DNA from: Taxawa tesnikishii (nom. ined.)
Lineage: Eukaryota; Ascomycota; Dothideomycetes; Dothideales
Length of the DNA stretch: 64,000 nucleotides
Direction: 5' to 3'
Assembly (NCBI GenBank): GCA_030247885.1
Contig: JAPDRO010000014.1
Span: 434,001 to 498,000, forward strand
Positions 1 to 64,000 of the stretch are shown here, one piece after another. Every line of letters begins with the position of its first letter. Position 1 is the stretch's first letter. A program made the position numbers and the translations under genes. The notes under the pieces are model-generated. The model was not told where the DNA came from and did not search any database. It was given only the letters and a program-made list of their open reading frames with translations.

Positions 1-134
1 TAAGCACACGAAAGCTTTCACTTGAGCCGAACAAGGCAGCTTGAAGTGCTTGATTGACAATGGATCGATTCGGGGCGGCACAAAACGACATCACAGTCCT
101 TGGCTGATGCCGGTCTTCGTTCGATAGCACCAGG

Positions 135-140
135 TATAAA
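135..140 (+). promoter_or_regulatory. TATA box of the sedolisin gene
   Basis: TATAAA lies 74 bp before the ATG of the secreted peptidase gene. The motif is exact and the distance is usual for a fungal TATA promoter. Its function is inferred from position only. Confidence 0.5.
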
Positions 141-213
141 CATGGGCCCTCGCCCAGGAACCCGCGGTTTCGAAGAATCGGGAACTCACCTCGTGTGGAT
201 GTCAAGATAGCCC

Positions 214-2204
214 ATGATGTCTCTGCCTCTTCTCAAGTTGTCGGCTTCGCTAGCCATTGCGGCCCTGGGCGCCCATGCCCTTCCAACAGCTTCATCCTCC
301 ACCTATGCAGTCAAGGAACGCCACGTCGTACCACGGGCGTGGACTGAAGCTGGACCGGCCGACAAGTCGCAGGTTATGCATCTTCAGATCGGTCTGAAGC
401 AGCGCAACGAGGGCGTCATTGAGCGGCACCTGCTCGAAGTCTCAAATCCTCACCATGAGCGTTATGGCCAGCATCTTTCGGCTCAGGAGGTGCATGATCT
501 TGTTGCGCCTGCCGACGAGACCGTAGACGCAGTTCGCGACTGGCTTCTGGAGCACGACATCTCGGACATTGGTCTCTCTCCTGCCAAAGACTGGATCCAT
601 ATCGTCGTCCCAATTGGAAAGGCAGAGGAGCTTCTCCGGACGAAGTACTCAAACTTCATCAACGAGGACGGACACTCCATCTCACGCGCGCCTGAATGGT
701 CTCTCCCATTGCATCTGCACGAACATGTTGATGTTGTGCAGCCAACTACCTCCTTCTTCCGGCCCAAGGCGGAGATCAAGCCATTCGGACCGGTTGGGGA
801 TCACTTCCCTCTCACCCACCATCATGGTGGGAGCACACCGGCAAGCATCAGTATGGCCAACATCCTTCTGTAAGTACCGACCATCCATGCAGCGCAACTG
901 CAACAACCTCTCTCAGGCGACGTTGACTGACATTCCTCTCAGTCCGGGTCCTCCCACACTGACGCGGTGGCCGCTGCTTGCAACGTGAGCTTCACTACCC
1001 TCAACTGCCTGCGCACTCTCTACGGCACCCTTAATTACACACCCAAGGCAGCCGGAAACAACAAGATTGGCATCTGCAACTACTTGAACGAGACCAATAG
1101 GCGCGACGACGCGAAGACATTCCTGGAGACATTCCGGCCGGAAGCCGCGTCTGCAGCGGACGAGTTCCAGTTCGTAAACATCGCAAATGCCGCAAACTAC
1201 CAGGGCCCAAACATCTCACAAGTGATTGCGGATGGTGTGGACGTCGAAGGCAACCTCGACGCTCAACTTGTCCTCGGCATCAGCTGGCCCACACCCATGA
1301 TCTCCTACCTGACCGGCGGCAGCCCACCCTTCATTCAGAGTATCAGCACACCAACCGACACGAACGAGCCGTACTTGACATGGCTCAACTACGTCCTCTC
1401 ACAGTCCGATCTGCCACAGACTATCAGTTCCAGCTACGGCGACGACGAACAGACAGTTCCCTACTCGTACGCCAAGCGAGCCTGTGCCGCATTTGCCCAG
1501 CTCGGTGCTCGGGGCATCTCCATGCTTGTTTCATCGGGAGACGCCGGTGTCGGTTCGAACGGAACATGCTACATCAACAGCACCAATTCATATGCCTTTA
1601 CTCCCGACTTCCCAACGTCATGCCCATGGGTGACATCGGTTGGTGGGACGGCAAACTTTAACCCGGAAACTGCGGTCACCCGTTTCGCCTCCGGTGCCGG
1701 CTTCAGCAACTACTTCGGCGCTCCTGCTTACCAAAAGGCCACTGTCGACGCATACATCGCCAGCCTCAACGGCATGTACGATGGCCTTTACAACAAGAGC
1801 GGTCGCGGCTACCCCGACGTTGCCGCCCAAGGCAACCACGACGCTATTGTCTGGGCGGGCAACATCCGGACCGTGGGCGGCACATCCGCCTCTTCCCCGA
1901 CCTTCGCCGCCGTTATCGCCCTCGTCAACGACGCTCTCATTGCTGCAGGCAAGAAACCCCTCGGCTTTCTGAACCCGTGGATCTATGGAGGAGCCTACAA
2001 GGCCCTGACGGACATCACCATCGGCTCGAGCTTTGGATGCAACACAACTGGCTTCCCAGCGCAGGAGGGCTGGGATGCGGTGACTGGTTGGGGTACTCCA
2101 GTAAGTAACGATGATAGGAGAAGGGAGGCCGGGACTGAATTCTGATTTGCTGACTTGTATTGCAGAACTTTGGAGAGCTCGTGAAGCTTGCGCTTCGTAA
2201 GTAG
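214..2204 (+). CDS. Secreted sedolisin-family tripeptidyl peptidase (S53)
   Basis: A secreted acid serine peptidase that removes tripeptides from N-termini outside the cell. The start has a signal peptide (MMSLPLLKLSASLAIAALGA), then a pro-domain to about residue 190, then the catalytic domain. Family residues are visible: Glu and Asp in VEGNLDAQLVLG, the oxyanion Asp in SSGDAGVG, and the nucleophile Ser in GGTSASSP. Three exons are supported: 214 to about 869, 943-2100 and 2166-2204. The last junction (donor 2101, acceptor 2165) joins cleanly and gives the ending NFGELVKLALRK. The first junction is a problem. Donor GTAAGT at 870 and acceptor at 942 do not keep the frame. Either a GC-AG intron (GCAAGC donor at 841) is used, or one base is missing from exon 1. 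Many other genes here lack single bases, so both remain open. Confidence 0.9.
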
Positions 2205-3218
2205 AGGTACGACGGATGAACGAGGTGTATCTGGAATGTACATGATGGTACGAGATGACACGAGCCAAGCTATGATCAATGGATGCGTGTTTTCTACTCA
2301 CTCTTCTTCGGTGGAGTTTCCGTCCACATGCCTGCTACTTGTTTCAAGAAGAATCCGTTGCCGAACAGTTAGCTGTTGAAAACTGATTGCATGTCCCATT
2401 GATCGTTGCCTTCCTTACCTTTAGATCCTTGCTCTGCCATTACCGTCTCTTTGTTTCTTAGGACAGCAGCCCATCTACATAGCAAGTGACGTGGGCCATC
2501 CAAACACGTAAGGAGTGAGGAGAAGAGAAGATCTGGGCCTGTTGACTGTGTCGCATACGAACTCGGAAAGTCGACGAAAAGGTAGAAGAATCAGAGTACA
2601 GTGAAGGCATTATAGCTCGAGCATAATACTCATTCATACCAGTCTAGTGCTGTGGTATTACAGACAGTCTTCTGCTCGTCGTGAGTGAGTAATCAGAGAC
2701 AAATGCACGCTGGTCAGTGCACCGCGCGTCTCCATCTCCAACACGTCCAACATAGGCCTCTATCATACGTACTCTATACCGCACAGCAAGCCATCATGAC
2801 GCATCGTGCTCAAATCCTTCTTGAGTCGCCACAGGTGCTATGGGTCCGTGCTCTCTCTTTCATCGACGACGGTTCCTTCCACTGATTACGATGCCGAACG
2901 GCATCTCACGGTTTCCGTAACACCGTCGGGATTATCTTGACATCGCAACGCAAATGTGTTTTCCACCGGGGCGCGTCCGAATCAAAGAGAGGTACCGATG
3001 TTACGAAAACCAAATCTTGGTAACCGATCCCTTCGTGTTTGATCGCTTTAGCGTCGGAAAACAATATGTACACTCCAAGTGCTGTGGACGATACAAACTA
3101 CCCTCACAAACCAGGACTGAAATGCAGATCATCGAATGTGAGAACAAGCGTATAACCAAAGTCTTGGATACATCTATGCAGACTACGAAGGCTCAATCCT
3201 CGCGCACGATCCGCATCA
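2205..3218. other. Intergenic, no gene seen
   Basis: About 1 kb downstream of the sedolisin gene. Only short open frames without recognisable content occur; one of 124 codons runs from 2954 to 3328 on the plus strand and could be a leader or an upstream exon of the next ORF, but nothing supports that. Confidence 0.4.
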
Positions 3219-3892
3219 ATGGAGATTTTCAGAAGCCTCCGCTTTCGGAATTTAGTTGGTGGGTTACAGGCCACTACACATACGTGTTTCTCGACTGGAA
3301 GGCCGTATACCAAGCTTTGTTTCTTTGAACGCCTCGAACTCGTGGAGAAGGGTGATTCTTACCGGGAGAAAGAGTCAACGGAGCCCCCGGCGTGGATGTT
3401 ATCGGAAGATTCTCTTGCGCCAGGCGAGCTAGAAGAGGCCAGTGACGCAGACTCTGATGTAGAAAGCGTCGATGGAGACGAAACCCCTTATGAAGGGGTA
3501 GGTGAAGGCCGCGCTGCTCCTACAGGTAGACGCGCTATGCACATCCTCGCAATCAGCGCACCGGCAACAACAGTGGAAGAGTCAATTCCACTCGGCAGAC
3601 GAGGGTATCAGTCGCGAGCACAGGAGTATACACCAGAGCCGCTTCTGATGGCGGCACACGAACGTCGCAGCGGACGGCAGAGTGGCTTGCAAGAGTCCAG
3701 AGAGAGCAGAACGGAGACAGCCTCGCGGACGTCCACCAAAGTTTGAGATCTCCTAGACAGCTGAGGCGGGGTCCACGCGTACCGCTCAGGCAGATGTATA
3801 GAGATACGAACCTCCGGCACTTGGGTCGTCATGCGCAGCCGGATCGCGAGGTGCAAACGTACTTCATCTCCAATCCGGCAGTAGGAGCGCCG
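3219..3892 (+). CDS. Hypothetical acidic protein (doubtful)
   Basis: I do not recognise this protein. An open frame from 3219 to 3746 has an acidic stretch (LEEASDADSDVESVDGDE) followed by Arg-rich sequence. After about 3675 a neighbouring frame stays open to a TGA at 3890-3892 and keeps the same Arg/Gln-rich composition, as if one base were missing near the GGACGGCAG sequence. That matches the single-base losses seen in conserved genes of this window. No signal peptide, membrane helix or known motif is visible. The real start may be the Met at 3396 or an exon further upstream. It could also be a chance ORF. Confidence 0.3.
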
Positions 3893-6693
3893 TGAGGATT
3901 CATAAAGTCGCATCAAATTTCAAGAAGCGCATACGACAATAAACCACGAGATGTCGGAACGACAGCGATAACAGTCCTCAGGACGATGCCGCGCAAAATC
4001 GGTCTTGGAAGGCGCACTTTCGTGCCGCTTCGTGCAACTACCTGGCGATGCTTCAGTGGAAATGAGTGTGGAGTGACGTGTTGTTGATCGGTCAATTGGC
4101 TCTGCTGGCGCGTTTCGTTGTTGGAAGGTAACTGGCACTCTTCATCGTCCCGAGAGCTGAAGTTTGCGGCTTTGCGATACAAGGTTGGTTTGCGTATTTC
4201 TATGATAGGTAGCTGTAATCTACGCGTCGTGTTGCTGGCACAACAAGCGCTAAAGCCTGCGGGCTCCAAATAGAAAGGCATATGCATTACGGACATGCAA
4301 TCTTCTGGCATTATCATCACATTTCCTTAGAACGAACAATGGGCTACCAGTCATGCCTCGACACAACCCAGCCATACCGGACTGGGATGAATGATTAGCC
4401 CACGATTGGGGCGAATAAAAGAAAACGCGTACAATTGGGGCAAATGCCGTTCAATATGCAGTCTGGCCAATATGCCAGTGACCGGAATCATGACTGCGCG
4501 CACGCTAGCACCAAGCACAATACCTCCACCACCCTGTGTATCTAACCTCGACGACTGCATTTTGCTGTTTGGGCTGGGAGATGCGCCAACCTGCCAGTTC
4601 GTTGGTGCACCGACTGCAACACCGACCACAGTCTTTCCCAGCTCGAGCGACGGCCGCACTGGAGGGCAAAGCTGGGCTGCTACGCCCGCTCTGCTGACTA
4701 TCATGGTAGCGCTGCGACAGTCGTCTATCTTGACCACTGTGCGACGCGGCGGAGGAAGCTCCGCGAAGGAGAGTTCGACAAGCGCGTCACGGACAGGAGA
4801 GTGGTACGAGTACAGCGCGACGGTTGGGCTCTGCGTTTGAGCGATCTGGATTGCGTTCGGTTGCGGACACCTGAGATAGAATCGGGGACCTCTTACTGAG
4901 GAGACAGGTGTCGTCGGTACCGTTTGTTCCTGTTCCTGTGCCGAGCTCTCGGGTTGCACCACAAATTGACACCCACCAACCAAAAGCCGCATGCTGTTCC
5001 ATCACACTACAGAGGAATAAGGTCGCATGCAGATCGCAAATCAAAGTTCGCAATGTGAGCTAGAAAGGTGCATCATGGCGACCACGCTATACGTTTCTGC
5101 AGGAGATTTGCAGTTTAGTGAAATTCCAGCATCTCCGGGTTCGTGTTCGCATTGCGTGCCTCTACGAGTGGATGGCGGACGTCGGCATCTTTACTGCGAG
5201 GGTCTTTTTGGCTTTCAGATTAGGTTGGCTCGATGTCTCGCCCCTATTTCAGTTGTTTGCGCATGCTTTTACGGGGAATTGCGAGGCGCAATCTAACCTT
5301 GGTGGGGTTGCGTGCGGATACGAAAGGGAAACGCACCACCGGTGATCGCCGCTCTGCTCTTCTGCGGAGCACTTCGCCTGGAGAGGATTAAACATCTTTT
5401 AAGTTGCGAGACAGCAGGCGTCTGTTGAGTTACGAGTGTCTCGTTTCTATTCCTGGGTCCTCGGCGACCGCTGACACGGTAGAGCAAGGTTCTGTCTCTC
5501 GTTTGAAGACCGCTGGAACCCGTTCGAACGGTGCCAGTTTGTGTTCGAACGGTGGGAAGAGTGAGCGAGACTTCTCGTGTCTCTGTGGGCTAAACGGGCC
5601 GCAAGCACGCAGCGGTGAAGTTTGCTTTTCTTTCCTTTTTTTCCTCCAGACAGTTTCGGCGATTGTATCATGGTCTTTTGCGAGCCCATGGTTTGGCGTT
5701 GGGCTGATCTGATCTGATCTGAGCTGGTGTGCACCGAGGCTTGCGGCGCTCCAGCCAGCCCAGTCTCTGGTGCGAAAGGAGTGACTGGCTGCATGCTGCT
5801 GCTAGAGCGCTGATAGATTCGGGAAAGTGGTCCAGAGAGACGCCACGTTACGGCGCACGTGGACAGGGATGTGACGCTGTGTGCGCAGTAGAGGCTTGTG
5901 GCTGGCTGGCTAGAAGCTTTCTCTTGCTGGTTCGCGGGAAGAGGCATCGCTTGCGGGGAAGATCTGATCTGACCGCGGCAGATGCTGCGAGTGGTATTTG
6001 CTATTTGCTATGTGCTATCTGGTATCTGGCCGTACGCTCGCTCCCTTAGTGGTTGGAATCAACGTTAAATGTCTATTTCTGGGACTTCACTCCCCAGCAA
6101 TGCCGCAATAGGGCTGCCAACAAGGCTGTAAGCCGTGAGATTTTCCTGTCGTTTGGCGAGCAAACACCGCTTATAGTAAGCAACATGCGCAGCGCAGCCC
6201 AACGTCCCACAGCCATCCCGCCCTCTCTTTCCACTGCAAAGCAGGCGTGCTGCCAGACGAAGACGGCCCTCTACGGCACAGCAATATTCCTTCTGCTGCA
6301 CCTTCTGCGCTGATGTCCGAACTGTCTCACAGCTGACCAAGCACATGCCCGTTTCGAACGGCGCTGCACCGTTAGCTTGCATGCCAAGGATAGACCCTCT
6401 GGAGAAGGCCTGCCCGGAGCTGCGCCATGCCGATGCTATTCACATCGCCATCGGCCGCTACTGGCTAAGTGTGAGCTACAGTAGCCTTGTTCACTAGCGT
6501 AGAGCATGTGCGTATGACAGTGACAGACAGCGGAGATATATTATACCACGAGCGGTACCTCTCGAGTAGTACAATTCACCGTTGGCTATCATTTCGTCCA
6601 TACACCGCTCTCCATCTCCCTCACATATATCTGCAGCTTCCCTCGCCTACGACGTCTACACCTGAAAAAGAACCTAGATTCATCTCTGCCAAC
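3893..6693. other. Intergenic, 2.8 kb without a convincing gene
   Basis: Open frames on both strands (for example 4351-4992 minus and 4391-4840 plus) overlap each other and have no recognisable domains. The minus one contains long hydrophilic and Pro/Ser-rich sequence, typical of chance ORFs in GC-balanced DNA. Small direct repeats are present: GTTCGAACGGTG twice near 5530-5555 and three TGATC-type pentamers at 5705-5719. No transposase or reverse transcriptase motif was found. Confidence 0.4.
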
Positions 6694-7008
6694 ATGTCTG
6701 CCGTCGTGGAATACTTCTCTCACTGCAGCGGCGATGCCAAGGTCCTGCTGCTCATCACCGCCTGCGTAGTCACATTGGCCATCTTCGATGCTGTTATGGT
6801 CGCTGCAAAATGGTAAGCTCGGATTGTTGTTGCTCCATTGAAGGCCTTCTCTGACCGTCTGAACAGGTATCACTCCTCGAGAATAGCAGTGAGACTCTTA
6901 GAGGATCTAGAAGCCGCGAACTGGGAGAACGCCCCAATAATCCCGACCGGTGGTGATGTGACTTTCGACGATGAAAAGAAGCTCTTGATTATGAGTGTAA
7001 TGGAATAG
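6694..7008 (+). CDS. Small single-span membrane protein (86 aa)
   Basis: A two-exon gene not seen as one open frame. Exon 1 is 6694-6812 and exon 2 is 6867-7008; the intron has donor GTAAGC at 6813 and acceptor CAG at 6864-6866, and joining restores a Trp codon (AKW then YHSSR). The 86-residue product has one hydrophobic helix at about residues 16-37 (VLLLITACVVTLAIFDAVMV) and then a short hydrophilic tail ending KKLLIMSVME. There is no clear cleavage site, so it is probably a membrane anchor protein. I do not recognise a family. Support comes from the clean splice sites and the frame continuity through both exons. Function is unknown. Confidence 0.5.
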
Positions 7009-7279
7009 GCCATGGAACCGGATCCACCTTGTCACGTCACGCTCAGCTCTCAAACGAAGGAGTTCCCTTGGATCATGATGAAGGCAGGATTCGCAAAGGA
7101 ATGTGGTCACAACATTCCTCGACGCTGTTTTGTTGATCTGGAGGCCTTGGAATGCTCCTCCACACTCCAAGAATACGAACGCTTCTCTCCACACCTTGGA
7201 CAATACCTAACCGAGACATTCGTTACACGAGTGGCGCTCTCGTACTGACTATCACCGTTGAAACTATATCACAGACACC

Positions 7280-8638
7280 ATGCATTCTACGGTCAATTTG
7301 TGGACTTTGCTCCTTCTCCAGGGCGCGGCAGCTGGTCGCCTGCCAGCTTTCAGACACGAAGCAGTCGGAATCAAGCCAAGACAAGCCGACGACGCATTCG
7401 CTCAAGCTTCTGATGCTGCTGATGCTGAACGGTACCTCTGGCCACACGTGGATCCATTGGGAGGCCCGCCGTCAGCATATTCACCTACTGCGCCTATACC
7501 TGAAGTTTTGACCTTCGTTACCCCCTCTCCAGGTGCCACTCCGGTCGCCATCACTACGCAGAGCCAACTCGTTGCGTCTTACGTGCCCGAGTTCACCCTC
7601 TGTGCGTTGCCACCGGAGGCTTTCTTTCCCATCACAGCTACTCCCTCGCTCCGTCCGTCCGCCATGACGATGCCATACCGTAACTATTCTGTCTCTGTCC
7701 CGCCAAGCAACGGTACTTGCACCATCATCTACAGTCCAACAGTCACCATGGTTTGCGCTACCGTGCTCGAGGGGATTGCTACGAAATACACCGTTTCTGA
7801 ATGCGATCAAGAAATCACCTTCTCCAGTGACTACGGTTACGTTCTGGTGACTCCAACTCCAACACTCAGTTCGACGATACTCGCACCCAGACAAGTCTTT
7901 AACGCCAGCAGTGCTATGATTACTCCCGCACCGACCATCGAGACTCTGACGACCTACTACATCGCGCCATGGGCGGAGCTCACAACCGCAGGGCCACCCG
8001 CAGATGTCGAAAAGAAGATCTGCGCAACCTACGACAACGGCACCACAGAATGCGTTCATGAGTTCGAGGTGTGGCAGACGAGCATGGCGACGGTGACGAC
8101 GACCAGCGTGACCAGCATCAACCTGACGACTACCATACAAGGCCCATCACAGATCATTATTGAGACCTTCGTCGCCAACATCACTGAGTATCAAACCCAA
8201 TTCAGTCTGTCAACGACTATGGCGCTTGAGTACATTATTGAGACAGAGACGACAAGCACTAGCAAAGTCTCTGCGGCTTCCGCTGCACCTACAGTCACTC
8301 AGACTTGGACGCTCGAGGATGCTTCTTCAACGTGAGTTGCACCGCCATGTGAGAATTGTACAATTCCCGTTTTGCTGACTGGAAAACAAGGTCTGAACCG
8401 AGATCCATGCGCACAACCACCGAACATATCACGAGAACGGTTTACGCGGGCACCACGACGATTCAAGTCGCTGCCACAACTCAGGCACCCTCGCTCGTTG
8501 ACCTACCTGCGCCGCCCGCAGAGCCGGTTGTGCATACTGCGTAGGTGTTCCCCTTTGCTGTTTCCGTGTACACGTGCTAATCTGCTATCCAGTCCGTCGT
8601 CCCTTGACGTGGCAAGCGTGCTGGGCCTGGGTCAATGA
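7280..8638 (+). CDS. Secreted Ser/Thr-rich protein, likely cell-surface
   Basis: The product starts with a signal peptide (MHSTVNLWTLLLLQGAAAG) followed by an RQ-type processing region. The rest is rich in Thr, Ser and Pro, with several N-glycosylation sequons (NYS, NGT, NAS, NLT, NIT), as in fungal wall or surface glycoproteins. Three exons join in phase: 7280-8331, 8391-8540 and 8593-8638. The donors are GTGAGT and GTAGGT, and the acceptors are AAG and CAG. A few Cys are present (TLCALPP, GTCTII, VSECDQ, TTECVHE) but no domain I can name. There is no obvious GPI signal, since it ends ASVLGLGQ. Function is unknown. Confidence 0.7.
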
Positions 8639-9895
8639 ACACATCTACGAACACCGGGTTTGTAATGATGAGTGCATGGGGCTTTCTTGAGCATGGGTGA
8701 CTTGTTTCTTCTTCCTGTAGCAAAGCATTCTTGTTCGTGCGGTGTTGCCTGGCGGCATCAACTTGCGATACTAAAGGACAACGTATGACTTCATTTCCTT
8801 CACGTGCCTTATTCGCGGTCGGTTGTGTCATGAAGCAGCTTGGTATTACTGTAACCACGGCAGAGGCAACTGTACAGGATACCATTCTTCTTGGTCTGCC
8901 CATGACTCTACCAGCATCTCTTCCCACAAAGTTCCCCTCATACTACATACAGCCTTTCCAGGCAAGCGTTCGACACACCTCTTCATAATCCCTAACCAAC
9001 AACGATCCTCACAGCCTCCTGCAGACCACGAGATGCCAACTTCCTTGGAACGTTATTGACAAGGCAGATGCCATCCTCTACCACTGCATCTACAACCGCA
9101 TCAACAACATCACCATCCGCCCACCTAACTCTTCATCCTCAATCTCCCCAATGCTTAGGGTTAGGGTTTAAAACCCTCCCGCTTGCACGCCGTTCATCGT
9201 ATCCCAAACATCCGGTTCAGCCTTCCCATACCCGTTTGGTGGAGGCAGGCCGTGGATCACGAGCACACTCGTCCTGGTCTACGTCCCCCTTAGTTTCCGC
9301 CTCCTCCATCTTCGCCTACGATCCGTACACCAGGACGGTCACTGTGCAGCGTGAGGACACAACAAGCACGAGGGATGAGGGAAGGGGAAGGCGGAGGAGG
9401 GACGGACCCGTGCACAGGATATCACGCCCCACCGACTCCGCTGCAAGCGCTAAGCCGGGACAGAGATGTTACGGATAGGACAGGACCGCCGCCTAGCTAC
9501 CCGTCACCTAGCCACCGGACGACGGAGAAGGAACGATGGGGCCGCGTGTTGGGCGGAACTAGGTTCATCGGGGTCCTTGGTGTTGCGATACGATACGGAC
9601 AGGGAGTGAAGCTGGAGTTCATGTATTGTTCATGATGGAATCAACTCAAGGAACCAGGTGCTCTAACCGTCCCCGCGTTTTAATCGGCTCTATTCAACGT
9701 CACGGGCATTCGTGCACGGTAACGTCGGTAGAGAGGATGGAATTGCAATATCGCACCCGGTTAGCATGGCAGCAAAGCCCCAAGTTCCTGCCTCATCTGC
9801 CGCTGTGGCAAAGCGCCAAACTCCAAATGCTTCCACCCCGATGATCCAGCAACTTGTAAAAGCACACTATCCCAGACCGACAATCAACTCACCAC
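8639..9895. other. Intergenic, no convincing gene
   Basis: About 1.25 kb between two genes whose 3' ends face each other. A plus-strand open frame at 9056-9478 is Ser/Thr/Arg-rich and has no recognisable content. The only distinct structure is the short telomere-like array at 9155-9177. Confidence 0.4.
9155..9177 (+). repeat. Short interstitial telomere-like repeat
   Basis: Two exact TTAGGG units followed by TT, then AAAACCCT, so the end forms a small palindrome around TTTAAA. It may be a binding site for a telobox/RAP1- or TBF1-type factor, or a scar of end joining. Neither is shown by the sequence alone. Confidence 0.6.
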
Positions 9896-12800
9896 TCAGC
9901 GCTTCTTGTTCGCCGGCTTCGCAGCGGGCTTCGCAGCAGGCTTCGCAGCAGGCTTCTTGCGCTTGGTGTCTTCATCATCAAGACCGCTCTCGCGATCCTT
10001 CTTCTTAGCCTTGCGCTCCAGCTCGTCCCAATCCTCACCTTCCTCTTCGTCGTCTTCGCTGACCTCCTCCTCACTGGCCTCGGCACTGGCGTCGTCGTCG
10101 AACTCCGAGTCATCCTCCGAGCTCTCGTCGCTCGCCAGATCGCTCTCGCTCACCTCGAACGCGCTCTCTTCGTCCTCGCTTCCCTCGTCCTCGCTGTCGC
10201 TCTCCGCAGCAAGGAAGCTCCAACCGCCATCTTTGAAAAAGTGTGCGGGTCCGCCGTCACGGTCTTCATGATGGTGCCCCAGTTCAGATTGAGTGGACCC
10301 TCGGAGTAAGGGATGTCAACACTGTCGAGCCAATCCTTGACCGGGTCTAAGCTTTCGACGGGAATGGTGTTGATGTGTGCTGGCGGGCGCTGGAAGTCCT
10401 TGAACACGAGCACCATATCGAAGTTCTTGAGACCGAATTGGACACGCTCCAGGTGCACGACCTCGATGTCGCTGAGCGTGATGACCATGAAAGGCGGTTC
10501 CGTCAGCTGGACCAAGCAGTCGGTTGTTGGCGAGATCAGGACGCTAGATCGGCTGGGCACACCTTGGAAGCCCAGGTCGCGGAAGGGCATGTCGACCTGC
10601 AGGTTCTCGCTCTTACCGGCGTCCGCGATCTTCTCGGCGAAGCTGCGGAACTCCTTGTCGAGCGCGACTCTGCGGCGACGCTCTTCCTGCTCGGCTTCAA
10701 ACTCTTCCTCATCGCCGTAACGGTGCTTGCGCTTGCGGTTTCCAGTCTCGTCGAACTGCATTTCAGTCGCTTCACGGTAGAACTGCACGTCCTTGGTCTT
10801 CTTTTGCCGACCATGATCGGGTTGTGCAAATGCACATGGATGATGACGATAAGTTCATGCTGGCAAGGCTGGAAGAAAAGGTGCTTGACGTTGCTGAACA
10901 GGACGTCCACCTTCACACCACCAAGATGGATGTAGCGGAGACCGTTCTGGTGAATTTCGACGTGACCACCAATACGCTTGGTCTCCATGGCGGGACGCAA
11001 GAAGATGTTGTCGAGACGCTGAGGCCGGCGATCTGCGGTTTTTAGTCAGTAGTGATTTGTGATTCGGTTCAAGTAGGCTGATGGCTTACTTCTGATCTCA
11101 ATGAGCTTGTCTTGCTCTACAACATCTTCCATCTCCTTCTTCTCCTGTTCCTTCCGCACGGCACTCTTCTTCATCTCTGTGATCTGCTGGACGATGTTAT
11201 CCATGCGGTCGTTGTCCTTGGAGCGGAAGGTCAAGCTCCGCACAAAGTGGGCCGTGGGGTCCTCGAAAGGCTGATCATCTTTCCTACCAACACCTTGACC
11301 GGGGGACAGGAGGTTAATTCTGAGGTAAGAAAAGCCTCCTTCCTGAGTTTGACTTGCGTTTTTGATAGTGTTGATGTGGAAAGGCACGGGCCGTCCCATG
11401 ATTGGCAGGATGATACTGGAGCTCTTGGGGTCGACAAGTATTATAAGATCCTTGACCTTAGATGGGAACTGGTTGTCTCGCTTGTAGGATTCGAAGCGCT
11501 TGAACTTCTTCTCTTCGGTGCCGTTTAGATTTCCGGTGCCTTCACCGTACTTCTCCAGACCTTGCGATTGCTTCTTCTGATGAAGTTCTTTCTGATGCTC
11601 CCTGCGTGCGGCCTCCTTTTCCTCGTTCGCTTGCCCGGCGCGCTCATTACGTAGTCTGGTGCTCTTGATGTTTGTCTGGGCGACAGCGCCCACACGCGAA
11701 TCCTTCTTTGGCTTTGGCTTGGTCTTTTCAGGCTCCTCGTCCTCGTCCTTGAAGAAGAACGAAGTAGATTCCAGATCACTTGGGGCATCTTTGGTGAACA
11801 CCAAACCTTCTGTTCCTCCAACGCGAACAGTGTCCGTAAGGATCAGAGAGTAAACGTTGCTCTTCTTGTCCTGCGGCTTGTCGTTCGCAACGTCGCTGAA
11901 ACCGGTGGTAATACTAAGCGTCATGCCATCCCGCAGTGTAGCATTGCTCTTCGCGTTGATAACAAGTGACGAGTCCCGGGTTTCGATACCGATACCGTAT
12001 CCGATTGTCTTGACAAAGTTGTTCACTAGTGCCGGGTTCTTCGCCTTGATCACATCCAGCGCCTTGCCGTATACGTCCTTAGCAGCCACACCGTCCTTGA
12101 GATTCTTGATTACTGTGTCATGGACGACAAGAAGTAGCTTGTACGCATTCTCCTGTGCCTTGTTCGGGTCGACGAGGTATGTGCGAGCGATGAGTGAACT
12201 GTAGGTCTGGTATCTCAAACCGAGGGTTGAAAGAATGATCCCCGCGTGTAAGTTGTTATCGTCCGGTTCTGCTGAGAGCTTCAAGTCGTATTTACCGCCA
12301 CTTTGCACGATTGGCGAGACACACCAATCGAGTTGTATCGGATCAAAGCCGCTGGACACCTTGAGCTTCTGGAAGAACTTCTCGTCTTCAATCTTGTTTC
12401 CGACCTTATCCGACAGCTGCTTGTGAGACATCTTTTTCTCCTCGTCGAGGATGCCGGACATGGTATCGACGAAGTAACTCGCCATGATGCCACTTGAGGC
12501 TCTGGAGGCGTCGCGGATTGCGCGCTGTATCCCAGTCAGTCGGTATCGCGTATCTTACAGGGTTTTCACGTACCAGCTCCTTCTCGTCCTTGACGGACAT
12601 TGCAGCGGATAGCGCAGGCGCAATGTCCACTTCCTCCACCTCTTTGGAAATTTCCGCAAATGCGTTCTTCCATTCTGTGACGAAAGGACCGGCCTGGTTG
12701 TCCTTTGTGATGACTCCCACTTTCTTTCCTGTGGTCCTGATGAGATCGAGGCAGCGCTCGAACTGTTTTGTGTTTTCCGCCGCATCCTTGCCTCTAACGA

Positions 12801-13230
12801 GGATTTCTACAGGCATCTTGCCATCTTTCAATGGTTCGAGGTAAGCAGCTGTTTCGCGAGTCAGCGCAATCCTTCCGCCTCATCACACATGCAAACCTTA
12901 CCCTTCTTCTTGGTCGTAACAATGTAGATGGCTTCAAGGGTAATGACGAAAACAGTCGAGGGAAACTCGTAGCCCAGAAGCCAAAACTGCCCGAACGTCA
13001 GAAGCTGCTGCCTACTGTATAACAAGCTTCAACTCTGTTGGCTCACGTACCTGCATTGCACTGCTCTTGTTGAAGGCCTGTCCCTCATCCGACTTTCCCA
13101 TCACCACCACTATGGAGCCCACGCCGCCAAAAGTGGCATCGTTATTCTTCTTGTCCGCCTTCCATAGCGAAATGAGTCCAGAGAGGCGGTTGTGGAATGT
13201 CTGCTTGTCGATAGAAACCTCGTCCGCCAT
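9896..13230 (-). CDS. SPT16: FACT complex subunit Spt16
   Basis: Histone chaperone subunit of FACT, which loosens and rebuilds nucleosomes during transcription and replication. Exons on the minus strand are 13230-13051, 12986-12902, 12848-12574, 12524-11090 and 11032-9896. All four introns have GT-AG ends and join in phase. The N-terminus has the aminopeptidase-like fold ([24 protein letters not shown]), then the dimerisation and Rtt106-like middle domains. The C-terminus is highly acidic ([18 protein letters not shown]) and ends in a basic AAKP-repeat tail. Two single-base losses break the last exon: in the T run at 10802-10805 (expected [12 protein letters not shown]) and in the A run at 10236-10240 (expected HTFFKDGGW). 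Spt16 is essential in yeasts, so assembly errors are the likely cause. Divergent from SURF1. Confidence 0.96.
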
Positions 13231-13547
13231 GTTGCAGGTAGCCTTTGCGGCTTACAAGGTAGTTTAATCGGTGCGCTCTCTCTGAAGATATGGACGTATG
13301 AGAGGAACAAACGTTTGTGGATTTGGCGAAGACAAAGGCAGAGAAGCGGCGAAGTCGATAGATGTTGATAGTGAGGTCTGAGAGGGGCGGAGGAGAAATC
13401 AATCAAAGACGACGCGGTTACCGCGCCGCCGTAGGCGTTAGCGCGTGTAAATGAGAGGGATTGGAGTTTGGTCCGAGCTCCGTGCCAAGAAACTCGTGCA
13501 TCAGAAGCCGACCTTGATGAAGTGGAAGTGAAGCTCAGTCGCAAAAG
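13231..13547. promoter_or_regulatory. Shared divergent promoter region (SPT16 / SURF1)
   Basis: The 317 bp between the two start codons must hold both promoters and 5' UTRs. No TATA box is evident. Confidence 0.45.
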
Positions 13548-14639
13548 ATGAATATCACTCGAACGTTTCTCAGACGAATACCGCCACTTGCGGAGAGTGC
13601 GCAACTTGGAGGCGTATCACGGACGATACCTCAACGATCAAGATGGATTTGTCCGCAATGTTCACAAGAAACCTCCCCGGCGCGGCTCCAGCGAAGAGGG
13701 TACGCCGCTCAGCCAGCAGACAACCCAGAGTTCGTGTCAATCGTCGACAACCCACCTCAACTCATAAGAGCCGGTAAACGGCACGGATGGGGTCTGGCAG
13801 TGCTAGGTATGGGACCCTTTCGGAAGTGCCCTTCATCTGCATACATGCTAAGCTGCGCTTGTAGCCGTCATTCCCATCACAGCTTTTGCTCTAGGTTCAT
13901 GGCAAGTCCAGCGCTTAGGATGGAAGACCGAGCTCATCGCGCGATTTGAGGATCGTCTCGTCCGTGACCCGCTTCCCCTCCCTCCAGCAGTCGATCCAGC
14001 GGCCATCAAGGACTTCGACTACCGAAGAGTGTACGCAACAGGCAAGTTCCGCCACGACCAGGAGATGCTGATTGGCCCACGACTACTCGATGGAAAAGAT
14101 GGATACCTTGTTATCACTCCATTGGAGCGGCAATTTGAGGGTTACAAGGGCAACACGACTGTGCTAGTCTGCAGAGGATGGATTCCAAAGGACAAAGCTG
14201 CACAGGCATCAAGGCCTGAAGGGTTACCCACAGGCGAGGTTACAGTACAGGGACTTCTGCGAGAGCCGTGGAAAAGAACATGTTCACACCGGAGAACAAA
14301 CCAGAAGAACGCAAGTTCTACTTTCCCGATGTCGAGCAGATGGCTCAGTTCACAGGCAGTCAGCCGGTGTGGATTGAGGAGACGATGAAGCCTGACCTTA
14401 TCGAGTCATACGATAGGGAAGCTAAGGGTATACCTATTGGTAGGCCGCCAGAGGTCAATCTCAGGAACAATCACACACAGTACATCTTCACTTGGTAAGC
14501 TGTCTCTTTGCGATCATCTTGAGGCCTGCGCTAACGCTGGAGAAGGTACTCTCTGTCACTGGCTACGTCAATTATGCTCTGGATGGTTATCAAGAAGCCG
14601 GCGTTGCGTGGCAGAGTGAGGCAGAATAAGGAGTGGTAG
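13548..14639 (+). CDS. SHY1: SURF1/Shy1 cytochrome c oxidase assembly factor
   Basis: Mitochondrial inner-membrane protein that helps assemble cytochrome c oxidase around Cox1. Exons are 13548-13806, 13865-14494 and 14546-14639. The N-terminus is Arg-rich and fits a presequence. The first helix leads into ITAFALGSWQVQRLGWK, the SURF1 signature, and the second helix follows NNHTQYIFTWYSLSLA near the C-terminus. The protein ends RGRVRQNKEW. One base appears missing in the A run at 14272-14275: the frame changes from REPWK to KNMFTPENKPEERKF. Size and order match the family. Confidence 0.93.
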
Positions 14640-14933
14640 ATCTGTTGTGGATAACGCGTTTGTATTGTACAAAAGCTTCGGCTAGAATCACCAGAACTAT
14701 TTGGAATGGCCTGATGGTTGGCCACGTAAAATCAAAGCCTTCCAACTGTTCTACATACACCCAAGAATCGCATATGTTCTCCATCAAATTCAATTCGAAC
14801 GCGTGACGCGTACTGAATAAGGTTGAGCTTATCGATAACGCTAGAGATCCCTGTCCAAAAGTCCGGATGCGCTTTGAATCTGAGCTAAGACTTCATTCGA
14901 AGCTTGTACAAAACACACATACGAACCAGAATC

Positions 14934-15863
14934 ATGTCGGATAGTGAGGATCAAGGCGCGGGTGTGCCTTTGCTAGAGCCACTTTCCCCTTCACCGGAAC
15001 TGCAAACGTCAGGTAAGCGCAAACGCAATGCCGACGGAAAACCCGAGAGCAAGCGCGCAGCGAAGCGGAAGAAGACCAAGAAGCCCAAGGATATCGAGGA
15101 TGATGCACTGGACGTCGAGGCTGGACTGAATCATGCGATCGCGCAAATGGATAGTCAACTTATGGCAGATCACATCGCGCAACGGACGGGCCGGTTCCAG
15201 AGCGACTTGAGCACTATGGAACTGGATGAGCTCCGCATACCCGGTCGGTCAGCCTTCACCGATGGAAGGAAACCGCTAACACCATCGGCAGCAAGCGCCA
15301 TAATGGACACTACTGGATGGGACAAGCCACGTAACCTCGAGAACTTGCCGTCGTTCCTGGAGCGATACTCGCGCAGCAAGAGGGGAAGGGCAAGAACAAG
15401 CTCTCCGATGCACATGAGGGAAAGGACAGCCGCACACACTCGTGGTAGCTGGTGCAGGGTTAAGAGCTGCAGAGCTGACAAGAGCGCTGAGAAAGTTTCA
15501 GACTAAGGAGGCAATGGTCGCGAAGCTGTTCGCCAAGCACATCAAATTACGGGAGCAAGCGGATATGGTGAAGAAATCGCGGATAAGCATAGGAGTTGGT
15601 ACCCCGCAGCGAATCACGGACTTACTGGAAGACGGTAAGGGCTTACGAAACGGCTCGTAGACAAGCGCTTACGGATAGCAGGCGCACTGGGTCAATCTGG
15701 TTTGGAGAGGATTGTTATCGATGCTTCACACATCGACCAGAAGAAGAGAGGTATTCTGGACATGAAGGAGATCGAAGTGCCGCTTGTGAGACTGCTAAGT
15801 CGTGAGGACCTCAGGAGCAAGTACGGCGCTGGGGAGGGAAAGGTGGAGTTGCTGTTCTACTAA
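14934..15863 (+). CDS. CMS1: Cms1-type 90S pre-ribosome protein
   Basis: Nuclear protein associated with the U3-containing 90S pre-ribosome. The N-terminus is acidic, then Lys-rich (GKRKRNADGKPESKRAAKRK). It is followed by FLERYSR, VVAGAGLRAAELTRAL (the P-loop/helicase-like core), VGTPQRITDLLEDG and ERIVIDASHIDQKKRGILD. This order is that of Cms1/CMSS1. The intron runs 15635-15681 (47 nt). Two single-base losses shift the frame, in the G run at 15382-15385 and in the GGGAAAGG run at 15418-15425. After both, the conserved core reads continuously to the stop. It is short for a helicase and lacks the full DEAD-box set, as expected for this family. Confidence 0.85.
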
Positions 15864-16498
15864 AGTGTCCATCGCCAGCCTCACGACGGCTGGGAGATGC
15901 TCCCAAGGATGTAGACCTCCAGCACTTTAGGATATCGTCGCAGGGCAGGATAGCGATGGCAAGCGCATGTATTTGCGGCAAGGAAGATAGCGTTACTACC
16001 CTTGATCGGCCATGGCGTTTCTGGCTCATAGGGCTTCGGGCAAGAGCTGACCACTTCTGATCAGTTTCTGAAGAACAGTTGCTGGAGATGCTACACCAGT
16101 GACATGTATCAGTATCCTGCCACAGGAGCATTACGATGGGAGTTGATGATCTCCAAGCTGAGGGTCTTTCCGAAGAAGGACACCAAGAAAGAGGAGTTCG
16201 TGCTCCACTGAATTGGAAGTCGCATCACCGCACCTTCCTTCACCACCATACGCCACCACCGAACCTTCCAATTGCATCGAGCCTTTCTCATGTTTACTTG
16301 GTGACGTGTCTCGCCCTCTGTAATCCGCTTTCTCAACTTCTCTACAACGTCCCTCTTCCCTTCTTCTCATTCCAACCTCTTCTCGTCTCAATTCCACACC
16401 TTGCCTTTGACACCCAAATCTACACACACACATCTGATCCGTCATCAAACGCTAACCCGCTCTGACCTGTCAACGATCAAACCTCCTTCCTCTGCATC
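15864..16498. promoter_or_regulatory. Intergenic with pyrimidine-rich promoter
   Basis: 635 bp with no gene seen. From about 16300 to 16440 the plus strand is strongly C/T-rich (for example CTTCCCTTCTTCTCATTCC), which is common just upstream of well-expressed fungal genes and points to the promoter/5' UTR of the next gene. Confidence 0.4.
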
Positions 16499-18578
16499 AT
16501 GACTCGCTCGACGGGTGCCTTCGTGGCTCTAGCAGCATCGCTGTTGGCTGCTTGCCCAACTGCTTCTGCAGGACCCATCAATGGAACAGGCTTCAACATT
16601 ACTGCATCCGGTGTCAGCGTCCGCATCGGTGACGACTGGGGCACTGAGGTCGACTTGGATTCACTTTCGGTTGATACCGCTGAGCAGATTGGTACGCCCC
16701 CGGCATCTGCAGTGCTGACGAGCCTCACTAACATGGAGGAGTCTGCATTGAGAACGCCTGGCGTCAGGCCATGAGCTCAACCATCTGCGAACCTCACGAT
16801 ATGAATTGTCTTTGCCTGGACATGGGCTTTCACAACGTGGGTTCTCTGCTGTCTGGAATGTGTGAACCCACTAACACGTCCTCAGGTTCTGAAAACCATC
16901 GAGGCCGACACGTGTGCTACCAGTTCTTCAGAGGGTTTGCCCACCATCGATTCCCACTACCTTCTTGATATTCGCTGCCGCGAAATCTTCCAGAAGCACC
17001 CCGACCTTGCGGCGTCGCTCACCACTCCCGCTTTCCCTTCTGGTACCACTATTGCATCCTGGCTCCGGTCTTGTAACAATGCTTCCAACCAATCTTCCAA
17101 GAACGCCGATCATCACGACAATCCGGGCACCAAGATCGGTTCTCGCAGTGGGGACGATACCGAGGACGAACGCTATCCATCCGATCTGCCAATCTTCGAA
17201 GAGACGAAGGAGATACTGAACGATGGATCGCGCGCCTTGATCTCATCTAGCGACGACAGCTCCGACAACGAGAGCTCCAGCAGCTCCGACGATGAAGACG
17301 TTACTGCAGCTCACGACAAGCGCTGCGTGACCATGTATAATGAATTTGTGTCTGACCTTTGCGAAGACGAGCCTTTGCGATCATGCTAAAGGATGTTTGC
17401 GAAGGCTCTGGTTACGACGCCAATAAATCAACCTCGGAGAAGCGCCAAGATAGCAGCTCAAGTGATGAAGACAGCCTTTCTGCTCGAGGGTTTGACCTCG
17501 ACGACCTCAGCGACCTCAGTGACTATGCGGAACAGTTTCTGGAAGACGCAGTCGATTACTTGGATAATCTTGCTCTTGGATCACGAAGCACTAGTGGAGC
17601 AAATGATTCAACTACGGCGAGATGCTCGGCACTCCATTGCCAGAGATACCTTGACAGTACAGGCTGCGGTGAGTGCTACCTCGACGCCAATTCATCCGAA
17701 TGTGACCGCCAGATGCTGAAGTGCCACCGCGAACACCCCAAGGAGATGGAGGCGTACCAGAAGTGCATGGCGAAAAATGTGGTCGTCGGCATGCAAGACA
17801 CATCAGCTCGACTACCAAAGACCTCCCAAAACTGGTCAGCTGGTCCGTTTATTCATCGTGCTTACATGGTTGCTTGGGCGAGACTTCCTGCCTAGACCCA
17901 ACTCGTCTTCAGTACTCTACCTGGTGCTTGGGAGAATATGGTTGTTCGAGATACATCCAGACTTGCACGAAGGATTGCCTGAAGCAATACTCAAACCTAG
18001 CGCTCTACCCTGATGGTCGCCGCGACGACTTCGTCCTCTGGATCGACCCATCCCAAGTACAATGCTACCGCGACTGTCGCGAGCAGTCTTCACCAGCCGG
18101 AAACTGTGGTTCGTTGGATGATTGTCATTCTAACCACTCCGTCTCGAAGACCTGTTTGTTGCACGTCGAGGAGTGCTTCTGTAATAGCCCCGCTGTCAAG
18201 GATTCAATGGTCAACTGCCTCATGTCCAACTGCGACGCTCAACGCACCCGGCCGGATGGTTTGCAGTTGATGTGGAAGTGTTCGGCCAGCCGTGAACGCT
18301 ACGCCGCGGACGAAAGGGTTTTTGGTGTTGACGGGTTCTCTGGACGTACGTTGAACGAGAAGCCGGTTTCTTACACCAACGATACCTCGTCCGATGAGAG
18401 CGACACTTCCTCAAGTGAGAACAGCAGCTCCGACTCCGATAGCGACACGCTCACTACCCTTTTCGCGATCCCTGCTCAGACCGTGAACGGCGACCCCAAT
18501 AATGTGCGATGCGTCGACACCGTCACTGACAGTGACGACAGTGACAGTGACAGCGACTCCGAAACAGACACAAACTGA
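16499..18578 (+). CDS. Secreted acidic Cys-rich protein with CFEM-like start
   Basis: Signal peptide (MTRSTGAFVALAASLLAAC), then a Cys cluster that resembles a CFEM domain (IVCIENAWRQAMSSTIC, then NCLCLDMGF). Later blocks again carry many Cys (HCQRYLDSTGCGECYLD; WCLGEYGCSRYIQTCTKDC; HVEECFCNS). Between them lie Asp/Ser-rich linkers (SSDDSSDNESSSSSDDED), and the C-terminus is a long Ser-Asp repeat. Introns are 16692-16741 and 16837-16885. Two single-base losses are inferred, near 17372 (GAGCC) and near 17830 (CCCAAAA); Cys spacing continues across both. I infer a secreted, metal- or wall-interacting protein. CFEM domains in other fungi can bind haem or act at the surface, but the rest is not a family I know. 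Confidence 0.7.
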
Positions 18579-19271
18579 GCTGAAGGACAAGAAGAGAGCG
18601 GGCTTCAGCACCGGCATGGATCCGTACGTACTAGAAGGACCCAGGAACCGCAATAGCCTCACCCTTTGTGTCGAAGGAGCTGCATCACTACTCAAGCAAA
18701 GTCTGCTCTTTCACCAACTGGCATGGCTAGGCTATTTACTCGTGGCATCTTCAGCTGGCAGGTATAGTTTGCGTGTAGTGTTGTGGAGGATAACGTATGT
18801 ACCATAGAAAACTAGAGACCATGAGTGTATGCATTGGACGCAGTGTTCGCTTACACGTTGTCATCACATTGCTTGTGGCGTTGTTGTCGGCCTCTGTGTG
18901 ATATAGTTCTTAGAAATTCGATGCAGTCGGGGTTTTCAGTCCTCCCGCGGTCAACAAATCTAGAGCAACAGCTTGACCTTGCAACCTAACACGGTTCATT
19001 GGTTTATAAGTTTCGCGTTGGTGTGGATGCGATGACTTCGCCATGCTGGTGCTGATTCAGTGATTGCCTCTGGGGCGGCTGATCCTCGGGTTGCGGAGAG
19101 TGAACGACAGCTCTCCCGGCGTGTCGCGTCACTTTCATGTCGCCTTCTCGAAACAGCTTCAACCATCTGTAATCAACCACACAGCATCCTCCATACCCTT
19201 CCCCTCGCACTTCTCGTTGGCATATATCCTCGTCCCTGCTAACTCGACACACCTGCGCCGCACTACCCAGC
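18579..19271. other. Intergenic, no gene seen
   Basis: About 0.7 kb between two same-strand genes. It should hold the 3' end of the Cys-rich gene and the promoter of RPN5. From about 19180 the sequence is C/T-rich, as expected for a 5' UTR. Confidence 0.4.
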
Positions 19272-20947
19272 ATGTCCGACGGCGCTATCATCAAGGCCGA
19301 CCGGGACTTCACCAAAGAAGTTGACAAGGCCATCCCCGAAGCTCAGGAGCTTGCAAAGGTCCGTCAAGATCCCTTATGTGGTTGCAGGTATGCATGTTCA
19401 TTATTGACCGCAACCAGAGCAATGTTCAGGGGCGGTAGAGAAGCTCCTTGCACTCGAGAAGCAGACCAGACAGGTATGCAATCCAACAGCCGCTGCCACT
19501 GCGCGTATGCTTAATTGAGCAGGCCTCCGATCTTCCCTCCACTTCGAGAATTCTCGTCGCCATTGTCACAATATGCAAGGAATCTGGTGACTGGAGTCTG
19601 TTGAACGAGCAGGTGCTGCTCTTGTCGAAGAAGCATGGCCAGCTCAAACAGGCTATCACCAAGATGGTGCAAGAGTCGATGGGGTTTCTCGAAGATGCGC
19701 CGAACACAGAAGCGAAACTCTCCCTCATCGAGACGTTGAGGACCGTTACAGAGGGAAAGGTATGCGGTTTTGGGTCACTGAGAGGGTCCGGGGCTGATAC
19801 TGGCTGTCACAGATCTTTGTCGAAGTCGAGAGGGCGAGAGTTACACGTATTCTATCGAACATCAAGAAGGAGCAAGGAGACATCAACGCCGCTACCGACA
19901 CTCTATGCGAACTGCAAGTTGAGACATTCGGCTCCATGTCGAGAAGGGAGAAGACCGAGTTCATCTTAGAGCAAGTCGCACTTTGCATAGAGAAGGGAGA
20001 TTGGACACAAGCAGGCATTCTCGGCCGCAAGATCAGCACACGTTACTTCGCACGGAAACCAAAGAAGTCAGAAGAACAGCTGGAGAAGGAGCGGAAGGAG
20101 CGCGAAGAGAAGGCGAGAAAGAAGGGCGTTGAGCCAGAGGAGCCGGAGCCAGAAGACGACGTGACCGATCTGAAGCTGCGCTACTACGAGCAGCAGATCA
20201 CACTTGCGAAGCACGAGGACAAGTACCTGGAGGTCTGCAAGCACTACAGGCAGGTTCTTGACACGGATGCGGTTGAAAACAACCCGGATCAATTGCGGGC
20301 AGTAAGTTGGACGACGTGGGATGTAACAAACTTATCTTACGCGACTACAGGCGCTCCAAAGAGTCATCTACTTCATCATCCTCTCTCCGTACGATAACGA
20401 GCAATCCGACCTTCTCCACCGCATCCACCGCGATACCCGCAACCAACAAGTGCCCACAGACGCTTCCCTGCTCCGCCTTTTCACGGTTCCCGAACTCATG
20501 CGCTGGCCGTCAGTCGCTGAGAATTACGGACCGCATCTTTGCTCTACCGACATCTTCGATGCCTCTCCTAACGACCAGGACCCCAAGGCGCACACCCGCT
20601 GGCTGGACTTCCGCAAGCGCGTCATCGAGCACAACGTTCGTGTGGTCGCCAAGTACTACACTCGTATCCACTTTAAACGCTTGACAGAGCTTCTCGACTT
20701 GAGCGAGGAGGAGACGGAGAAGTACATCAGTGACCTGGTCGTCAGCAAGACCATCTACGCAAAGATTGACCGTCCAGCCCGGGTTGTCAGCTTCGAGAAG
20801 AAGCGGGACGCTGACGAGGTACTGAACGAATGGTCGGGCAACATGAAGAGCTTGCTTGGCTTGCTGGAGCGGATTGATCATCTCATTACCAAGGAGGAGA
20901 TGATGGCGAGCATTCAGCCGGTGAAGGGGGCAAGGTCAAGGGTATGA
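19272..20947 (+). CDS. RPN5: 26S proteasome lid subunit Rpn5
   Basis: PCI-domain scaffold subunit of the 19S lid. Exons are 19272-19358, 19418-19473, 19523-19759, 19813-20301 and 20351-20947. Conserved blocks are visible: LLALEKQTRQ, ASDLPSTSRILVAIVTICK, DWSLLNEQVLLLSKKHGQLK, FILEQVALCIEKGDW, DLKLRYYEQQITLAKHE, and the C-terminal PCI region (AKYYTRIHFKRLTELLDL). Two single-base losses are inferred: in the G run at about 19430, and in the G run at about 20926-20930. With the latter corrected the protein would end KGMKAH at a TAA at 20956-20958 rather than at 20947. The first donor (GTCCGT) is unusual, and the choice of acceptor at 19417 is inferred from frame. Confidence 0.94.
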
Positions 20948-21147
20948 AGGCACACTAATCTCGCATTGCATGGAAAGGCGGGGTAGGGCGTACTGAGTGA
21001 CGGAATTGTGTACACTATTGGGTGTAATCTAGACATGGCGCTGGAGAAGCGCCTCTATGCTGCAGAATGCAGCTCCTGAACTAGTCACCCGCACGAACGG
21101 GCATCTGTTTGTCTATCCCAGACCTTTGTCCAACGCCTGTGATGCAT

Positions 21148-22245
21148 CTAGCGGTCTTCTAACAAACTGCACCCCGATCCTCTAGAACGGAACGTCCATG
21201 TCCTCAACACTCTCTTCCCCTTTCCTACCTTCCCCGCATCAGGCTCAGCCACCATCTCCCTAATGAATGCCACCAACGCAGCAACATACTGCTTCTGGCT
21301 GCTGGGCAGAAAGTGGCCACCAGGATGATAGACAACCCTCGCCACACCGTCCTCAACCCCTCTCCCCGTCACACAAGCATCCACAAGCCTCAAGCTCCTC
21401 TTCTCCTCAACCACCGTATCCACACTGCCCAAGAAGTGCAGCATGGGCGTCGCAATCTTAGGCTCATAAAATGCTTGATACAGCGCATTCGTACTGGCCC
21501 CAAACCCACTATAACTCACCGCGAACTTCAACGCCGGGTGCACCACGTCCGTCACGAACCCCGTATCCTCTGTGAAGGAGTCGGGATACCGCATCCCGCC
21601 CTTCAACTGTGCGGCCTCGAACGCTTCACGCCGCCCGGGCTCGAGTAGAGAGGCCACCATTCCTGCAGCCGCGGCGCCTTGGCTGAATCCGATACATCCG
21701 TCAAACGGACCTTGCTCTTTCAACACCGACGCGACGGTCTCAAACCCGCGCTCCATGCCCTCGTAGTAGTACGGTTCGGCATCTCCTTTCCTCCGCCACC
21801 AGGCATAGGCCTCGGGGTCGTCGTCCGCGTTCGCAGCGCTCGCGCCATCCACGTCGTGGCCCGGGATGTCGGAGACGGAGAGCTTGATGGGCGCGGTCGG
21901 GTAATGCAGTTCGACGCCGCCGGGGTAGTTGGGTAGGTGTCCAGGTTTGGGAGCAGCGGGGAAATGCTTTTCGAGGTTCTTTTCTAGGGCGCGGGTTTTC
22001 GCATGGAAGAGAGGTCCGGATTGCGTGAAGCCGTGTAGCATGAGGATTTTGAGCTTGCGCGGGGTGGTGGCGATGGTGGTGGACATTGTAACTGAGTGTT
22101 GTAAGGTGATAAATGGGAGAGCGGAGGGTCGGTAGTTGGGGAGAGCAAGGGCGGTGACTGCCTTGGTGATGGCGGTGTTGGTGGCGCGGAGCGGTAATGT
22201 TGCTGATAGCGTACGGCGGAAGAGTGCGCCAGCGGTGGATATCAT
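21148..22245 (-). CDS. FSH1-family serine hydrolase
   Basis: Alpha/beta hydrolase of the Fsh1 family. Visible are LKILMLHGFTQSG, the nucleophile elbow GFSQGAAAAG, and the His motif YHPGGHFLP near the end. The frame is open to 22485, but an upstream start would overlap the neighbouring gene and cross a CGACTT repeat, so I place the start at the Met at 22245. That gives a basic leader (MISTAGALFRRTLSATLPLR) that could be a mitochondrial presequence. The alternative Met at 22086 (MSTTIATTPRKLK) starts right at the domain. The C-terminus is odd. A lost base in the C run at 21217-21220 would explain why the last residues look random; the next frame ends VEDMDVPF at 21182. The substrate is not predictable. 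Confidence 0.85.
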   Translation of the reverse strand: MISTAGALFRRTLSATLPLRATNTAITKAVTALALPNYRPSALPFITLQHSVTMSTTIATTPRKLKILMLHGFTQSGPLFHAKTRALEKNLEKHFPAAPKPGHLPNYPGGVELHYPTAPIKLSVSDIPGHDVDGASAANADDDPEAYAWWRRKGDAEPYYYEGMERGFETVASVLKEQGPFDGCIGFSQGAAAAGMVASLLEPGRREAFEAAQLKGGMRYPDSFTEDTGFVTDVVHPALKFAVSYSGFGASTNALYQAFYEPKIATPMLHFLGSVDTVVEEKRSLRLVDACVTGRGVEDGVARVVYHPGGHFLPSSQKQYVAALVAFIREMVAEPDAGKVGKGKRVLRTWTFRSRGSGCSLLEDR

Positions 22246-22478
22246 TGAGAGTCCATTGCGATGTATGGTGGTGCGGAAACGCAGTGAGGTATCTTTTCGC
22301 TGACCGTTGCGACCTCGTACCTGCGTCATGATCGTGCCGAAAGTGGGGCTATACCAGACCCTGCCAAGGAGAGCGAGCCTCTTTCGACTTCGACTTCGAC
22401 TTCGACTCGACTTCTTCCCTTTATCATGCACTGCATATCTTCTTTGACTTCGGTATAGACCCCTGTGTTTTCCTCGAA
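22246..22478. promoter_or_regulatory. Divergent promoter with CGACTT repeat
   Basis: 233 bp between two divergent genes. At 22386-22411 the plus strand holds a short run of TTCGAC/CGACTT units followed by CGACTTCTTCC. If the minus gene started at 22485 this would code for a Ser-Arg repeat, but a promoter position is more likely. Confidence 0.4.
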
Positions 22479-22811
22479 ATGTCACTCCAACAGCGATCTC
22501 GTATTATAGTCCGCACGAGTGCCCTCCGCGCTCGATATCTCACCACCACTAGCCCCCGGTTCCGTCCTAAACCTAGGCAGCCGGAAGAGGAGATCCACAA
22601 ACCGTCGCTAGGTGGCTCCTCTATGGGACATCTTATATCGGAGCTCAGTGCCACAAAGCCTGGAATGGAGGCTCGGAGACCCGAAGGCCGTACCATGAGC
22701 GAAGAACAGCGGACCTTCGCTCGCAGGATTGTCTTCTGGGTCATGGGCGTACCCGTCGCTCTGGGCGGGAGTTTCTTAGTTCTGCGACTGGCTGTTCTGG
22801 AAAGAGACTGA
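22479..22811 (+). CDS. Small mitochondrial-type membrane protein (110 aa)
   Basis: Intronless 110-residue protein. The N-terminus is basic with the look of a presequence (SRIIVRTSALRARYLTTTSP). A Met/Glu-rich middle follows, and then one hydrophobic helix near the C-terminus (IVFWVMGVPVALGGSFLVLR). The layout fits a small inner-membrane protein. I do not recognise the family. It lies divergent from the FSH1-type gene and likely shares its promoter. Confidence 0.6.
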   Translation: MSLQQRSRIIVRTSALRARYLTTTSPRFRPKPRQPEEEIHKPSLGGSSMGHLISELSATKPGMEARRPEGRTMSEEQRTFARRIVFWVMGVPVALGGSFLVLRLAVLERD

Positions 22812-23052
22812 GGATGACACGGGAGGATTTTGCGGTTGCGTTATCGAGGGAAGCAGCGTATTCGAAGAACACATACGAATCTGGACCGAAACGGATTTGG
22901 AACTGGAGATAGCACAACGGTGTGGGATGGGAAGGCTACAGCATTCATGGCAGTTTGCGAGTGCTGCCTCAGGATGATGCGTCTTCGGATATCCCACACA
23001 AGGCACGGAGGGCTGCCTTGGCTGCCTCACCCACGAGTACTGGATCTTCCGT

Positions 23053-23857
23053 TCAGTATGTTACAGACAAATGCCCTACGAGGGTGACAGATTTCCATGA
23101 CTGGTGGCGCTTCCGAACCATGATTTGCAAATGCTCATAAATCCGCCGATCTGTTACTGCTATATACTCTTGTAGTTGTCCAACTTGTCGAATCTGGAAT
23201 GTCGTTACACCATCAAGAGAAGGAGTGATCAACTTTTTGTCCACCAAATCAACCAACGGCCCATCTATCCATCCATTGTATTGAGCCACACTCCAATCGC
23301 GGTCTTTACCTCGGTCTTACATGAAGAATCATATGCTCCCCCTTGGCATCTGATTGACTGGTCCTCTTGGTACTTTCCTGGAACAAGGTGATCTTGTGAA
23401 TGACCTTCTCACCCAGGGCTTTTTGTGCCGAACTGGGAACCAAGCCACAGTTCTTGCATTCTCAGTCGCCAAGAGCGCTCGGCCCTCGTCGGTACTTGTG
23501 TCGAAGTCCTCGCCAGGCCAAGGTGGAGAGATTGTCAAGCCACGACTCGCAAGCGCTCTGTACATAGCGGCCAACGTTCTTGGGTTCACGATTTGAACTC
23601 GAAAGACTTGCTGGATAAGGCCCTTCGTGCTGACAGGTAGAGCATCCGCTTGGGATTCCCATTCCAGAAATACAACATCGGCCCAGTACTGCGATCGTTT
23701 GAGCTCCTTGGTGACGCCGCGCCTCGGACCCATGGTTCTTGGAGACCAGTTGTCATGTGCAACGATAACTGCGTCTCTGGAATTGTACGCGTTGGCATAG
23801 TATCCACTCTGCTCTGGAAGGTTAACTCGAGGTGGACTTGGTGCAGAACTGATACCT
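23053..23857 (-). CDS. Hypothetical protein, boundaries uncertain
   Basis: A coding-like stretch on the minus strand that I do not recognise. From about 23857 the frame reads YYANAYNSRDAVIVAHDN, RSQYWADVVFLEWES, then VFRVQIVNPRTLAAMYRALA and FDTSTDEGRALLATENAR. Around the A run near 23424-23428 the frame shifts by one base and continues KVIHKITLFQES. A GTAAGA donor after MILH then leads to another open stretch (TFQIRQVGQLQEYIAVTDRR) that stops at 23053. The first exon was not found, although a GTATCAG start after an AATAG acceptor suggests one upstream. There is no signal peptide or membrane helix. Confidence 0.4.
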
Positions 23858-24726
23858 ATTCTGGGTCAGTATGGCGTTGGTCTGGTGTCCGGAAAGCAGT
23901 CCTCATTATGTTCTCGGAAATTAGCCGATCTGGCTGACTGATTACTCTTTCACCGTAGTGCAACATCTGTGTGGACAGTAAGGAGCGCGATTGCTGGCGT
24001 CTTCATTCCAGGTACCGCTAAGCGATAGGGTCAGGCAGAGCGCACCGCCGAATTTGGAAGTGCTCGTATGAAGCTGAGCGTGAAGATTTCAAAGGGAAAT
24101 GTCACTCACAGCAGCGATCTAGCCGGATGATCGGGGCCGGTGGACTCGCAAATAGTGGAGAAAGGTTGAACCTCCGGTAGGTTATTAATCCACGTGATAC
24201 TGAGAGCACAAATTTCCCACGATTGGCTGTTCAAGAATGAATTCCTATCAGTACCGCATGTGGAGCAATGGGTTGGTCAACGTGAAGAGTTGTAATTCTT
24301 TGAGTGGTGTTCGAAGGAACATCGTGATGAGAGCATGTGAAGAACGGTTAGTTCATTTGATCTTATCAGCTGATCTTTCTTATTGATCAGGAAGGCTCCA
24401 TGCTTACTTCACTTTACGTGGTGGCATAATCCAAGTCGTGAACATCTTCTACAGATTGATCACTGTTCCACCAAGATGATATCTCGGATCTTCATGTTGA
24501 CCAGAACGTGAATCATCAAAACCACACACCTCCGAACTAACGTCAACAATCTGTCGAACCATCAACTTCACCAACATTCGAATCCTCAGTCTTGAAGCAC
24601 TTTGTCTTTCCATCACCCGCCAAGCAGCACCACTCCACATACGTGGTTCAATACTGAGGTATGTTCGTCAAACATTCTCTCTGTCGGACAGTCATCAGAC
24701 CATGGTCTAATTAGGCTTTCCTTCAG
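23858..24726. other. Intergenic, AT-richer, no gene seen
   Basis: About 0.87 kb. It may contain the missing first exon of the minus-strand gene on its left and the promoter of the secreted glycoprotein on its right. A pair of TTGATC/GATCA-type motifs near 24355-24390 (GATCTTATCAGCTGATC) forms a small palindrome. Nothing else stands out. Confidence 0.35.
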
Positions 24727-27700
24727 ATGTTCAAGCCGACTCTGCTCCTGCTCGCAGGAGGTGCCCTGCTAGGCGCGGTCAGCGCTCAGTCTTTATCCAA
24801 CGTTACAGCTCCCCAGCAGAGTAGTTCCGTGTCAGCTTTTGGACCGGTTTCTTCAGCAAGCCCCCAAGAGCTAGTCTCAAGCTCTATCAATACGGCCGCA
24901 GCGGTACATGATTTATCTGCCGACGCAGACGATATACCTCAGGATGACTGACAGAGTTCCAGTCTCAGGATGGCTTTCTTTCGCTCTCTACCATCATCTC
25001 CATCTCAGTTATGTCGATCTGGGTTCCCGTTGGCTCAAGCACCCCTGCGACAGTGTCGACCACAAGCCTCACTCCTATGACTCCAATTGTTTCCCCGTCA
25101 ATGACCGTCTCACCTGGCACCATTCCTTCCACATCATCGGTGATTCTGGTCCCTCCTGCAAACAGCAATTCAGCCTCTCAAACCTCCAGTGTGGTGACCT
25201 CAAGTGTGCCGAGTCTTCCGTTTCCTTCGTCCGCCTCAACTACGTCGATCGAATCAGCCAACTCTACTACTGTATCCGTTCGATCGACCGTCTCATCCGC
25301 CTTGACCACCGTGGCCGGCCCGAATGCGTCTACTTCGCTGACTGTTGTGACCTCCATTCGAAGCAGCTCAGGTTCCTCAAGTGCCCAGATCGTGGTGAGC
25401 CCAGGCTCATCATCTTCGTCTTCCGCTCTGTCAACCGTCTCAACCCAAGCAGCCATCTCTTCGACCGATTTCATACTCTCTTCCAGCAGCCATCCGACCC
25501 TCGAGACCCGAGCGTCAAGCCATTTGTCACAGGGCTTGTCATCTCTTTCCGTATCCTTGCTTGTAGGAAGTACTTCCTCCATTCCATCAAGCCTTTCAAG
25601 ATAGATCAGCACCTCCACTAGTGCCGGATCAATAACCCTAGGATCCACCGCTGCGAACTTGACTGCGATTAGGGAATCTGCCAGTGTGTCACTCAGTACT
25701 GTGGGAAATTCGGCCACCAACGTAACCATCATATCGGTAACCCCGTTTACGACGGCTTCCAATAACGCAACTACATCCAGTCTCACGGTTGCGTTACACT
25801 CAAGTGCACAGCCGCAGTCTACGATGAGATCTCAGCCCACCACATCACCGCAGCCAAGCCCGGGAAGCGGGAATCCAACGATAGCGACATCAACGTCAAC
25901 ATCTGTCCCGTTGTCGTACCCAACATCGTTCGACAGCGCAATGATTGAGTGGATGGAAACGGTGGACCCTGACGACGAGACAAAAATGACCATCACTTCA
26001 CCACCGCCCGACATGTACACGATAAGGACCACAGATACCAACACGAATACAAAGGCTAGGTACACAGAAAATACTTGGATAACGACAAAAGATAGGGAAG
26101 GCCATAGTACTGTGGTTCCAGTCATAGTGCATTGCCCCAAGAGCAACCCGTTTTGTGGGGTCTACATCTGGATCTACCATTTTCCCACAATCCTCCACGG
26201 AACATTCAAGTTTCCACAGTTTCCTGGTCTAAACCCATTCCATTTCCGTTGCATCAAATTCCTGTTCATCAAGATTAATTGTCCGAAGGATCCGAAACCA
26301 ATCTGGGACGAGAAGCCTCCGGATGACGAGACCACCTCATCGAGTAGCATCACGATTGGCGATTTCCAAAAGCCCACGCCTGAGTCGGGACCCAGATTGG
26401 GGCCGACTGAAAGCATTCTCAGCCCTTCCTCTTCTTGCTCGATCCGCACCGCTACATGCTTGTACGTAACGTGCACAAGTACGAGAAACGCAACGATATC
26501 ATCTTGCTCTACGACGCAGACAAGCTTGATCTCCGGCTGTGGTGTTACCGGGGGACAACGACAGCCATTTCCTCCTGCGGTCCTGATCGGACAGCAACAA
26601 GGGCGGTGATTGCTTGTTCATTCAGCTCCTGCAGGACAAGCACGACCGCCTTTTCGGGCTGCTCCGGAGGGACGACAAGCACTCAGGCTGCACCGGCATG
26701 CGCAGCAACCGTGGATTTCGGCCCTGACGACGATGATGACCAGCCCCTAGAAGGCGGGCCGTATTGCCCTTGGGATATCACCGTCAGTCCGGATGATGTT
26801 GACGGAGAGGAAGGACCACGTCCAAACCGAACGTACGTGTATGTTAACTTATGAAAAATTTTGATTGTCCTCATCGCTGAGTCGAACTGGTTGGGCTCGC
26901 TGCTATCGCATGGCAACACCAACCTTTCCTTATCTGCATACACATGGTTTATGCGGATCTGAACGGCATTGTACCTAGCCCTTGTGTTTTGCGACGTCAT
27001 GCAGACATGAGGAACCCAGCACTTAGGTTTCTCGATGACTGCGTAGTATCGCTGCTGCCATGCGATAGCAGCAACCAGCCAGTCCAATTGCTGAACATCC
27101 TTCACAAGACAGACAGCTCATACTGACATGCTATAGTACCATGTTCGCAATTACAAATTCCGACAATGTGGCTGGGGTTCTCAGTAGTGCTCTAGCCACA
27201 TTTCCGCCTTCCATCTTATCCGAGCTGAGCACCATGCATTCTACCGACCAAATGGGTAAGAGTCTGGTAGCCACTACATCCACTGGATCCACTGCAACCT
27301 GTTATATGTCGTTCGACCTATCTGCCCACACTTGGATGGTATGCGTCGGTGCTCACTTAACTACGTCGTATCCTGTACCTGGCCCGACCTCGTCTGCGCC
27401 GCCTCCGAGCACTTTCCACTCTTTCAATTTCGGCCTGCTGTTCTCAGCTATTTCAAACTCAGGTCTCCTTCCGACATCCACAGTTACAACGCCTGGAGTG
27501 GTTCCGCCCGGACAAGCACCTACCGACGTACTGGTTTCACTTTCAGCCCCGGCTCCTGCGCCCTCTCTTACGAAGGCGGTACCGTTCGGGAAATATCATT
27601 TGCACCTGCTTGAGGAGGCTGTTTTTCCTTTGGTCGATCAGCTCCCTCGTGGACAGGCTCAGCAACCTGCCCTGGTCAAACTTTGGTACAACATCACATA

Positions 27701-28173
27701 CGGGGGACGACAATTTGTTTGCCATACAACAAGATCCCGCTGGACTAGCCCCTATGATGATCGACTGGGGCTTTGCGTTCGATATCTCTTCGGATTCTAC
27801 GGGCCTGCCGTACCCGATAAACCTCAGCATAGACGCACCCGATGCCAAACACTACCAGATATGGCAACAAGCGACCGTGACACTTCGGGTGTACGACATT
27901 GTCTGGAAAACAGGAGTCAAGGATGACATGGACTGCAGCAAACTACCCTGTGCTGTGAACAATGGCAAGAACTATGGCTGGGATGGGTACAGCTTTGGAA
28001 CATCTGTAAGCTCACGCATTTGCCGGCGTAAACGCTGGACTCGATGCTGACTGTTGTTCGACAGAGACGCCAACTTGACTTCTATTGGCAGTGTTGATTG
28101 GCATGAGATCATTAGGAACACTAATCGTGCCCCCGAGCTTCGACGGTTAAATCTCAAATTGCGAAACGAGTAA
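24727..28173 (+). CDS. Large Ser/Thr-rich secreted glycoprotein
   Basis: Begins with a signal peptide (MFKPTLLLLAGGALLGAVSA). About 350 residues of Ser/Thr/Val-rich sequence follow, expected to be heavily O-glycosylated. Next comes an aromatic/Cys module (NPFCGVYIWIYHFPTILHG, IKINCPKDPKP), a Cys-Thr module (SIRTATCLYVTCTSTRN), an acidic stretch (DFGPDDDDDQ), and a C-terminal folded part (NLFAIQQDPAGLAPMMIDWG; YGWDGYSFGTS). An intron at 26833-27136 joins in phase (PNRT then TMFAITN). Another probably begins at about 27993. Frames change several times by one base (near 24946, 26470, 27600 and 27704), and one in-frame TAG lies at about 25617. Most changes fit the window-wide base losses. Whether this is one gene or two is not settled. 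Confidence 0.55.
26900..27071. repeat. Intronic inverted repeat (hairpin)
   Basis: A perfect 16-bp inverted repeat, CTGCTATCGCATGGCA at 26900-26915 and its complement at 27056-27071, with imperfect pairing extending about 25 bp outward on both sides. It sits inside the 304-nt intron of the secreted glycoprotein gene. It could be a fold-back MITE remnant or a stable RNA hairpin. No target-site duplication could be fixed. Confidence 0.55.
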
Positions 28174-29927
28174 CCGGCTTGCGGCAACGTCCGTCGGGCT
28201 CCAGACGGTAAAGAAGGTAGCACAGTATCACAAGCTCACTGTGGGATATTCGGGAGTGCAGCAGAATGCCGTTCTTGGCGCGGGAGCATCGTTGATTCCA
28301 TTATCCGACATGAGTTCATCCAGAGCGGAAAGGAAGGGGTCGGCCTGCAGCATGGTTGCTCGTTTATTGATTGTTTTTCATTGCTTGTCAATTGCGGCTC
28401 GTGAGGAAAGTAAAATCACAAACCCAGTTCCTGGTTGTATATGTGATTGCACTGAAGATTAAACGCCAACTCATGAAGCCCACATATTCATCTATTCCAT
28501 GCATTCCATTGTCTTTCAACCCTTTCCTGCTGTTGCTCTCCTCTTGCCGTTTTTCGATCCTTATCTACGCCGACTATCGTCACGACAGTGACGCTAGTTG
28601 GGTCTATCACCCTCGCCATGGGGGCTCCTGCTGAAGCTTCTAGGACGCACGTTTCTAAAGCCGTCACTTCAGCGGCGGGTGCGTGAGGGTTGACCTGAAC
28701 CCCACCGACTATTGTGTTGCTACCCTCAACTAGACAACGTCACATTGGAACCATATCCGGTAAAATGGCAAAAGCTGTTCGTTGTTGCATGTTCTAGGAC
28801 GTGGGAGTCATCATCTAGTACCCGTGAAGCTGTCCGAAGCGAGTTTGGATAGTCCTCAAACATTGACGATCTATTGTTGTAAAAACATGACCTCAAGGGT
28901 ATACGACGGGTTATATCGATAGCCAAAGAAGTATGTTCGAATCTGATACGCTCTGGGAACGATGAAGATGAGGTTCAATCCGCCCGACGGTGTTGATCAC
29001 CGGCCAGCTGATGACTAAGCTTCCAGAGGATTGTATCAAGGACACCTCATAGGTATCTGCACACTAGTCACTCAGTATTCAACACCTTCTGAGACCCACT
29101 CTATACCACCCTATAACGGCTCGGCTATGCAGGAAAACACAAGGCCGGGCCGTGCGGGCTACCTTGAGGTTAGTACCTTTCGAGAACAACCGTCTCACGC
29201 CTCCGTCTTTGCTCTTCTTCCAGTAACTTTAGTGACTGTCTTCTTCACAACTATCCATCCCTTACCAGTGTCTGTAAATCACGGAAAAGACAAGGAGGCA
29301 CCGTGTCTGACAGTGCCTAGACGACAGTATCCATGATCGATAGGCTATTGTCTGGCAACGGCCTATCACTTACTCCGCCTCCACCTCCACCTTGAAGGCC
29401 TACAGTGGTTTTACTTGGATGCATAATCCGCAGGTTCATAATTTCTCTTTTGAATCTTGTTCTCACAACCCGATGGACAGGGAAGGCTGCCGGTAACGAT
29501 TTGCATGGGATTGCAGCGGTTGAAGGTCAGCTCAAGCGGAACCCGGCGATGCATTTTTCCAACAGCCAATGGCTTCGAACAGGTAACGCATGTCGTTCTG
29601 CAATGGTGTTCACTCTCATGTTCCATGCACAAAAAGTATAATGTCAGCCGCACGTGTTCAATCCAGGCCAATGGCATGCCAAGGACGACATTCTTTCCTG
29701 CAGGGACCGCGGCAGTGACTATACACCTCCAGAACCACGTGCAACTTCTGCAAACACTGATTCAGCAACAGCACGGGTACATTCTTCTTTCGTGCTCACA
29801 CAATGCGGTTGATGCGTCACGTCGCATGGGGGCAAAATGTCAGAGGGCGGTATAACAAGTAACACAGCCGTGGAGATAAACTCAGTCTCCTTTTGCAGGT
29901 GTCTGCATTCACTCAGCGCCAGATACA
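28174..29927. other. Intergenic, 1.75 kb without a recognised gene
   Basis: Short open frames only. Part of the left side may be 3' sequence or a last exon of the preceding glycoprotein gene, whose C-terminus is unresolved. No repeat or element stands out. Confidence 0.35.
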
Positions 29928-31703
29928 ATGTTCATCAATTACGGCACCATTCTGCAGTTTCTTGCGCTATCAGCTCTCGGTCTAGCTGCTAGCGATGACC
30001 TGACACCAATGCAAATTCGCCTGGCGTACGCCTCAGACGATGGTATGGTCATCAGTTGGAACACCTACTCTCAACTTTTATCCCCAACCGTCAAGTATGG
30101 TATCACTCCAAAGCATCTGGATCGAACAGCAACATCCAACGTGTCCGTCACTTACCAGACATCCAAGACATGGAACAACCACGTCAAGATCACCGGACTA
30201 CGCCCAGATACCCGGTATTTCTACCAACCAGAGAACAGCAATGCAAGCACGCCATACTCGTTCAAGACAAGCCGCCCTGCTGGTGGTTCGACGCCTTTTG
30301 TTGTGGCGGTTGTTGTCGACTTGGGTACTATGGGCAACGACGGCCTGACCACGCACGTCGGAAAAGGTGCCGCCAATCCGCTGGAGCCGGGAGAGAACAA
30401 CACTATCCAATCCCTGGAGAACTCGCTGTCCGAGTATGACTTTCTCTGGCATGGTATGAGATTCAGCAAGAACCCAGTGTACCGTTGATTTCTGCTGACC
30501 TGCCCAAGCTGGCGATATTGCTTATGCCGATTATTGGCTCAAGGAGGAGATACAAGGCTTCCTTCCCAACACAACTATTGCCGAGGGAGCCGAAGTCTAT
30601 GAACGCATCCTCAACGATTTCTATGTAGGTCTCCGTGGTCTGCTATGTGGGACCGCGGGCTAATTGTTCGCTCAGAATCAAATGGAGCCCATCACCAGCG
30701 TAAAGCCATACATGGTTGGTCCCGGCAATCATGAAGGTATGATAGCAATCTGACCTTTGATACATCATGCATGGTCTTTGCTGACGCAATCTAGCTAATT
30801 GCGACAACGGAGGCACAACTGACAAGACGCACAACATCAGCTACGATGTCAGCATATGCATGCCGGGTCAGACCAATTTTACCGGCTATCGCAATCACTT
30901 CCGCATGCCAAGCGCGGAGTCCAATGGGACGGGCAACTTCTGGTATAGGTAAGCACAAAGTGCCCGGTATGATCCAAGGCTGGCGCTGATGCAGTCACAT
31001 CAGTTTCGACCACGGAATGGCCCACTTCATCCAGCTGGACACTGAAACAGACCTTGGCCACGGCTTCATCAGCCCCGACGAGCCCGGCGGATCTGAAAAT
31101 GAAGACAGCGGTCCCTTCGGCAGCTACTTGAACGCGCAAACCGACTGGCTAGCTGCAGACCTGGCTGCCGTAGATCGGTCCAAGACGCCCTGGGTCATCG
31201 TGGCCGGCCACCGACCGTGGTACATCTCCTACGCCAACAAATCATCAGCCATTTGCACGGAGTGCAAAGACGTCTTCGAGCCACTCTTTCTTGACTACAG
31301 CGTTGACCTCGTTCTCAGCGGACACGTACATGCCTATCAGCGCAACGCGCCCATGTATGATCATCAGGTCGACCCGGCAGAACTCGACAACCCACGTTTC
31401 CCCTGGTACATTACCAATGGGGCTGCGGGCCATTATGACGGACTCGATACACTGACCAGACCGTTCAACAACTATAGCCGTTACGCAGAGGACAGCGTGT
31501 ATGGATGGTCGAGGCTGACGTTCCATAACTGTTCGCACTTGACGCAGGACTTTGTGGCAAGTGGAAATGGTTCCGTGCTGGATAGTGCAACGCTGTTCAA
31601 GAACCGGACATGTGGTGGCGGTGGGGCTGGCTCGAGACCATGGCACTCACGGCCGGCTTACTCTCATCTGCCGCACCCCACCCTATCTTCTTGGAGGGCG
31701 TGA
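29928..31703 (+). CDS. Secreted purple acid phosphatase
   Basis: Metallophosphatase that releases phosphate from organic esters outside the cell. Exons are 29928-30453, 30509-30624, 30676-30736, 30795-30948 and 31004-31703, all with GT-AG sites in phase. A signal peptide comes first (YGTILQFLALSALGLAAS), then a fibronectin-like N-terminal domain (MQIRLAYASDDGMVISWNT). The catalytic metal ligands follow in order: VVDLGTMG, GDIAYADYW, GPGNHE, AGHRPWY and SGHVHAYQR. Many N-glycosylation sequons are present. The last residues (HPTLSSWRA) look less conserved and may reflect a small frame error. Fungal enzymes of this kind are commonly induced by phosphate starvation; no PHO-type site was identified here. 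Confidence 0.94.
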
Positions 31704-31916
31704 ACTATGCAATGAAAAGAGAAGGCGCGTCTCTGATGGGCATGTTCGGGGAAGATATACTGAAGGGTCCGTGATGCAAACGTATGTAGTATTGGCTTTC
31801 TCAAAGAACAGAAAGAGCAAAGTCCCGCTTCGTCTCCAAACAACATTCATCACCCGTCCCACTCTCCCTCACCGCTGACCATGATCATCACCATCATAAC
31901 CACTCCCGTGCACCGC

Positions 31917-33502
31917 TCAAAAAGAAGCATAAGTTGAGCCAATGTCACCGAACTTGATGTTCGAGAACGTGACGCTGGCGCCTGGAGTATCCTTCTCAAT
32001 CGTCGCCGCCACGCCGGAGTCAGCAGCGCAAATACCCCTGACAACGCCCGGGCTCGAGGTGCTCGCAGTAGCAGGGTACGGAGCATCCAGCCAGCGCATT
32101 TTGGCAGCATAGTCATCCCCGGAGGGCCACGTTAGCTAGAAGACCCCGCCGCTGAAAGGCAAAAGGGGCGCGAAGACTTACCAGATGCTCATAACGAGCA
32201 CCATACCGCGCTCGAACGCGTCACCCATGGTGCTCAAGCCGCCCTTTGTCTCGAAGTCGTCGGTGTCGCCGAACGCCGTCTTCTGCGCCCTGCAGAAGGG
32301 GTCGGAGACGCTGTTTCCGCTCACGCCCGCAATATCCGATACCGAGTTCTGAACCACAGTTCCGTCCTGGATGTACAGTCTCTTGATCTGGCTCAGCGCG
32401 CCCGTAGCCGTGCCGTCGGCAGTGACGAACTGTGTGACGACGGTGAACTTGGATTCGGTGGAGACGAGGCCCGAGGGCCCGTAGAAGAACGTGTTGCCCA
32501 TACGGTACGGATTGAAGTCGCAGCTGTCCTTGTCGCAGATGGCGGATGTAACGGTCAAAGCCTGAACCGCAGGTTTCGGTCGAGTTGCAGCGCGCTTGGC
32601 CAGTCGAGGAACAGGGATGTGGTGTGAAGGCCGCCGAGATGCTGTTGGCTTCCCAGACGTCCATTTCGGTGCAGCACGACCCGTAGGAACTGGTGCCGAA
32701 ATTGGGGTCGCCCGTTGAAGGAGTCCAGTCGTTGAGGTTGGCCTCGCCATTGATGGACTTGGTGTCCTGAGGGCACTAGGCATCACAGTAGCCTGTGCCG
32801 TATTTGGCTCCGGCTTTGTTGGATGGGTACTCGCTCATTCCACCATCGGCATCCATCTCGACAAAGTACGAGGCGCCGTTGAGTCCACATGGCAGGTTAG
32901 AGACATCGACGTCAAAAGAGAACTGCTGGTTTGTGAGCTTGAACAGCTGGTACTCCGAATCGGCGCTGCCCATGGAGTAGACACGAGAGCCCGCATTAGT
33001 AGAGTAAGCTCCCCGCGTGACGAGTGTGAGCGTGAGCGAGTCATCTGCTGCTTTTATGCCATAGGTGCCGGTGTAATCGGCTCCGTCAAGGGCGCAGTTG
33101 GAAGCGCATGTGGCTCCATCAGGGCAGAGGGTCGAATCCCAGGTGTTTCCGGTGTAGCAGTTTGTGGAGCAGGGTTGGCAATGCACGGATATTTATACAT
33201 TATAAAGAAGTGAACAACAACTGAATACACTAAATATACCGAATATTCAGTTGTTATTCAGTGCTTTATAATGATGAATATTCAGTCATTGCCAACCCTG
33301 TTGTGGAGCCGCTGGTAGAGTGCAGCCAGCGCCAATTGCTGTCAAGCACGATCGAGGTGTCCTGAGTGGTGCAGCCGGTGGTGTTGCATGACTGGGTGCT
33401 GAGCTTGGGGTGCGACTCTGCGGTTGAAGAGCCGACTTGCTGGCCGTAGGCTCCAGCGAAGAGCGACAGAGTTGCCAAAGCAGAGGCGACGGATTGATGC
33501 AT
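31917..33502 (-). pseudogene. GH7 cellulase (cellobiohydrolase-type), disrupted
   Basis: Secreted glycoside hydrolase family 7, acting on cellulose from the chain ends if a cellobiohydrolase. It has a signal peptide (SVASALATLSLFAGAYG), the mature start SHPKLSTQSCNTTGCT, WRWLHSTSGST, the catalytic block [12 protein letters not shown] (nucleophile and acid/base Glu), [10 protein letters not shown] and the C-terminal [13 protein letters not shown]. No CBM1 follows. A 131-bp MITE with an 8-bp duplication splits the codons right after the conserved GST (33162-33308). It adds 139 bp, which shifts the frame and brings stops. A separate in-frame TAG at 32776-32778 replaces an expected Gln codon (CDA-stop-CPQ). 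One frame change lies near 32555-32575. An intron near 32100-32180 has a donor GTAAGTC but an unclear acceptor. The MITE makes this a true broken gene unless the insertion is polymorphic. Confidence 0.88.
33170..33300. mobile_element. hAT-type fold-back MITE, 131 bp
   Basis: Non-autonomous DNA transposon. Both ends carry the perfect 14-bp terminal inverted repeat CAGGGTTGGCAATG. The element is flanked by an exact 8-bp direct repeat, TTGTGGAG, at 33162-33169 and 33301-33308. Eight-bp duplications and CAGGG-type ends are typical of the hAT superfamily. The two halves pair along most of their length (both contain ATTATAAAG and CAACTGAATA), so it is a near palindrome. It is AT-rich, unlike the gene around it. 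There is no transposase inside; an autonomous partner would have to be elsewhere. The perfect duplication and ends suggest a recent insertion. Confidence 0.93.
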
Positions 33503-33532
33503 GTTGGAGGTGCTGAAAGAAGAGTGATCGAG

Positions 33533-34515
33533 TCAACCGATAGCAATGAATGAGTGTCTTGAAAGGAAGAAGAACAGTGCAATCGGGTCAACCGAAAAAG
33601 AATGTAAGAAATAAGGAACGAATGGTATGAGGATGACCGGTGACATTGAGTGGATGAGCAACGCCTCATATACGTAACAGCAAGGGCTGCGTATCGCACA
33701 CTCGTAGTGTTTCGAAGCGACCATCAATATGGAAAATAGAAATATCGTATTGAACTCCTTTCCGAACAGGCCATTGAGCTCCGCACGAGACTTGACGAAG
33801 CTTATGCTGCTCTTGTCCATGTCTGGTTCGATGCGACCAGCAGCGCGGTGGGTGAAGTAGGCGTGGACAAGGTGATTAACGATGGAGTTATCGAACGAGA
33901 TCGAGCCGTAAAATGCGTTCATGTCTCCGCCATTGATGGGACTGGCGTCAATGAGCTGGCAGATCTTGGCACGCAGAGCGAATGGCGTTGGCTGGATGTT
34001 GATGGTGTGTGCAGCTGCGAGGAGATCCGTGTGAGTCAAGAGTCCGCTGCCCTCGGGGGCATCCGGTTGGTGAGAGGGTATGTCTTGTCGTTCTCACGGT
34101 TGGCCATCATCCAGTCGGTGATGGTGGTGTAGGCCTCATCGGCTGGGATGTCAACATCCTCAAGGTTGAGGAAGACCTTCTCCTTCACCAGAAAGCCAGA
34201 TGGGACATCGACAGTCTTAGTGCGCGAGTCCTTGGTCGCGTCAAGGTGGTCTCGGTCAAGCTTCGAGAAGCGGAAGGCAACATCGCCGGGAATGGTCGCG
34301 CCCACAACGTGCTCCTGACCTTCACTGTTGATGTACGCGTTGCTGACGGCGACTTTGGCAAGAGCAATAGGGCGCGACAGGTTGGTGTTGGCTGACGTCT
34401 TCTTCTGGTTGAAGTTTTGACCTATCTTCCTGATTTGTTCCATCTTGGTGATTGTTTGAAGGATCGTCTGAGATGATTCGGGGATGGGTTGTTGGAGAGT
34501 GAACTGGGTTGTCAA
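33533..34515 (-). CDS. Hypothetical protein, paralogue A of tandem pair
   Basis: Starts MTTQFTLQQPIPESSQTIL. The frame changes by one base in the C run near 34053-34056 (RMPP then EGSGLLTHTDLLAAAH), after which it stays open. The middle and C-terminal part (INIQPTPFALRAKICQLI, VNHLVHAYFTHRAAGRI) lines up with the neighbouring protein at 35383-36430 over about 65 residues with little gapping. Layout (beta-rich N-terminus, helical C-terminus) recalls fungal BTB-like proteins, but no BTB signature is clear. The last 50 residues are hydrophobic and probably lie past the true stop in a shifted frame. Its start is about 1 kb from the GH7 start on the same strand. Confidence 0.55.
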
Positions 34516-35382
34516 ACGGACTTTCGATGCGCGTGTGTGCGAAACAGTCCAGGGTTACAGCTGGGCAGCAGAAGCCTTAAGTAGCGTGATAATCTGGCAA
34601 CCACTCATGTGTGTCTTAAGCTGTGTTTTCGTTCACGGCGTGACATGACCGTTCTTAGCGGATGGTGAAAGCTGTAGCGTGAAGTTATAGAACGATGCCA
34701 TTGTTAATGGCTGATATACTTTGCGTGAAAGATTGTCACGAACTCATTTGTCCTTGGCAGGTAAACAAGAGCATGTCCACGCTTTGTTTTTTCGAGGAAG
34801 GCGAGATTGTTGGGCTGACTATGGTCGCTAGTGTTCTTGGTGGTGGGCTTAGGACGAGTAGATCGTTTTGAATTGGCCGGATTTCAGTGGTAGAAGGTCG
34901 ACAGGGGTCCAAATTGCGCCCAAAAGTTGCCGACAGCACGCTGCTGGCGAGGATGATTGTTTCCAATGTATGTGCTCTTCTCAGCTATTTCGATGATGAG
35001 TCGGTAGATACCCTTCCGTAGTGGCATCAAGCTGCTATCCGCTGCCATGCGAGAAGCGACAATTCAGAGCGATCGAGCCATCACTAGGGTCGCGTACGCG
35101 GCGCGGACGTATAGTTATATACACCGCGGCAAGGTTAGACAACAACGGGAGCTTACAAGTTGTAAACAAGGAAAAGGATATCATCTATCGTTACCACGTT
35201 ACCTGCGTATACCACTCGCCGTCAAACCTCCGAATGCGAACACTCCGCAAAGCTGACACAACCTCCGTCATCCCCAGGTCGCTGATCGCTGCTAAGCATT
35301 GCAACACCGCAACTCATAATCCTAGCTGTCCGGCATTTCCATGGCCGCAAGGTCGTCCTCAGTCAAGTACCCTTCATCGATC
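34516..35382. other. Intergenic between the two paralogues
   Basis: About 0.87 kb with no gene seen. It should hold the promoter of paralogue A and the 3' end of paralogue B, both on the minus strand. Confidence 0.4.
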
Positions 35383-36430
35383 CTAGCTCTGGCTTGGCGC
35401 ACGCGGAACAGTAGCGCGACGCCCACGGTTCCTACGGCGTTGCTGATGGGTTTGTTGAGGGGTCCCGAATTCTTCTTTTTCTTCCGTCTCGACCTTCTTT
35501 TGGTCCCTAATCCTCTCCACGTCAAGGAAAATCTGACTAAGATCAGGTATTCTCTCCGTGTAGGCCCAGATGGCTTCTTCCTCTTCAAGACTGATGCGCC
35601 CGGCTTGGAGGTGGTGGTAGTAATTGTGAGCGATGTGGGCAAATACTCTGTCTGTCTTTGGCACACGATCCCAGATCGTCTTGATCTCAGCAGCCGACAG
35701 AGGATTGTCACTGATGTACTGGAAGACAGCTGACTCGATGTACCGTGGGGTTGGCTGTAAACTAATGATGCCAGCTGCAGCATAGAGGTTCACTAGATCG
35801 AAGAAGCTGTCTGTCGGGAGTGCAATCTCTTCGAGGTTTGAGGACGGCAAATCCATGTAGTAGAGGTCTGCGCCGTGCATCCAGGACCACAGCATTTCGA
35901 ACGAGGCATGATCGGGAAGGACGTTGACACCGGGGTTCAGGATAAGGACCAGAACAACTCTTCCTGGTGTTTTGAAGGGGGATAGCAAGTGGACGCTGTT
36001 ATCCAAAAGGTTCTTTCTGAGCACTCTGTTCGCCACAATGCTGGTGACGTTAAGCCTACCGATGTTTTTCAGTCGTTTCCGAGCGTGCATCGAAAATCGA
36101 CGAAGAATATTGAGGGGAAGTCGCGCTTGACAAGTCGGATTCCAGCCGCCTCACGAGTCCAAATGTCGATAACGATAGAGAGAGGCTCGAACAGTCCCCG
36201 TTGCTGCCCGCGGGCTGAGTGGTTTGGATGCTCCAGGGTTCGACCTCGCCACGGAGGTTGCTGCTTGCTCTGATCGGAGTAGCGTCCATGCCTCCAGCAG
36301 ATTTTTCGATCTGAGTAGGTCGCGGATATTCCGCGTTACTTATCAATAGTTCTTCTGGACTCGGACGTTTCCGAGAGCTCGTGGTATAGAGAAAACAATG
36401 GGAGGTCAAGTCACCTGCGTTGTCAAACAC
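35383..36430 (-). CDS. Hypothetical protein, paralogue B of tandem pair
   Basis: The well-supported part is 35383-36060: VLILNPGVNVLPDHASFEML, WSWMHGADLYYMDL, LVNLYAAAGIISLQPTPRYI and IAHNYYHHLQAGRISLEEEE, ending in an Arg/Gln-rich basic tail (QQRRRNRGRRATVPRA). The N-terminal part comes from another frame that starts at 36430 and is Ser-rich (SLSLSLSTFGLVRRLESD). The junction near 36058-36070 is a run of A bases, so lost bases are likely. The domain aligns with the protein at 33533-34515 (shared AAA, QPTP, H-Y-H and AGRI positions at equal spacing). A BTB-like protein is possible; no function can be given. Confidence 0.55.
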
Positions 36431-37783
36431 AGAGGGTAGGTGAGCGGTGTAAGATTTTCACCTCATGCTGCCACCGACAAGCCAGGTGGAGTTCACATGC
36501 GATCAATGATTACACAGACGATGAAGGGTAATTGAGGCCTGTGTTACACATCCACGTGACCACAATATTGAGACTCGGAGCTCGAAATGTGTATGGAAAC
36601 AATCTGTTGTTGTCAAGAGAGCAGAAGTTTGGTTGGTTATGAGCATGAGAAATGATGAACAGCGATGCTGGAGATGCAGGGAGCATTGATATAAGCCTAC
36701 CGGTTTGCTACCTACTTTGAGCGTCATAAAGCAAGCACTAATCCAGACCAATGTCTCTTCCATGCTCTCTCCCATGCTTGAGCGAAAGGCATGGAGCGTT
36801 TGGGGTGTTCCTCCCAAGGAAGCATAAAGACGATAGGTAACATCCACGTTCTTGCTCTACCGTTCCTTTGAAGCGACGGCATACTGTGCAAACGAAGCAC
36901 CCGCTTGTTAATATGCATCCTTTCATGAAGGTCAAAGAAGTTTGTGATGGTATTCCTGATATTCAATGTTCAGTTAAGAAGCGAAGTAGAGTCGATTCAA
37001 GTATTTGTACGAAGCTGACTAAGACTGCACACTTTGTCACACAGTCAAAAGTGGTGTTTACTGTCCATAACCGTTGACCACGCAAAAATCACTTCGTAAA
37101 AAGCTCTCAATTTTGGATGCATTATCAATCTGAGAGTGCGCTTCGAAAGATACCTATGCGACATATATCAGCCTCTGCACAAATCTGATTTGGAGCAAGA
37201 TTGGCTGATATGTGCCACTCTAAATTGGATAAACTTGGTGTGTATTTCTCAGAACAGCGGACATATTGTATGACATCCTATGCGTAATTCTGAGCACGTG
37301 TTGGCCTTGGTCGTATACGAAGCATAGCATATGGCATCCAGTACATGTGTGCCAGCACATCGTCAGCCGTGGAATAGTCTGCACACATAACTGTAATCGA
37401 ATCGTATACCAAGAGTCATGAGTCATTCACTGATTCTCATTGCTCTCATTAGCGTAGTCTCATGGCGTACATATACGCCCTTATCGACTATAGCGATTGC
37501 TCATGCACTTGACCCCGATCCAAGCTACTGGAAAAAGACACCATGTGTACAACGGCTCCATCGCGTGTGTCAATCATTGACTGGTCCTCAAAGGGAAGCT
37601 CCAAATTCTTTTACGATGCGAAATCGCAATGAAGGCCTGACTGCATATAGGCCGGCTCAAGTGACTGAGCCTATTAGATGTACATAGTGGTGTCAACACC
37701 TCGGACCTGTCAGATACACAATCACAACAGAGTAGACCGGTGACCGAACTGAACCTACTGAACTGGCATTAACTGGTCTGGGC
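36431..37783. other. Intergenic, AT-richer, no gene seen
   Basis: About 1.35 kb. An imperfect inverted repeat (CATATATCAGCC near 37162-37173 and GGCTGATATGTG at 37203-37214, 11 of 12 matching) forms a small hairpin, perhaps from a decayed MITE. Open frames are short and unremarkable. Confidence 0.4.
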
Positions 37784-38692
37784 TCAAAGAAGCGGCGACG
37801 CCGGGGCCGTCTGATTCTGATCCAGCAAGTTTTGATACAAACTCGACGACTCAACCTCATGCTTCCAGAGTCCCCAAGGCCGGTCCGCCGTACCGGTCAT
37901 CGTCATCCAGCTCTGGACCGTCTGTTGAGAAGTCAGATACGCCAGTCCAGCTCGGCCGTCATTTTTCGCGCCTGGATAGGCATTGCGGATCGTTAGAGCT
38001 GTCGTTTGGATGCCGGCATTGATCTGCGTGTAAATCGCCTGCATGACGGCTAGCTGGATGCTCGAGGCTACTGTTGTGAAGCCGTGATTCTGCATCAGGA
38101 CGACGGCGTAGTCGGCTTCAGTTTGTGTGGCGTTGGGAATGGGAGTCGGAGAGGAGAAGGAGGCGGCGAAGTCTGCGCCCAGAGATTGGGTGCGGATGAG
38201 GATGTCTTGTTGAGAGGTCGAGTTGTAGTACTGGGTTATGTTGAACACGGGAACGGTCTCGCCTGGAGCTGGTCAGCTGTGCCAGATTTCTTCAAAGCAG
38301 TTGTTTGATCTACCCAGAAAGCCTGCCATATGGATTGATGGTCGCAGGGGCACGCCACTAATGCTGTAGGGAATGACCTCCGGCGAGTGGCTGTGGACGA
38401 CGCTGCTGATGTTCGGGAAGCGCTTGAGGAGCTCGCTATGGATGTACCGCTCGATGAAGCCTCCTGGAGCGTTTGGATCTACAGGTTCAGCGTTCGACAC
38501 TTGATACTCCACGAGATCGCTGGTATTAGCGACCAAGGCAGGTGCAAGGTTCCGGGACATGAAGAAATTGGATGCATTGTTTGGGTTCCGGACGCTCATG
38601 TGGCCGTAGGCGTCAAGTACACCATTGTAGTGGAGTATGTGTAGCCCGGTAATAAGGGTAGAGAACAGCTCTGTCAAGTTGGCTGCCACCAT
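37784..38692 (-). CDS. Class II aldolase/adducin-family protein
   Basis: Zinc-dependent aldolase fold. Exons are 38692-38314 and 38262-37784, and the 51-nt intron joins the conserved loop as AGFLG-ETVPVFNI. Metal-binding His residues are seen in VVHSHSPEVIPY, and a further His in LMQNHGFTTVA. It starts MVAANLTELFSTLITGLHIL, with YGHMSVRNP typical of the family. The frame is open upstream to 38833, but that leader is basic and unlike the family, so the Met at 38692 is chosen. The substrate is unknown; members act on sugar phosphates or are non-enzymatic. This gene shows no frame break. Confidence 0.85.
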
Positions 38693-39078
38693 TTTGGACC
38701 GATATATCACCAATACTTGATAAGATGAGAGAGGGTGATGACAATGATAGAGGAGAGAGAAGGACGGAAGAGGGAAAAGGGGAATGGCTTTCTTATACTT
38801 GTACCTGTTACTTTTTGTCGGATCTCCATCCATCCCGATCCCGGCGCGGTCATACCCACCTCACCCATGTGTGTAACTACCATTAGGTTGATGTTCTCCA
38901 AGTTGATCGTCCCTTCGATCTTCAGTAACGCAGGGTCTACGCATCTACGCAGGGGCCTCGATGCGTCGTCATTCGCCAAGAAGTGAATCCAAAAAAGTTC
39001 CCCGCGAAGTCGGCGGCTTTGTGACTCTTGTGGAAGCCATCCCGCCAAACATCTCATACACATCCAACAACACATACA
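38693..39078. promoter_or_regulatory. Divergent promoter (aldolase-like / ASADH)
   Basis: 386 bp between two divergent start codons. It holds both 5' regions. No TATA box or clear regulator site is recognised. Confidence 0.35.
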
Positions 39079-40355
39079 ATGGACGTAGAACACTTTACCT
39101 CTCCCAAGAAGGAATTCCCCAAAAGAAGTGCGGTGTGTGTTCCTCGATCACTGCTCCTTCCTCCTTGCACTAACCCAATGGCTCCACAGGTGTCCTCGGC
39201 GCAACCGGCTCTGTAGGCCAGCGCTTCATCCTCCTTCTCGCCCTCCACCCACACTTTACTCTCCACGCCGTCGGCGCTTCTGAGCGGTCAGCAGGCAAGA
39301 AATACAAGGATGCTGTCAGATGGAAGCAATCGATCCCCATGTCGAAAGAGCTGGGCGAGCTCGTGGTGCGGAAATGCACACCTGAGGAGTTCAAGGATTG
39401 CGATCTTGTCTTCTCCGGTCTCGACAGCGACGTCGCCGGCGACGTGGGTATGTCTCGGCCAAAGTGACTTCCTGTGAGTTATGTGAGGCTAAACGGGGCA
39501 GAAATGGCATTCCTGAAGTCCGAACTCGCCGTCTTCTCCAACGCCAAAAACTACCGCCGCGACCCTCTCGTACCCCTCGTCGTCCCCACCGTCAACCTCC
39601 CTCACCTCGACGTTCTGCACCACCAGCGCAAGCACCATAACCTGAAGAAGGGCTTCCTCGTCTGCAACTCCAACTGCGCCGTCATCGGCATCGTCATCCC
39701 CTTCGCCGCACTGCAATCGCGCTTCGGCCCCGTGGACCAAGTCTCCGTCGTGACTATGCAAGCTGTCTCCGGCGCCGGCTATCCTGGCGTCAGCAGCATG
39801 GACATCATCGACAACGTGGTCCCCTTCATCTCGGGCGAGGAAGACAAGCTCGAAACCGAAGCGCAGAAGATCCTTGGGCGCGTCAACGGCGACGTGACAG
39901 GTTTCGAAGACCAGAGCGAGCTCAAGGTTAGCGCAGCGTGCAACAGGGTGCCAGTGTTGGACGGACACACTGCATGTGTGAGTCTGAGGTTCAAGAACAG
40001 GCCGCCGCCGAGCGCGGAGCAGGTCAAGCAGGCTATGAGGGAGTATGTGAGCGAGGCACAGAAGCTGGGATGCCCCAGTGCGCCTGAGAACGCTATTGTG
40101 GTCATGGAAGAGCCGGATAGGCCGCAGCCTAGGCTGGACAGGGAGACTGATAGGGGTACGCGGTCAGTGTAGGCAGGATCAGGGACGATGAGAGCGGCAT
40201 CTTCGACATCAAGTTCGTGGCACTTAGTCACAACAGTAAGTCTTCCCCAGAGAGAGTCTGTGAGGCTCGATACTGACGTGAGTTTAGCTGTCATCGGTGC
40301 TGCCGGATCTTCTATCCTCAATGCTGAGGCCGCAGTCCTGAAGGGCTTCGCTTAG
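39079..40355 (+). CDS. HOM2: Aspartate-semialdehyde dehydrogenase
   Basis: NADPH-dependent enzyme turning aspartyl-phosphate into aspartate semialdehyde, the branch point for Thr, Met and Ile synthesis. Exons are 39079-39132, 39190-39447, 39502-40235 and 40288-40355. The Rossmann motif [13 protein letters not shown] spans the first junction. The catalytic Cys is in [12 protein letters not shown], followed by [16 protein letters not shown] and the substrate-binding [10 protein letters not shown]. It ends [10 protein letters not shown]. Two single-base losses are inferred: in CCCCAAAAG at about 39117-39125 (expected PKKKCGVLG) and in the G run at about 40154-40157 (expected [11 protein letters not shown]). 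Length and order fit the yeast Hom2 family. Confidence 0.95.
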
Positions 40356-41086
40356 ATATCCAAAAGAATTGACATATCTTCTGACAATCAACTCGGCGTT
40401 TCCTAGCTCAAACCTGCTCCTTTGAGAAGCCCGCGTACATGCTCGATACAGAACATCAGACTGGATTCCTTACGCGTAACATGGAAGAATTGACCCAGGT
40501 GCCCAAAGCCTCAACGCTCTTACCAGTTCCCTTCTCGGATATGATGCGTACCCTTTTCCTCTCCTTGCTCCTCCCCTCGTTACCGGACTTACTGGACCGG
40601 AGAAGAAGCACGATATATCGCAGCTCTACTCACACGTAACATGGTACAAGGGTTAAGTGACGGGAAGCTAACCTCAATAAGAAACGAGTTGACAAGCAAC
40701 GGGTTGATTGACTAGCGGTGGACCCTTACAGCGGCTCAAAGGAACAGTTGTCGCGGTAGTTGACGAGTATTCGAGTCTTACAAAGATCGACTGACCAGAG
40801 ATGGACTCATACAACGGGTTAGTTGACGGTCAACGGATGAACCAATTAAAGATCAACCCTCGTAAGAGACCGGTTGACGATCAACGCGTCAATCGACAGT
40901 CAACGCATCCATTGACAATGATATTCGAGTTTGCAACTCGTTCTCATAAGCCTTTAGATATGGAAACATAATCCACCAAGTAGTCGCCGCAGTGCGGGAT
41001 TGCTGCATTGGTTAACGAATTCGACTCCAACAGCATTGTTGGCATTACTCAAGCATGACGTCTGCCAGCCAAGACTCCCACCTCCA
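40356..41086. repeat. Intergenic with clustered GTTGAC/GTCAAC motifs
   Basis: No gene seen between the facing 3' ends of the two flanking genes. From about 40685 to 40920 the motif GTTGAC or its complement GTCAAC, and close variants (GTTGATTGAC, GTCAATCGAC), recur at least eight times at irregular spacing. This looks like a decayed tandem or inverted repeat. A regulatory role is not supported. Confidence 0.4.
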
Positions 41087-43231
41087 TCAAAACGCCGCCG
41101 ACTCCGTCTTGATCTCCGGCGGATCGAAGACCTTACCCGGGTTCATCAAGCTGTGCGGGTCCAACGCCATCTTGATCTTGTGCATGACACCAATTGTGTC
41201 CAATCCCAATTCCTTAACCAAGCTTGCCTTCTTGCCCAACCCAATCCCATGTTCACCCTGCAATCGCAGACGTCAGCACGTGCACTTCCTATCACTACCC
41301 AACCAACGAAGACGGAGTGGGGTCCCAGCACTCACCGTACACGTCCCCTCCATCTCGATCGCCCTCTCCACCATCCTCGTCACACACTCCTCCACCATCT
41401 TCCTCTCCTTCGGATCCTTTCCGTTGTACATGATGCTTTCATGGAAATTGCCATCGCCGATATGGCCCAGGGCGCTCGCGAACAGGCCTAGCTCGTCCAT
41501 CTCGCGCTTGCTCACCTCGATGATATCGGGTAGGCGGGAGAGGGGAACGGCGACGTCGGTGGACCATACTTCCTCGTTGCCCTTGCGGAGAGAGAGCATG
41601 CTCCAGAGGGACTCTTTGCGCGCGGACCAGAGCTTCTTTTGCTCTTCGGCGTCCGAGGTGAACTCGAAGTCTCCGCACTTGTGGGTCTTGGAGATGCGCT
41701 TCACGATGTCGATGTTCTCACGGATCTGTGGATTGGTCAGTAAAGAAGTTTCGGGACAGAGGTTTTGTAGAGTGTCGTTAGTTGGGAGGTGGATCGGTCG
41801 ACACGTACTCCTGCTTTAGTCCCCGAGAATCTGTCAGTACCGTCATTAGCGTAGTCCAACGGCCGAGCAGTTTGCCACTCCTGCCCGGAAAATCATGCCA
41901 AGGGCAAAGGCGTTTGAGACGTACTTGAAGAACATGGTCGGCATCTCCTTCCACTTCCTCTTCGTTCCACCAGCCTTGTTCACGACCCCCATCTGCACCT
42001 CATCCATAATCTCCATCGCGCCAATCGGGACACCCGCACGCATAATCTTACTCGCGGCTGCCGCCGCATCCCTAATCGTCGGGAACGTGACCACCGCCAC
42101 ACTGGTCTCCTGAGGAACAACCGACAACTTCAACGTAATCTCCGTCACAATTCCCAGCGTGCCCTCGCTGCCGACGAAGATTCCGTTGAGGTTGTATCCC
42201 GCAGCGGACTTCCTCGGCCGTCTGCGCGTCTTGATCACCGTCCCATCGGCCAGCACGACCGTCAGATTGACCACGTTCTCGCGCATGGTGCCGTAGCGGA
42301 CGGCGTTGGTGCCTGAGCAGCCGGTCCCGACCATGCCGCCGATCATAGCGGATGGGCCTGGGTCGACGGGGAAAAGAGTCCAGAGTCCTTGATCTGCTCG
42401 TTCAGGGACATCCAGCCGACGGAGGGCTGCACTACGACGTCTAGGTCGTCGGCGTGAAGGGCGATGATCTTGTCCATGAAGGTGAAATCGATACTCATTC
42501 CCCCAATGGCGCGGAGAAGTTGGCTTCGAGGGAAGAGCCCCGGAGTACGGAACTTTTGGAATCGTTAGCGTCATCGAATCCGGTAAGCAGGGGTGAGATC
42601 TGAGGTGTGGGTGGGAAAGAAGGAATGAAGGGAGCAGTTGATAGAGAAATCACATACTCATAGGAATCTTGTATTTGTGGCACACCTTCGCAACTCTGGA
42701 GACTTCTTCTGTAGATTTCGGGTACGCGACCGCGATGGGCAACTGGTCGATGTTGATGGACGACCACTCCGAGTAGCCGTGGCGGTGCAGGTCCTCGTCA
42801 TCGGTGCTGATGGCGTCTTCATCCCCGAGCAGTTCTCGCAGCTCAGCTATTGCCTTGGGTGGTCGTGTCAGCCGATATCCCTAGTCCTGTGGACCGTAGA
42901 GAAGACCGTCATTCGCAAGCTCGCAACAGCAGACTCACCTTCTCCATGTCCTTCCTGCTCGCATACACCGGCTTCTTGGCCTCTGTCTTGGCATCGCCTT
43001 GTCGGAAGGACGAGCTCGTGTCATTGATACCGTACAGATACGTCAGTGACCCGGTGAAGGCGGAGAGCAACAGCACACGTCCGGTGGTCCAGAAAGGCTT
43101 CTGAAACTGCGTTGCTTGAGCTGTTTCTGTGGCCAAGGCTCGTTTCCCCGCGGTAGCCAACGCGAGTTAGATGAGATGACCGGCCGCCTGGCGCCAGCTA
43201 TGATTCTGGACGCTGTCCTTGACGAAGACAT
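41087..43231 (-). CDS. DLD1: Mitochondrial D-lactate dehydrogenase (cytochrome)
   Basis: FAD enzyme oxidising D-lactate to pyruvate and passing electrons to cytochrome c. Exons are 43231-42939, 42853-42658, 42552-41925, 41830-41809, 41726-41336 and 41257-41087. It has a basic presequence (SSSRTASRIIAGARRP), one helix (GRVLLLSAFTGSLTYLYG), the FAD domain (SIDFTFMDKIIALHADD; GGMVGTGCSGTNAVRYGTM; GSEGTLGIVTEITLKL) and the C-terminal motif GEHGIGLGKK. Exon 4 is only 22 nt. At least four single-base losses occur in runs: near 43177 (T), 42537 (G), 42505 (G) and 42375 (T). The start at 43231 needs the first of these; the next Met is 43160. Neighbouring enzymes are unrelated. Confidence 0.93.
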
Positions 43232-44879
43232 TTTGATAGGTAGATGGCAGATCTTCTACCACCTCAACAATGCAAACGAGAACAGATAGGAAGATCAAAT
43301 AGGCCGACTACGGGATCGTGCTGCGGTCTCGGTGTTGCGTGTTTCGGTGCGATATATAGCCGGGCGGCGTTATATCCGGGGAGGACTTGCGGGAGTGGGG
43401 GCCCGTCGAAGGGTGGGACAGTGCGGCCTATATAGATGTCTTGACGGAAACAACGGTACTTGGTACCAACAGCTAGCTCCTCTTCCACAACAGAGCCGAA
43501 GGAATCGCAAGGAGTTGGTAAAAGACAGGACTGATAGATAGAGAGACAAGAAGAACATGAAGCCAGCTCACTCCCCTGTTGCGGGGGATCCGGGACCGGG
43601 AACGGTGACCCCCACGCTAACGAAAAGGTTCGAAAGAGTATGAACGCGTCGAGGGCATGGCATGGACATCGCTTCAGTCAGTCAGTGTTATGTTGTTGAC
43701 AACAATGGCTAGATACGAGATGCCAGACCCCTTTGAAGACCAGCCTCCAAACTCATGCAGTGAATGGGGGACGTCTCAAACATCATGCGCATGAACCACT
43801 ATCATATCTTCAACGCCAGATACAAAAGAAAGAAAAACCCCAGGTGGCTCGATCATGGTGTTGTTGCGCTGAGGGCAAGAGAGACCATATATATATCTAG
43901 AACGACCTACGCTGCGGAAGAGGTGGAGATAGCGTGATGAAAGATACTCAGTCTCGCTCAACGATCAAGGCAAACGATTTTGGACTGATCCTACCACTGG
44001 ATCTAAGAGAGATGGGCACAAGCAGAAGCACGTTCGGCGACCTGTCTGTGTGCGTTTATCGTACACTGCTCCCTCTCCACACCCATCACCGCAAGCTACA
44101 AGGAAATGCCAAATAGTCCACCCCATACCTTGCCCGATTGATTGGGGTCATCAGATCGTCGGGGACTACAATGGAGTCGAGTTCCGTATCCGGAACATTC
44201 GAAGCATTTCTTCAAGTCTGCAAGAGAACAGTCTACTTCCATCAGTAAGGTCTGGCGGATATTTCGCGGCGGCAACAACACACTTTTCACAGAGCCACGC
44301 CTGCTCTCATACTGTAGTCTTGGGTACGGGAGCGCCGGCCCAGCCAGGATACATGAAGTCCAGGAAGCAGAAGAAGGCGATGACCCTCATGAGGAACGTA
44401 GGCATGGCTGGCGGAGCGAAAGTTGGAGACTGTATGGGGTCGAGGGCGGGTTGCGAGACGCTGATTTTCTTGAGCCGTTGTAAGCGATGAAGGTATAGAG
44501 CCTGTCTGTACGAGTAGAACGGATGTTGGTGGGGAAGTTGCTGATGTTCTGTCTGTTGGTTGGATGTTGCAGAGCACAGGTTGGGTATGCAGACGAGTTT
44601 CTTGTGGTTGAGGCGTGTGTCTCTTCCGCATCCGCAAAACACACGTCGAAGTGAGAAGCGGACAGCAAACAATGCAGACAAGTCAGTCATTCAAAGCTTC
44701 GACATTTACCCTCGAAACGCATTGTCTGGAACGAATGGTGGCTTCAACAGGTTTCTGATCCATTCGGCTATTTGCAGTTCATCAAAAGTAGATAAAGCTC
44801 TGAAGCAGTGTCTTGTCTCGGCGTCAGTGAATGGAACAGGGTTTTTCGACATTAGACCAAGACAACAGTTTCTACTCCT
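43232..44879. other. Intergenic, no convincing gene
   Basis: About 1.65 kb between the start of the D-lactate dehydrogenase gene and the 3' end of the RING-type gene. A minus-strand open frame at 44307-44690 ends with a short hydrophobic segment (LMRVIAFFCFLDFMYPGW) that could be a small membrane peptide starting at about 44405; support is weak. Confidence 0.35.
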
Positions 44880-46962
44880 TCAAGCCCTGCCAACCACACT
44901 GCCCCTCATGGCGAAGCTCGTGCTGATTCCAGGCTCTCTTTTCATGGGCGGCATTCCTTGTGAGACTCCGGCACCTGTCCTTGACCCAGAATCCCGGAAA
45001 AGGCCTCCCTCTCGATCAGCCTGTTTGCCGTGATCTGCTGCCGCCCATTTTTCATCGCTCGGCCAGGGCACCAAAGGTAGGCTACCGTCGAATGGTACGC
45101 CTGTCTCGCGTTCGGCTCTCTTCCGCCAAATCTCGATTTCGAGTTCCCACCAGCCTTCCATGCGTTCCCTTCGCCCTCTCACCGCATCTTCCCACTCTCG
45201 TCTCTCGTCTTTCGCTTCCTTTTCCAGATTTCGAAGTTCCCTCTCTTGTTTCCTCTCCAATTGCTCCAATTCCTCATCCTGCCTCTGTAAACGAAGCATC
45301 ATACGTCTGTTCTGTTCGCCTCGCAAAACGTTGATGGCGCTGCTGTGTCTTGATTCCATCTGGTCTCGGTTGAATCTTGCTTTCTCCAGTTCACGACGGT
45401 CTTGGCTTGTGATGGCGCGGTGGTGGGGTTCACCGTTGGAAGATTCGCCACGACAATAAGCTTCCATATGCCGAAGTGCGGTTGCTGTGTTGCGGACTTC
45501 CATTTCGTGGTTCTTGCGCAACTCGATCTCGTCCAGGACATGTTTGTCTTCGACCTCGGCGATTTTGGAGTTGTGCTATACTTTGTTAACAACGTAAACC
45601 TAACAGCGAATGGATACAAAACAATTTACCTTGTCCATCAGATGATCCTTCTGCGGTCCGTGTTGAGCCAACGTTGCTTCTCTTCTGCTCTCCTGGTCGC
45701 GATCCATGCTTTCCCTGCGCTTTTGCGTCCAGCGAACGAAGCGTTTTAGCTGGCTTTCTTGTTCTTCACGCAACTCCCTGAATCCTGGCAGATCCATCGC
45801 GCGGGCTAAATTTGCCTGTCTGTCCTGTGCCGCAAATATGCTCGATGTATCAGAGAATGTGCGCTTGCTTTTGTTCAGTGCTCCGGGTCTTGCTTGCCCA
45901 TTGACATTTACGTCGGTTCCAACCGATGAAGTGGTGGAAGCGTTGTCGTCCCAGACCATTATCTTATGCATCAATGCCTCCTGCTCTTCCTCATTCATGA
46001 CCGTCTCAATAAGCTGACCTGGTACCGGCCTGCCACAACAGCTCGGTGGGATCTTGCTGTCATCCTTGATTGCGTTCTTGATGATTTTGCGCAGTGCAAG
46101 TGTGCAGTATCCATGGCCGCAGGGGAGTCGATGTACCGTGCGACGGTGTCTGGCGCTATCGTTGGGACAATGTGGACATCCGCTAACAGACACACTTCTT
46201 TGTCAGCACGTGAGCATAATCCAACGAAGCCGGTATCTTACTCTTTACGGGAGTTGCCGATTTTCAGAGAACTGCTTGAGTCGGTCCTTCGGAGTTTCAG
46301 TTTGCTCAGGCCGCGAATGAGATGTTTTCGAGAAGAGGATTCAGGGGCGTGTCGAGTGGCAGAGAGAAAGTTGACTGGGATGGCGTCTGCGGTTGTGTTG
46401 CAGGCGATGAGAGGTTCAGCGATAGGCGCCGGTGAGGCTGTGCATGACTGAGAATAGAATCGTAATCCTTGATCGACAACGACGATCTGTTGGACTGCCG
46501 TGAAACGGTTATTCTACCGAAGACCTGGTCCTTGGAAGTTCTCGAGAAGTTTGACGTCAACCCAGTAGACCGGGATGCTTGGGAGTCGGCAGAAGTAGAT
46601 CTCCGTGGATGAGTGGACGCAGTCAGAGTGGAGTTCGGTTTGGATTGGTTGTGGCATTGGTTTGCGAGGAGCGAAGCGCCGTATTCTTTCGCTTGGTTCC
46701 TCAAACTCTCTTCGTAAGCGTCCTCCGTTTGACCGTTGACCAATCGCAGAACCTCCCGTGCAAACGAACGGTCGTCTGTTGCAGTGTCATTGAAAGTGGG
46801 AGTGGGCGTTGGTAGGTTTAGCACACTGTCCGATTTGGACGCCTGGGAGTCAGCATCTCCCATGTCGGGAGACTGGGACAGTTGCTGCAACGCTTTCGCA
46901 GGACCGGCCGGACGAAGCGCAGCATGCGGTGGCGAATGCGTGTGAGGCGTACCAGCAGTCAA
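44880..46962 (-). CDS. RING-type zinc finger protein with coiled coil
   Basis: Probable E3 ubiquitin ligase-like protein. The Ser/Thr-rich N-terminal part (46962 to about 46250) leads to a Cys/His cluster, GCPHCPNDSARHRRTVHRLP then CGHGYC, followed by a second metal site, PPSCCGRPVPGQLI. This order matches fungal RING/IBR-like proteins. Next comes a long charged, helical region (LEQLERKQERELRNLEKEAK) that should form a coiled coil. Exons 2 and 3 join at 45630/45575 (donor GTAAAT, acceptor TATAG, frame HNSKIAEVEDK). The first exon ends unclearly: one base seems lost near 46320, after which LSKLKLRRTDSSSSLK runs to a GTAAAG donor. The classic RING has more Cys than I can place, so ligase activity is inference. 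Confidence 0.7.
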
Positions 46963-49900
46963 GACGACAACAGAGAATGACTACTGGACAGCGAGGGCGA
47001 CATGCAGGAAAACAAGCAGCACAGTGTCGAAGCAGTGGGCAGGTTCGGGAGTGTTGGCAAACGGGACGTCCAGACACGGATATCGACAGGCGCTTGGGTC
47101 GGTGAAGGTCGAGGGGTGTGATGATGTATTGGCGGATGCAGATGATTAAGACCCCTGCAATATCCTCGAGCCCTGGCCCTGGCCAGTAAGATTTCCGATC
47201 GCGCTGCTTGATTCGGTCTGCGAGAGTTAGAGTTCGACGCAAGGGAAGAATGACAGGCACGCTCTCAAGGACTGGTGCGGCGCTCGTCTTGTAAAAGTCT
47301 TCTCGGGCTTTGACAGGAGGCTTGCTAGCTCTTCATCGAGTACCACAAGGTCAGGCAGGGTAGCAGGCGACTAGCGTCATATAGCCTTTGCGAAGACACA
47401 GCTGTGTGCGGCGACGGGCGTTTGTCACCAGCCCACGTTTCGCGCTGCCTCCCATTCGCCCACCGTCTCCAGCTCGGTGCACGACCATTCTGCCGTTGAA
47501 GCTGCGGGAGCGAGGACGGCCCCGTCGCGACCGTACAAACCTACCACACGTATGGGACACTCCTTTCGCAAAGTGCGCGCAATCGACTCCACTAGTATGC
47601 CGCAGGTTCCACAACAGGCCGCAGCAACTCTCCATCTTGCATGCCTGTTGGTGCCCGGATAGCCGACCACTACCTATCCACCAACTCACCAAAGTGCACC
47701 TGCTTGGCCGCGTTCAACATGGTTGTATTTGGATTTGAATCGGCTTGCTGCAGAAACGGCGACGTTGTCAGGCGCGCTCTGCGCTGTTTGCGTCTGCCTG
47801 AGTTCGATCCGCGCAGTCCAAGCGCAGGCGTTGCGAACGGCCTCGTTTCTTCTGCTGCCAGGCATACCTTGCTCCTCCTGGACAATATCTGCTATAGACT
47901 GCGAACGTCGGGATCGCGCACGCACGCACAGCGAAAAGCCATAGCGATTCCGAAAGCCACCTCCTTGACAGAGCAGCGCAGTTCGCCCTACTCAACCCGG
48001 GACTGACAGTGAGGCACAGCTGATACGATGCGTTACGAGCACAGCAACCAGGAAACCGTTTGCACCACTCAGGTAGGCCAGAGATCTCTGACCATTAGCC
48101 GTAGTGGTCTTGGCACGCTTCGGATGGTATACCACCACCACCACCACCAACACCACTGTGGGGCGGCGTGATCATCCATCATACGGTTGCTCAGCTGAAG
48201 TGTTTTGTGTACAGAATTGCAGCTGTTCGTCCGCGTAGTTGCACGCACGTCTTCAAAGACGGGTGGGTGTGTATGTGTGTGTACAGGTAAACAAAGCAGA
48301 CCGCTGCTCGGCGTAGCTTCGGAACCCGCAGATCAGCCGGTTATGGTCGGTCGGAGAGCTCCGGTCTGCTTGAGTACCAAGAGCCACCGTTGCCAGCCTC
48401 GGCTACTCCTGCTCTCGCACGTCAACGTCTTTTGGGTTGCTTGAACGTTGGAGGGTAGCAGTTCGCGCTCTCCATGCGAGCTGAGACACAACTCCTTCAT
48501 CTTTGACCAGATATAGTAGGTCCACCGGTTTGCATACGTAGATGGCACACGGCATCAAGCGAGATCTTCACGCTGTACCACATGCGCTAGAGCAATCTGT
48601 CGATCTCCTTCACCAAACTGGCTGTACTGGATAATCGGACGTGGCTTGACTTGGTCCTGTGCCGCAGGAGCCTTTCGCCCTTATTGAGCGGACCGCAACC
48701 CCGCCCCCACATCGATCATGTCAGTGATTCTCGCTCTTCCGAACTGTGGTTGTGCAATAGCTCAGCCACTCACCTGATCCACGACACGCATGCATGCTGT
48801 TGAACATCGCAGCCCTGCAGCTTGCAATTGGCAAACCTGCAGCTATCCGAAAGCTTGACTGTATCCCTCCACCGGACGTCTTAGTAGGAGATAGATCAAC
48901 CAACAGGAACGCTTCCGCATCCTGTGCCCGCCTGTTTCTGCAGAGGATCTCTCATCCTGGAAGCATCTCCAAAGCTCTGCATGCCCAATTTCGTGAAGCC
49001 TGAGTCCGGCGGCACGAGTCTCCATCGGCCAAGACTCAACGCGCTTGCACCTTCTCCACACCCCTCAGTACTGTTCAGACGTTGCGTCTACCTAGCCCGA
49101 GGACCTCGCCTCTTCTATGCTTAATCGTGGTTGAGCAGGCTGAATATGCACTCAACCCCGCCGCGATACATCGCCAGCCCTGCCTAGAGCAAACAAACGC
49201 TCGCGCATGCGAGTCGCGGCTTTGACACGACAGGGACCTCGCAAACATGACCCGGGAATTTGGAAGTGCCCCTGCGCGACGGTCAACGCCTCAGCATCTT
49301 GACGTTCTCGCTCTCCGTTCCTCTGCGAATCGTCTTTCGGGATCAGCCCAACGGAATGAACCAAGAGTTCGCCGCTACCGAGGAGGTCCAAGAGCCTGGT
49401 AAGACATGTTCGCGTATTGCGTGAGCGATGTCCAACGTCCCCCGCTGGGACAGCCTGTTAGGCTCATGGCTTCGCTACGAACACTTGAGCACAGGCTTAG
49501 GATTTCTTCGAGCTGATAGCCCTCACTACGGGATACGTTGCCCTATAACACCAGCATCGTCAAACTACAGGTACAAGAGAGACGTTTGCGGCACGGACCA
49601 GTCGATCGTCTTCAGCAATCTTCGAGATCATCTCCATTATCTCTGTTCATAGCTAGTGAATAATTGCCCTCCCACGCCAGTGGCTGAAGTCAACCCATAT
49701 CCCAGTCATCACAGATGCCATCTGTCATTCACTCCTGCATCACGCACAGGGTTGTCGCTCTCCACGGCCACGGGACATGACGCCTTACGAACGGCAAGAC
49801 ATTGGTCGCCGAAAGCGCAGCAATGGTACGGGAAAATGAGGAGTCGAAACACAACGGCTGAAACGCGCCTGCGTTGCCCGCAACCAGTGGACCAACCTCC

Positions 49901-51548
49901 GGGATTTTACATGCGGCGACGCTCATGCAGCACGGCCCTTTTCGGAGCGCCCTCCCCTCTGGTTCAGCTACTGCAAGTCATCACGGCTATCCGACGCCCG
50001 ACATCAATATCTCACATCCCTGTCAGCCAGCCACCCTCACTAAGGCATTTGCCCAAACCAGGGAGCTAAAGAGAACCTGCATCAAGGCAGCCTTTCAAGC
50101 CTTGAACTTTTCTTGTACCAGCAAGGAACATGGCCGAAGAAGACTCTCGTTCTCAGGCTGCTGCGATGCAGAAGGAAACCCAAAGCATCGCCATGGCTTT
50201 GATCGTCCAGGTCGCAGATACGACCAGCAGGTGGCGGCGATCGAAGGGGTCTCTGGATCAATCGACGCAGAACTTGGCAGACCAGGATCATGAGTTGTTC
50301 TAGAAACTCCCTGAGAGTGCCTTGAGGTAACCACCAGCCTCCTGGGGGCAGAGGGGCCCTGAGCGGCTCCAGAGCATGCAAGGAACGCCCAAATTCAGAT
50401 CTCTCATACTCGCCGTTTCGGAACGTCGTCGTGCTTACTCGGGGACCGTAACCTTTCAACCCGCAAAACACATGCTTCGAAACCTACGTTGGAGTAAGTG
50501 TTTCCAGAGGAAGGGGTCCGCGCTGCACCCAGCTCAGCAATCCAATACCCGTATCCACTTGGGCTATGATGGGATCAAGAGTGCTCCAGCTCACGCGCAA
50601 TTTCCCTCACAACGGGAAATCTACGAGAACGCACCAGCACTCACCGCTTTTGTTAGCGTGCTTTAAGCGGTTATACGAGCGTCCGCGGGATCTTGCCTAT
50701 CTTGCCTGCAGGAACGGGCAGCAGATGGATTAGGAAAGAGGCACGAGATGGTATCTGTGGTCTCTCCAAAAGGGAAGTTTACCCTTACCTCATACTTCGG
50801 CAATGCTCCGTCGTCCGTTATTCAGCTACGAGCTGATGGGCAGAAGAGGAAGACTGCGTCTTGAACCGTCCATCAACACCGCCTCTCCGTCTCTTTCCAA
50901 GCGTCGGTTCTCGCATTGTACGACGTTCGTCCGTGCTTGGAACCGGGCGTAACACCTAGTACAGTAGCAAGAATCTCACCACGGCACCACTCACCCGCCT
51001 TCCATTGGTGTGGTCCGGATGATTAATATGCACGCCCTCTTCTACGTCCTCTCTTTCTCAGTCCCCCAACGGTGTATCTCGGCAGAGAGGTACGCCTCGG
51101 ATGACCGCCTCGCGACAGCAGAAGAACATGTTTACGGGTGAAGCAGAAACATGACCGGCCCCGTTGACTGTATCAACTCCGGGTTGGTCTACAGAGGGGT
51201 TGTCCCACATATAGGGCCACGCTCCCTTCTCTAAGCCTGAGATCAGCAGTGCGCATGTGGGCGGATTGGTACGAGCAACAAAGGCTATTTGCAAGGCCGA
51301 GAGGTCTCGTACGCAGCGGCTTGAGAGGGTTATGGGGTGTATAGCTCGTTGTCGAGCGAGCGCTCCGTTCTAGTATCCAAGCCTGTGATTCTAGTAATCC
51401 CGCAATGCGGACCATGCCCATGGCGTGTGAGAACAGCCTTTGGTTTCCGCCGGGCCATTGCTCTCCGAATATAATCCCCCCTCCTTCGGACTCCCTCTAA
51501 CAAGGTCTTTCACACAATCTCGTAATCTCACTCCCCACCCCCGCCCTT
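46963..51548. other. 4.6-kb stretch without a convincing gene
   Basis: Many overlapping open frames of 60-140 codons occur on both strands (for example 49656-50069 plus and 50082-50471 minus). None has a recognisable motif, signal peptide or clear splice sites joining to another. Base composition is close to the genic parts, so it is not an AT-rich repeat island. It may hold non-coding RNA, a decayed gene, or lineage-specific sequence. No transposase, integrase or reverse transcriptase motif was seen. Confidence 0.4.
48131..48154. repeat. ACC microsatellite
   Basis: Six ACC units followed by AACACCAC within the gene-poor stretch. A short GT-rich run (GTGTGTATGTGTGTGTAC) lies about 120 bp downstream. 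Confidence 0.7.
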
Positions 51549-52784
51549 TCATCCCACATTTCCTCCACCCCTCTCAAACACCTTAACACCCCCGTCCGCC
51601 TGCACGTGATACAAAACCTCCATCTCCCCAGCAACATCCCTCTCCCCATCCTCCTCTCCATCCCACCCGCCTCCCCTCCCCACCCTCAACACCCCACTCA
51701 CGTCCCTCGCAACGCCCGTGTCCAGTCCCCTGACCCCGACAACCCAGCTGGCAGCATGCGCCTGCGCGACGACGAAGGCGGCATGCTCCGCCTCCAGCGG
51801 CGTCCCCACCGCCCCAGCCGCTCCCGCACCCGAGAAGCCCCGCAAGCCGGCCTCGAGCGCCTCGCCCGCGGAGCGCAGGAACGCGCCGTCCGCTTCCGCG
51901 ATCGCGAGCGTGCTGTGCACCTGCTCGCGCATCTGCAGCATGAAGGTCGAGAGCTGTGCCGCTGTTGCGGACGCGGTGGAGAGGAGCAGGGTGGGCGCGT
52001 CTAGGACGAGGATGATGCGTCGCTTGCGGTTGGAGACGTGCAGGCTGGAGATTGCGGAGCTGATGGTCGAGGCGGCGTGGGCGAGCGTGGGCGTTTGCAG
52101 CGGCTGGCGGTGGGGCGGCTGTGCGGGTGCTGGCGCTGGGGTTGGGGTTGGGGTTGGTGGGGAGGAGGGCGTGTTGCGCGCGGCGGGCGAGGAGCGGATG
52201 GGGAGCGCGGTTGGCGTGCGTGCTGGTATAGGTGTCCGCGCGACGGACGCTCGGGGGGTTGGGTGGGTGCTGGAGGGGCGGGGTTGGGTTGCGCGGATGC
52301 CGTAGCTGTAGCTGGAGCGGGGAGAAGAGGCTCGTGAGGCCGTCTACGAATGCGAAGCGGTTGCTCTGCGCGAGGCGGGCGAGATCGAGGCCCTGATGTG
52401 CGTATCAGTATGTCCATCCTACGACCTAGAGCGCAGCGCTAGATGGGAGGAGATGCTCACAGCACCTCTCCGAGCCTCCGCCTTCCAGAACTCCCAATCC
52501 CTCATCCAGCTGACGAGGACGACCGCCGTGCCTTGTTGCTCGTCTTCCTGATTTACCGCTCCGTCTCCTTCATTGCCGTCGTACCCGACGTTTGTACCAG
52601 CCGTGCTCTGCCCAGCTCTTGTCCCGCCATGCCTCTGCTTATCGCCCAAAAACCCGCTCAGGTACCGCACAGTTAGCCAATTGGGCGTCGCGTCTAAAAC
52701 GCCAGTGAGGAGGATCAAGGACGCCTCTGGCGGCAGCCGAATGTAAGGCTCGAGGAGTGGTGGGATGCGATTGCGGACAGACAT
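51549..52784 (-). CDS. ELP6: Elongator complex subunit Elp6
   Basis: RecA-like accessory subunit of Elongator (Elp4-5-6 ring), needed for wobble-uridine tRNA modification. Exons are 52784-52461 and 52392-51549, joined in phase (EARRGA then GLDLARLAQ). Family blocks are IRLPPEASLILLTGVLDATP, VVLVSWMRDWEFWK, SNRFAFVDGLTSLF and the C-terminal VLYHVQADGGVKVFERGGG. Between the middle and the end lies an about 85-residue Pro/Thr/Ala-rich insert (TPTPTPAPAPAQPP), which is not part of the core fold. Somewhere in or next to that insert one base is missing, since the frame before it does not match the frame of HVSNRKRRIILVLDAP. The chosen start fits the family; an upstream Met at 52835 is unlikely. Confidence 0.88.
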
Positions 52785-53299
52785 TCGGACGGGAAAAGTG
52801 GGATGGTGGGGGATGCAATGCGAGAGGGAGGGCATGGAGACTGAGCTTTTTCGTGGCAGCGGACTGCATCATCACCCTAATAATGTCACGAACACATTCT
52901 TCTGGATTATCGATGCGATATCACGACCAAGGCGGCACAGCGAAGAACACTCTAACAATCCGAGCATGTTTGGAAAAGCAGCCGATAACTTTTTCCCCAA
53001 AATATCTACCACTCCATGCATTTCGTCATCTACTATTACATGTTTTGGAAGGTAGCAAATACAGATCAGTGAAAGGGAGTAAGTTGGTGGGATGTTGTGC
53101 GTGGTTTGATGCAAGTTAGAACCAGTCCATTGCTATCCTTGTCGGGTGAGAAGGTGACGGGACACGATTTGAGAACAAGTCATGTCGCATGAGATGCAAA
53201 AGCCATGCCATAAAAGGCAAAGGGGTGATGGCGACGAGAAAGGCCGTTGGAATTGATAACCAAAGACCTGTAATCGTCTCCCAGTGGAAGGCGACCCGC
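52785..53299. other. Intergenic, no gene seen
   Basis: About 0.5 kb between the ELP6 start and the stop codon of the RRM gene, both on the minus strand. It should hold the ELP6 promoter and the 3' UTR of the RRM gene. Confidence 0.4.
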
Positions 53300-54666
53300 T
53301 TACTGGGCAACAGCAGCGGCGGTGTTGGCGGAGCCCTCGGCGGTGGATGGGTTGCCGTCGGTCTCGGCGGCGCCCTCGATTGGAGCGCTTGGGTCTTCGT
53401 CCTCCTTGCCGGGACTGTCGATGGCGACCTTGACGGCAATCTCACGACCCTCAATCTCCTTGCCATTCATCTCATCGCAAGCCTTCTTCTGCATCTCCTC
53501 GGAAGCGAGAGTCACGAAACCGAAACCACGGCCTTTGCGCGGCTCGTTGCGGGCCTGGAGCTTCCGGACCATGAAGCGCGGGATGGGGCGAAGAGCGATC
53601 TTGGCAGAGGATGGGTTGTAGTCGGCGAAGATCTCGAGAAGCTACGAGTGTTCTTAGTAAATGGATCAGTCGCACAAGTTGATAGTCCGTAACTCACCTT
53701 CTCCTCGCGCAGGTCATAGGGAGGTTAGCCACCATGACCTTAGTCTTAGAGGGAACACCGTCCTCTGGTGGGCCGCGCTGCTTGCGTGGGCGAGGTGCGT
53801 TGCTCTTGCCGGTCTCAGCTGGGTCGACGGTGATGGTGCCCTCCTGGCCTGGCTGAGCGGAAAGAGCCTCGTTGGTGGTCTCGGTAAGAGGAATGACCTG
53901 ACCTGGAACGTTGGTTGGAGCGCTGGCATCGCCGTTGGTAGCTGGCGCAGTCGACTCGTCAGCGGCCTCAGCCTCTCCAGACTTGCGAGCCTGTCCCAAT
54001 ATCAGCATCTTGTCACGTGTAAGATGTTTGCTGTTTCCACTTACACGACCAGCGCGGCCACCGCGTCCGGCGCGGCCACGTCCACGTCCGCGGCCACGGG
54101 TCGAGCTGCGACGGCGAGTGCCCTCTGCGCCCTCACCACCCTCGGCGGCTGGCTCTGGCTTGCGGGCCAGCTGAACAGAGACCTTGCGGTCGAGGATGGT
54201 CTTGCCGTTGAGCTCGTTAATGGCGCGCTCGGCCTCGGATGGGGTAGAGACATCGACGAAGGCGTAGCCAACGGGGCGAGTGGTACGGGGTTGGTTGGGA
54301 TGGAGGTAGTTTCACTGGGAGGATCGTGTCAGCTCAATCTCTGGATGAATGTCACGATGCGCTCGCAGCAAAAAATGCCTTCAATGCTTGCGACAAAGGA
54401 GGCACGTGCTGAGTCGCAGAAGGATCAAAAGGGTGAGCTTACACCAGGTAGTCCTTGAAGAAATCCTTCAACTCTCCCTCAGTGGTCGCGTAAGCGAGGT
54501 TCCCAATGTAGAGTCTCCTACCCTCAGCGGCGCTGGCGATGACGGCCTCATTCTGAGAGGCGTTGATGGGCTTGTCTCCGCCAGCTCCGACGGAGGCGCC
54601 CTCGGCGTTAGGGGCGTCATTGAGGGTGGTGTTTGCCATTTGGGCGGTGGCAGCGTCGACGGACAT
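53300..54666 (-). CDS. RNA-binding protein with two RRM domains
   Basis: Exons are 54666-54443, 54314-54045, 53990-53698 and 53641-53300; all junctions keep the frame. RRM1 has RNP2 LYIGNLAYAT and RNP1 RPVGYAFVDV. RRM2 has KVMVANLPYD and the RNP1 GRGFGFVTL. Between them lies an RGRGRGRGRAGRGGRAGR stretch, typical of RNA binders that shuttle or sit in RNP granules, and an acidic Ala/Thr-rich linker. The C-terminus is acidic and Ala-rich. One base is lost in the C run near 53724-53726 (ANLP then YDLREEKLLEIF). Arrangement resembles fungal nuclear/cytoplasmic RRM proteins, but I cannot give an orthologue. Confidence 0.85.
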
Positions 54667-55702
54667 TTTCGCGCGGGTGATTGGTGTTTGCGAGATGTGA
54701 AAGGGGTACTGTCGAAGAGATGACTTTCTGCCGTAGAATGTCGGTGGGGAATGAGTTGTCGAGACCGCCTTGACTGGTGGAAACAGGAATTGACTCGAGG
54801 GAGGTTGGGTGATGGGTAGCTACGTGCCCGGATACAAAGGTGATGTGGGTTGCTTGGTGAGGATTGATCTGATGTTTGACTTGTGGATGGGGAGGAGAAA
54901 GGGAGAACAACACGGACTGACGCAGCATAAATTGTGAGGATCCGTGGCAGCTGCTGGGCGTGGCTTGGGCTAGCCCAGTCGGGCTTAGTCGCTTGCCCCT
55001 GCGACTCAGTCGAGGCAAGCGCAGAAGGGTGGAAGATTGCCGTTTCTGGGGAAGCAAAAGCCAGCTGCCGACTAACGCCTTCGATGGGGTTTTCTCAGCG
55101 CACTTCATCAGCGACCGCATACACAAGTGTTTCATTATATACCGCTATACCTATACACGAGGCTTCAAGCGCGCACGTGTCTTCGCTTCGAGGCCGTCTT
55201 CACGAGCATCGAGCGTGTCAAGCCGCAGCACAGCTGAGTGGCCACAGCTGAGTGACCATAGCTGAGTGACCATAGCTGGCTCTATTGAAGAAAGAGCGGC
55301 CAACGCATGGGAATGGCAAAGGCAAACGCGTAGGTACGGCTTCTGATTGGCGTGTGACTTCCTCCGATCAGAGCAAGCGCAGGCGGGCTGTGATCTGCTG
55401 GGAGGAGAAGGCGCCAGCGCTTTACGATCTGCAACGCAGGTACATGTACAGATCTTGCCTTCAGCTCATGCGGCTTCCCAGCTCGGGCGGCGAAGGAACG
55501 TTTTGCATGTCGCCTTCCCTCCACATCTCGTCGTTACAGCGCCACAGCCTCGCTCTCAGCCTCGTCATATCACCACCGGGCTCACTTCGCCAGCGTGCAG
55601 TTTGCCCATGTCTTGTCCTGGTGGTCGTACCTCCTTCCGTGACATAGGCGCACCTCTCTATCAATTGACTCTGACAACTGACGAGGCTGTGATGGATGGC
55701 TA
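54667..55702. promoter_or_regulatory. Divergent promoter region (RRM gene / TAH18)
   Basis: About 1 kb between two divergent genes with no convincing ORF. It holds a 14-bp tandem repeat at 55229-55279. Confidence 0.4.
55229..55279 (+). repeat. 14-bp tandem repeat, 3.6 copies
   Basis: Units CACAGCTGAGTGGC, CACAGCTGAGTGAC, CATAGCTGAGTGAC and a partial CATAGCTGG. Each unit contains the E-box-like CAGCTG or its variant TAGCTG. Confidence 0.85.
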
Positions 55703-57732
55703 ATGGCTGGGTAGTGGACCGTCTGGCGCACCGCGTCCACGCAATGCCTTGATCCTGTACGGGTCTGAAACAGGCAACGCACAAGATGTCGCCGAGGAGA
55801 TAGGCCATTTGACGGAGCGCTTACGCTTCGACACCACCGTCCTCGACCTCGACTCAGTTCAGCTAGTACGTACTTGTTCCAACGTAATGCAGCCCCAGTT
55901 CCTGACGAATCTCAGCAAGCCTTGCTCAAGCACACAATCGTGATTATTGCAATTTCCACAACTGGACAGGGCGAGTTTCCGCAAAATGCTCGTTCGCTCT
56001 GGAAGATCCTGCTTAGCAGGCAGCTGAGGCCAGGCCTGCTCAGGCGTGTCAACTTCACCACCTTCGGCCTGGGCGACAGTTCCTACCCAAGGTACAATGT
56101 CGCTCACCGCATGCTGCACGGCCGCCTGCTACAACTCGGAGCGCAGTTGTTCTGCCAGCGTGGAGAAGGCAATGAGCAACATCCCGAAGGCTACAACGGC
56201 GACTTCCGTAATTGGATAGTCGATCTGAGAGAGAGTCTCCTACAACACTTCCCACTGCCAGACGATCAGCAAGAGGTTGCGCATGATGTCTTCCTCGAGC
56301 CGAAATGGATGCTCCGGCTAGCTGAAGAATCTCAGCCAGTTGGGGAAACCGTCGCTGATAGCGCCGTCAATGCGGTTTTGGATTTTGCCAAGTCTGCAGC
56401 GAATGGAATCAAAGAGGCTTTGACCGCCGAGTCACCACCGGGAGATGATCTTCTGCCTGTGAAGGGAAGCATTACCGCAGATTTGGTCGCCAACAAACGG
56501 CTTACCCCAACGGACCACTACCAAGATGTCCGAGTGCTAGACTTCAGCCTTTCAGAAAAAGCTTCTTATGGTCCAGGCGCGGTCGCTGTCATCTACCCGA
56601 AGAACTTTCCGCAAGACGTCAATCAATTTATCGAGACAATGGAGTGGCAAGATATGGCTGACAAGCCACTTGATTTGATACCCACTCGGAGCACCACCGA
56701 CGTCAAGCAATATCCGCCTTCTCCGTTGAGAAACTTCGAGTTAGCTGCTGGCACCCTGACCCTTCGCACCCTTCTCACCAACTACCTGGACATCCTATCA
56801 ATCCCACGGAGGTCGTTCTTCGCCAATCTGGCCTACTTTGCCAAGGACAGCAACGAAGACGAGCAATATCAAAAGGAGCGTATTCTTGAGCTCGCCAACC
56901 CCGAGCTCATTGACGAATTATGGGATTACACCACCCGCCCTCGCCGCACCATTCTCGAGATCATGCCCGACTTCCCCAGCATCAAGATTCCCTGGCAGTA
57001 CGCCCTCAGCACCATCCCTATCATGCGAGGCCGCCAATTCAGCATCGCCAGCGGCGGCTCCATCAAACACAGCCCTTCCGGCAACACCAAAGTCGAGCTG
57101 CTCGTCGCCATCGCGAACCCGCCGAACCCAATCATCAAGTACAGAAAGCGCCACGGCGTCTGCACGCGGTACATCGCCAGCCTCAAAGCGGGCCAGAAGC
57201 TCAACATCAGCATCCAACCGGGCTACCTGAACATCAAGCCCGAGGAAGCGGAAACGCCCGTCGTCATGATCGGCCCCGGAACGGGCGTCGCACCCATGCG
57301 GTCGATGATCTACGAACGCCTGGCCTGGGCGCGGCAGAACCCGGACCCGGTGGCCGAGCGCAAACCACTCGAGGGCAGCGTCCTCTTCTTCGGCTGCCGC
57401 AACCGCGACGCCGATTTCTTCTTCTCCGACGAGTGGACGATGCTTGCGCATGAGGGGCTGAAGGTCTTTGCGGGATTCTCGAGGGATAAGGATACGCCGA
57501 AGACGTACGTGCAGGATTTGATTCGGGAGCAGAAGGATCTGGTGTTTGATGTGCTGGTGGAGAAGAAAGGGAAGGTGTATGTGTGCGGCAGCTCGGGGAA
57601 TATGCCAAAGGGTGTTAGGGCCGCGTTGGTGGATGTGTTGAGGGAGAGAGGTGGGCTGGACGAGGAGGAGGCTGCGGAAGGATATTTGGATGGATTGGAG
57701 AAGGAGGGAGGTACAAGCAGGAGACTTGGTGA
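55703..57732 (+). CDS. TAH18: NADPH-dependent diflavin reductase Tah18
   Basis: Passes electrons from NADPH through FAD and FMN to Dre2 in cytosolic Fe-S protein assembly. Exon 1 ends at 55865 and exon 2 starts at 55916. The FMN domain starts ILYGSETGNAQDVAEE and includes STTGQGEFPQNARSLW and FGLGDSSYPRYN. The FAD domain has RQFSIASGG, and the NADPH domain has IGPGTGVAPMRSM, FFGCRNRDADFFF and KVYVCGSSGNMPKG. The start is difficult. An in-frame TAA lies just upstream, and the ATG at 55703 reaches the frame only if one G of GGG at 55709-55711 is extra. The family ending RYKQETW occurs one base out of frame, giving a stop at 57730-57732; the uncorrected frame runs to 57811. Confidence 0.94.
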
Positions 57733-57811
57733 TTCAGAGAAAAGCTACGTTGAGTTAAAGATTGGTTTTTATTTTTGGGCTCATGAGCTGCAGAGCTGGT
57801 TGTGTGTTTAG

Positions 57812-59109
57812 AACAAGGAATCGAGTAAGCATATAGGGAAAGATTGAACCTCCGGTTTTAGATCCCTATCGCTTTCTTTTCACTGACTTGGAAGACGTTT
57901 GTCTCGGTCTCGGAGTGCCGCGCTAGAACACAACATCCTTGTCCCGTTTCGATCTTTGAACCGAACAAGCAATCGTCGGGCCGGCGATACTCGTCTCAAA
58001 GACGTCTACCACAGTGTGTAAAGAGCGATGCCACGGGCACGGAAGAGTCATGGCAATTGTGCATCCATCAAGACTCGGAACTGCTTCTCCGAAGACGAGT
58101 GCCTGCCTGCTTGATGCACTCGATGGGGCCAGTAAACCAACTTCGTCATCTGGTAACCCGACGGCTCTCTTTGAATGTATGAGCCATCCCGGAAGGGGAG
58201 AGTCGGTGGTCGACACGAACGTGACACATAGACTGGTAGTAAAATCTTTCCCATTGCTAGATTTGACCAAGTCGGACCAAATGTTAATGAGAAACTGCAT
58301 GCCGTAGGCAGAGGTAGCGGGATGAGCGATACGCCTGACATGATGAGATATACGAACGTGATGGAAACTACTCCCGTCGCGATGCATGGCTCCATGACGA
58401 CGTTCGTCAATAAGCCTCTTCGCAGAGCCGGCTGTTATATTCAGTGTGTACATTCTCACTACTTAAGGTAGTTCTTTAATAGTAGAGATTCTTAGTCGAG
58501 ATGCTCATGAGCGCCTGAGCACTCAATGGTAGAGCCGCTTGGAGGTGGAGGCTGAGCCTCTTCGAAAGTGGGCGCAGCAGACGCGCCTCGTCGATGAGTG
58601 TTGGTTTCACGTCTTACATCAAGGACGTTTTCGAAGACTGCTTTGTTTCCCCTCCTTTGCGCAAGAAGGCTAGGTATTCCGCTCCATTCTTCCTCTATGA
58701 TTCTTGTCCTTCCTGGTGGTTTCTTACAAGATCTGCCGATAGGACGTTTTCACCGGAGCGCAACATACATCCGGATTTGCCATGACGGCTCCACATCATG
58801 TCAACCGTGGCGGAACCGCAAGTCAAGAGCTTGATATTCTCACGCGTCCGCGATCGGGTTAGAAGGTGGTTGGGTCGGGACCAGGGAGAGCAGGACACCG
58901 AAATCAAGAGTAATGTAAGGCCTCGGGAATCCCTCAGATCACCTAAAACTTTGGCAAAACGCTTTATCTTATTACAATGCTGACATGATCAGTCTAATCG
59001 CCGCCCACATCAGCCCCACGTATGCTGCCCCAAGAATTTTCTCTGCTGGTATTAAACGGCTGATCGTAGATAGAATCCTCACCCCCAGCTACTATCAGAA
59101 CCCGCTACA
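57812..59109. other. Intergenic, no convincing gene
   Basis: About 1.3 kb. A minus-strand open frame at 57923-58459 (178 codons) lacks any domain, signal or helix that I recognise and is left as a doubtful ORF. Confidence 0.35.
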
Positions 59110-60482
59110 ATGTCGATGGGATCAGGGAACCTCACAACCTGGATTCTAACAAGTACGTCCGGTACAGCCCTCTTGACGATCCTCTAAACCAGATCCGGCT
59201 TATCCAGATCAAGCCGAGTGCCGCGGATGACGATGTCCTCTCCTTGACAATCAGCAAGCATGACCGAGGGAATGCGCCGCCTTACCATGCCCTCTCCTAC
59301 ACTTGGGGCGATGAAAGGGTGCTTCACAGAATTCGTATTAACCACTGCCCTTTCTACATTCGCGACTGCCTGTGGCATCTTCTCATCGAACTGAGGCGGA
59401 AGCAGAAACGGCGCACTGATAAGACTTATTTCTGGGCTGACGCCATCTGCATAGATCAAAATGCCACTCAAGAGCGGAATAACCAAGTTCAGCAGATGCA
59501 GCACATATATTTATCAGCTAAAATTACCGTAGCTTATTTGGGGCCCGCATCTGAGAACAGTGATTGTGCCATGGAGTTTCTCGACGAATGGTGCGATCAC
59601 ACGATTGACAAATTCCAAGAACTCCGGCAATTGCAAAAGAATGGCAAGTGGTGTGATACAGAGGGCAGAGCCAGTGCACTATACGATTTGATCGTTAGGC
59701 GGGAATACTGGCGGCGCTTGTGGATAGTCCAGGAGGTTTTACTTTCTCGCGAGGTTCTCTTCGGCTGCGGACGTCATTTCGTCCGCGATTCCCGCTTGAA
59801 GACTTTCTTTGCTATTGCGGAATCACTCTCCGTTCCTCAGCAACGGAATGGGTTGAATCACGAATGGGGAAGTCTAGCGTTCCGGAAGATTGCATCCAGC
59901 AATGCAAGAAAACTGCAAAGAGGTTCAGTCGCGGCCAACAAAGTCAGGTTTCCAAATCTCATCATTCCTCTGTTTCTTTATCAGGACCACGATTGCTCGG
60001 TTCGGCTTGACAAAGTCTACGCCCTGATGTCATTGGTCGATGCAAAAGCTGGACAAGGATTGTTCGAAGTCGATTATTCAAGAACGCCAGACGAACTGCG
60101 AGAAATCGTCATTCAGTACGCAGGCAACGTGATGCCACCCGAGGTACACGGCGCTTTGCCAGAATGGCTCCGCCTTTCCTGTTTCTGGCCTTACAGTCGG
60201 AGAAACTTCCCCACCAGCAATGACCATGAGACATTTGACAGATGTAACAGCACAATCTCGATTTGGATCCATCAGAACTATCTAGATCCAGTCGGCGCAA
60301 CACCAGACATGGCAGGCGACTGCAACGGACCAAGTTCCTCCTCGCCACCCAGGCTTCCCCACAGTTGGAGATGGCCCCTACGGAGTTCGACCACATTCAG
60401 GTGTCGGATGGTACTACTATTTGACGTCTCAGTCACGTCATTCAGAAGAACACATGACAAACTGCCGACCGTCTCCTGCTAG
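59110..60482 (+). CDS. HET-domain protein (heterokaryon incompatibility type)
   Basis: Allorecognition-type protein; HET domains trigger cell death when incompatible strains fuse. The leader NKYVRYSPLDDPLNQIRLIQ is followed by the three HET blocks: PPYHALSYTWGDER, TYFWADAICIDQNATQERNN and EYWRRLWIVQEVLL. A helical region follows (DKVYALMSLVDAKAGQGLFE), common after HET domains. The ATG at 59110 enters the frame only if the GGG at 59118-59120 lacks one G (expected MSMGIREPHNL). Otherwise no Met precedes the domain. The C-terminus is uncertain: the last 60 residues look random, and a neighbouring frame (GFPTVGDGPYGVRPHSG) may be the real one. No second domain is visible. Confidence 0.85.
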
Positions 60483-60713
60483 AGAGTTGGCGGTGACTTT
60501 CGACGCAGAATCAGCGATTGACCACCCACTCGCTAAGCCGCAAGCCAATGCCCGTTCAACAACGCCACATCATATGTGCAGAAACCCCTTTTCCTGGAGT
60601 TGAGCACTACAAGCGGTTCAGATTCTGCACTGCGGTAACCAGGCAATCGTGCCACAGGGACAGTCCAGTCGCTCTTCTGCGGGCACTGCACAAGCAGCGC
60701 AGGCCTCACGTAG

Positions 60714-60736
60714 GAGAGAGAGAGAGAGAGAGAGAG
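60714..60736. repeat. GA microsatellite
   Basis: About 11 uninterrupted GA units downstream of the HET-domain gene. Confidence 0.85.
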
Positions 60737-62022
60737 CATTGACACGGTGAAGTTCGGAGACATTGTCGGTCATAACGGGGAGAAACACTGTTTCTTCGTC
60801 ACGAAAGGAACGAGTTGAGAGATGAGGAGTTTGTAGCCTTGTCTACGAAATGCAGAGATTTCCTGTTAGCTTCGCCTTCAATTGCATTCGTACGTTCAGC
60901 TGTGCGCTCTTTGTATAGAACTCCAGTCGGCTAAAAGAAACGAGCTACGTCTACGGTGTATTCCCAAGCCTCCCATGTGCCCATGTTGCATCCTATCCTT
61001 CTAAAAATCCCTCATTTTTCTTCTTCCCGTTTCTCTACTGTGCTCTGTTGTATGATATCCACAGGAGATCAAGCATTGCAGGCGAGACATCGAAAGACAC
61101 GGAGATCTGTCATCGAGGAGTGAGCTGCGAAAAATCGCCCGAGCTGTCCAAAAACAGTGATCGAGGCAAGACCTGCATAACGTATCCCTTCCAAGCGTGC
61201 TTCTGTAAAGTTGTAACCTCTTAGTGGGGAGCAGTCGTTCTGTCGCATGAGCCGAATTCTTACAGCCGAGTCGTGGCGAGCGAGATTGTTCCATTGTACT
61301 GGAGGCCTCGGCAAAGGGGCTGGCGATGTGTGAGCCCGCCAAAGAGCTTCTGTGGTCTCATCTCTGTGCCGTGTTATCGTCAGATGGCAAAATCATGCAA
61401 CTGTCGTGGCGGAGTCGCTTCGCAAGATCGAGTTCTTGGCGTTTTGAACCCTGCTTTCACACTGCATTGCGATTGACAGTCGCTGCACGCCGGCTGGACA
61501 TGTAACGGTAAGGCAACACATGGTGAATGCATTCTGCAATGGCCAGGCTTGGAACCAATTTGTGGCTGTGCGCTTCTGGATGCTTTGGTGAATGTAACAG
61601 CTTGCTGAGGGCTTCTCGGCTTGGCATCGTACGACAAAGTAGAGGTGCTTACACCCCTGGCCGCAATGATAAACCTTGAATTGCTGAGAACGGATGCCTT
61701 CTTCGCCTTGCTGGTGCTCGTTTGTCGCCTGTTCTATGCCGACCTGTACGCGCTCCCTGCGACCGTACAATACGCTTCCTGCACGTAGCTTTAGCTTTCT
61801 TGTGACCCATGGAATTAAATTCTTTCACCGCAGGCAGTAAAGTCAGGTGAACCGAACCTTGTGATTCACCCCAGCCTCAGAATTTTCTGCACGGCCCACT
61901 TTCATAGCCACTTCGCGCCCTGACCGCCCGGATTCTGCTGCCTGGCGCTGGGTATTTGAACTGCTCGACCTCCTCCTTCCTCCATCTTCTTTTCTCTCCA
62001 GTCATGCCCTCTGGTTCGCGCT

Positions 62023-62196
62023 CTCTGCACGCAGTCAAAAGTACCCTTCGAGGTCTCTCCTTTTCGACGGTGCCGGACAGTGACGACATGGCATGATTCA
62101 ACCCCCAGCCTGCCCTCTGACCAAGCCCTCTGCACGCGATCATATAGCCCTCGAGGCTTCTCTCTTGACGGTGCTGGACGGCAAGGTCATGGCATG
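62023..62196 (+). repeat. Imperfect tandem duplication, about 70-bp units
   Basis: Copy 1 at 62023-62095 and copy 2 at 62128-62196 share CTCTGCACGC, CCTCGAGG/CTTCGAGG, CGACGGTG/TGACGGTG and CATGGCATG in the same order and spacing, with many substitutions. Confidence 0.6.
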
Positions 62197-62288
62197 GTAT
62201 GGCTAAGTAAGTTCGCCCCTCACCTCACCCTCGCTTCACCCCACCTCGCCCCACCTCAACTCACCAACATTTACTGACTTTCTCCCAG

Positions 62289-62317
62289 TAAAATAAAATA
62301 AAATAAAATAAAATAAA
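62289..62317. repeat. TAAAA pentamer microsatellite
   Basis: Nearly six TAAAA units in a row, perfect. Confidence 0.85.
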
Positions 62318-62382
62318 CCAAAAAGTAAGTCTGACCTTGATGCCATCCCTTCCCTCATCAACACCTGCTCACCTTTCTCTAG

Positions 62383-62435
62383 AGGACCTCAGGACCTCAG
62401 GACCTCAGGACTTCAGGACCTCAGGACTTCAGGAC
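62383..62435 (+). repeat. AGGACCTC 8-bp tandem repeat
   Basis: Six units (four AGGACCTC, two AGGACTTC) and a partial seventh. An 8-bp unit is not a multiple of three, so it is unlikely to be coding. Confidence 0.85.
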
Positions 62436-62512
62436 ACGACCACCACCGCCACCACCATCGCCAACGCCTCGTGTCGACACCAAGGGCCCGTCACCGCATA
62501 CCTTCAGCAAAA

Positions 62513-62656
62513 TCCACAACGCTCACGGCAACACCGGCGGCAATGTCTCGGTTGAAAAAATATCGAGGGGTTGCGTAAGTCCACCATCACCATCAACGCC
62601 GCACACCACCTGCACCATCCACAACACCCACGGCGACACTGGCAGTAATTCCTCGG
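62513..62656 (+). repeat. Second imperfect duplication, about 40-bp units
   Basis: TCCACAACGCTCACGGCAAC at 62513 and TCCACAACACCCACGGCGAC at 62618 begin two similar blocks of about 40 bp that both end in TCTCGG/CCTCGG. They are about 105 bp apart, as are the two copies further left. Confidence 0.55.
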
Positions 62657-64000
62657 AATTGCGTTAGCCCGTCGACAGCCCGCTGCGGGGCAGCGGGGCA
62701 TCCTGGTTGGCCATCAGCACGCACTGCCCGGACATGCCTGGGTAAACGTGGGTAGATGGTGGGAGATCAACGGAAAGAGGAGGCCATCATGGTTTTTCGG
62801 CTTGTCCGGGAACATGAAGGCTTTTGTGTGCTGTCTTCACTTGTTTCCATCAGTTTGTCTGGTCGCTTGACTGGGATCTGGAGGAGATGTTCGGTGTTCT
62901 TGTTGTCGCTGATCCACCCTTTTACGTGCAGGCTCACCGTCGCTGTCCAGATATATCTGCGTCGTCGCATCCCTCATCGTCGTCGTTTCCGCTGCTGCCG
63001 TGCTATAACCCCTAATGTCGCGTTCCCTTGCCGACCCTCATCGCCGCAGCCTCTTATAATAGTAATCTCTCTCATTGTCACACCGCCTTACTGTCCTCAC
63101 CGCATCCCGTGCCGTCACCCCACACCGTGTCGCGCTGCCCTTGACTCCCCAGCCCCTTTCTTCGCCCCCTTGTCGCCCAATGTATATGTTATCAAGATGG
63201 TAGAAACGGAGGACCTGCATCACGCCCCTGAGCTGAGGCAAACGCGCAACAGCCGCGTGAGTGCAGGCAGATGGCACACCGCAAACCAGCGAGCTGAGGA
63301 CTTATGCGTGTAGCTATACGTATTCTGGCCGTATTGCTTCGCGAAGAAGACTGCTGTACGGAAGACACAGTGGATTGCCGCGTATCGTGGAGTGAGTGGT
63401 CACTCGGTGAAGGACGAGTAAGCGGGCAACGCTGCCGTCGCCGGTGTAGCGTATCTCGATGTCTTGTGAAGGCAATCTGGCTGTGTTCGGAGCTGCTTGT
63501 CCACGCTGTTCGAGAAGCGGTACTGTATCCCATGCCTGCCGGGGCCCGTGAGCCTGCGGTTGCTGTATAGATTACGCAGCCCAGTGCGGAAGGTGTAGCG
63601 GCCCATAACCAACCACATAACAGCACTCGTATTCCTGTGAATCTTCCCATCATCAGGTACCATCCCCGGCGTAGTGAGTGTCTCTTTGGGTTCACGAGGT
63701 CGCGATGCCGTGTAGAGAACCGTGCCCGGCGCGAATGGTGTTGATGGCTGGTTTAGCAGACATAATGCCGTGATCAGTCCCAACAAAGCTCGTATCTCTG
63801 TGATCCTCCTCTTCTTCGGACAGCTGTAGTAGATGTTTCTTTGAGGCCTGGGGTCATAGCGGCGTGTAGAGGGTCGCAAACGGTGCGGACGACGCTGGCA
63901 ATTGGCGTAGCAAACATGCCGCCGCGGTCAACACAATCAGAATTCGTGTTGCCGTAGATGTTTGCATGATTAGGCGTCTCGCTTGCCGTAGCAGATGTTT

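Follow-up and report, generated by a model that had tools for sequence, protein, structure and literature searches.

The locus examined here raises the question of how a 131-bp fold-back sequence came to lie within an exon of a fungal GH7 cellobiohydrolase gene, and whether its arrival caused the loss of that gene. It is situated in a 64-kb window (by the window we mean the whole stretch of DNA that was analysed), which corresponds to C6:434001-498000 of a source assembly of 29.37 Mb in 34 contigs. We hold with considerable confidence that the sequence is a copy of an orphan hAT-type MITE family, inserted into the GH7 exon by a transposase that was supplied from elsewhere. What the analysis describes is a small family of orphan hAT-type MITEs in a fungal genome, together with one insertion within a cellulase exon.

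The insertion and the interrupted GH7 gene

The element, a non-autonomous fold-back MITE of hAT type, occupies positions 33170-33300 (131 bp); it is near-symmetric and is drawn here on the minus strand, the coding strand of the GH7 gene. The direct repeat TTGTGGAG, the target-site duplication, abuts it on each side (33162-33169 and 33301-33308), so that the whole insertion spans 33162-33308. The 14-bp terminal inverted repeat CAGGGTTGGCAATG, which carries T at position 7 (T-type), lies at 33170-33183 on the plus strand, and its T-type partner, the reverse complement of CAGGGTTGGCAATG, lies at 33287-33300 on the minus strand. Further inside, the arms at 33198-33227 and 33244-33273 (together 33198-33273) are 90% complementary, and the whole element contains five TGAATA/TATTCA hexamers. 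A preliminary description of the locus had reported the 8-bp duplication and the 14-bp ends; both are perfect, and both were confirmed to the base. The AT-richness that it noted was likewise evident, the GC content being 34% in the element and 54% in the window. The single strand folds at −39 kcal/mol, compared with −9.4 (sd 2.4) in 200 dinucleotide shuffles (z = −12.4). The phrase "almost fully palindromic" in that description is slightly generous, since the arms are 79% alike. When the window was scanned for perfect 14-bp inverted repeats that lie within 300 bp and are flanked by a perfect 8-bp direct repeat, this single site was found; none appeared in 20 mononucleotide shuffles, even when the setting was relaxed to 10 bp plus 8 bp. 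The element has no coding capacity, being 131 bp long with only short inner stop-to-stop frames.

The GH7 gene is read on the minus strand. The piece upstream of the insertion, which begins with the start codon, covers 33309-33502, and the piece downstream covers 32779-33159. An in-frame TAG stop (32776-32778) then falls inside the GH7 domain, and beyond it the gene continues in the same frame (32560-32772) up to a frame break within 32540-32565, either a lesion or an assembly error, where the profile switches frame near its position 249, near 32548. A piece in the shifted frame (32181-32548) is followed by a stretch without GH7 match (32118-32181) that has GTAAGT at its head and an in-frame TAA (32178-32180); this stretch may be an intron or a further lesion. 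The final piece (31917-32117) closes with a stop codon. Four pieces (1-50, 40-249, 249-373 and 373-435) together span positions 1-435 of the GH7 profile PF00840; the second of them has the TAG inside, while the third is in another frame and has the TAA at its end.

The preliminary description placed the element in a GH7 exon, and this position was verified by searching the two GH7 flanks separately against the PDB. Both flanks matched the same GH7 chains. The upstream piece was aligned to its end in 22 of the 30 chains, the alignment in the other eight stopping at an earlier residue. In all 22, the last residue matched by the upstream piece is 48 (47 in two chains) and the first matched by the downstream piece is 50 (49 in those two), and the residue between the pieces is the codon split by the insertion. 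As judged from these alignments, the GH7 pieces that flank the element represent the empty site at the protein level. The best PDB matches of both pieces were cellobiohydrolases rather than endoglucanase.

A dispersed family and the age of its members

The genome was queried with the 147-bp stretch and searched with end patterns allowing one and three mismatches, followed by inspection; the counts obtained are lower bounds. The 147-bp query matched 14 places, comprising the window copy, 12 other near-full-length copies and one truncated copy (C34:29125). The 12 copies share 85.5-95.4% identity with the window copy, and 10 of them are exactly 131 bp long, the other two being 132 and 140 bp. Six divergent relatives also have two ends (C6:556303, C18:199068, C20:408567, C11:651295, C32:56341 and one on C3 ending at 280754), and lone ends were found at C21:161665 and C17:167844. 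The family consists of at least 19 two-ended elements, the window copy included, and at least three one-ended elements. The preliminary description had suggested that there may be related copies flanked by other 8-bp duplications and had named a lack of other copies as evidence against its reading; the genome search yielded the 12 near-full-length and six divergent two-ended elements.

Comparison of the left and right 8-mers that flank the 19 two-ended elements showed 8, 7, 6, 4, 2 and 1 positions alike in 6, 4, 2, 1, 2 and 4 elements, respectively. At least six of the eight positions were alike in 12 elements and at least seven in 10, whereas among 342 cross-element pairings of left and right 8-mers, six positions were reached once and seven never. 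Seven of the 19 elements have no 6/8 duplication at the expected place. At one of these loci (L002), the matching 8-mer is displaced by one base, which makes it the thirteenth element with a duplication; L008, L012 and L042 have 7/8 matches further out that, with many offsets tried, are possibly due to chance, and the flanks of L041 and L043 show no duplication.

We also scanned with Pfam 20 open frames in the flanks of the copies, taken from 15 of the 19 other loci (all except L008, L023, L041 and L043). Ten of the frames gave a match, two of which (WW beside L024 and CorA beside L025) did not reach the curated cut-off, and none of the 20 contained a domain split by the element. The L002 copy is located where a 270-aa open frame without Pfam match ends. 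Only for the window copy was interruption of a recognised domain shown.

Three members of the family have unusual structures. The broken end of the truncated copy (L014, around 1500-1604; C34:29125-29203) adjoins TCTAGGGTTAGGG, which resembles the TTAGGG telomere repeat and lies about 29 kb from the contig end; the break may be a healed one. In the copy at L012 (1501-1640; C5:95289-95428), the central ACTGAATAT unit is expanded by 9 bp, which indicates that the middle of the MITE acts as a small tandem repeat. At L044, from 1345 (C17:167844), a lone MITE-type end leads into an AT-rich stretch that contains TGAATA-like motifs and could be the worn end of a longer element; a second end with matching duplication was not found within 10 kb.

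The preliminary description called the insertion recent. Pairwise distances among the 131-bp copies are close to a star, and the window copy has three private changes in 129 compared sites (2.3%). When position 7 is excluded, the five T-type copies differ from the majority sequence at 3, 3, 3, 4 and 8 sites, the window copy at 3, and the eight G-type copies at 5, 5, 6, 6, 7, 7, 7 and 15. Just two other copies are as little changed as the window copy, yet the latter is not a fresh insertion, and "recent" holds only in this relative sense. The smaller number of differences suggests, as a trend, that the T-type copies may be younger than the G-type copies.

The mode of change was considered separately. 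RIP was rejected as the source of the changes, five of the 53 private changes being of the CpA-to-TpA type. Changes of A to G and T to C together account for 27 of the 53, compared with seven of C to T and G to A; this excess may represent the drift of an AT-rich element toward genome composition. We also rejected co-variation of the arms as a sign of hairpin selection, since a change on both sides was seen in one of 53 pairs (485 of 500 shuffles were equal or better). Further pair types in the arms were at chance level (317 of 500 shuffles). Five cells were changed on both sides, all at position 7, and 19 of 500 shuffles reached five; the covariation score and the percentage paired were each reached by three of 500 shuffles, figures that do not amount to a probability for related sequences.

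State of the GH7 and GH6 genes

According to the preliminary description, the insertion had cost the fungus a cellobiohydrolase. The insertion does break the reading frame, but the gene, whose frame is no longer intact, also bears the in-frame TAG as well as the frame break, so that the MITE is one among several lesions. It may have been the first of them or a later one. One possible hypothesis is that the GH7 gene was already a pseudogene, so that the MITE entered dead DNA and caused no loss. The two additional lesions are what such a history would leave, and the genome's second GH7 gene has a frame break too, which would suit relaxed selection on GH7 genes generally. We give this hypothesis a substantial chance, though one that falls short of even. 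Three observations weigh against it. First, suppose that the gene has evolved neutrally over the time in which the MITE copy acquired its divergence (2.3%); the 1353 sites examined in the GH7 pieces should then have gained 0.90 stops, in a calculation confined to stops, and one stop, the TAG, is seen. The stop count is at the level of neutral decay since the insertion, and no earlier death of the gene is needed. Second, the GH7 pieces still match strongly (E 1.5e-61 for the downstream piece). Third, the frame breaks could be assembly errors.

The second GH7 gene (C1:1617273) is of the endoglucanase type, one of its nine best PDB matches being named glucanase and eight endoglucanase. Profile positions 5-339 lie in a 397-aa open frame and 341-435 in another frame. 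The switch from 339 to 341 takes place at C1:1618200-1618290 (L032, about 2700-2790), which leaves hardly any room for an intron, and the gene appears to be broken by a frame break or by an assembly indel. The presence of a frame break in this gene as well means that two explanations have to be considered, decay of both GH7 genes or indel errors in the assembly. Such errors, if real, would also cast doubt on the window gene's own break near 32548. The two broken frames make a candidate, not a proof, for a decaying GH7 attack on cellulose. GH6 was found at a single place in the genome (C7:747064-748134), with four stops inside the match that we tentatively read as located in introns. The change of lifestyle to which the preliminary description alludes is speculation.

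Mobilization of the family and comparison with known systems

The ends of hAT elements follow the YARNG rule, and an 8-bp target consensus exists for the Ac and Buster types. The element most likely belongs to hAT, an assignment based on the length of the duplication and on the ends, not on a parent protein. The hAT-type features seen are the 8/8 duplication at the window copy, ends that start with CAGGG, dispersed copies of uniform length and the absence of coding capacity. An Ac-type or Buster-type 8-bp consensus was not evident by eye in the duplications of the family.

The preliminary description raised the possibility of an active hAT transposase with the same ends, and this part of it found no support beyond two weak traces of the hAT dimerisation domain PF05699, with resemblances to the ends beside them at chance level. 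The first trace scored 26.6 bits (cut-off 21.4) and has a TGA inside (C13:387779); the second, at 15.4 bits, is below the 21.4 cut-off. At each of these two loci, a 14-base end resemblance has three mismatches, with none at two or fewer, and the 26-base end pattern gave one resemblance with seven mismatches, at one of the two; we take these resemblances as chance. PF14372 and PF04937 had no match in the assembly, which is weak evidence, as both models matched nowhere else either. The six zf-BED matches were all below the cut-off, and since this model was weakly matched in three of 14 control genomes, all prokaryotes, it is uninformative. The same method scored 150 DDE_1 (pogo-type) matches out of 195 candidates, which indicates that it is able to find fungal transposases. 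Neither the Pfam profiles, nor the end patterns with one and three mismatches, nor the flanks of three one-ended copies revealed an autonomous parent, and the end-pattern searches gave short or one-ended relatives only. The source of the enzyme may have been lost, may be absent from the assembly only, or may have diverged beyond the reach of the profile models. Since no source was found in the assembly, the family is probably stranded in this genome now.

The DDE_1 matches are unevenly distributed. Contig C2 (1,163,921 bp, about 4% of the assembly; L049, L050 and L051) holds 123 of the 150 scored matches, the remaining 27 being elsewhere, and many of those on C2, of pogo/Fot1 type, lie in open frames of 300-700 aa. 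The frames at C2:1000-10999 are RecQ-helicase-like when read by eye. The contig has the appearance of an accessory or subtelomeric chromosome crowded with transposons. The query and end-pattern searches listed no copy of the MITE family on it.

An alternative is that a cut-and-paste superfamily other than hAT, also making duplications of about 8 bp, mobilized the family. The failure to find a hAT parent would fit such an origin, and the superfamilies covered by our search were hAT, MULE and pogo-type. However, CAGGG ends combined with 8-bp duplications are hAT-like, the MULE transposase model PF10551 had no match in the assembly, and the abundant pogo-type enzymes make 2-bp TA duplications; we regard this alternative as improbable. 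An even less probable explanation is that the element is spliced out as an intron, in the manner of introners or of Ds, and that the insertion is tolerated. Mobile elements of this structure, with inverted repeats and duplications of 8 bp, are able to serve as introns, and a paper in the reference list of PMC3260210 reportedly, by its title, deals with the alternative splicing of Ds1 out of exonic sequence in maize. Here, in contrast, none of the nine GT sites on the coding strand of the 147-bp stretch is GTAAGT, GTATGT or GTGAGT, no AG occurs beyond position 88 when scored within that stretch, and the GH7 gene is broken at other places anyway. Finally, an endogenous regulatory or small-RNA hairpin, or some palindrome unrelated to transposons, would account for the very stable predicted fold but hardly deserves consideration, given that the dispersed copies have target duplications of their own and that, apart from the one pair in 53 changed on both sides, most changes affect a single arm, as neutral decay predicts.

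We return, then, to the insertion of a hAT-type MITE. In the sequence of events that we favour, a hAT transposase supplied from outside the element would have recognized the 14-bp ends, and probably the TGAATA/TATTCA hexamers also. The element would have been excised from a donor site and pasted into the GH7 exon, with duplication of 8 bp of the target. The gene would have been dead from the insertion on, or already earlier, and further lesions would have accumulated by neutral decay.

Two features of the family bear on what such an enzyme might recognize. The first is position 7 of the terminal repeat, which is T at both ends in nine of the 19 elements, G at both ends in nine and G/A in one; T/G was not observed. 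The two ends match at this position in 18 of 19 elements, whereas at the other positions of the repeat, the ends disagree in 11 of 19 elements, at a single position in seven of these. Position 7 is, moreover, the only pair in the 131-bp family with standard changes on both sides. The copies share ancestry, and the match at position 7 may go back to one event, so it serves as a lead, not a statistic. The second feature is the TGAATA/TATTCA hexamer, of which each of the 16 copies counted has 3-9, compared with a shuffle mean of 0.1-0.3; none of 300 shuffles per copy attained the observed number. In five family representatives it ranks first among the interior hexamers, with 18 occurrences, whereas no hexamer exceeded 7 across 300 shuffle sets. 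These representatives are not fully independent, since some are alike inside (A with D, and B with C). The next three hexamers (ATATTC, ACTGAA and ATTCAG) overlap TGAATA/TATTCA in one CTGAATATTCAG-like motif. No TGAATA hexamer was found in L041, the fifth representative and the most divergent relative. The hexamers resemble the subterminal repeats of hAT elements and are candidate transposase-binding repeats.

One speculative interpretation, which we think rather unlikely to hold as a whole, is that the family is a stripped-down hAT substrate that consists almost wholly of two ends and a palindromic array of predicted binding hexamers. The T/T and G/G end classes would be mobile only if matched, and the same 131-bp interior would have switched class by a concerted change at both ends, after a change in an enzyme that is now lost here. 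The matched T/T and G/G ends, together with the hexamer array, would lead to a testable statement on the bases that a hAT transposase reads at both ends together.

A search of the open literature (subscription papers and repeat libraries were outside its scope) did not find these ends described, and as far as such searches show, the 131-bp family is new and of a Hormin-like kind. MITEs of Zymoseptoria tritici are described as short and non-autonomous, frequently situated close to genes and hardly touched by RIP (PMC9970103). The present family resembles them in showing little RIP (5 of 53 changes CpA-to-TpA), but those are other families, and the comparison is one of description, not of sequence. 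Another comparison is with Ds1 and Ds-l4 of maize, which are short and share with the autonomous element only the ends and some hexameric repeats, while their interiors differ and their duplications are 8 bp long (PMC3260210). In that system the Ac transposase is known, and the repeats, of a kind that hAT enzymes use, are AAACGG for Ac (PMC3260210), whereas here the hexamer is TGAATA and our searches found no parent enzyme. A more similar hexamer occurs with Kat1, the domesticated hAT transposase of Kluyveromyces lactis: its target stretch repeats TGAATT, one base off TGAATA, although Kat1 is a host gene with a role in mating-type switching (PMC4763223).

A close parallel is Hormin, a miniature relative of Hornet1 in the hAT superfamily that lies in an exon of AVR1 in Fusarium oxysporum f. 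sp. lycopersici and has the ends CAGGGTTCAAATCCA and an 8-bp duplication (PMC3428301). Both are non-autonomous hAT-type elements in a fungal exon, with a CAGGGTT start, an 8-bp duplication and many copies in one isolate. Hormin differs in being 759 bp long, with 15-bp ends and an autonomous relative, Hornet1, whereas the present element is 131 bp long and folds back over nearly its whole length, no parent was found in the assembly, and only the first seven bases of the ends are common to the two. The insertion of Hormin into AVR1 is the same kind of event as the insertion into the GH7 exon (PMC3428301).
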